DNA of 32,512 bases, taken from IMG/VR virus record IMGVR_UViG_3300015264_000171, positions 1-32,512 of that record; one strand, 5' to 3'. This stretch comes from a virus. Positions 1 to 32,512 of this stretch are shown here, one piece after another (the first letter of the stretch is position 1; each line of letters opens with the position of its first letter). The notes under the pieces were generated by a model. It made no database searches, was not told where the DNA came from, and saw nothing but the letters and a program-made list of their open reading frames with translations. The translations under genes and the position numbers were made by a program.

Positions 1-93
1 TTGGATGTTCGCGCGAACGCAAAAGGACGCACGGACCAAGGCAGTCGCGTGCGTCCCCTATACCAATCGGTGCTCCAATTGCCGCGAAGTGTA

Positions 94-651
94 CTACGCG
101 GTTTGGTTGATGTCGAAGCCTGTTGCAGGAACAACCGCAGGCGGCAGCAAGGGCACATTGGCGCTGCTCGAAATTGCTGTGCCGTCCGACGCGATGCCGC
201 TCACCGTGAGATTGAACGAGGCAGCCGCGTCGGTCGCGGAAGTCGCGACGTTGACAGATGCGCCGTCCGCGCTCGGCGTGAGCGAAGTGTTCGGGTCGTC
301 GGAAGTCCACACGGGGATGTCCCCCGTCTGGAGCTGTCCTCCCGCTGGTGTCGGTGTTTCGGTGAATGTTCCCGTTGCCCCTTTTACAATGCCCGTGATC
401 GCCATGCCACTTCCTCCTATTTGTTTTATCTCGAAAGATTTTGCTGCCCTAAAAAACTCGTTGAGGCGCTTGAGTTGCTGGCAGATGCAGCGCAACTCTT
501 CGCGAATGTAGTGCGCGTCTACCGCGATGAGGTCCAGCGCGAAGACTTCTTTCTTCTCTTCGCGCAACTCTTCCCGCTCGATCTTGTCTTTTTTGTTCGC
601 CATCGTGAGCCATCTTCGCAGAGTGCGCCAGAAAGTCAAAAGAAAATTCAT
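94..651 (-). CDS. Small protein with Ig-like C-terminal half and a possible internal start
   Basis: The protein is 185 aa. Residues 1-80 are charged and helical (amphipathic start, then KKDKIEREELREEKK and a REELRCICQQLKRLN heptad-like stretch). Residues 83-185 are Thr/Ser/Ala-rich and beta-like (GDIPVWTSDDP, ASFNLTVSGIASDG), resembling bacterial Ig-like domains found in phage virion proteins. The start at 651 overlaps the stop of the upstream gene as ATGA, which supports coupling. An in-frame ATG at 405 is preceded by a perfect AGGAGG seven bases away, so a separate 103-aa Ig-like product is likely. It may be the main product, or both may be made. M17 (603) is another possible start. Function unknown; by context it belongs to the host-contact/lysis end of the late operon. 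It is the last clear minus-strand gene; positions 1-93 show no supportable gene. Confidence 0.7.
   Translation of the reverse strand: MNFLLTFWRTLRRWLTMANKKDKIEREELREEKKEVFALDLIAVDAHYIREELRCICQQLKRLNEFFRAAKSFEIKQIGGSGMAITGIVKGATGTFTETPTPAGGQLQTGDIPVWTSDDPNTSLTPSADGASVNVATSATDAAASFNLTVSGIASDGTAISSSANVPLLPPAVVPATGFDINQTA
413..418 (-). promoter_or_regulatory. Internal Shine-Dalgarno (AGGAGG) for start at 405
   Basis: A perfect AGGAGG lies seven bases before an in-frame ATG at 405 (minus strand), inside the 94-651 reading frame. It falls at the junction between the helical first half and the Ig-like second half. It is stronger than any ribosome site seen for the full-length start at 651 and suggests that the Ig-like half is translated independently. 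Confidence 0.6.
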
Positions 652-905
652 TGACGCCTGTTCCCGCGCTCGTCTACCAGCGTTTTCAAATATTGCAACA
701 TCATCTCGCTATTCCGCATCAAGGCGTCACGCGCGTCGGAGTCGATCATGTGCTCCTTGCGCCATATTTCTAGATTCTTGATTCGCCAATTCAGGTCGCG
801 CCACGCCACCGCCGCTAAAAACAGAAAGCACGTCGCGCTCAGAATGCTTCCGAGGGTAATCGTGCCATCGAAGTGCACACCCGTTTGAAGGATGGCGGCA
901 ATCAA
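648..905 (-). CDS. Small membrane protein with one TM segment and a helical tail
   Basis: The 85-aa protein has a hydrophobic segment at about residues 16-34 (TLGSILSATCFLFLAAVAW). It is followed by a charged helical tail (residues 35-85, e.g. RIKNLEIWRKEHMID) that probably lies in the cytoplasm or forms a coiled coil. The start is TTG at 905, overlapping the upstream TGA (TTGA); the first in-frame ATG comes only at residue 53, inside the tail. It sits directly after a holin-like gene and before the 94-651 gene. Position and topology fit a lysis accessory protein (holin partner or spanin-like), but no diagnostic motif is present. No lipobox was seen. Confidence 0.65.
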   Translation of the reverse strand: MIAAILQTGVHFDGTITLGSILSATCFLFLAAVAWRDLNWRIKNLEIWRKEHMIDSDARDALMRNSEMMLQYLKTLVDERGNRRQ

Positions 906-1180
906 GACTTGGGAGCCTCCACGACAACGACGGGTTTGTTCACTGGCCCCGGCAACTGGTTAACCGCATCCTGAAAGTTCGGACTCGACTCAACTTTGGT
1001 GGACAACGCGCGGAGCAGATTCCCGCCAAGACTATTCGAGAACTTGAAAACGAAAATGTAAAGCGGCGACGAGTTGGCCGTTGGCGACGGCAATGCTCCG
1101 ATGAATGCGCTGAGCGCCCAGTACGTCGCGAGCGTCGCGATGTAAGGATGCGCTGCGTAGATTGCGGAAATGGCATTCAT
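902..1180 (-). CDS. Holin-like small membrane protein
   Basis: The 92-aa protein has a hydrophobic stretch at about residues 12-30 (YIATLATYWALSAFIGALP), a short PSPTANSS turn, and a second moderately hydrophobic/aromatic part (PLYIFVFKFSNSLGGNLLRA, 39-58). A soluble tail ending in PVVVVEAPKS follows. The start at 1180 has a strong GGAGG seven bases upstream and overlaps the preceding stop by four bases. Two hydrophobic segments in under 100 residues, next to another small membrane protein at the end of the late operon, suggest a holin or lysis regulator. This rests on topology and context only. No endolysin is visible nearby. Confidence 0.6.
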   Translation of the reverse strand: MNAISAIYAAHPYIATLATYWALSAFIGALPSPTANSSPLYIFVFKFSNSLGGNLLRALSTKVESSPNFQDAVNQLPGPVNKPVVVVEAPKS

Positions 1181-1377
1181 GTCTTTTCCTCCATTTTCGG
1201 ATTCGGTCCCGGTTTCCACAAAATAACCATCGCGACGTGATCGCCGACGACTTGCTCGCGAAACGATATAATATTTTTCGGCAACGGCAACCCTTCTTTT
1301 ATCCACAGACTTAGCGACGGTTCGTTGGTGATGCTTCCGCGTTCTGGGATGCTCACCGTTTCACCTGCAAAATTCAT
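1177..1377 (-). CDS. Hypothetical 66-aa protein
   Basis: The 66-aa protein starts at an ATG at 1377, 20 bases after the stop of the FN3-like gene, and ends in an ATGA overlap with the holin-like gene. The ribosome site is weak. The sequence is mixed and soluble, with no membrane segment, Cys pair or recognisable domain; it contains SLWIKEGLPLPKNI and HVAMVILWKPGPNP. It is kept as a gene because it fills the gap exactly and its stop overlaps the next start, as elsewhere in this operon. Function unknown. Confidence 0.5.
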   Translation of the reverse strand: MNFAGETVSIPERGSITNEPSLSLWIKEGLPLPKNIISFREQVVGDHVAMVILWKPGPNPKMEEKT

Positions 1378-1397
1378 CGCGCGATTCGCGTACAGCC

Positions 1398-1769
1398 TCA
1401 CGAAATAGTGATGTGAATCGTGATCGTCGCGGGAGTGACGGTCCCGCCCGACGTGCTCCCCGGTACGCTTTCCGCTCCGTTCAATGTCGCTGTCCCGTAA
1501 TAGCACACTGGACCGATGGGTAGCGGCGTGTCGGTATAGGTCAACGCGGCGATAGACGCAGTGTTCACTTTCACGAAGCCGCCCATACCTACCGTCGTTG
1601 GAGCCGTCGCGGGACAAGCTCCAGCCAACTTGTAAATATTGTAGGCGAGGCTGGGATTCGCGGCGGCGTCCGCCGAAGCGCCCCAAGTAAGAACCGCGTT
1701 ATGCGCGGCCTGCGCTGGAACCGGAGTGGCGAGCAAGAGTAGCGCGAGGGCGAGGGCTGAGAGTTTCAT
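1398..1769 (-). CDS. Secreted FN3-like domain protein
   Basis: The 123-aa protein begins with a Sec signal peptide: KL, a long Leu/Ala core and a likely cleavage after AQA at residue 21. The mature part reads like one fibronectin type III domain: VLTWGAS early, LAYNIYKLAG in the middle, LTYTDTPLP and CYYGTATLNGAESV near the end. These match the usual LTW, YNVYR and YTDT/YYV landmarks. The start at 1769 is chosen because AAGGAG lies four bases upstream and the earlier in-frame sequence has no domain character. The preceding stop overlaps this ribosome site. It is likely an extracytoplasmic carbohydrate- or surface-binding accessory of the neighbouring pectate-lyase-like protein. A signal peptide is odd for a virion component. 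Confidence 0.75.
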   Translation of the reverse strand: MKLSALALALLLLATPVPAQAAHNAVLTWGASADAAANPSLAYNIYKLAGACPATAPTTVGMGGFVKVNTASIAALTYTDTPLPIGPVCYYGTATLNGAESVPGSTSGGTVTPATITIHITIS

Positions 1770-1777
1770 GGTTCTCC

Positions 1778-3844
1778 TTATGGAATCGAGCAGTTGTACC
1801 CGGTGTTGGCCGCGTTCGCCGTGCAAGTCATCGAGACCGCTGTTCCGCCAATGGTCACTTGTACCTTGACAGGCAACAGTGGGCAGGTAGGTGGCGGGGC
1901 TTGGGAGACGATTACAGTGGCCTTCCCGCTCACGGACGGGGTTTGGACCGAAGTAGCGGTAATAACCCCGCTGGCAGCCCCGGAAGCAGGCGTGTAGAGC
2001 CCTGACGCGCTCACCGTGCCGCCCGTAGCCGTCCACGTGACCGCTGGATTGAAGGTTCCAGTACCCTGCACGACGACGGAGCATTGGCTCGTGGCCGTGG
2101 GTTGGATGGGCGACGGGCAGGTTGTCGTGACGCTCGTCACTACCGGGTTGACCGGAGGTCGCGGGTCGCCGCCCACCTTCACGAACGTTCCGTTCGCGGT
2201 GTACTCCCACCACAGCCCTTTCGCGTTCTCCTGGTAGATAAACCCGTTGTACCAGAGCAGGAGCGTCGCGGCGGTGCCCGCCAAAGGTGTCCCGTTTTTC
2301 ACGATGAGGTTCCCGCACGACAGTGGCGTGCAATCGGGATTCTGCGAGACAGGAACGTTCGCGCCAAACGTCCAGACGTTCGCGCTGGAGTCGGTGAGAC
2401 TTCCGCCCGTCGATGGCGTGATGGTCGCGCCGTTCGGGCTCACGGGAGGCGGTGGAATCGACGCGACGCCGCCAAGATAGTTGTTGAAAATCGTGTCACC
2501 GTTCGCGGCTTTGGTGCTCGCGGGAGTTCCCGCAGGGATGCCCATGCGCGCCTCGTACGCGAGCGGCAAATGGTTCGCGGGATCTTCGGGGCACGGAGTG
2601 CCGGGATCAATCGCGGGTTGCGTGAACTGCCCGACGAACGTGTTCCCCGAGCCTTGCGTCTGGTACTGGTGGATGATGCGCGCGTCCTGCGAATCCTGAT
2701 GGCCGATCCAGTTTCCCGAGCAGTCAAGTCCTTGCGAGTTGCCCCACGACGGAGCCATCGCGGCGAGGACGTTCGGGGGGTCCGCGGCAATCGGAAACGT
2801 TTCGGCTGGCAGTGGCGTAGACCGCCGCCACGCTTGGCGAATTGGTGTCGCAACTTCGGGCGTGCCTTCCGCGTCGCTGCCTGCCTCTTCGGCGGTGAGC
2901 GCGTAGTCCGTCCCTTGCGGCCCGATGTTCCCGCTCATGTAGATCGACGGAGTGCCTTCGAGGTCGCAATTCGCTTGGCAGTTTCCCGGCTGCCCGAGCC
3001 ACGCTTGTACCGGATGCGGATTGGAGTTGCCGACGTTCAAATTCCCCGGTGCCCACAGATTATTCGTTATGTCGCTCGAACTGCCGCCTTGCCCGAACGC
3101 GAAGTAGCCCCAATTAAAAATGATCGAACTCGCGAGACGCACGCCATCGGTCGCGACCATTGGAATGCGATGGTCGATATTCGCAAACAGGATGTGGTGG
3201 AAATCCTGCTGCGTGCCTTCCTTGGGCCACGAGATTGAATCGGTGCCCGGCCCCACGGGATGCGTGCGGTTCGGTTCGTAGACCAGCGAACGTTGAAACG
3301 AAATGTTTTTGACGACTTTCGCGCAGCACGGCCCGGTATCGTTCGAATAGCTGATGTACCCTTTGTTGCCCCACCAGCGCACCGAAATGTGGTCGAAGAT
3401 GACATTGTTCGCGCCACTCGTGAGTTCAAAACAAACGGTGCCTGTATCGGGTCCGGTCGGTGTGTTCGGGTTGTAGCCGTTGCAAGTGAGATTCTGAATC
3501 ACGACATCGTGAGTGTCGATAAACAGCGCCTCGCCTTTCATGTTCGCGCCGCCGATGGTGATGCCGCCGCCCGGCGCGGTCTGCGCCGCGATGGTGAGAA
3601 ACGGACAACTCACTTGCAAGCGGGTGAGGTTCACGATCTGCCCGCCCGTGCGAAATATCGCGATACGTGGAGCGCAAGTACTTGGATCGGCAGCCGCGCG
3701 CAAACTCCCCGGCCCGCTATCGTTCAGGTTCGTCACTTCTAAAATCGTTCCACCGCGCCCGCCCACCGACGTAGCGCCGCCGCCTTGCGCGCCGAGAAAC
3801 GCGGGGAGAACGATCTGTGCGAGAAGCAGGGCGTGAGTCAGCAT
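1778..3844 (-). CDS. Secreted pectate-lyase-like beta-helix protein with Ig-like domain
   Basis: The 688-aa protein has a signal peptide at residues 1-19 (LTHALLLAQ hydrophobic core, cleavage near LGA). Residues 20-330 resemble polysaccharide lyase family 1: GGRGGTILEVTNLNDSGPGS, then FRTGGQI, LTIAAQTAPGGGITIGG and a series of beta-helix rungs (NVIFDHISVRWW, VVKNISFQRSLVY). A variable middle region follows. An Ig-like repeat at about 570-646 (AVTWTATGGTVSASGLYTP) is of a type common in Acidobacteriota secreted proteins, and a Cys-containing tail ends the protein. It probably cleaves or binds host surface polysaccharide; the exact substrate is unknown. The start at 3844 has GGGAG about five bases upstream, and the longer reading frame to 3931 lacks support. 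Many Cys residues fit an exported, disulfide-bonded protein. Confidence 0.8.
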   Translation of the reverse strand: MLTHALLLAQIVLPAFLGAQGGGATSVGGRGGTILEVTNLNDSGPGSLRAAADPSTCAPRIAIFRTGGQIVNLTRLQVSCPFLTIAAQTAPGGGITIGGANMKGEALFIDTHDVVIQNLTCNGYNPNTPTGPDTGTVCFELTSGANNVIFDHISVRWWGNKGYISYSNDTGPCCAKVVKNISFQRSLVYEPNRTHPVGPGTDSISWPKEGTQQDFHHILFANIDHRIPMVATDGVRLASSIIFNWGYFAFGQGGSSSDITNNLWAPGNLNVGNSNPHPVQAWLGQPGNCQANCDLEGTPSIYMSGNIGPQGTDYALTAEEAGSDAEGTPEVATPIRQAWRRSTPLPAETFPIAADPPNVLAAMAPSWGNSQGLDCSGNWIGHQDSQDARIIHQYQTQGSGNTFVGQFTQPAIDPGTPCPEDPANHLPLAYEARMGIPAGTPASTKAANGDTIFNNYLGGVASIPPPPVSPNGATITPSTGGSLTDSSANVWTFGANVPVSQNPDCTPLSCGNLIVKNGTPLAGTAATLLLWYNGFIYQENAKGLWWEYTANGTFVKVGGDPRPPVNPVVTSVTTTCPSPIQPTATSQCSVVVQGTGTFNPAVTWTATGGTVSASGLYTPASGAASGVITATSVQTPSVSGKATVIVSQAPPPTCPLLPVKVQVTIGGTAVSMTCTANAANTGYNCSIP

Positions 3845-3852
3845 TTGTCTCC

Positions 3853-5214
3853 CTAATTGTTTACGTAAACTGGATTCCCGGAAACCACTCCGGTGATAAC
3901 TCGCGGGACCCCCGCCGCTTGCGAGTCCCAATTGTTCAGTGCTCCAGAGATGCGCGTACCATTTACGCCTCCGTAGAACGGCACTCTTACGTTGAACGTC
4001 GCAATGGGTGCTGGCCCGCTCGGACCCTGTGTCGGGGCGAATTGGCCGCCATCCATGACTAGGTTGAGGATCTGCAATCCCAACTGGTCAATGTCCCACG
4101 TCGCGCGACGCCCACGCCCGCCGCCCGCCCAGAAGTTTGGGTTGCTCCAGACGTTGAACAGGTCCTCGATGATCGTCGTGCGCACCCCGCGCTTTTTGTT
4201 CGCGTCGGTGTATACGCCCGCTGCGAATCCGCTGTCGTCCGCGACTTGCGCGTTGCCGATAAACTCGGTGAACAGGCTGGCGAACCGGCACCCGCTGAGA
4301 ATGTCCTGCGTGCCCACTTCCCCGAGGATCGCATACGGGGCGCTAAGATAGGTTTTCCCGCTGAACACTGCGCCCGTCACGCGTGCGGTTCCGTTGACCG
4401 CAATGGACGCTTGTGACTGCCCGCTAAACATGAAATCGTGAAAGCAGATGTCGCCTTCGAGCACGGTGTGCGGCTGGTCCCAGTATGCGCCGATGGTGCC
4501 GCCAAACGCGCGAGGCCGAATATGGTTGGTGTGATCGCCGATGAAATTCCAACACTTCCCGAAGCCTGAAGCCTCTACGTCTAGAGTACGAAGCCGCGCA
4601 CCCCACGCGATGCCCGTCATCGCAACGGGTACGGTGCCAATCGCCGGGAGCAGGTTCGCGATGCTTGGAAAGAATCCGACCTTCTCCATGTCGCCGCTAA
4701 ACTCCGCCAGGCCAGCGTATCGGCCTAGCCCGTTTGCTCGCGTTCCAATCGGGTCGCCGCACGCGATGAGCGGGACGCCTGCACCGAAATCTCGCCCAGC
4801 CTTGACTACCGACAGCCTCGCGCCATCGCCGCGAATCGCAACGCCTCCGCTCATGGTTGTGTTGGTTTCGCTGAAAGACGGAATCGTCAGCGGGAGATTA
4901 CGCCGCGAACCAACGACGTAGATACCAGCCGGAATATATGCCGTTCCCGTCATCAACGCCGCTTGAATCGCGAGCCACGCAATGTCGAGATTCGGGACAT
5001 CGGCGTTCGTCAGCGCGTACGCTCCGGTGGGGCTTGTGAAGATTGGCCCGGTAATCCAGCCAAAAGGATTGACGCCATTCAGCGACAGTGCGGCGATACC
5101 CGCTAGCGTCGTGATGCCGAAGAAAAAAGGCAGCCCTGAAAACGCATCTCCTACGACGTGCGGGTTCCCGTCATTGATGGTGAATCCGCCCGCGTAGATG
5201 TTTACGTCGTTCAT
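3853..5214 (-). CDS. Tailspike-like protein with pectate-lyase superfamily beta-helix
   Basis: The 453-aa protein has a short N-terminal region (possible particle-binding part). At about residues 78-115 it has the Pectate_lyase_3-type opening (IAWLAIQAAL, then AYIPAGIYVVGS), the usual AIQAAI...PAGTY signature of phage tailspike beta-helices. Repeating Gly/Val-rich rungs continue to about residue 430. Unlike its neighbours on both sides it has no signal peptide. It starts with ATG at 5214 immediately after the upstream TGA, so translation is probably coupled. Expected role: trimeric receptor-binding or depolymerase spike acting on host surface glycan. Catalytic residues cannot be assigned by eye. 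Confidence 0.7.
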   Translation of the reverse strand: MNDVNIYAGGFTINDGNPHVVGDAFSGLPFFFGITTLAGIAALSLNGVNPFGWITGPIFTSPTGAYALTNADVPNLDIAWLAIQAALMTGTAYIPAGIYVVGSRRNLPLTIPSFSETNTTMSGGVAIRGDGARLSVVKAGRDFGAGVPLIACGDPIGTRANGLGRYAGLAEFSGDMEKVGFFPSIANLLPAIGTVPVAMTGIAWGARLRTLDVEASGFGKCWNFIGDHTNHIRPRAFGGTIGAYWDQPHTVLEGDICFHDFMFSGQSQASIAVNGTARVTGAVFSGKTYLSAPYAILGEVGTQDILSGCRFASLFTEFIGNAQVADDSGFAAGVYTDANKKRGVRTTIIEDLFNVWSNPNFWAGGGRGRRATWDIDQLGLQILNLVMDGGQFAPTQGPSGPAPIATFNVRVPFYGGVNGTRISGALNNWDSQAAGVPRVITGVVSGNPVYVNN

Positions 5215-7836
5215 TCAGTCTGCGAAAGCGTAGACCGTGAGCAAGTCGCTGGCAGCCCATGCGCCAGCCGCGCCAGCGGTCGTAAAATTTCCGATTGTGC
5301 AAGAGGTCGTGCTCAAAGCAGAGTTGGTTTGCTTGGTGATATAGACTGTCGCGCTAGTGGTTGTGCGGTCGTTCGCTAGACAATGCCATCCCGTCGTCGC
5401 GGTGGGCAGGCCGATCACGCCGCTCGTTGCCACTCCGCCCGTGCCCACGTTAATCGTGAAAGCGCCGGTACCATTGTTGTCTGCGACTGACGGACTAGTG
5501 CCAAAACCAGAGGAGATCGTCGGAGCGGTTCCTGCCAGAAAAATTTTCGTTGGGCCAACACGATAATTGGTAGCAGCGAGCGTGCCGAGTCCGTTCCCAA
5601 TCGTGGCAGTGTCTACGGTGACAACTCCAACCGAAGGTCGCGAGAGGCCCGTGTCCTGCGTTCCACCACTGCCGACGACTCCGCCAGAAACCCAAGCGTA
5701 ACTGGCGGCGTTGTTCAGATATGTCCCGCCACCTCCTCCTCGCACTCCTAAGGTCGCGGTACCGACTACCGTGAACAAAAGGCCATCGGCTGCGGTTCGG
5801 TACATTCCCCAGTTGCCTCCGCCGGAGAATGAATACGTCGCTGCGGTTGCGGAACCGTCCGGCCCCTGTAAAACGTTGGTCATCAAAACAGGATTTGTGG
5901 TCGTTCCCGCGACGGCGGGCGCTGTGAAGGTGGCGGTTCCGCTGGTATTGCCCGCAAGGGCGAGGATGCCATTCCCTCCCGCTGCCACGCCAACCGTCAG
6001 CGTCGTTGACCCGTTCGTGGTCAGGAAGGTTTTCGTAGATGGAACGACGCCAGCGCCTCCGCCAAGCACCGGAGAATTCGCAACTAGCAACGCGCTCGAT
6101 GCGATTGTGGTCGTTCCCGTGTACGCCGGGATACCGCCCGACGTGCCGCTCGCAAGGCCCGTACCTCCTCCAGCGACCGGCAAGCCCGTAGCGTTGGTGA
6201 GAACGAGAGCAGAAGGCGTCCCGAGTGCAGGCGTAACGAGCGTCGGACTGGTCCCGAAAACGAGTGCTCCCGAACCAGTCTCGTCGGTTACTGCGGAAGC
6301 GAGATTCGCAGAACTCGGCGTAGCTAGGAATGTCGCGACACCCGTGCCCAATCCCGAGACGCCTGTAGAGATAGGCAAGCCCGTCGCATTCGTCAGCGTG
6401 CCCGACGTGGGCGTGCCGAGAACCGGCGTAACAAATGTCGGACTGGTCGCAAATACAAGTGCACCGCTACCCGTTTCATCGCTGATGACTCCCGCGAGTT
6501 GCGCAGATGTGGTCGCTGCAAATTGTGACAAGGGAGAACCAGTCACACCGCACGTCGGACATGCAATTGTTCCGGTCGTAGTGATCGTGCCGCCCGTGAT
6601 GGGCGAAGTCGTGGCGATGCTCGTGACACTGCCAGTGCCGCACGCGCCCCACGAACCGATCTGTGGATTCGCGCCGTCTGTCTTGAGGCAGGTGCCAGCG
6701 CCGCCAGTTGCCGTGGGAAAATTGAAACGGTTCGCGCTAGCGACGGTAAAGAACAGTCCGGTGTTGCCCGCCAGCGTAAGCGTTGCGCCCGTTTCACCAG
6801 CGGAGATGGAAATGGCCGCTGGGGTGACGCTGAGACCGTTCGCGCTGGTCGCGCCGGTGACGAACGCATCGGTCTGTGTCGTGCCGATGGCTTGGACTTG
6901 CTTTGCCGAGAGAGCGCCCGCGTCGCTCATCGTCGCGTTCGCGCCGATGTTGATTGCGCCAACTGGAGCCGAGAGGCTGAGACTTCCGTTGCTCGCCGTC
7001 AGCGCGGCATTCGTATCTGCCAGCAGGCTTAAATTGGAGCCCGGCTCCGTCGCGGCGAGTGTGGCTTGAGAGCCGGTGATAACGAGTTCATTTGCTCCTC
7101 CCGCGCCGAAAAACATCAGCATCGATCCAGCGGTTTTGTTGAATCGCACGTAGGGAGGCGTCCCGAACGCGCCGAGAGTGAATAGCCCGGTCGTAGTATT
7201 CCACGTTAGGTTCGCATCGGCCCCGCACGCTCCAGCGTTGTTGAACTGAATCTGTGTATCCGCGCCGCACGGAGTCGAAGGCCCGCCCGCTCCCGAGCCG
7301 ACGTTCGCCCACGTCGTGCACGCTGTTCCCGTGAGCGCCGTGCACACGCGCACCAGCGAAGTGGTCACGTTGAAATATTCCGAGCCGATAACCGCTCCAG
7401 TAATCTCCGCGTCTGCGTAGGCGCGAGACAGCGGCGACGGCGCGGTAGAGATTGCAGGCGGCGTGACGTTGAGCGTTTGCGTTCCGCCCGTGACGGTCGT
7501 CGCGGGAGTCGAGAAGCTAGGCGAGGTCGCGTTCGGAGTCACCTGTAAAATCCACTTCGAGCCTTGCGGCGAGATGGCAGTGTTCGAGGGAATGGAAACG
7601 GAATACGCGCCGCTGCCGTTGAGCACGCCAGAGATGACTTTGTTGAGCGCGCCGCCCGTCCATGTATATGGCCCCGTGGGAAACTGAGGATTCGGCACGA
7701 ACTGAAACTGGTACGTGCCGCCCGCCCACGCTTGCGAACCCGCGTCGGTGACGGTCCCTGAGACCGTCGTGCTCTGCCCGAAAGCGTCCGCGGCTCCCGC
7801 GAGCAGGAAGACAAAGGCTAGGATTATTTTTCGCAT
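5215..7836 (-). CDS. Large fibre-like protein with signal peptide and 65-residue repeat
   Basis: The 873-aa protein starts with a Sec signal peptide (RKIILAFVFLLAGAADAFG, cleavage near residue 20). A beta domain beginning QSTTVSGTVTDAGSQAW follows; it is shared with the next protein upstream. Residues about 135-180 repeat the same RAYADAEITG...YFNVTT module. Then comes CGADTQIQFNNAGACGADAN, a form of the QIQFN motif found in many tail-fibre repeats, and a 65-residue repeat from residue 453 (DETGSGALVF...NATGLP). The C-terminal half is Gly/Thr/Ser-rich. The start at 7836 has AAGGAG five bases upstream. Fibre-type repeats indicate an adhesin or tail fibre; the signal peptide implies export to the periplasm, which normal virion proteins do not need. 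Confidence 0.75.
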   Translation of the reverse strand: MRKIILAFVFLLAGAADAFGQSTTVSGTVTDAGSQAWAGGTYQFQFVPNPQFPTGPYTWTGGALNKVISGVLNGSGAYSVSIPSNTAISPQGSKWILQVTPNATSPSFSTPATTVTGGTQTLNVTPPAISTAPSPLSRAYADAEITGAVIGSEYFNVTTSLVRVCTALTGTACTTWANVGSGAGGPSTPCGADTQIQFNNAGACGADANLTWNTTTGLFTLGAFGTPPYVRFNKTAGSMLMFFGAGGANELVITGSQATLAATEPGSNLSLLADTNAALTASNGSLSLSAPVGAINIGANATMSDAGALSAKQVQAIGTTQTDAFVTGATSANGLSVTPAAISISAGETGATLTLAGNTGLFFTVASANRFNFPTATGGAGTCLKTDGANPQIGSWGACGTGSVTSIATTSPITGGTITTTGTIACPTCGVTGSPLSQFAATTSAQLAGVISDETGSGALVFATSPTFVTPVLGTPTSGTLTNATGLPISTGVSGLGTGVATFLATPSSANLASAVTDETGSGALVFGTSPTLVTPALGTPSALVLTNATGLPVAGGGTGLASGTSGGIPAYTGTTTIASSALLVANSPVLGGGAGVVPSTKTFLTTNGSTTLTVGVAAGGNGILALAGNTSGTATFTAPAVAGTTTNPVLMTNVLQGPDGSATAATYSFSGGGNWGMYRTAADGLLFTVVGTATLGVRGGGGGTYLNNAASYAWVSGGVVGSGGTQDTGLSRPSVGVVTVDTATIGNGLGTLAATNYRVGPTKIFLAGTAPTISSGFGTSPSVADNNGTGAFTINVGTGGVATSGVIGLPTATTGWHCLANDRTTTSATVYITKQTNSALSTTSCTIGNFTTAGAAGAWAASDLLTVYAFAD
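6178..6480 (-). repeat. 65-residue repeat in fibre gene
   Basis: Two adjacent copies, offset by 195 nt, begin at residues 453 and 518 of the 873-aa protein, each opening with DETGSGALVF. The second copy is partial, clearly alike for about 36 residues through NATGLP. The unit is a common phage-fibre module; copy-number change here would alter fibre length. Confidence 0.8.
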
Positions 7837-7846
7837 GGTGCTCCTT

Positions 7847-9349
7847 CTACCGAGTAGCCGTACAGTCTATTTCGTCAAACGATGCGGTGTTGGTTCTTTG
7901 GTTTTGCGTCACGGCAACAAATTGCGTGGCCGTTTGATTTTCTGGCTGCGTGAGCACTGTGAGAGCGAAGTTCGTAGATCCATTGCCCGCCGAAGCATGC
8001 GCGTTCGTCGTCTTGCCACCGCAAACATTTTTGTAGACCGCGCTTCCCATTGAAGTGGGCCACACGATTGTGTTCGTGCAAATGTCGTAACTCGCCCCGG
8101 AACTTATTGTGCACGGCGTTCCCGTCACGTCACATCCCGACGCGCAAAAGGAGACGGACTGCACTCGCGTAATCCCGCTAAAGCTCGGGCACGGATTCGC
8201 GGACGGTGTCGTTAGAATGCCAAGTGCTCCAGCCTGCACGCATCCGCCAACCGTGAGCGAATCCACTGTCACCGTGTTCGCCGTCAGGCCCGTATCCGCA
8301 GAGTTCGCGTTGTTGCGCAGCGTCACGTTGCCCGACGTGTCCGAAAATAACTTGCCGCGCCCGGTCCATCCAATGAACTGATTCGCTCCGCCCTGTATTG
8401 AGCCGCCAGCGGTAATCAGTCCGCCCGCGAGCACGCGCCCGTTCGTCGTTACGAGGTCGCCGTTGTCCGTTGTGATGGTGTCATTCGTTTCAAGCGTGCC
8501 GGGCATAATCTCCGTCACGCCGAACGAGAGCACTACGTTGCCCGTTGTTGGCGAAGCGTTGATCTGATTCGTTGTGCCCGTCACGCTGTTCACGATGCCG
8601 CCGAACGACGAGAGCGGGAAATATCCTGGTGGCGCGGGGCTTCCCGTGGGATTACCAAACACAGTGGTCGCGGGCGCGTTCGAAAGCACGAACGTTGGCG
8701 TCGTTGTGGGATTCGTGGTCGTGAACAGCGGAGACAATCCACTCACGCTCGTTACCGTTCCCGAGCCGCCGTTGAGCACGAACCAAGTGCACGGCGGAAA
8801 GCCCGTGAGCAGGCACACGTGAATGCGATTGTCCGTCACGTTGAAATAAATCGCGCCAGGTTGCGCGCCGGTCACTTCACTGTCGGTATACGCGCGCGCG
8901 CCCAAAAATGGATTGGTCAAATTCAAATTCACGGGAGGCGGGATAATCTGCGCGCTGATATTCAACGTCCCGCCCGTGATCGTCAGGCTTCGCGAGAAAC
9001 ACGGCGTCGTCGCGGCAGGACACACCTGTACGGTCCACGTGGAGCCCGAGGGATTGATAAAATTATTGCTCGGAACGCTCACGCCCGAGAATGAACCCGA
9101 CCCGTCGAGCGGCAACGGAGTTGCGGGAATCGTCGTGCTCTTGTCGAACGGCGCGCCATTCCAGAAATACTGGCCCGTTGGGTTGGAGTTCGATGGTCGG
9201 AACGTAAACTGGACAGTGCCAAACGCCCACGCTTGCGCACCTGAATCCGTGATCGTGCCTGAAACTGTCGTGGATTGCGCGAACGCGGCAGGGACAGCCG
9301 CGAGAAGGAGTGCTAGGACTATCAGGAGCCGACGCATGATGCGAGTCAT
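7847..9349 (-). CDS. Fibre-like protein with signal peptide, paralogue of the 873-aa protein
   Basis: The 500-aa protein has a strong Sec signal peptide (RRLLIVLALLLAAVPAAFA, cleavage after residue 24, then QS). Residues 25-200 align with the N-terminal part of the next protein: QSTTVSGTITDSGAQAW, PTGQYFWNG, ARAYTDSEVTG, YFNVT. This shows duplication of an anchor module. The middle has NSVTGTTNQIN and GNVTLRNNANSADTG beta repeats of fibre type. The C-terminal 130 residues hold several Cys (CASGCDVTGTPC and others), suggesting disulfides and extracytoplasmic folding. The start at 9349 has GGAAG four bases upstream; M5 (9337) is also possible. It is probably a surface-binding fibre or secreted adhesin, with high confidence in being a gene and moderate in role. 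Confidence 0.75.
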   Translation of the reverse strand: MTRIMRRLLIVLALLLAAVPAAFAQSTTVSGTITDSGAQAWAFGTVQFTFRPSNSNPTGQYFWNGAPFDKSTTIPATPLPLDGSGSFSGVSVPSNNFINPSGSTWTVQVCPAATTPCFSRSLTITGGTLNISAQIIPPPVNLNLTNPFLGARAYTDSEVTGAQPGAIYFNVTDNRIHVCLLTGFPPCTWFVLNGGSGTVTSVSGLSPLFTTTNPTTTPTFVLSNAPATTVFGNPTGSPAPPGYFPLSSFGGIVNSVTGTTNQINASPTTGNVVLSFGVTEIMPGTLETNDTITTDNGDLVTTNGRVLAGGLITAGGSIQGGANQFIGWTGRGKLFSDTSGNVTLRNNANSADTGLTANTVTVDSLTVGGCVQAGALGILTTPSANPCPSFSGITRVQSVSFCASGCDVTGTPCTISSGASYDICTNTIVWPTSMGSAVYKNVCGGKTTNAHASAGNGSTNFALTVLTQPENQTATQFVAVTQNQRTNTASFDEIDCTATR

Positions 9350-9527
9350 GGTACTTCCGTCCTAGCGGTTATTCAATCGGAATTGTGCTAGCGTGGGATT
9401 GCAGGACGGTGAAGGGCAGCGATGGTTTGCGAGTACGCCAGTCCAAACGACTGTGACATGGCCAGTCGCGCAAATTCGAAAGACAACTCGTCTGGAAGCC
9501 CTTAAATAAGGCAGGTGCCCTTCCCCG
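9350..9527. other. Intergenic gap upstream of the fibre genes
   Basis: A 178-nt gap, unusually long for this compact operon. It contains the near-palindrome CCTTAAATAAGG (9500-9511). No convincing promoter, strong terminator or gene was seen. It could hold a control point separating the ATP-grasp genes from the fibre genes. Confidence 0.4.
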
Positions 9528-9632
9528 TCAGTCGTCTTCCTCTTCCATCTCAGGAATGTCGTCGTCTTCCGCATCCTCATCGTCTTGCAGGATCTCTTCG
9601 TCGCCGTCGTTGGTGATCGCGTCGGGCATCAT
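9528..9632 (-). CDS. Tiny highly acidic protein
   Basis: The 34-aa protein starts at the ATG at 9632, which overlaps the TGA of the ATP-grasp gene (ATGA); the second ATG at 9629 is also possible. More than half of the residues are Asp or Glu (DGDEEILQDDEDAEDDD, then EMEEEDD). There is no hydrophobic core, so it should be disordered. The overlap start and the continuous acidic character support a real gene, although the short length makes this uncertain. It may act as a DNA-mimicking or charge-masking peptide, or as a partner of the upstream enzyme. Function unknown. Confidence 0.5.
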   Translation of the reverse strand: MMPDAITNDGDEEILQDDEDAEDDDIPEMEEEDD

Positions 9633-10903
9633 CCGCGCAACACTCCCATTTCGTTCAACGCCGCGTGTCGCTTCGCCGTGTTGCTCAGCACATCGGTGCG
9701 ATACATCCCATTCGGCACGCGAAAGTGTTCGAGCATTTGATACACGCCGCCAAAAGCCGAGCCGATAGTTTCGCCGACGCTCAGCGGACTTCCAATCCAT
9801 CCGCACAGTCCTGCGCTTTCCAAGTCGTCGGCTTCTTCCGCGCGTTTGCGCACGTCGTACACGAAAAACTTGTCGAGATTCTTTTCGGTCAACCCGTGGA
9901 TCGGCACGCCTGCTTTATAAAACTTCTCTGGCAATCCGTCGCACGGGTAGGGCGGGATAGACAGACGGGCCGACGCGCAAAACGAATGCTTCGGACTCAG
10001 GTCGGGCACCGTCGCGCCAGACGCGATTGCATGAAGAAAGTCGCCAAAGGAAACGGGCAGTAACCGGGTCAGTAAAGCAGTCGCATCGTATCCGAAGCGC
10101 GGGGTAAATTCGAGCGCCCAAACTCCAGAATCGTTCACGATGGTATTCAAATCCAAGGGGCCAACGAAGCCCAACTCCTGCAACGGCTCGATGCATTTCT
10201 TCAGCCCTTTTTGGAACAGCGCGTTCTCTTTCTCGATCATCCAGCACAGCGACCCGGAGCAGCCAGTGTTCGGTCCAAGATCTCCGTTCATAAGTTTTTT
10301 CGTTTCCAGCGTCGCGTTGAGCGCGTAGTAGCCGGTCTCGTTGATGTAGACTTCGAGCGAGACTTCGGGGCCTGCGACGTACTCCTGTAAAATAAATTCC
10401 TTCACCTTCGCAGTGCGGAACAGCACGTCGAAATAGTCCAGCATGTCTTCGGCGGACTTGGAAACGTACGTGGTGGATTTGTCCGACTGCTCCCCGATTG
10501 GCTTGAACACGAGGCGCGTGTTGCGTTTTTTGATGAAGCGTATCGCGTCGGCGGGATTGTCGAACGCTTCCCACGGCGCGACTTGTAAGCCACACCGTTG
10601 CATGAATTCCAATCCGTAGAGTCGATCCTCTTCGAGCTTGTCCGCGAGAACGGAACCGCCAATGGTGGGAGTTTGTTCGCGGGCCGCGTCGGCGTCTTCG
10701 CCCATTCCGCTTGTATCCATCACAACAAGATCGTATTTGCTTGCCTCGTACACTTCGGAGCCGGGCATCACGCGGACTAGCCCTTTGAGCGCTTCCGCGT
10801 AATGCTCCTCGGCTACGACTGCGGAAACGTCGTGACCTTCTTGTGCCATCTTCCACGCGAGCCACAAACCTTCGGCGTAGACACTGGCGAGGCAGATGCG
10901 CAC
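9629..10903 (-). CDS. PurD-like ATP-grasp ligase
   Basis: The 424-aa protein has the three-part plan of GAR synthetase (PurD) and related ATP-grasp ligases. Residues 1-90 are an N-terminal Rossmann-like part (RICLASVYAEGLWLAWKMA). Residues 90-290 are the ATP-grasp: LVFKPIGEQSDKST with K134, LQEYVAGPEVSLEVY (172-186), GDLGPNTG (207-214, as in PurD) and LEFTPRFGY (264-272). A C-terminal domain follows. PurD normally has E-F-N in the metal site; here it is E265-F-T267, so the substrate or chemistry may differ. It starts with GTG at 10903. It sits between a small structural-type gene and the fibre genes, an odd place for nucleotide metabolism. Possible roles are purine synthesis or ligation of an amino acid to a nucleotide, peptide or sugar. 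The ATP-grasp call is secure; PurD activity is not. Confidence 0.8.
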   Translation of the reverse strand: MRICLASVYAEGLWLAWKMAQEGHDVSAVVAEEHYAEALKGLVRVMPGSEVYEASKYDLVVMDTSGMGEDADAAREQTPTIGGSVLADKLEEDRLYGLEFMQRCGLQVAPWEAFDNPADAIRFIKKRNTRLVFKPIGEQSDKSTTYVSKSAEDMLDYFDVLFRTAKVKEFILQEYVAGPEVSLEVYINETGYYALNATLETKKLMNGDLGPNTGCSGSLCWMIEKENALFQKGLKKCIEPLQELGFVGPLDLNTIVNDSGVWALEFTPRFGYDATALLTRLLPVSFGDFLHAIASGATVPDLSPKHSFCASARLSIPPYPCDGLPEKFYKAGVPIHGLTEKNLDKFFVYDVRKRAEEADDLESAGLCGWIGSPLSVGETIGSAFGGVYQMLEHFRVPNGMYRTDVLSNTAKRHAALNEMGVLRG

Positions 10904-10906
10904 GAG

Positions 10907-11146
10907 TTAGACGCCGGACTTGCTTCCAACGCCTTCGGACGGAAACTCGCGCCGCATCCCGCCCGTGTTTCCTACTTGCTTCGTGCGTGTGCGCTCGTTC
11001 GAGAATTCGCTCTTGCCCGACATCGGCGCGCCACCCGCCTCGCTCGAACCGTCGCGCACCGGCGAGGTGGTCATCAAATCGTCAATCTGCTTGTCTGCTT
11101 CCATCGCGTACTTTTTCGCGTCTTCCTTTGACCCCAAGAATGACAT
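10907..11146 (-). CDS. Hypothetical 79-aa hydrophilic protein
   Basis: The 79-aa protein begins SFLGSKEDAKKYAMEADKQ, a short charged helix, then becomes Gly/Ser/Arg-rich and probably disordered (SSEAGGAPMSGKSE, RREFPSEGVGSKSGV). The start at 11146 has a strong GAGGAG about seven bases upstream, so expression is likely high. It lies three bases before the ATP-grasp GTG. No family recognised. It could be a small virion or assembly protein. Confidence 0.6.
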   Translation of the reverse strand: MSFLGSKEDAKKYAMEADKQIDDLMTTSPVRDGSSEAGGAPMSGKSEFSNERTRTKQVGNTGGMRREFPSEGVGSKSGV

Positions 11147-11165
11147 TTTGCGCTCCTCTTAAAAA

Positions 11166-11696
11166 TCACGCTACGTTGCGGTAGCTTCGCCCGAGAACAA
11201 TACCCCTAATTGTCTGCGGATGGCAATCGAAAAGGTTTGCGATGTGCTTGACTTCGATAAGCAGGAATGGCATCCCTCTCATCGTTAGCACCTGGTCAGC
11301 AGTAAATTTAGAATTCCTATGGAGATGCCCTTGTGGTTTTCGCCCCTTGGTGTAGGAATCCACTTGGTTTTGAGAGTTCGTTCCCGGCCATAGATGACGG
11401 ACGTTACAACATCCCGGAGTATCGCATGAATGGCACGCGTACTGACCGCCTACGCACGGCCTCCCGTCTTCTTCCAAAAGGAATCTGCCTACCCTGCGGT
11501 TTTTGTGGTTCCGGGAGATTGTGGCGTATCCGTCTTTATCGAGCCATCCCTTCCAGCGCCAACACTCATCCGGCCCTCTGACTTCGATTTTGCTCCACAC
11601 CATACAGTGAACAGAACAGTGAATCTGGGCTGACCCGGACGGGGTGAATTCACCGAAGCAGAAAACGCATAGCTTTGGCTTGAGCAGGTACCCCAC
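11166..11696 (-). CDS. Free-standing HNH homing endonuclease
   Basis: The 176-aa protein has an N-terminal Cys-pair finger (CVFCFGEF...HCSVHC, residues 10-31). The HNH_3-type core follows: CWRWKGWLDKDGYATI, then CHSCDTPGCCNVRHLWPGT with the catalytic His and the final N..H. A C-terminal helix-turn-helix region is seen (VKHIANLFDCHPQTIRGIV). The start is GTG at 11696, overlapping the TAG of the upstream 68-aa gene by one base. It would nick or cut DNA at an intronless cognate site to spread itself. Together with the HNH gene at 11914-12399 it brackets a small phage gene. Confidence 0.85.
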   Translation of the reverse strand: MGYLLKPKLCVFCFGEFTPSGSAQIHCSVHCMVWSKIEVRGPDECWRWKGWLDKDGYATISRNHKNRRVGRFLLEEDGRPCVGGQYACHSCDTPGCCNVRHLWPGTNSQNQVDSYTKGRKPQGHLHRNSKFTADQVLTMRGMPFLLIEVKHIANLFDCHPQTIRGIVLGRSYRNVA

Positions 11697-11902
11697 TAAA
11701 GAGCCTTAACAACCTTCGGGGCTGCCGGGTCGCTCGTGTGGTGACAGCCAGGATAGACGGTATCGCCGTACGTGCCCGTGTTCTGCATCGGGCGTCGCGT
11801 GCGCGCGCCCATCTCACCCTCTTGCTTGCCTTCCATCAACTCGTCGGGTCCCGCGTTGCTGAGCGTCGCTGGCGGATTCTCGGGCTTTCTCGCGAAGATC
11901 AT
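11696..11902 (-). CDS. Hypothetical 68-aa protein between two HNH genes
   Basis: The 68-aa protein starts at 11902 with a strong GGGAGG five bases upstream, part of which is the stop region of the HNH gene before it. The sequence is hydrophilic and Pro/Gly-rich (FARKPENPPATLSNAGPDEL, TGTYGDTVYPGCHHTSDP), with no membrane segment. It resembles small virion-associated proteins but matches no family I know. It is sandwiched between two HNH endonuclease genes, so it is probably the original phage gene next to which they inserted. Confidence 0.6.
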   Translation of the reverse strand: MIFARKPENPPATLSNAGPDELMEGKQEGEMGARTRRPMQNTGTYGDTVYPGCHHTSDPAAPKVVKAL

Positions 11903-11913
11903 GGGAGCCTCCC

Positions 11914-12399
11914 TCAATTCAAATGTTTCCACCGAGTCCTGCGCACGATTGCTCTTACGCAATCATGACTGACTCCGAACTCTTTCGCAATGGCTTCCGT
12001 CTTGACACCGCTTCGACGCAACTCCCTAATTTTTAGCACCTGCGAACTAGTGACTTTAGACCTGCCTTGAGTCTCGCCGCGCACGTTCCGGCCTTTTGAA
12101 ATGCAGTCCGCGATATTCTCTAATTGCGTTCCAAGGAATAGATGCCTCGGGTTGACGCAGGCTGGAGTGTCGCAGCGGTGCAACACGCATTGCCCAGTAG
12201 GAATATCTCCCACCATCAACAACCACGATGCGCGATGCGCAAGCCTGGACGATTGGGATATCCAGAATTGCCCATATCCCTTGATACGCGGACCTTTCCA
12301 TTTCCAGCACTCGTCGCGACCAAGAGGCACCGACACCCTACACATAAACCTGACCAATTGGGCAGGGGAAGGCGGTAGTACCGATGGTCTATTGCTCAT
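11914..12399 (-). CDS. Free-standing HNH homing endonuclease with HTH tail
   Basis: The 161-aa protein has an HNH_3 core: CWKWKGPRIKGYGQFWI, LAHRASWLLMVG, then VLHRCDTPACVNPRHLFLGT with the catalytic H and the closing N-P-R-H. A sequence-specific DNA-binding helix-turn-helix ends it (SSQVLKIRELRRSGVKTEAIA then EFGVSHDCVRAIV, about residues 116-155). Its TGA overlaps the ribosome site of the following 68-aa gene, so that gene's expression is preserved. The start at 12399 has no good Shine-Dalgarno and lies only 28 bases from the divergent plus-strand gene. It is similar in layout to the HNH proteins at 11166 and 27360. Confidence 0.85.
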   Translation of the reverse strand: MSNRPSVLPPSPAQLVRFMCRVSVPLGRDECWKWKGPRIKGYGQFWISQSSRLAHRASWLLMVGDIPTGQCVLHRCDTPACVNPRHLFLGTQLENIADCISKGRNVRGETQGRSKVTSSQVLKIRELRRSGVKTEAIAKEFGVSHDCVRAIVRRTRWKHLN

Positions 12400-12420
12400 C
12401 TATTCGGGCAATCCTATCAT
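12392..12420 (+). promoter_or_regulatory. Possible promoter for plus-strand island
   Basis: TTGCTC and TATCAT are separated by 17 bases just before the plus-strand gene at 12428. The -10 matches five of six consensus bases; the -35 matches only three. Transcription would start almost at the ATG, giving a nearly leaderless message. It overlaps the first codons of the divergent HNH gene. Confidence 0.3.
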
Positions 12421-12427
12421 CGAAGAC

Positions 12428-12583
12428 ATGGAAAACCTACTGTTCGCCCCATCGGCTCTCATCTTCGCAGCATCGATCACGACCGGCGCGTACTTCATAC
12501 TGTTCGTGTTTCGCGCGAAACGCACCAGCATCCACGCAGACAACCTTCCAGACATTCGCCTCTGGAAAAACGGCAACCAGTGA
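12428..12583 (+). CDS. Small single-pass membrane protein (plus-strand island)
   Basis: The 51-aa protein has one clear membrane span at about residues 8-28 (PSALIFAASITTGAYFILFVF) followed by a basic and polar tail (RAKRTSIHADNL). By the positive-inside rule the C-terminus should be cytoplasmic. It starts at ATG 12428 with a weak ribosome site; its TGA overlaps the next start as GTGA. It is the first of three overlapping plus-strand genes in an otherwise minus-strand block. Possible roles include a lysis (holin-type) or superinfection-exclusion protein; nothing in the sequence decides this. Confidence 0.6.
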   Translation: MENLLFAPSALIFAASITTGAYFILFVFRAKRTSIHADNLPDIRLWKNGNQ

Positions 12584-12822
12584 GCGCAATGGACCCAGCG
12601 AGCAAGGCAGCCGTCGCGGGCATCCTGCGCGAGTTCGGCAACGCGCTCTGCGAATTACGCGCCGCGAAGGACATGCTCGCCTTCCTCGCGACGAACAAGA
12701 AAGTTCTCGTGGAGTGGGAAGTGGCGCTCGAAGAGATGAAAACAAAACCGGGGTATCGCGACCCGGCACAAGCGCTCGAAGGACTCGCTATTGAACTTGA
12801 ACGAACGGGGAGGGTGTCGTGA
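12580..12822 (+). CDS. Hypothetical 80-aa helical protein (plus-strand island)
   Basis: The 80-aa soluble, largely helical protein (VAGILREFGNALCELRAAKDM, VEWEVALEEM) is acidic overall. It starts with GTG at 12580, overlapping the stop of the membrane protein gene; an ATG at 12589 is an alternative. Its stop overlaps the next start (GTGA). Tight coupling to two membrane-protein genes suggests one functional unit. No family recognised. Confidence 0.6.
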   Translation: MSAMDPASKAAVAGILREFGNALCELRAAKDMLAFLATNKKVLVEWEVALEEMKTKPGYRDPAQALEGLAIELERTGRVS

Positions 12823-13007
12823 AAGACGAATCGAAATGGCTTGCCGCGCTTATGCTCTTTTTTATGCTCACGGGGCAATCGACTCCTGCTCTAATTTGCG
12901 CCGTTGGGTTGTTTTTGGGAAATCAGCTCAGTCCTTCGCCGCGACGTGAAGCATCTTCATCACCTTGTGTGGAGCAATCCCGAATTCTTCAAGTCCCTTG
13001 TAGATAA
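12819..13007 (+). CDS. Small hydrophobic protein (plus-strand island)
   Basis: The 62-aa protein starts with GTG at 12819, coupled to the preceding gene. Residues 7-34 are strongly hydrophobic (WLAALMLFFMLTG, then PALICAVGLFLG) with a short STPA turn, giving two short spans or one long one. The last 26 residues are antisense to the end of the minus-strand gene at 12928-13494, an 80-base convergent overlap. The hydrophobic part looks real; the exact C-terminal end is less certain. Topology resembles small holins, with no decisive motif. Confidence 0.5.
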   Translation: MKDESKWLAALMLFFMLTGQSTPALICAVGLFLGNQLSPSPRREASSSPCVEQSRILQVPCR

Positions 13008-13494
13008 GGTACGACTGCGTTGGGTTTTTGTTTACCCACGTCAGGATTTTTTTAATCGCTTCTTTCGTTAGTCCCGCCGCTTTGCCCGCCGCGCTCGCGC
13101 CTTCCTTTTCGATCATATTGACAAAAGGTTTTCCTCCAGCGTCCAGAAGTTTGGATACCTCAGGGACCATGCTCACCGTAGGCTTGAACAAGCCCTTGGC
13201 AGCCCCGGCTAGTGTGCCGATGCCAAGCATGTTTGCGCCAAACCTCGCCGCATCGACGCTGCCTTTTCTCATTTCTTTTCCGCGCGGACTGTCCAGAAAT
13301 TCGGCAAGTCCCGCTTGGCCTTGCGGCTGCGCGCGGAGTCCTGTCGCCTGCGTGGCTCCACGCATCGGGTCAGGAGTGGGAGCGGGACCCGTCTTGAAGT
13401 CAAAATTAGCAGGGAGTGTTTGAGGCGGCGCACTCGCGCCGCTCGGCTTTTTATCCGCGAAGAAATTCGCCGGCAGTGTGGCGGGGGTGCTCAT
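12928..13494 (-). CDS. Putative ejection/internal virion protein (small)
   Basis: The 188-aa protein has an N-terminal low-complexity part with a repeated motif: LPANFFADKKPSG and LPANFDFKTGPAP (about residues 6-35). Ala/Gly-rich helices (GANMLGIGTLAGAAKGLF) and a helical C-terminus (TKEAIKKILTWVNKNP) follow. It overlaps the upstream 638-aa gene by four bases and closes a block of three similar low-complexity proteins behind the tail genes. That is the usual place for proteins injected with the DNA in podoviruses. The role is inferred from order and composition only. Confidence 0.6.
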   Translation of the reverse strand: MSTPATLPANFFADKKPSGASAPPQTLPANFDFKTGPAPTPDPMRGATQATGLRAQPQGQAGLAEFLDSPRGKEMRKGSVDAARFGANMLGIGTLAGAAKGLFKPTVSMVPEVSKLLDAGGKPFVNMIEKEGASAAGKAAGLTKEAIKKILTWVNKNPTQSYLIYKGLEEFGIAPHKVMKMLHVAAKD

Positions 13495-15407
13495 TGCGCT
13501 TTAGGTGCAAGGGTCCATTGATCGCTGGAACCCTTTTTTCTTTGGTATGTTGCGCCGTTGTACGTTTGGGTTTCCATGCCCGACGCGGCATCGCCAGTCC
13601 CTGCGGGGAAATTTGGCTTGCCCTTCAGTCCTTGCTGGTACTGATTATAGCGTTGCTGCATCTTGCTTCCCGCAAGAGCTTTGTAGCTGTCGAGCACGCC
13701 TTCGATTGTTTCGATATTCGCGTCCAGCGGAAGAGTTGCTTCGGCGCTGCCGATTTCTGAATCGGTCATATGTCCAGAGCTGAGCATTTTCGTTACTTCG
13801 CGAGAGTATGCGTTCGCGATTGCACGAGCGCTCGTTAGGTTCGGGTCTCCAAACGCGCTCTTAAATTCATTCTTTTTCTCGTTGAGCCAGCGGGTGTCTC
13901 CGTTTTGCAACCTGATCGCCGCTTCTTTCAACAAATCGGCGTGCTGAAGTGCCGTGTTGAACGAGTTAATTTCTTCGCCACCCTTTCCAGTCGTCGCCCA
14001 CTCCATGACTTTCTTCGGGACCTGCACGCTCGCGGAACTGTCGGCAGCCATGCCCAACTTCGACGCCTCAGCTACGGGCTTATAAATAATTTGCCCCGGA
14101 CGGTCAGGGTCCGCCACCTTGACGTAGCGCGCACCAGCCGCAGCGACGGCCCGCGCACTCGTCATCTTCATTTTTTCCGCTTGCGCCTTCGCGCCGTAGT
14201 CAGACAAATCTTTCAAGTACTTCGCGTCCGCAACGCCTTCATCGTATTTCGCGGGGTCTGGAGCTGGACCAATCTTGTCAACGATGATCGGGTCAATCTT
14301 GATCTGCTGCCTTTGTCGAACGCCGTCTTTACCACGGTCGTAGAGCGATTGATCTGCTTTTGTCCAATTCGGAGAATCTGGCGTGAGCGGCTGGCCGTTG
14401 CGATAAACGCCAACAGGGATTCCGTTCGCCATGATTAGACCGTTTTTTCCCGTTGCTTTGCCAGATAGTTCGTTACCCGCACCGTCCTTGACTACAAACG
14501 AGTCTTTAGGATTTGTTGAATTTATTGCCCAGACTTTGCCATCGGCAGACGGAACGAATTTGTATGTCTCGCGCGCGGCCTTGCTGGCCTGTTCCAATTC
14601 AAGGATGCCCTTAGCGGCCTTAGATTGATCTTCCACGCTCATGCCCGAAGTGGTTGCAGGCGCTTTTGCTTGCACTTCTGCGCCCATTTGTTTCTTTTGT
14701 TCGTCGGTGAGTTGTGGCTGCTGTTGTTTTTGAAGCAACTTCTGAAACAATCCCTTGAGTCCTTGGGCGGCCTGCGCCTTCTGCTGGTCCTGCGCAGTTT
14801 TCTTATCGAGATTCGAGTTGACTTTTTTCAGCGCCTCGCCGTAGACGGTCGTCTTCTCGGGATTTAGCCAATCCTGATTGAGCGCCTTCGCCATGTCCTT
14901 GAGTTTTTTCGGGTCGCCCATCACAACATCGACTTTCGCTTGCGCCGCTGCCGCCGCTTTCGGATCGTTGCTCGCTTGCGCCTGATACAGTTCATTGAGA
15001 CCGGATTGCAGATACGTCCAGTCGCTCTCTGCCTTCAAAAGTTTTTGCTGCTTCTGTCGCGCGACAGCGTTCTGAATCGAGGTCGCGATTCCAGCGGCAA
15101 AGCGCTGCTTGCCCCACGCATTTGGATTCGCAGTGTTCATGCCAATGTTGCGCGCGGCGTTGGGGTCGCGCTCGCCGGGGACCGCTGCGGGGACAGGCGT
15201 GCCAGCGAATTGCTTGCGCTGTGCGGCTTGCGCGAGAGTTTGCATCAACCGCTTGGTCATTTCGTTTACTTGCGAGGATGGATCGGGAGTACCTCCACCT
15301 CCGCTAGGCATAGGTGCGCCGCTGAACGAAGGCGTAGTGACCGGAATCGCTCCGCCCGGCAGCCCACCAGGAACCGCACTCGTTGGCACTCCAGTGTCTA
15401 CGCTCAT
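13491..15407 (-). CDS. Putative large ejection/internal virion protein
   Basis: The 638-aa protein opens with a Pro/Gly/Ser-rich region (residues 1-40), then long charged helical stretches. These include a Gln/Lys-rich segment (LFQKLLQKQQQPQLTDEQKK) and Ala-rich helices (DPKAAAAAQAKVDVVMG). A central beta-like part (VWAINSTNPKDSFVVKDG) and a helical C-terminal half with LTSARAIANAYSREVTKMLS complete it. There is no enzyme motif such as a lytic transglycosylase signature. ATGA overlap with the upstream gene and the neighbouring tail genes point to an internal protein ejected into the host, as in P22- or T7-like phages. Homology was not recognised directly. Confidence 0.6.
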   Translation of the reverse strand: MSVDTGVPTSAVPGGLPGGAIPVTTPSFSGAPMPSGGGGTPDPSSQVNEMTKRLMQTLAQAAQRKQFAGTPVPAAVPGERDPNAARNIGMNTANPNAWGKQRFAAGIATSIQNAVARQKQQKLLKAESDWTYLQSGLNELYQAQASNDPKAAAAAQAKVDVVMGDPKKLKDMAKALNQDWLNPEKTTVYGEALKKVNSNLDKKTAQDQQKAQAAQGLKGLFQKLLQKQQQPQLTDEQKKQMGAEVQAKAPATTSGMSVEDQSKAAKGILELEQASKAARETYKFVPSADGKVWAINSTNPKDSFVVKDGAGNELSGKATGKNGLIMANGIPVGVYRNGQPLTPDSPNWTKADQSLYDRGKDGVRQRQQIKIDPIIVDKIGPAPDPAKYDEGVADAKYLKDLSDYGAKAQAEKMKMTSARAVAAAGARYVKVADPDRPGQIIYKPVAEASKLGMAADSSASVQVPKKVMEWATTGKGGEEINSFNTALQHADLLKEAAIRLQNGDTRWLNEKKNEFKSAFGDPNLTSARAIANAYSREVTKMLSSGHMTDSEIGSAEATLPLDANIETIEGVLDSYKALAGSKMQQRYNQYQQGLKGKPNFPAGTGDAASGMETQTYNGATYQRKKGSSDQWTLAPKAQ

Positions 15408-16207
15408 ATCGCCAGCGACCCAATGGTGCTAAGAATCGCGTCCATCCCTCCGCCGCCTCCACCCATCGCCGTCATCAAGCCGCCCGCTGCCGACCCTCCC
15501 AGTTGTAACCCACTGAGAATATTATCCAGCGTGCTCGGCGAATTCGCTTTGGTCTGTGCGGCTTGACCGCTCGTGCCCATCAAAACGTTCATGTAGTCGT
15601 TGATGGACTGCTCGTACATCTGCGTTTCGAGTTGCCCTTCGTTCAAGTTCACTTGCGAGAGATAGTCGGCGAGTCCGATTTGCGCGCCAGAGCCGAAGCG
15701 ATTCCCCGTCTGACTGAATTGGTTCATCAGGCTTTCGGTCCCGCGCTCGATTTGCGGCTGCATCGACGCGAACAAATTGTTGATCGCGTTCTGATTGAAG
15801 CCCGCGCCGCTCGTGAGAAAGTTTAGGATGGCGTGCGCTGGCCCGTCGCCGTAGCTTTTCTTCAAGCTGTCGAACATGCGCGAAACGTCTTTGGGAGACA
15901 TCGTACTCATCCCGCCGATTGCCGAGCCTGCCGCTTGCCCTGCGTTCGTCGCGGGCATGGCTGGCGCACCCGTCAAACTCACAGGTCCGGGTCCGTTCGC
16001 GCCGAAAGAGCCAGGAACGGCAACGCCGCTGGACGGAAACCCTGCCGTCATCGGATTGGCGCTCGTCGGCGCGGCGCTCGACGTGCCCGTGGCGGGGTAG
16101 AGCGGATTGCTTCCCGAACTTGACGCACTTCCTGGAACGGCGATTTGGGTGCCGATTGGATTCGTTGGGACTTGGCCCGCGTAGAGTGGATTCACTTGTG
16201 TGCTCAT
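15404..16207 (-). CDS. Putative ejection/internal virion protein
   Basis: The 267-aa protein has a disordered N-terminal 95 residues rich in Pro, Ser, Ala and Gly, containing two NPLY motifs. A helical central region (MSPKDVSRMFDSLKKSYGDG, NLFASMQPQIERGTESLMNQ, LADYLSQVNLNEGQLETQMY) follows, and the C-terminus is Gly-rich with a GGGGGG run. The start at 16207 lies two bases after the adaptor-like gene and has only a weak ribosome site. Composition resembles DNA-ejection proteins, and the next two genes look alike, so I read the three as one ejection module. Confidence 0.55.
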   Translation of the reverse strand: MSTQVNPLYAGQVPTNPIGTQIAVPGSASSSGSNPLYPATGTSSAAPTSANPMTAGFPSSGVAVPGSFGANGPGPVSLTGAPAMPATNAGQAAGSAIGGMSTMSPKDVSRMFDSLKKSYGDGPAHAILNFLTSGAGFNQNAINNLFASMQPQIERGTESLMNQFSQTGNRFGSGAQIGLADYLSQVNLNEGQLETQMYEQSINDYMNVLMGTSGQAAQTKANSPSTLDNILSGLQLGGSAAGGLMTAMGGGGGGMDAILSTIGSLAI

Positions 16208-16209
16208 CG

Positions 16210-17034
16210 CTAGTACCTCTGCACCATCGGCGTGATCTGAATCGTGCTTAGCCGTCTATCTTTCTCGACTTGAAATGTTCTCGCGGCAATCAATCCCGGC
16301 CTTGCCAATTGTCCGTCTTTCATTTGCGATGCTGGATCGCCCCAAAGCACTTGATGAAGATAGCTCGCGTGGTCCGACCAACGCAACGTAATAGCTCCGC
16401 GTTCTGCCGCAGCATACGCGCAAATATCCTCCCACTCCTGCGGCAAATATATGGGTGACGTGACCAACTCGGGATTGAATGGATGCCGTCTCTGGTACGG
16501 CAAGTACACGCTGTAGTTTGTTCCCGGTTGTGTACCAAACCAGTACATATTACCATATCGTGTATAGCGGAACGGGATGCCGCCAGGAATGAACAGCATC
16601 GGCTGAATCGCTTTCACGGTCAAGAAGTCCATGGGATATGCCACTGTGCCCGTGGCGGTCCCGACAAACTTGCTAGGTTGCGCACCTTGCAGAATGGCTT
16701 GCTGCTGGTCCTGCGGTGTGAGGAAGATTGTGGGGTCTTCCGAGATCGTGAGGTCGTCGCCGGGAAACAAAAACATGCTGACGGGGTACATGTAATTTGA
16801 ACCCTGATACCCCAGACCCGGCCCGATAGTCACGAGCGGTCCCGGCTTTTGCAATTCTGCAAACGGATAGTTCGCGGTGAGTTCGCGCAAGGTATCTCTG
16901 ATCCAAGCCGAGGGGCGCATTTCTGGATTCACTTGCGTCTCGCTCACGTCGGGACGGTTTTGCAGCGCGGCCTTCACCTTGTTGATGAGGTCGTTGATGG
17001 TGATCGTCGCCGCTGCTGGTTGCGCGAGTGTCAT
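16210..17034 (-). CDS. Putative head-tail adaptor / tail tubular protein (gp4-like)
   Basis: The 274-aa protein begins with helices (INDLINKVKAALQNRP, then PSAWIRDTLRELTANYPFAE), as in adaptor proteins of podoviruses that bind beneath the portal. The middle is beta-rich with aromatic strands (YMYPVSMFLFPGDD, FRYTRYGNMYWFGTQPG, YSVYLPYQRRHPF). The C-terminal part has LPQEWEDICAYAAAERGA and a WSDHASYLHQVLWGDP helix, a pattern I associate with this protein type. It overlaps the upstream gene by ATGA. The assignment is by pattern and order, not by a catalytic motif. Confidence 0.55.
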   Translation of the reverse strand: MTLAQPAAATITINDLINKVKAALQNRPDVSETQVNPEMRPSAWIRDTLRELTANYPFAELQKPGPLVTIGPGLGYQGSNYMYPVSMFLFPGDDLTISEDPTIFLTPQDQQQAILQGAQPSKFVGTATGTVAYPMDFLTVKAIQPMLFIPGGIPFRYTRYGNMYWFGTQPGTNYSVYLPYQRRHPFNPELVTSPIYLPQEWEDICAYAAAERGAITLRWSDHASYLHQVLWGDPASQMKDGQLARPGLIAARTFQVEKDRRLSTIQITPMVQRY

Positions 17035-17429
17035 GCGCCCGCCATCACAAACGCGAAGCCTGTACCCGTAAGCGTAACCGCGCTGATTCCCTGCCCGGCT
17101 TCGGTAGGATCAAAGTAGATGTACACGCCGCCCGGCCCGAGAACGATGGGCGAAGCCGCGCCACCAAACGGCGTCACCGTCACGGTCAGGTTAGTCGCCG
17201 GACTGACCGGACTTAAATTTTGCACCGCAACCAAAAACACTTTCGCGGCGGGTAGCGAGACTGCCGCACCTCCGCCTGTCGCCTGAAAAAATGGATCGAA
17301 GAAAATCGACGAGCCGTTGAGCGTGGGATTCTGAAAATCAAAGTTGGCGATGTACGGCGCGGGCGAGACCAAGTTATTGGTCGCCGTAAGGATGCTTTGC
17401 AGAATGACTTGTACGTTGGGCGTACTCAC
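17031..17429 (-). CDS. Putative small virion protein
   Basis: The 132-aa beta-rich protein (VSLPAAKVFLVAVQNLSP, NLTVTVTPFGG, PIVLGPGGVYIYFDP) starts with GTG at 17429, with GAGGTGA close upstream. Its TGA overlaps the adaptor gene start. The even hydrophobic/Gly/Thr pattern with strands of 6-8 residues fits a small jelly-roll or tail accessory subunit. No family recognised. Confidence 0.6.
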   Translation of the reverse strand: MSTPNVQVILQSILTATNNLVSPAPYIANFDFQNPTLNGSSIFFDPFFQATGGGAAVSLPAAKVFLVAVQNLSPVSPATNLTVTVTPFGGAASPIVLGPGGVYIYFDPTEAGQGISAVTLTGTGFAFVMAGA

Positions 17430-17437
17430 CGCTCACC

Positions 17438-17788
17438 TCAGATGACGATGACTTTATAGTTCGCGCTCGCCGTTGTACAGCGGAATGTCACGGTAGCTTT
17501 TGTCCATGCAACCGACCCGCGATAAATCAACCCACCATTGTCGGTATCCTGCCCGTCAATCGTGAGTGGAGTGCGATTGAGGCTATGCGGCAACGTAAAA
17601 TCCGTGTTCGGTGCACCTGGACTCGTGCCTTGAAACTTCCACGAGTTCATGTTGTTGTCGGCATCCTTGTTGGACATTGTTGAACCATAGTTAACGCCCG
17701 CCGATAGCGCCCTCGCGAGGTACGAAATCCAGCGAGCGAGCGCGCTAGGACTCTCATCTCCTCCCGATGTTGGTTGCACCTGCGTCAT
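17438..17788 (-). CDS. Putative small virion protein
   Basis: The 116-aa protein starts with a short helix (SALARWISYLARALSAGVNY). It continues with a beta-rich part containing FTLPHSLNRTPLTIDGQD and WTKATVTFRCTTASANYKV, typical of small phage tail or collar proteins that end in strand pairs. It overlaps the upstream IPT/TIG gene by four bases. Function is unknown beyond the likely virion role. Confidence 0.6.
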   Translation of the reverse strand: MTQVQPTSGGDESPSALARWISYLARALSAGVNYGSTMSNKDADNNMNSWKFQGTSPGAPNTDFTLPHSLNRTPLTIDGQDTDNGGLIYRGSVAWTKATVTFRCTTASANYKVIVI

Positions 17789-18738
17789 GCGTATGCTGTC
17801 ATTTCCACGCGCCCTTCGAGGCGCACTTTCGCAATCGACACTGGCCCTGCGGCAGCGCCGCGAGTGATAGTGTACTGCAAATTCTGAGCCGTGAGACTCA
17901 GCCCGCGCACAATCGCGCAGAGCTTCTGCGTCGCCGCGACCGTGCCAATCGCGAACGTTTCGGAGTTGGTGGCGGTCGTTTGCGCGTTCTGGTCGTAGCC
18001 CGAAAGAGATGCGGTGATCGTCGCGACGCCTAAGTCACGGTAGATAATAATTTGCCGCGTGCACGAAGGCGTGCGACCCGCCGCAATTTCCTCTACTTTA
18101 TAGCTGTAGAAACTTCCGAAACTGTTGTCGTTGAAATTGGTTGTGTCGAACGCGAGCTGCTCTTGCGTGCCGAACTGGTCGCAGGGAATCAAGAGCATCC
18201 CGAGCGGCGCGGACATTCCACCGTTCGAAGGGTTGGTGACGGTGAACGTCATGCTGTTGCTCGAGACGCCGCCGACCGTGACGATTACTGGCCCGGTCAT
18301 GGCCATCGCGGGAATCGTGATGTTGATGACCGTAGGACTCCAACTGTTTGCGAACGCAGTTATCCCATTGACGGTGACGGTGCTCGCGCCCTGTGTCGCG
18401 CCGAAATTCGTTCCGTTGACGTTGATGGAGATGCCGATGCCGCCATTGTTGGGCACGAGGCTCGTGATCGTCGGCGCGGCGCTGCCGGTGACAGTGAACG
18501 GCAGGGAGTTGCTGTTCACGTTGACGAGTTCAAGGAAGACTGGCCCAGTCACCGCGCCGACAGGGACAGCAACCACAATCGACGTGTTGGTGTAGGAGAA
18601 CACCATCGTCGCGATGACGTTGTTCGTGAACTTCACAACTCCGTGAAATCCACCGGAAATAAATCCCGAGCCGCTGATAAGGACGTGCGTCCCTACAGGT
18701 CCATTGTTCGGGCTGAGACTAGTGAGTACGGGAGCCAT
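17785..18738 (-). CDS. Virion protein with two IPT/TIG domains
   Basis: The 317-aa protein carries two tandem IPT/TIG (Ig-like, plexin-type) domains. The first is at about residues 3-84 (LTSLSPNNGPVGTHVLISG, VKFTNN, VFLELVNVNSNSLPFTV). The second is at about 88-167 (ITSLVPNNGGIGISINVNG, VTVNGITAFANSW, TGPVIVTVGGVSSNSMTF). Both show the P-x-x-G ... F ... V-x-V-P spacing. The last 150 residues form a different beta-rich domain with LLIPCDQFGT and RQIIIYRDLGVATI. Ig-like folds on phage particles usually mediate weak binding to surface glycans. It is placed between the gp10-like gene and two small virion genes, so it probably decorates the tail or collar. Confidence 0.75.
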   Translation of the reverse strand: MAPVLTSLSPNNGPVGTHVLISGSGFISGGFHGVVKFTNNVIATMVFSYTNTSIVVAVPVGAVTGPVFLELVNVNSNSLPFTVTGSAAPTITSLVPNNGGIGISINVNGTNFGATQGASTVTVNGITAFANSWSPTVINITIPAMAMTGPVIVTVGGVSSNSMTFTVTNPSNGGMSAPLGMLLIPCDQFGTQEQLAFDTTNFNDNSFGSFYSYKVEEIAAGRTPSCTRQIIIYRDLGVATITASLSGYDQNAQTTATNSETFAIGTVAATQKLCAIVRGLSLTAQNLQYTITRGAAAGPVSIAKVRLEGRVEMTAYA

Positions 18739-18739
18739 A

Positions 18740-20020
18740 TCACACCACGTTCGGCGCGCACGTCAGCGTGGGATTGGGAGGATTCGCGACCATGTTCAGA
18801 TCCCACGGCGACCAGTTTTTATCGTCGAACGAGTACAGGTACATACGCACGAAGCCCGCTAGGGGAATCAGGAGAATGTAGGACAGGTAGACGAAACCAT
18901 TCTGGAAAATGGGCGCGATGTTCGCGAACGGCGCGGCGGTCGCGGCAGCCAAATCGGCAAAGATCGCATCGCGCGAAGTCCCGCCGATGTCTTGCGCGCT
19001 CGTGACACTCAGTTTGTAGATGTTGTCTCCCGCGATGAAACAGCACGTCGGGCCGTACTGCGCGATGGAAAACGGCAGCACGTTGCCGATACCGTGATCA
19101 CTGGCCCACATGTGATTAAACTGGAACGGCAGTATCGCGCTGCCCGTGGGTGAGAATTGCGTGATCCCATTGGTGCGGAAGATGTAGCCCGCGATGCCCA
19201 GCGTCGCGAGTCCGGTAATTAAATCAGGCACGTCAAGGAACGGGTTGAATCCCGCGCTGGTGTTGTGCACTGGGTCCCACTCGAAAGGCAAACCGTTCGC
19301 GCTCCACCAGATCAAGTTCGGGAACGAATAGATGACTCCGCTGCTCTGGTCGAGCACGGAAACGTTCGCGAGGATGAGTTGATTGTTTAGTTCCCCGAGA
19401 TACAGCCCGCCAATCGCGAGCGGCCCGACAACCGTTGGCGCGCCGGGCAGCGAGCCTCCGACCGTGGGAGAATCCGTCAGCGCGATTCCCGCAACGGACT
19501 GCGTAACCGATGCGTCGAACTGCACTTGCGTGAACTGCGGAGCCGCTGTCAGCCCGTTCCACGTTCCCACAAACGGGTTGATGATCGGCGCATTATTCGC
19601 GCCAACGAGAGCGGCTTTATCCGTGTACCAGATGGCGTTCGCGAACGCGCGATAGCTCACTGGATTGGTTTTCATGTCGCCGGGCGCGGCCTGTCCCACT
19701 AACACCCAATGCGAGATCGGGAGAATCGGGTTGCGAAACTGGTACAGGTTTTGTCCCGCCCATATAACGGTGTGATACGTGCCATTCACGTCCACAAACG
19801 TGGTGATGCCCAACTGTGGATTGACGATAGGCGTGATCGTGCCGAAGGGAATGAACAGGTTGGGGCGCGAGCGGAGTTCCGCGTTGCGCAGCATGAAGTT
19901 GTTGAAGGAAGGCGAAGCGTTGTCCGGAATTAAATTTTCTGGTGTTTGCGTGTTGAGGCCAGCGTAAGGCCCGGCATACTCTGTCGCCCAGGTGCCGCCT
20001 TTTCCGATCTGTACCGGCAC
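18740..20020 (-). CDS. Putative packaged-DNA stabilisation / tail propeller protein (gp10-like)
   Basis: The 426-aa protein consists of repeated beta blades with aromatic ends: ITTFVDVNGTYHTVIWAGQN, YRAFANAIWYTDKAALVG, LGELNNQLILANV, WWSANGLPFEWDP, GIAGYIFRTNGITQFSP, CCFIAGDNIYKLS and MYLYSFDDKNWSPWD. The opening (RNAELRSRPNLF) and the overall plan resemble the beta-propeller of P22 gp10, which plugs the portal/adaptor and holds packaged DNA. P22 gp10 is somewhat longer (about 470 aa). The start is GTG at 20020 with GGGAG eight bases upstream. It lies upstream of an adaptor-like gene, consistent with a neck/tail role. Moderate confidence: fold-level resemblance only. Confidence 0.55.
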   Translation of the reverse strand: MPVQIGKGGTWATEYAGPYAGLNTQTPENLIPDNASPSFNNFMLRNAELRSRPNLFIPFGTITPIVNPQLGITTFVDVNGTYHTVIWAGQNLYQFRNPILPISHWVLVGQAAPGDMKTNPVSYRAFANAIWYTDKAALVGANNAPIINPFVGTWNGLTAAPQFTQVQFDASVTQSVAGIALTDSPTVGGSLPGAPTVVGPLAIGGLYLGELNNQLILANVSVLDQSSGVIYSFPNLIWWSANGLPFEWDPVHNTSAGFNPFLDVPDLITGLATLGIAGYIFRTNGITQFSPTGSAILPFQFNHMWASDHGIGNVLPFSIAQYGPTCCFIAGDNIYKLSVTSAQDIGGTSRDAIFADLAAATAAPFANIAPIFQNGFVYLSYILLIPLAGFVRMYLYSFDDKNWSPWDLNMVANPPNPTLTCAPNVV

Positions 20021-20032
20021 ACGCGCATCTCC

Positions 20033-20533
20033 CTAGACAATCGTGATCTGCAACACGCCGCTCGGAATCGTGTTGAGCACGAGCCCTTCGACGAAGAAAG
20101 TTTTTCCGTAGGTGTACGGCCCTTGTCCCGCGACGGCTTGCGGATTCCAAATAATATTTCCAACGATGTTCGTCACGAGCAGCGGCCCGACGCCTACCGT
20201 GTCCCAAAGAAGCTGCTCGGCGCGAACCAAGTCAAGATACTCTGCGCTGAGTACGTTCCCATTGGCTCCGTTGTTCGCGAGTGCCGACTTGCCATCGGGA
20301 ATTGTAATCAGAAAAGTCGTTGCGCTCGGGACGGCTTGGATTTTGTAGCCGCCGCGCCATCCCAAAATTGTAGTGCCTTGGATGCTGATTGGCGCGTTGG
20401 CAAGCAAGCCATGCGCACCGGCCGTCGTCACGAGAGCCGATGCGGTTCCGAGTCGCGCGATGCTGGTGATCGCGACCGTAGTGGCTTGGTCGGCGTTCGT
20501 AAATGTCCAGGGGTTGGTCTGCCTATTAGACAT
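20033..20533 (-). CDS. Putative virion protein
   Basis: The 166-aa protein is beta-rich. An N-terminal domain (VAITSIARLGTASALVTTAG, HGLLANAPISIQGT) reads like small Ig-like insertions seen in phage virion proteins. A second part holds LSAEYLDLVRAEQLLWDT and VTNIVGNIIWNPQAVAG. The start at 20533 shares one base with the stop of the LAGLIDADG gene (TAATG). It is placed directly before the propeller-like gene, so a tail or neck role is likely; no family recognised. Confidence 0.6.
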   Translation of the reverse strand: MSNRQTNPWTFTNADQATTVAITSIARLGTASALVTTAGAHGLLANAPISIQGTTILGWRGGYKIQAVPSATTFLITIPDGKSALANNGANGNVLSAEYLDLVRAEQLLWDTVGVGPLLVTNIVGNIIWNPQAVAGQGPYTYGKTFFVEGLVLNTIPSGVLQITIV

Positions 20534-20979
20534 TAGTTGATGGAATCCTTCATTCTCCCAAGCTTCAGTTTTTCAACTAGCGCTTCACGGATGGAGTGCT
20601 GCTCTTCGGTCAGCCCCAAGTTCCGCCTCTTCCCCTTCGTAAATTCGCGTATTGTGCGACAGAACTCTAGTCCGGTTTCAACATCTATAAGCTTACGAAT
20701 TACATAAGGCCTGATGGCCTCAAGGAAAATGGCGCACTTACTCCCATCTATCATTATATCAAGGCCCCTGACGCGACCAGCGCCGTGCTTTCTTTGAGCC
20801 TTGCGGAACCTGAATTCTGGATACTTAGCTCTTATGGCCTCTAGCAAACCCTCGTCATTTTGAGTGATGGCTACGATGATTCTCCATTTATATGCACCTT
20901 GCCTAGTCCGGGTGCAGCAGACGGAGCCTTCTCCGTCAAAGAATCCTGCCAGCCATTGCAATGTTATGCGCTCAATCAC
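20533..20979 (-). CDS. LAGLIDADG homing endonuclease
   Basis: The 148-aa protein contains a single LAGLIDADG helix near the N-terminus (LQWLAGFFDGEGSV, with the acidic D/E for metal binding). A beta sheet of the family follows (YKWRIIVAITQ, then LDIMIDGSKCAIFLEAI) and a helical, basic tail (LGLTEEQHSIREALVEKLKL). One motif implies it works as a homodimer that cuts a near-palindromic site. The start is taken as GTG at 20979, overlapping the upstream TGA; TTG at 20982 is possible. It is free-standing: both neighbouring genes appear intact, so no intron is implied. Confidence 0.85.
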   Translation of the reverse strand: MIERITLQWLAGFFDGEGSVCCTRTRQGAYKWRIIVAITQNDEGLLEAIRAKYPEFRFRKAQRKHGAGRVRGLDIMIDGSKCAIFLEAIRPYVIRKLIDVETGLEFCRTIREFTKGKRRNLGLTEEQHSIREALVEKLKLGRMKDSIN

Positions 20980-21248
20980 CAAGTCCCCGCACTCGCCGGA
21001 ACGTTTTCTAGCTGCAAAATCGGGTCAATCGGATTCACTAGTTTTGGATCGGGTTGCAGTTCGTTTCGGTCGCGGCTCGCTTCTCGCGCTTCGCGCAACT
21101 CAAACGAGCCGTCAATTACGCGGTCGTAGCAGCCGTAGACGTGGCACACAAGTAAGCCATCGCACCAGTTGCAGTCCGAGATGGGAACCTTACGCTCGCA
21201 TCGGTTGCACTGCGTGTAGACGTAATCGCAGTAGCCGCGCCAAATCAT
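20976..21248 (-). CDS. Small zinc-binding protein
   Basis: The 90-aa protein has a Cys-rich N-terminal half: CNRCERKVP (C14, C17), DCNWCDG (C26, C29) and further Cys at about 35 and 40. This is consistent with a treble-clef or zinc-ribbon finger. The C-terminal half is charged then Pro-rich (REAREASRDRNE, LQPDPKLVNPIDP). It overlaps the genes on both sides by four bases. Small zinc-finger proteins in capsid operons are common but mostly uncharacterised; it may bind DNA or a head protein. Confidence 0.65.
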   Translation of the reverse strand: MIWRGYCDYVYTQCNRCERKVPISDCNWCDGLLVCHVYGCYDRVIDGSFELREAREASRDRNELQPDPKLVNPIDPILQLENVPASAGTW

Positions 21249-21508
21249 TTAGCATCCGGTGGAGGTGGCGGTGGAGGAGGTCCCGAAGATGCTGGAGCCG
21301 CGTGCGATGCGGCGGGCGCGGACTTGACGACGGTATTGTCTACGAGTTCGCTCGTCGCGATGCCGCGAAGTTTTCCAAAATGTCCCTGCAAATAACCAAT
21401 CGCTCCTTCTTTCGCCGCGAAGTCTCCCGCAGTCCCGCACGAGCATTGCGCGTGGAACTCGCGCTTCGCAACGGCGGTTGTTTTCGTGATCGTTCCGACG
21501 TGATTCAT
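21245..21508 (-). CDS. Small protein with CxC motif and polyproline tail
   Basis: The 87-aa protein starts at 21508, where CAGGAG lies about eight bases upstream; the longer in-frame extension overlaps the previous gene and is rejected. Residues 1-60 form a compact part with an early HAQCSCGTAGDF motif (CSC) and a helix (KEGAIGYLQGHFGKLRG). The last 27 residues are Ala/Ser-rich and end in eight consecutive prolines. The stop overlaps the zinc-protein start (ATGA). The Pro run may be a flexible spacer; function unknown. Confidence 0.6.
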   Translation of the reverse strand: MNHVGTITKTTAVAKREFHAQCSCGTAGDFAAKEGAIGYLQGHFGKLRGIATSELVDNTVVKSAPAASHAAPASSGPPPPPPPPDAK

Positions 21509-21525
21509 GGCGGAGACTCCTGACT

Positions 21526-22035
21526 TCACAGCGCGAAAGCGGAAAATTCCAAACTCACCACGAGCGTACCGTCGCCAAGGGTCAGCGCGGGAGTTGTGCC
21601 CACTAGTTTCAACTCGAAGCCTAGATTCGCGCAAGCGGTGAGCACCTCGTTGCCAACCGCGACCGGTCCAACCGTAATGAAGCGGCTCGCAACTTGGTTC
21701 ACGAGTCCAGCCGCAGGAACCGTCGCGAGCGCCACTGCCTTTCCGACGTACTCCAACTGGAAAGCGTTGTCGGCGTTTCCGAGCGTATACGCCGTGGTGA
21801 CAAATTTGTACTCGACGTAGATTCTCTTGGGAACTAAAACGAGATTCACTACGCCGTCGATCTGCACCGTGGAGGGCGAGGGAAAGATTACGACTGCCGT
21901 GGTTTGCAGCGCGAGAAGTTGCGCGGCGGTGAGCGTGACTTGCGCGCCCATCGCAGGAACGCCCATCGACGCAATGCCGTTTGGAAAATTCGTGAACGTG
22001 TATGGCGGTCGGAACGGATTGTCTGGTGTGCCCAT
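21526..22035 (-). CDS. Putative head protein downstream of capsid
   Basis: The 169-aa protein has an AGGAGA ribosome site before 22035 and is rich in beta strands: AQVTLTAAQLLALQTTAVVI, VQIDGVVNLVLVPKRIYVEY and GDGTLVVSLEFSAF. It follows the major capsid gene with a short gap, where head-completion or decoration proteins usually sit. No recognised family; the virion role is inferred from position and composition. Confidence 0.6.
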   Translation of the reverse strand: MGTPDNPFRPPYTFTNFPNGIASMGVPAMGAQVTLTAAQLLALQTTAVVIFPSPSTVQIDGVVNLVLVPKRIYVEYKFVTTAYTLGNADNAFQLEYVGKAVALATVPAAGLVNQVASRFITVGPVAVGNEVLTACANLGFELKLVGTTPALTLGDGTLVVSLEFSAFAL

Positions 22036-22099
22036 ACTCGCTCTCTCCTAGTGCTGAATGAACGGCATCCCGAATTCGCTGGAACGATGCGCTGCTCGC

Positions 22100-23065
22100 C
22101 TACGGCCCGTAACTCCAGAAAACGCCGGGCCAAGTCGTCGCACCCGCGCTGAACCGTTGCGTGCTCTTGAACAACAGCACTTCGGTTTTGAAGTCGTCGT
22201 CAGTCGCGGCCATGAGCGGTTCGCGCTCGTAATACTTCATCTGGTGGCCCTCTTTCTCCGCGATCAAACCCCAACCAGAAGTCGAGGTGAGATAGTTGAG
22301 TTCGAGCCCCTGCAAGTTTTCCGCTTGCAGCCAATTCAAATCGTTGTTGGCATTTCCAACCGAACCGGGCGTGCCCAACAGTTCGCGCACGAGCCGACGA
22401 AGTTCGGGAGGATGCGGCAGGTGGCGCGGATGAACGTGAACCGGAATTCCGCGACCATCTGGCATACGCGCGAAAATGTTAATCGCTTGCTGCAACGCGG
22501 TGTCGCCGAGGTCGGTGTCGGGGTTCGGGCGATTCGGATAGGTGCCCGCCGCCGAAATGATATTCGCAATGCCCGGCGCGGTCGCTGTCGCTTGCGTGCC
22601 ACCGAGCAACGGGTGCGCGATGTTGAACAGCGTTACGCCGTCGTTCGTTGTGATGAGCGTGCCGCCGAGGTTGAACAGTGAGCAGCACACCGCCTCGCGA
22701 CCGAACAGCCCGGAGCGCGCGTGAGACTTGGGAAGTTGCTTAACGATGCCGTATTTGTCGTCCGCGATAAGCTGGCGCGTGACTTCGGAGATCAACCCGT
22801 ACTGTTGATGCAGATACTTTTTCGTGCCGCCTTGCACCATCGAGTCCACGATAGGCGGTGAGCCTTCGGGCATTAGCGGCATCGGCCCGGTGCCCGAGAG
22901 TTCGTAGTCAATCTCGTAGGCGTCCTCGCTGGTCATCTCGTTCATGTAGTGCGGGTACTGCGGCGCGTGCTCTTTGAGGTCAAAGAATTGAACAAAGATG
23001 TGCCGGAGACCGGGCGCGAGGAGCGGCGGGAAGTTGTTTCTGGACATCACACCAAAAGGTGCCAT
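22100..23065 (-). CDS. Major capsid protein (Mu gpT-like, HK97 fold)
   Basis: The 321-aa protein has features of the Mu gpT / HK97-type capsid family: YEIDYELSGTGPMPLMPEGS early (E-loop region), LISEVTRQLIADDKYGI (spine-helix area), then the family landmark TNDGVTLFNIAHPLLGGTQA and a C-terminal part with KEGHQMKYYEREPLMAATDD. The start at 23065 follows a strong AGGAGG at about seven bases, fitting a very highly made protein. It lies downstream of the scaffold candidate and two head proteins, as expected in a head operon. It assembles the icosahedral shell. Confidence 0.8.
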   Translation of the reverse strand: MAPFGVMSRNNFPPLLAPGLRHIFVQFFDLKEHAPQYPHYMNEMTSEDAYEIDYELSGTGPMPLMPEGSPPIVDSMVQGGTKKYLHQQYGLISEVTRQLIADDKYGIVKQLPKSHARSGLFGREAVCCSLFNLGGTLITTNDGVTLFNIAHPLLGGTQATATAPGIANIISAAGTYPNRPNPDTDLGDTALQQAINIFARMPDGRGIPVHVHPRHLPHPPELRRLVRELLGTPGSVGNANNDLNWLQAENLQGLELNYLTSTSGWGLIAEKEGHQMKYYEREPLMAATDDDFKTEVLLFKSTQRFSAGATTWPGVFWSYGP

Positions 23066-23112
23066 CTAAATGCCTCCTCAGTAACTACACTCTTATGCCA
23101 ACGTTAACCAAA

Positions 23113-23754
23113 CTACGCTACGTCTTGACCGACAGCAGGCAGGAACGTGAAAATTACGTGACCGCCAACGGTACCGATAGGCTCCAGTGGATCGAAACCG
23201 ACAATTAGCACGGCTGCGGAGCCGCCCGTCTTGTTGGTGTCCACGTACCAGAAATTATTTCCCGTGTCTTTCGTGAGACCGAAAACCAAGCCCCTCTGTG
23301 GGAGGGCCGTCGCAACGGGCGTCACGGTAGCAGACGTTCCGAGTTTGGCGACAAAGCGCGTAGTCGGTAGCGCGATGTAGTAACCCAGCGTTCCGTCTGT
23401 GAACGGAACCCCTGGCGGCGTGATGACCGCGAGCGCTTGGTTTGAGTTTGCGGGATAACTGCCGATGACCGACCCCGGCCCGAGAACAGGAGAGAACGGC
23501 TGCGACGATCCTGAGCCCGTAGTCCCTAGGTTGTTCGCGTTGGTCTGCGCGATGCCCGCGATGCCTCGCGTGAGAGTGGTGCCGTCCCATGCAGCAAGTC
23601 CACCATCCGCAGCACCGACGCCCGTTGAGAGAACCTGAACTGGGGTGCCCTCGACGAAAGTTTGTCCCGCCTCTTCCGGCGCGTAGGCGATGGGAAACGA
23701 AATGGCCCCGCCCAAATCCTGAATCGGCTCAATTGCGTCTGCGAAGTTTGCCAT
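23113..23754 (-). CDS. Putative head decoration protein
   Basis: The 213-aa Gly/Thr/Val-rich beta protein (GQTFVEGTPVQVLSTGVGAA, TRGIAGIAQTNANN, ALAVITPPGVPFTDG, VIFTFLPAVGQDVA) lies directly upstream of the capsid gene, the usual place for decoration or head-stabilising proteins. Length and small-beta composition fit but do not prove this. The ribosome site (AAGGAG) is spaced rather far from the ATG because it overlaps the preceding stop. Confidence 0.55.
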   Translation of the reverse strand: MANFADAIEPIQDLGGAISFPIAYAPEEAGQTFVEGTPVQVLSTGVGAADGGLAAWDGTTLTRGIAGIAQTNANNLGTTGSGSSQPFSPVLGPGSVIGSYPANSNQALAVITPPGVPFTDGTLGYYIALPTTRFVAKLGTSATVTPVATALPQRGLVFGLTKDTGNNFWYVDTNKTGGSAAVLIVGFDPLEPIGTVGGHVIFTFLPAVGQDVA

Positions 23755-23764
23755 GTGTTTTTAT

Positions 23765-24361
23765 TTACTCCTTCGGGATTCGAGCTATCGCGGCGTTGCC
23801 TTGGATGTTGCCCGTGCGCAACTCTTCGGTCGGGTCGCTCACAACCGCGCCCGCGCGGATACTTTCGGCGTCGGCCATGTAGTGGTTGAGGGCTGGCGAC
23901 ATGCTCGCATTGCTCATCGCGCCAGTACCTGGACGACGAGGATTGAACTGCTCTAGCGCGGCGAGATTCTGAGCCTTGCGAATCTCACGCCAGCGCATGA
24001 GCGGGATTTTCATTAACCGCAAGTCTCCGATGCGAATCTCGTTTTTCTGCTTCACAGTGTCTTGGGAAAACATCTCGACATCGGCGGTCGTAGCGTAGTC
24101 CCATCCAGCACCACGCAAGCGCTCGACGCGATCATGTCGCGGGTCACTGCCGCAACGGTCGTACGCCCAGTGATAGTGAAACTCTTTATTTTTTTCTTCT
24201 TTGATTCTCGTAGATTCGGGCAGGTGCAGGGGTCGCGCGGAGATCGAAGGACTCATCAAGTCGCAGAGTTCATCGTTCCACCGCGACGGATGAATACCAT
24301 CTGGCCCTAAGAGTTGCTTGACGACGTTCGGCGGGATGGCGGGATCGAATTGCTGCGGCAT
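23765..24361 (-). CDS. Hypothetical head-operon protein
   Basis: The 198-aa soluble protein is polar, with a charged helical middle (LRLMKIPLMRWREIRKAQNL) and flexible ends. The N-terminal part contains FDPAIPPNVVKQLLGPDG and the C-terminal part ALNHYMADAESIRAGAVV. Its start shares one base with the stop of the scaffold candidate (TAATG). No known domain found. Position between scaffold-like and decoration-like genes suggests an assembly or minor head protein. Confidence 0.6.
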   Translation of the reverse strand: MPQQFDPAIPPNVVKQLLGPDGIHPSRWNDELCDLMSPSISARPLHLPESTRIKEEKNKEFHYHWAYDRCGSDPRHDRVERLRGAGWDYATTADVEMFSQDTVKQKNEIRIGDLRLMKIPLMRWREIRKAQNLAALEQFNPRRPGTGAMSNASMSPALNHYMADAESIRAGAVVSDPTEELRTGNIQGNAAIARIPKE

Positions 24362-25044
24362 TACACGACGCCTTTCTTTACGCTCTCAGAAAATTCCTTC
24401 GGGTCGATGCCGAGTTTTCGGAGCTGCTCCTCCGGTGTCCACACGCGCGTGCCGCTTGATGTCTCTTGCCGCCACGAGAGCGACGGGTCAGACAGCACGC
24501 CATCTTCGCGCGACGTGCTCGTGCTCTTGTCTTCGAGGAAAAAAGTTTTGCCGCCATCTCGCGACCGGAGTCCAGCCTTACGTGCGTGCTTCGCGATCAC
24601 GAGGTCTGCGCAGTTATTGCAATACTCCGCGTAGTCTGGTTGAGCCTTGCGCTGAATCGGCGTGTTGTTAAAATGCGCGCGAATTTCTGGAATCAAATCG
24701 TCGAAGTCAGCGGGTAGGGCGTCGAGCACTTCGCGTTCGGTCAAGCGCGCGTTGGTCGCGACGGCGAGCGCGACGGTCGCGTCTCCGCGCTGTCGGTTTT
24801 TTTCTTCGTCGGTGAGTTCGCGCGGCGTGCCGTCCGTGTTGCGGGGAGTTGTGTCGGCGGCGGGAGTGCGCGTCGCCTCGGCCTTGATGCCGTCCCAATC
24901 GCTTTGCAATTTCTCGAAGCCTTCGCGCAACGGCTTGATGCGTTCGTCGATGGACGCGCCGAGCCGCTCAACGAGTGCGTTCATCTCCGCTTCGCTCTGC
25001 TCGGCGTTTTTTGCGTCGTCGTTGCCGCGTTTAAAGAATTGCAT
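24361..25044 (-). CDS. Putative head scaffolding protein
   Basis: The 227-aa acidic, mostly helical protein (NAEQSEAEMNALVERLGAS, PLREGFEKLQSDWDGI) has a disordered Thr/Pro linker (residues 55-80) and an acidic middle (EVLDALPADFDDLIPEIR). It ends in a short charged C-terminal helix (TPEEQLRKLGIDPKEFSES). Helical, acidic proteins placed between portal and capsid are typically scaffolds that template capsid assembly and leave. There is no protease signature. The start overlaps the previous gene by 14 bases. The assignment is by composition and order. Confidence 0.45.
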   Translation of the reverse strand: MQFFKRGNDDAKNAEQSEAEMNALVERLGASIDERIKPLREGFEKLQSDWDGIKAEATRTPAADTTPRNTDGTPRELTDEEKNRQRGDATVALAVATNARLTEREVLDALPADFDDLIPEIRAHFNNTPIQRKAQPDYAEYCNNCADLVIAKHARKAGLRSRDGGKTFFLEDKSTSTSREDGVLSDPSLSWRQETSSGTRVWTPEEQLRKLGIDPKEFSESVKKGVV

Positions 25045-25228
25045 CGTTCCAGTACTCCTCAGCGGGAGGAGAGTACTGGGCCTTTGGTTTGTGTGTCAAG
25101 AGATTATTTTCAAGCCGCGCAAGAAACTTCTTCCAACTCCGTAGCGTCACCACGAAACGCTCGCCGCTCGCGAGCCGCAAACTCAGTGGCACTTCCGGCT
25201 GTCGCGGGATGCGCGTCGCTTGCATCAT
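25031..25228 (-). CDS. Hypothetical 65-aa protein
   Basis: The 65-aa protein starts at the ATG at 25228, overlapping the upstream TGA (ATGATG). The core, LSLRLASGERFVVTLRSWKK, is beta-like, followed by a helix (FLARLENNLLTH). It is basic overall. Its stop overlaps the scaffold-candidate gene by 14 bases. No family recognised. Confidence 0.55.
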   Translation of the reverse strand: MMQATRIPRQPEVPLSLRLASGERFVVTLRSWKKFLARLENNLLTHKPKAQYSPPAEEYWNDAIL

Positions 25229-25515
25229 CGCGATTCGCTCCACTCGCGCAACTCATCCGACAAATCGCGCAGCCGTTCAAGCACCGCAATCTGCCCACGG
25301 CAGAAGTTTGTCAGTTCCATAGTTGGCGTGTTGTGTATCACGTCATACTCCAGCGCCACTCGGAGCGTCTCCAGGTCCGCCAGCATTCGAGGGAAGGCCG
25401 GGTGTTGCACCAGGGACAGCGCTTGCGCCACGTCCGCGAATAAACTGGGCCACCTCTGCGAGTCGGTCGGTAGGTTGCTGTTGCGCGGGTCCTGCTTGCG
25501 CGGGCGCTTTGGCAT
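25225..25515 (-). CDS. Hypothetical helical protein overlapping the portal 3' end
   Basis: The proposed 96-aa product starts at 25515 (AGGA about eight bases upstream). Its first part (KRPRKQDPRNSNLP) overlaps the low-complexity portal tail in another frame; the helical C-terminal 53 residues (LADLETLRVALEYDVIHNT, GQIAVLERLRDLSDELREW) look coding. A shorter product from ATG 25386 is possible but has no ribosome site. The stop overlaps the 65-aa gene start. Real gene likely, start uncertain. Function unknown. Confidence 0.5.
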   Translation of the reverse strand: MPKRPRKQDPRNSNLPTDSQRWPSLFADVAQALSLVQHPAFPRMLADLETLRVALEYDVIHNTPTMELTNFCRGQIAVLERLRDLSDELREWSESR

Positions 25516-27406
25516 TCGGTTGTTCCTGTTCTGCGGGAAACTCGATGTTCGGCACGAACTCTTCGGGACTGTCGGAGACTTCAAACTCGCGAATCAAGTC
25601 CTGCATGAGATGGCATTTGCCAATCGCAGTTTCCTTCAGCCATTTTTTGTAGAATGCGGGAAGCGATGCGTTTTCGATTGCCTGAATCGCGCTCGACTGC
25701 GCCTTTACGTAGGCGTCAAGGGCCTGATTGAGAAGCATTTTGTTTTGCTTCGACACTTCCCGGTTCGCGCTCGCGGTCGCCGCGCGAATCGGGATGCGCA
25801 CCTTGCGCTCCAGAAAATCCGACAGCGCTTCTTCGAGCAGCTCGTCGTCGAGCCCGAACATCGAGCCCTTGCCGCCGAGGCCCATCGCGCCGTACATGTC
25901 CGTCAACAAGCCGATGAGCTTTACGTGCGAGTGCCGGAAGTCCGACGTGCGGTGATTGTTTCGCGAGTTCGACTCTTGCAGCACGGCCATCGTGCCCATG
26001 CTTCCGAACTGGCCTTTTTTGTTTGTCGTGCCCGCGCCCATGCCTCCGACTGGAGGCCCGACGCCGAAGCGTTCGCGCGCTTGCTGAATCATGGCTTGCT
26101 CGTTCGCCATCGACAGTTGCCCCGCGCCGACATCGCCGACCGCGATGTGCTCGAACTCTCCCGCGTTGAACGGCAGTGTCGCGCCGGGGAACATGCGCAT
26201 GTTTTTGTCGATGTTTCGATTTTGTGGCGAGAGCCGATTGAGGCCGAGCATCATCCACGTCGTTGCGTCGTTGCGCTGATTCTTCGCCGTGGAAATTTCA
26301 TCTTGGAAATAACTGCCCATGTCCGCGAAGCCGCGCCCATTCATCCCCGACTCGCCGAGTGAGAGTCGCGTGCGCACCAGTGGGATCTGGTTTTCAGGGA
26401 TGAAGTTGAAAACCTGATTCAGCATGGTTTTTGTTTCTTTGTGGAACCACGCGATGAGCCGGTATTTTTTCCGTCCGACGTACCAGTAAAAATAGCACTC
26501 GTGAATATCCCACTCCGCAAGGATGCGGTCCTCGGTCGCGACGACGCCTTTCTTCGCGCTCTCACGCTTGCGCACTTCACCCGGCCCGTAGCGGTCGGGC
26601 CTGCCGAGAATTTTTTCTACTGCGGCTCTTTTGTAGAGTCCCTTGAATACGCGCTCTTGCAAGTCTCGGCGAGTGGGCGAACATTTGCGCGCAAGGAATC
26701 CCGACTCTTCCGGCGTGTTCGCGTCGGGATCGTAGAGCACGTCCTCGTCGCGCAAGTTCAAAACTTTCGGGCCTTCGTACAGCGTTTCGTTTTTGAATTC
26801 GTTTCCCTTGCCGGGTTTGTAGCCGACGTGCACGGCCTCGACACGCTTCTCGGGCACGACGCAGACCCACGCGGTCCCAATGTCCGTGCTCTCGTGGAAC
26901 CATAAATTTTCCACGCGATACAAGTCGAGTTCGTTCGGCTCGTACGCAACGTGGTCGATGAACTGCTGAAGCAGGCGCGACTTCTGCGTGTTTTTGTGCG
27001 CCGCTGCGGAATCGTTCCCGACCGTGAAGTAGCGGTAGTAAATTATCGGCGAGATGGCCCAGATGAGTTGCAGCACGCGCGCGGAGAGTTCGTCAGTCGA
27101 TTCACCGATGATCGGGTGTACTAGGTTCGAACAGTTCTCGAACGGCCAACTCTTGTTTTCCTCGCGAGGCTTGCCACTCGCGAGACGCCGCCACTCGGGC
27201 ACTTTGTGCTTGTGGCGATTCTCCAGTTGTTTCTGGCGCACGTCGATCTGTTCGTACACCCACTTGCAAATCTCGGCATCGACGGATTCGCCGAAAGTCG
27301 TGGAGCGCATCTCGAAGTTTCGCGCAGAGCGATAGGAAAGTTTTGGCTTTGGCGCGGGCTCAGGAGCGGGCGCGATCTGCGGCATTTGCGGGACGGCAGT
27401 TGCCAT
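25343..27406 (-). CDS. Portal protein (P22 gp1-like)
   Basis: The 687-aa protein is of portal size for podoviruses. Recognisable parts are an N-terminal helical region (VDAEICKWVYEQIDVRQKQL), the WPFENCSNLVHPIIGESTDE region, a central domain with QVFNFIPENQIPLVRTRLS and GRGFADMGSYFQDEISTAKN (stem/clip area), and a helical crown-like C-terminus. A Pro/Ala/Gln-rich disordered tail (residues about 630-687) completes it. Twelve copies form the ring through which DNA enters and leaves the head. The ATG at 27406 lies within the last 47 bases of the upstream HNH gene and has no good Shine-Dalgarno, which may reflect insertion of that HNH gene next to the portal. Confidence 0.8.
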   Translation of the reverse strand: MATAVPQMPQIAPAPEPAPKPKLSYRSARNFEMRSTTFGESVDAEICKWVYEQIDVRQKQLENRHKHKVPEWRRLASGKPREENKSWPFENCSNLVHPIIGESTDELSARVLQLIWAISPIIYYRYFTVGNDSAAAHKNTQKSRLLQQFIDHVAYEPNELDLYRVENLWFHESTDIGTAWVCVVPEKRVEAVHVGYKPGKGNEFKNETLYEGPKVLNLRDEDVLYDPDANTPEESGFLARKCSPTRRDLQERVFKGLYKRAAVEKILGRPDRYGPGEVRKRESAKKGVVATEDRILAEWDIHECYFYWYVGRKKYRLIAWFHKETKTMLNQVFNFIPENQIPLVRTRLSLGESGMNGRGFADMGSYFQDEISTAKNQRNDATTWMMLGLNRLSPQNRNIDKNMRMFPGATLPFNAGEFEHIAVGDVGAGQLSMANEQAMIQQARERFGVGPPVGGMGAGTTNKKGQFGSMGTMAVLQESNSRNNHRTSDFRHSHVKLIGLLTDMYGAMGLGGKGSMFGLDDELLEEALSDFLERKVRIPIRAATASANREVSKQNKMLLNQALDAYVKAQSSAIQAIENASLPAFYKKWLKETAIGKCHLMQDLIREFEVSDSPEEFVPNIEFPAEQEQPNAKAPAQAGPAQQQPTDRLAEVAQFIRGRGASAVPGATPGLPSNAGGPGDAPSGAGV

Positions 27407-27884
27407 GCGCGGATAGTAGCATAGCTTTTTTCAATCGGTACGTTTCTCTTTGGTGAGCGTTGCGCTTCTCTCTGTTCCTTGCGTTTGATTGGACCGAGCA
27501 AGGGTTAAAACAAATCCTGCAACGACGCTGCCTATGAGCACCGAGGATAAACAAATTGCTCCCTGATAGCGGATGCCCTCTTTTGCATTTTGTAAGCCTC
27601 GCGTTAATCGCAGCCGGACCATCCCCCCTTAGAATATTTACGCGGATAGATACCGGCTCAAGATGGGCGGGATTGACGCACCGCTTATTTCTACAGAGGT
27701 GGTCTATCGTCAGAGATTTACGGATGGGGCCCACCAACATTTTGTAGACCGCGCGATGTGCGAGTTCGGTTCTTCCCATGTACCACACGTGGCCATATCC
27801 ATTGGTCGCTATCTGGCCCGTCCAATTCCAACAGCCGCGCGAGATTCGAATATGCTTTTGAATTCTTGGTGCAAGTTTCTTCAT
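27360..27884 (-). CDS. Free-standing HNH homing endonuclease between terminase and portal
   Basis: The 174-aa protein has an HNH_3 core: CWNWTGQIATNGYGHVWYMG, ELAHRAVYKMLVG, then LTIDHLCRNKRCVNPAHLEP (catalytic D-H and closing N-P-A-H). A zinc-type motif (CKRGHPLSGSN ... RRCRIC) and a basic Arg/Asn-rich tail follow. It starts three bases after the terminase stop. Its 3' end runs 47 bases into the portal gene in another frame. It is similar to the HNH proteins at 11166 and 11914 but has a different C-terminus. It promotes its own transfer between related phages. Confidence 0.85.
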   Translation of the reverse strand: MKKLAPRIQKHIRISRGCWNWTGQIATNGYGHVWYMGRTELAHRAVYKMLVGPIRKSLTIDHLCRNKRCVNPAHLEPVSIRVNILRGDGPAAINARLTKCKRGHPLSGSNLFILGAHRQRRCRICFNPCSVQSNARNREKRNAHQRETYRLKKAMLLSAHGNCRPANAADRARS

Positions 27885-27887
27885 GCT

Positions 27888-29576
27888 TCAGTATCCCGTT
27901 GAGCCTGTCGCCCTGCTGCTGAATCTTCGATTTTGTTCCACAACCCATTCTAACGTTTCCCGGCGTCGAATGCCCTCTAACGTGCCAGGTGCCTGCCCGA
28001 GCGTGGAGAGCACGTCAATCGCGCCAGCCGGATACGCCTCGTACTCGCTGAGAAATTCTTTTTGACTCGGGTGACACCACAGTTGGAAGTTTTTGAAAAG
28101 CGTTTGCAAGCCCTCGATGCGGTTGCTCACCGCGCTTTCCGCGTCGTCGGCTTCGAGCGGGATCACATCGAGCGCTTTCTTTTTGTCGCGACGGTTGCGC
28201 TCGTCGAGATAAAACTTCATGTTCGCGGCGGCGTCGGGCGCGAGATAAAACTCTTTCAAGTTCCAGCGCGACGCGGTTTTGTAAATCGTGTCCATCAAAT
28301 CGCCGTACGGAACTTTCTCCGCCCACACCGAGAGCAAATAAATTCTATCGCTCTCGCTGTCGTAGCCCACGACGAGAGCCACATGCGCGCGGCGTCGGCG
28401 CTTCTTCGCGTCGGCGAGCGTCACGATCATGCGCTTGTGCAGGACTCCCGCGTTCAGGTCGCCGAGAGCCTCGCCGTCGTAGGTGTAGTGCTCCAGCAAA
28501 AGAAAATTGCGCAAGTCTTCCTTGTCCAACTCGGGGCGCGACTCTTTGAACTTGAATTTGCGCAGCCATGACGGTTTGAATAGCGCATCCTCTGGCAGTG
28601 AAGTTTTATTCCTGTAGAAATGTATGTAATCGTAACTCTGCCCCTTGTCCTCCAAGTCCTTGCGCTGCGCCGCCAATTTTTCCATGCTCCACTCTTCGGG
28701 AAAGATTGGCTCGCCGTGAACGGGATGTTGCTCGCAGCACCCACCTTCTGCGTCGTGAGTTTCAATTTTGAATTGCGGGTGATGCTCACGAATCTTGCTG
28801 TTCAAATCCGCATGGCCCCAGCGGTTGCCGATGACGAGCTGCCGACCCATGCCCGACTTGGTGAACGCAGCCGGGTCGAAACGCGTCGTGGTTTGTTTCC
28901 ACCAGCGGTACACGCCGTCCATGATCGAGCCGTCGCCGTGGAGCATGTTGTCTTGCGCTGCCTTGCCAACCGAATCGTCGTTGATGATTCCGGTTGCGTG
29001 AATCCCTTGCAGGGCTTGCCCGACGCTGCGGAACTCATACGTCGCAGTTGTTTGGTCGCTTGGTCGCGCCCGGTCGCGCATATGCATTTTGCTGTGGTTG
29101 TTCCACTGGGTCTCGCTGGTGGGAATCACGTCGCTGAACGCAAAGCGGAACATGTCGTTGTGCAAGTAGTGCTCGTCAATAGCCTTGCTCATAGAGATAA
29201 CACGCATCGCCGTTTCGTGCGTCACAAGCGTGCGCGCGTTCTGGTCGTGCGCCACACGCATCCAGCGAATCCATTCGTCGCTGTAGCCGAGCCCGCCCAT
29301 TAAATCCTCGTCACGATTCGTGAACGCGAGCGCCCACCACATCGAGAGCGCCTCTGTGCAGACCGTGGTTTTGAAATGAGACATGGGCATTTCGAGAACA
29401 AGATGTAAGTCTTCGGTCTCGACCGTCGAGCACATGTACCAGTGGAGTTTCGCGAGGCGATGCTTTTTCAAAACGAAGTGTGTGAAGAAAAATAAAGAGC
29501 CGAGCGAGTTCAGGCGCACCGCGTCGCGGTAAGCATTGGCGTCATCTTCTGGAAGTCGGAGTGAATTCCACTTCAC
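27888..29576 (-). CDS. terL: Terminase large subunit
   Basis: The 562-aa DNA-packaging motor has an N-terminal ATPase with a deviant Walker A (EMPMSHFKTT, residues 62-71), as in many phage terminases. A Walker B follows (TGIINDD, 196-201, hydrophobic strand plus acidic pair), then a coupling-type VIGNRWGHADL (248-258). The RNase H-like nuclease domain begins near residue 399 (VALVVGYDSES with D406) and continues with LKEFYLAPDAAAN, with acidic residues placed for metal binding. The start is GTG at 29576, overlapping the stop of the small gene before it (GTGA). It works with the portal. No small terminase subunit could be recognised. Confidence 0.9.
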   Translation of the reverse strand: MKWNSLRLPEDDANAYRDAVRLNSLGSLFFFTHFVLKKHRLAKLHWYMCSTVETEDLHLVLEMPMSHFKTTVCTEALSMWWALAFTNRDEDLMGGLGYSDEWIRWMRVAHDQNARTLVTHETAMRVISMSKAIDEHYLHNDMFRFAFSDVIPTSETQWNNHSKMHMRDRARPSDQTTATYEFRSVGQALQGIHATGIINDDSVGKAAQDNMLHGDGSIMDGVYRWWKQTTTRFDPAAFTKSGMGRQLVIGNRWGHADLNSKIREHHPQFKIETHDAEGGCCEQHPVHGEPIFPEEWSMEKLAAQRKDLEDKGQSYDYIHFYRNKTSLPEDALFKPSWLRKFKFKESRPELDKEDLRNFLLLEHYTYDGEALGDLNAGVLHKRMIVTLADAKKRRRRAHVALVVGYDSESDRIYLLSVWAEKVPYGDLMDTIYKTASRWNLKEFYLAPDAAANMKFYLDERNRRDKKKALDVIPLEADDAESAVSNRIEGLQTLFKNFQLWCHPSQKEFLSEYEAYPAGAIDVLSTLGQAPGTLEGIRRRETLEWVVEQNRRFSSRATGSTGY

Positions 29577-29728
29577 AGCTTTTTCCTCGGACGTGGTTCA
29601 CGAGCCAGCTTATCCATCTTGACCTCGTACTGGATTCTGCACGCCGGACACTCAGGTTCGTCGTAACGTACAATCTCGGGATGTTCGTAGCACATCTTGA
29701 CGCCGTAACTTTCGTCGAGGATCGCCAT
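29573..29728 (-). CDS. Small putative zinc-ribbon protein before terminase
   Basis: The 51-aa protein starts at 29728 without a clear ribosome site, probably coupled to the gene before it. It contains CYEHPEIV and DEPECPACRIQYE, giving a C-x-x-H and a C-P-x-C pair suited to one zinc ion, followed by a basic tail (REPRPRKKL). Its TGA overlaps the terminase GTG. It may act as a small DNA- or terminase-associated factor; nothing shows this directly. Confidence 0.6.
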   Translation of the reverse strand: MAILDESYGVKMCYEHPEIVRYDEPECPACRIQYEVKMDKLAREPRPRKKL

Positions 29729-29745
29729 GATGAGAAGTTCGCGAC

Positions 29746-29913
29746 TCACTCGCCGGGCTCGCGCTCTGGCTTTTCGCCCATCTGCTCAAGCAAACGCTCG
29801 TAAGAAATAATTACTTTCTCCGTCTCTCTGTACCAAGTTGAGCCAGGCTTCGCGAGTTTCAATCGCTCGCGCGCTTCAGCCAACCATACTTTAACTTTGG
29901 CCCTGTAGTTCAT
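29746..29913 (-). CDS. Hypothetical 55-aa protein before terminase
   Basis: The 55-aa helical, charged protein (RAKVKVWLAEARERLKLAKPG then YERLLEQMGEKPEREPGE) starts at 29913, overlapping the stop of the DUF1376 gene by ATGA. Tight coupling and the non-random helical pattern support a gene. It is too short for a typical small terminase, but it sits where one might be expected. Function unknown. Confidence 0.6.
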   Translation of the reverse strand: MNYRAKVKVWLAEARERLKLAKPGSTWYRETEKVIISYERLLEQMGEKPEREPGE

Positions 29914-30668
29914 TGCGGCATTACCTTGTACCGCATCTTAACTTCCCCGTTTTCAATTTCGTGTTTGTGTTTATAGAAGAGACCGGGAACTTTTACGTGA
30001 GCATTTTGGCAGATTTGAATTGTCATCTCCATGATGTCCGTCCAGTTTGGATCATTGCCTGCTTGGTTGTATTGCTCCAGCCAGATGTTTTGGAAGTGTT
30101 GTGATCCGAAGGGTTGGTGTCCTAACGCAAGAAAAGCTCTCACTAAGGCGGGGGAGGGAGGGGCGGCATGTCCGTTCCCATTCGCTTTAACCACCTCCAC
30201 CACCGCCGCGTCTTGAGAGAGTCTAGTGTCTAGTATCTTAGAGTCTAGAGTCTTAGAGTCTAGAGTCTGGTTATTCTGGGTTTCGTTTGGGTTTCCCAAA
30301 ATAACCCAGTCGGTTTCTACTGGGTTGCCACTGGGTTTCTTATCTTTTGGCGGTCGCCCACCTTTTTTCCCATTCTCACGGTTCCTGTAACGTATTAGAT
30401 TTACATGCTTTAGCTCCCTTATAAAGCGTTTATGTGTCCAGCCACGAGGCGTCTTTATAAAGAACTCTTTTAGAATACGTAGTACTACAGCCCTTTCTGG
30501 TACTGACTTGCACCCAACTAGCCGCGTAATTCTGTTTTCGTCGAGGGGTAGCGGTTTCTCTGTGGAGTAGAGGTGATCGAGGAGTTTTCTGTAGGCACCG
30601 TGTTCGAGGATTGACAAGTGTCCGGTGTCGCGTGCGTAGTCGCCAAAATTGTGAAGATAGAAATACGT
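29910..30668 (-). CDS. DUF1376 (YdaU-like) protein with apparent ACG start
   Basis: The N-terminal domain matches DUF1376: YFYLHNFGDYARDTGHLS, then ILEHGAYRKLLDHLYSTEKP, RITRLVGCK, VVLRILKEFF and the RENGKKGGRPP motif. A Thr/Asp/Ser/Lys linker and a C-terminal domain follow. Such proteins sit near phage replication genes and are thought to help replication initiation. The usual family N-terminus (M-x-Y-Y..GDY..DT.HLS) starts exactly at an ACG codon at 30668, with AAGGG four bases upstream and an in-frame TAG six codons before. The first conventional start is TTG at 30617 (235 aa), which would delete a conserved stretch. I therefore prefer ACG (252 aa), or an ATG-to-ACG mutation. The stop overlaps the next gene by ATGA. 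Confidence 0.75.
   Translation of the reverse strand, partial: TYFYLHNFGDYARDTGHLSILEHGAYRKLLDHLYSTEKPLPLDENRITRLVGCKSVPERAVVLRILKEFFIKTPRGWTHKRFIRELKHVNLIRYRNRENGKKGGRPPKDKKPSGNPVETDWVILGNPNETQNNQTLDSKTLDSKILDTRLSQDAAVVEVVKANGNGHAAPPSPALVRAFLALGHQPFGSQHFQNIWLEQYNQAGNDPNWTDIMEMTIQICQNAHVKVPGLFYKHKHEIENGEVKMRYKVMPQ
30237..30266 (-). repeat. 15-bp tandem repeat in DUF1376 linker
   Basis: Two perfect 15-bp units and a degenerate third copy (from about 30222) encode TLDSK-TLDSK-ILDTR in the linker. The unit length is a multiple of three, so copy-number changes keep the frame. It looks like replication slippage in a flexible linker. Confidence 0.75.
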
Positions 30669-30675
30669 GACGCCC
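30666..30675 (-). promoter_or_regulatory. Ribosome site and ACG start of DUF1376 gene
   Basis: On the minus strand AAGGG lies four bases before ACG, exactly at the conserved N-terminus of the domain. An in-frame TAG six codons upstream excludes an earlier start. ACG is a rare initiation codon in bacteria. Confidence 0.5.
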
Positions 30676-30786
30676 TTCTTTCTCTAGCCTTAAAGGGAAT
30701 TGCTGGATTCGAGGGAGTAAGTTGGAAGGGCTTGCTGGATAAGAGCGAAGCGTCTTCGGGCCTATCCCCCGAATCAGCGGAGCGGA

Positions 30787-30857
30787 CTGTAGCGTACAAA
30801 AGGGACGCGAGTCTAGCGCGAAAGAGTCTTGTGGTGTGAAAAGATTAACCGCTACAG
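30787..30857. repeat. 8-bp inverted repeat between DUF1376 and co-chaperonin genes
   Basis: CTGTAGCG (30787-30794) and CGCTACAG (30850-30857) form a perfect inverted pair 55 bases apart, in the 201-base gap with no gene. It could be an operator pair or a weak structure, or chance. Confidence 0.3.
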
Positions 30858-30869
30858 ATTGTGTGCGCG

Positions 30870-31421
30870 TTACGCCGCAGAGCCGAGCGCCTGCGTCTTC
30901 TTCACGCGCCGCAGTTCGAGATGGCCCGAGACTTTCGCGAGGATGTCGCTCTCTTGAATTACGCGAATGACGATCTGCTCGCCGCCAGGTAGTTCCAAGT
31001 CGTAAACATGTCCCGAAAAGCTAGTGTAGATCACGCTTTCTCCGCGTTGCGCGCGCTCCACCTTGTCTCCTGTTGACACTACAGTACCCGTCGTTGGGCG
31101 GCGCTCGCTTGCTTGCGCGACGACAATCACTCCACCTCGGCCTTGGCACGTAGCGCAAATCGTGCGCCCAATTCCCTTGCAGCGAGAGCAGCGCGCTTCT
31201 TTGGAGATGACCGATTTGCCCGAGCCGTCGCAGTTCTCGCACACCAACTCTTCAAGTTCCGGCGACTTGATTTTCTTTTTGCCCACACAGTCGGGGCACT
31301 CGTAGCCCGAGCGAAACTCATCTTCGATCACAAGCAAGCGGTCGTTGAATGCTTCCATTGTGAGCGCGCCGAGTTTGAGAACATTCGTTTCTACTGCCGA
31401 CTTCAAATCTATTTCGTGCAT
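30870..31421 (-). CDS. GroES-like co-chaperonin with inserted DnaJ-type zinc finger
   Basis: The 183-aa product starts at 31421, where AAAGGG lies five bases upstream; the longer frame to 31601 has no ribosome site. Residues 25-35 (FNDRLLVIEDE) match the first GroES strand (HDRVIVKRKE). Residues 95-166 match the rest: GGVIVV at the mobile-loop anchor, RPTTGTVVSTGDKV, SVIYTSFSGHVY, GGEQIVIRVIQESDILAKV. The two halves are separated by a zinc finger with four CxxC pairs (C42/45, C61/64, C78/81, C89/92), three of them followed by G-x-G as in DnaJ (CENCDGSG, CSRCKGIG, CATCQGRG). It is inserted in the loop that normally contacts GroEL. It likely partners the host chaperonin for phage protein folding, with the finger possibly binding substrate. 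The chimeric structure is clear; its function is inference. Confidence 0.85.
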   Translation of the reverse strand: MHEIDLKSAVETNVLKLGALTMEAFNDRLLVIEDEFRSGYECPDCVGKKKIKSPELEELVCENCDGSGKSVISKEARCSRCKGIGRTICATCQGRGGVIVVAQASERRPTTGTVVSTGDKVERAQRGESVIYTSFSGHVYDLELPGGEQIVIRVIQESDILAKVSGHLELRRVKKTQALGSAA

Positions 31422-31587
31422 GAGTACCCTTTCTCGATTCTCGCGTACAGGATCGCGAGGAGGATGCGCGTAAGCCAGTGGTTGCGTTTCACGGGCGCAG
31501 ACTATACCATACCGCGCGTGACAGCGGGAATGCACGAGGCGATGTGGTTTCTGTTCGGCGCGGACGATGCGCCATTGTGGGACTGAC
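31422..31587. promoter_or_regulatory. Divergent promoter region
   Basis: A 166-base gap separates the minus-strand co-chaperonin from the plus-strand unit. It holds a minus-strand TATAGT (31501-31506) and, on the plus strand, TTGCGT (31482-31487) with TACCAT 17 bases later. Matches to consensus are weak, but both transcription units must begin at or beyond this point. Confidence 0.35.
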
Positions 31588-32070
31588 ATGACGACACGCA
31601 AAAAGAAAACAGAAGAGACCGTAGACGAAGAAGCGAATCAGCGCGCGCTCGACGAAGCGGCTGGCGTTGCCGAGGTTCGGCGCTCGTCACTCGCGCCGCC
31701 ACCTGCCACGCGGCCCGCGAACGCCGCGCCGCTCGTGAAGACGGACACGCGCGAGAAGCGTCTCTACCAGATTGCGTGCACCGGGACTCCGCTGGGCGAC
31801 AGCTTCTTTGACGAGTTCCCCGACCGGCAGGAGATTTTAGAGTTGTCGCTCGACCTCTCCGCACGGCTGCTCATTGTGGCGATCTTGAACAGTGAGATGC
31901 CAGTGACGCAGCGTATCGCGTCCATGCGCTTGGTAGCCTCTCTCAGCGGCAAACAGGTCCCGGCAGACGATGAGGACCAGCGATTCAAGTCAGCGCCGCT
32001 AGCCATCCCACGCGGCTCCAAAGAGGAAGTAGCCAACACGCTGGATAAGATCCGCCAACTATCGCAATGA
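31588..32070 (+). CDS. Hypothetical 160-aa protein (plus strand)
   Basis: The 160-aa protein starts at ATG 31588 with GGGA just upstream; an earlier in-frame ATG at 31567 lacks a ribosome site. The first 50 residues are charged then Pro/Ala-rich and disordered. The rest is helical (FFDEFPDRQEILELSLDLSA, LLIVAILNSEMPV, RIASMRLVASLSG) and ends in a polar helix. It overlaps the next gene by ATGA. No family recognised. Being first in the divergent plus-strand unit, it may be an early protein. Confidence 0.65.
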   Translation: MTTRKKKTEETVDEEANQRALDEAAGVAEVRRSSLAPPPATRPANAAPLVKTDTREKRLYQIACTGTPLGDSFFDEFPDRQEILELSLDLSARLLIVAILNSEMPVTQRIASMRLVASLSGKQVPADDEDQRFKSAPLAIPRGSKEEVANTLDKIRQLSQ

Positions 32071-32291
32071 AGCGCACCGAGCGAGGATTCGCGGTCTACG
32101 CAGAGTTCAAGGACTTGGACGGCGTGAACGTACGCATCCAACAGTCATCGCTCGCCACAAAGCACGCAGTCTGGATTCAAAACGAGATCGTGTTGTGCGG
32201 TCCCGACAAAGAGCCAATCGGCAACGCGCACCTAGACAAGCGCATGGCGAGGCGAATCGTCAAAGCGTTGCAACGTTTTATCGACCAATAG
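32067..32291 (+). CDS. Hypothetical 74-aa protein (plus strand)
   Basis: The 74-aa protein is coupled to the gene before it (ATGA, no separate ribosome site). It is small and beta-alpha in pattern: FAVYAEFKDLDGVNVRIQQS, WIQNEIVLCGPDKEP, then a basic helix (RMARRIVKALQRFIDQ). This gives the impression of a compact single domain, but I recognise no family. Confidence 0.65.
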   Translation: MKRTERGFAVYAEFKDLDGVNVRIQQSSLATKHAVWIQNEIVLCGPDKEPIGNAHLDKRMARRIVKALQRFIDQ

Positions 32292-32317
32292 TCCTATACC
32301 CTCAGGAAAGAATTCTC

Positions 32318-32347
32318 TTGACACTTTCACTCCACTACTATTATTAT
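32318..32347 (+). promoter_or_regulatory. Strong sigma70-like promoter
   Basis: A perfect TTGACA (32318-32323) is followed 18 bases later by TATTAT (five of six). It lies in an AT-rich 114-base gap directly upstream of a gene with a strong ribosome site. A second TTGACAC occurs at 32369 without a good -10. This is the best promoter in the window and probably drives plus-strand early genes. Confidence 0.6.
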
Positions 32348-32405
32348 TCACGCTTGAATAAAAAACACTTGACACGCAGTACGCAATAGTAGCCGAGGAG
32401 ACGCA

Positions 32406-32512
32406 ATGTACACACGTAGTAATACTAACAGAGTAGTAAGAGAATTACTGAATAGTAACATCACTCCTACTCTTATCTCTCTCATTCCTAACGACTTACA
32501 ATTCTCTAGTAC
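32406..32512 (+). CDS. Start of a plus-strand gene cut by the window end
   Basis: An ATG at 32406 follows GAGGAG at five bases and lies downstream of the strong promoter. The frame stays open for 35 codons to the window edge (begins YTRSNTNRVVRELLNSN). Base composition is much more AT-rich than the rest of the window. It is too short to assign; the position suggests an early phage gene. Confidence 0.65.
   Translation, partial: MYTRSNTNRVVRELLNSNITPTLISLIPNDLQFSS

Follow-up and report, generated by a model that had tools for sequence, protein, structure and literature searches.

The question raised by this locus is whether a single reading frame of an uncultured phage really joins a GroES co-chaperonin to a DnaJ-type zinc module and, if so, what such a protein would do for the phage. 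The reading frame at 30870-31421 of the window (the whole stretch of DNA that was analysed, 32,512 nucleotides), called groES-Zn here, encodes a GroES domain that has a DnaJ-type zinc module set into its mobile loop and lacks the roof hairpin (Table 1). The product is likely to be a co-chaperonin, its mobile loop stapled by zinc, with which the phage caps the GroEL of its host when heads are assembled.

Two parts of the 183-aa protein belong to the GroES fold, namely residues 24-34 (AFNDRLLVIED) and residues 97-164 (GGVIVV...SDILAKV). The intact protein scores 23.9 bits against Pfam Cpn10 (cut-off 21.1), with a match confined to residues 95-164. When residues 40-92 are removed, the score becomes 30.5 bits and the match covers profile positions 3-93 of 93, and this gain in both score and coverage argues that one domain is interrupted by another. 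A PHROGs search of the 183-aa protein also returned co-chaperonin GroES. An hhalign comparison of the insert-free family profile with E. coli GroES (a query identical to PDB 1aon chain O; residues 1-97 covered) places the insert near GroES residues 19-22, just before GG-Ile-Val-Leu. Because the mobile loop of GroES consists of residues 17-34, with Ile25-Val26-Leu27 among them (PMC5653362), the insert lies inside that loop. An earlier note, made from the letters of this DNA, had claimed both GroES halves in this frame, four CxxC pairs between them (three in the CxxCxGxG form) and an insertion in the mobile loop. The Cpn10 scores bear out the halves and the translation contains the cysteine pairs, while the placement in the loop agrees with the hhalign result, the split-domain scores, the structural model and the relatives described below.

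Table 1. Coordinates of groES-Zn, its parts and neighbouring genes in the window
Feature	Position	Strand	Basis
groES-Zn gene, 183 aa: GroES (Cpn10) with DnaJ-type zinc module in mobile loop	30870..31421	-	
N-terminal extension and first GroES strand, to start of mobile loop (residues 1-39)	31305..31421	-	Cpn10 profile, hhalign
Zinc module (residues 40-92), CxxC pairs at 42/45, 61/64, 78/81, 89/92	31146..31304	-	profiles, alignment, BSD2 model match
Remaining GroES barrel (residues 93-166)	30924..31145	-	Pfam, profile, model
GVIVV (residues 97-101), counterpart of the GroES GG-Ile-Val-Leu GroEL-binding stretch	31119..31133	-	alignment; role inferred from GroES
Very short loop at the GroES roof-hairpin site (residues 118-127)	31041..31070	-	alignment, profile
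Conserved C-terminal tail HLELRRVKKTQALGSAA (residues 167-183)	30873..30923	-	alignments; pLDDT about 40
Probable ribosome-binding site AAAGGG	31427..31432	-	sequence
Primosomal-protein-like gene	29910..30617	-	PHROG 9327 E 8e-18
Terminase large subunit	27888..29576	-	PHROG 38 E 2.7e-27
HNH endonuclease, between terminase and portal genes	27360..27884	-	PHROG 826 E 5.7e-42
Portal protein	25343..27406	-	PHROG 1216 E 2.2e-5
Major head protein	22100..23065	-	PHROG 371 E 3e-10
717-aa protein with pectate-lyase-like region, perhaps tail spike	1778..3931	-	PHROG 27797

The frame is preceded by an AAAGGG motif, 5 bases upstream of the ATG at 31421, and the start position is the same in relatives. Comparison with the four closest relatives gives dN/dS values of 0.05-0.16 for the GroES part and the insert alike, indicative of purifying selection. 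Conservation in relatives and these dN/dS values rule out a chance arrangement or a frame artefact.

The earlier note had treated the protein as a single oddity. Its arrangement has stood, but it is no lone case, for groES-Zn belongs to a large and diverse family carried by at least 67 IMG/VR contigs besides the window. Four full-length relatives (L001-L004, 57-90% identity) came from a protein search of IMG/VR, and L012 from a profile search. A DNA pattern spanning the point where the last zinc pair meets the GroES loop matched 80 contigs, 59 of which proved to be true members when their translations were read; every one of the 51 contigs matched by a tighter pattern was already among these 59. 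A search blind to the zinc module, made with only the part that follows it, found 23 loci, including eight full-length contigs new to the family, and the module is present in every locus complete enough to judge. Cpn10 scores above the Pfam cut-off in 34 of 36 member records, and 35 member records (fragments of up to 50 kb) hold a single Cpn10 match apiece. No member was found by tblastn with six queries in 50,697 GenBank phages, nor in 84,980 prokaryotic species genomes (one each) searched for the exact tight pattern, which is blind to other spacings; in plasmids only DnaJ matched. Within the reach of these searches, the family thus appears confined to uncultured phages. Several CxxC-rich proteins were set aside along the way: a Microcystis phage protein annotated 'heat shock protein binding' and a huge-phage protein, both without GroES, and the unrelated proteins of L005-L008.

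The zinc module of the window protein is 53 residues long, with CPDC, CENCDGSG, CSRCKGIG and CATCQGRG within residues 42-92. The insert alone matches DnaJ_CXXCXGXG (PF00684) with an E value of 4.9e-5 and 23.9 bits, and the whole protein with 22.5 bits on residues 42-96, both below the curated cut-off of 32.7. In its four CxxC pairs and their Gly spacing the module resembles the central domain of DnaJ (PF00684) and BSD2/ZnJ2, but it is embedded in GroES and is accompanied by neither a J domain (no Pfam match in the groES-Zn protein) nor the DnaJ C-terminal domains.

All eight cysteines are retained in four close relatives with 62-90% identity. Across the alignment, none of the 40 distinct members lacks outer pair 1 or outer pair 4, although the invariance of pair 4 is partly due to selection, since the pattern used to collect members demands CxxCxGxGG, P and G and so preselects pair 4 with its flanking G and P. 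The search blind to zinc is the fair test in this respect. Pair 1 is not part of the collecting pattern; extraction did use GxEC, at the cost of one truncated record. In 35 members pairs 2 and 3 complete the set of four CxxC pairs, and two others have shifted spacing with eight cysteines kept. In the remaining three (L018, L029 and L041), pairs 2 and 3 are jointly absent while pairs 1 and 4 are kept. The insert holds 4, 8 or 9 cysteines in all 40 members. L018 falls apart from L029 and L041 in a tree built from the GroES part only, and at least two changes are needed to account for the loss. In DnaJ, CxxC pairs 1 and 4 and pairs 2 and 3 form separate zinc sites, and the joint absence of pairs 2 and 3 fits that arrangement. 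By analogy, one zinc of groES-Zn is expected to be held by pairs 1 and 4 and a second by pairs 2 and 3.

A GroES beta-barrel fold is predicted for the groES-Zn protein. AlphaFold2 with the 40-member alignment gave a model with a mean pLDDT of 79 and a pTM of 0.65, with values of 55-69 at places within the insert and where the chain leaves it; with 5 close sequences only, the pLDDT was 33 and the model was not usable. The six best Foldseek matches of the model in the PDB are all of the GroES type and phage T4 gp31 is the seventh, and the matches among viral predicted structures include co-chaperonins too. Pairwise superposition (VIA-align) gave Z 10.6 and rmsd 2.8 over 85 aligned residues with GroES 1p3h, Z 10.1 and rmsd 2.2 over 74 residues with T4 gp31 2cgt (about 10% identity), and Z 10.0 and rmsd 1.6 over 66 residues with 3nx6. 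For the insert, model residues 38-99 match BSD2 6ekb with Z 5.8 and rmsd 2.8 over 54 residues, which is modest alone but agrees with the matches of the family profile to the DnaJ zinc domain 1exk (E 5e-4) and to BSD2. The same profile matches Cpn20 and GroES structures with E values from 1e-16 to 1e-8. The best of these, chloroplast Cpn20/Cpn23 (7ekq, E 1e-16), differs in having tandem Cpn10 domains (two separate stretches are matched), and a zinc insert was not seen in the alignment with it. A fold lacking the barrel and homologues from an unrelated zinc-finger family were the outcomes that the earlier note had set against its own claim; the prediction for the protein alone contains the barrel, and the homologues are GroES-like.

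Beyond the insert, the groES-Zn protein passes Cpn10 (PF00166) at its curated cut-off and keeps both the barrel and the GG-hydrophobic stretch of GroES, from which it differs by the zinc module, by N- and C-terminal extensions and by the missing roof hairpin. All 40 members have hydrophobic residues at positions 99-100, and in most of them the hydrophobic stretch that follows GG is retained. It is weaker in two relatives, L107 (5635-6258) and L108 (1364-1951), which have GGGISHAQ or GGLAHAQ at this place, and judging from these residues the grip on GroEL may differ in members of this type. The absence of the roof hairpin was not part of the earlier note and is added here: the loop at its site has 10 residues in the window protein, and Xanthomonas GroES has 9 more residues there than the family profile. 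The loop has 10-17 residues in all members except L012 (3124-3768), L039 (2898-3575, minus strand) and L070 (7905-8606, minus strand), where the site is occupied by a second zinc module of two CxxCxGxG pairs. The window protein, despite 81% identity to L012, has no second module. The roof hairpin does not define the wider GroES family, since gp31 lacks it too (PMC6318259).

The C-terminal tail lies beyond the point at which GroES ends. Within the window's branch (the window, L061, L065, L078 and L083) it reads HLELRRVKK(S)xAxGxAA and is more conserved than most of the barrel.

A gene for the terminase large subunit lies 1-5 genes downstream of groES-Zn on the same strand in 27 of 38 distinct loci, one of them the window. 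The portal gene follows the terminase gene in 25 loci, and in many there are two or three more conserved genes and a head protein. The window's terminase has no match at 1e-5 in the 50,697 GenBank phages, which argues that the phage group is far from the named ones. In a second neighbourhood (L015, L016, L020, L026, L029, L044, L072 and L086), groES-Zn instead follows genes for DNA polymerase and primase-like proteins. J-domain genes occur in 11 of 12 records of this second neighbourhood and its sequence kin, compared with one weak match in 29 others, a count in which several of the 11 matches fall under the Pfam cut-off and the records, being related, are not independent. The records concerned are G009:43762 (L116), G021:27362 (L117), G011:13569 (L118), G004, G005, G016, G025, G027, G028, G030 and G037; the gene is not adjacent to groES-Zn, and in the three proteins that were read the J domain is C-terminal and its HPD is kept. 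No J-domain gene turned up in the record from which the window comes, and no GroEL gene was found in the 36 member records (fragments of up to 50 kb).

The closest precedent is T4 gp31, which is required for the folding of gp23 and has a mobile loop of 22 residues, compared with 16 in GroES, and no roof loops; with longer loops and the roof missing, the capsid protein is believed to fold in a chamber that is larger and more open (PMC6318259). groES-Zn shares with gp31 the GroES fold, residence in a phage genome, a long mobile loop, the absence of roof loops and a likely head-protein client, but in place of a 22-residue loop (PMC6318259) it has about 53 inserted residues with up to two predicted zinc sites. 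If the likeness extends to function, seven copies of groES-Zn would form a ring and cap host GroEL. The predicted pairing of cysteines around zinc, which follows DnaJ, would hold the two ends of the insert together next to the barrel and make it a hairpin, and the hydrophobic stretch immediately after pair 4 would play the part of Ile-Val-Leu of GroES in docking to the apical domain of GroEL. Zinc probably makes the long loop stiff, not floppy. Such a long yet stiff arm could serve as a spacer that holds the lid farther from GroEL, or as an extra grip that adds contacts. Together with the absent roof hairpin it could enlarge or open the folding chamber, the recipe of gp31, and the clients would likely be phage head proteins. 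At odds with a role in head assembly, members of the second neighbourhood adjoin genes for DNA polymerase and primase and not head genes.

One might expect the zinc module to act as it does in DnaJ and BSD2, as a substrate-binding arm by which a protein that is part Hsp40 and part Hsp10 hands unfolded phage proteins into the chamber. The insert does resemble the zinc domains of both; ZnJ2, built from the same four motifs, is a chaperone that prevents aggregation (PMC5818400); and the J-domain genes of the second neighbourhood point in the same direction. However, the insert varies widely in length and sequence among members while its cysteines are fixed, so that it looks structural, and both the lack of a J-domain gene in the window's record and the three members with only one predicted zinc site also speak against such an arm, which we consider unlikely although it deserves some weight. 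A fuller version, in which the zinc arms of all seven subunits of a GroES ring without a roof catch unfolded phage proteins and feed them to host GroEL, making the protein an Hsp40/Hsp10 hybrid, and in which a phage J-domain protein provides a link to DnaK in some phages, is slightly less probable still.

The earlier note had also put forward a decoy or inhibitor that occupies GroEL and blocks or diverts host folding. The GroEL-docking stretch is indeed kept, and a large insert could hamper release, but in most phages the gene lies in the head-assembly block and not among early takeover genes, and the known phage GroES analogue, gp31, aids folding (PMC6318259). The kept docking stretch and the position in the head block are more easily explained by a functional co-chaperonin than by a poison, and inhibition is very improbable. 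A similarly slim chance attaches to the idea that the protein descends from GroES but has given up its partnership with GroEL, perhaps to become a ring, stabilised by zinc, that serves for assembly or as a scaffold in the phage head. The weak GroEL-binding stretch of L107 and L108, the proximity of terminase and portal genes and the strong conservation of the tail in the window's branch would all suit such a ring; most members nevertheless keep the hydrophobic stretch, and some lie in replication regions instead. Taken together, the docking stretch, the GroES barrel and the head-gene context favour a working co-chaperonin.

Searches of the open-access literature yielded no description of a GroES whose mobile loop houses a zinc module like that of DnaJ, a domain combination that this family adds. 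GroES relies on the flexibility of one loop to take hold of GroEL and let it go, and this diverse phage family fills that loop with a module predicted to bind zinc. With the mobile loop and sometimes the roof-loop site filled, both loops evidently tolerate folded inserts. The groES-Zn family is a natural test of what the flexibility of the loop is for, and it suggests a way in which phages tailor the chaperonin of the host to the needs of phage head proteins.
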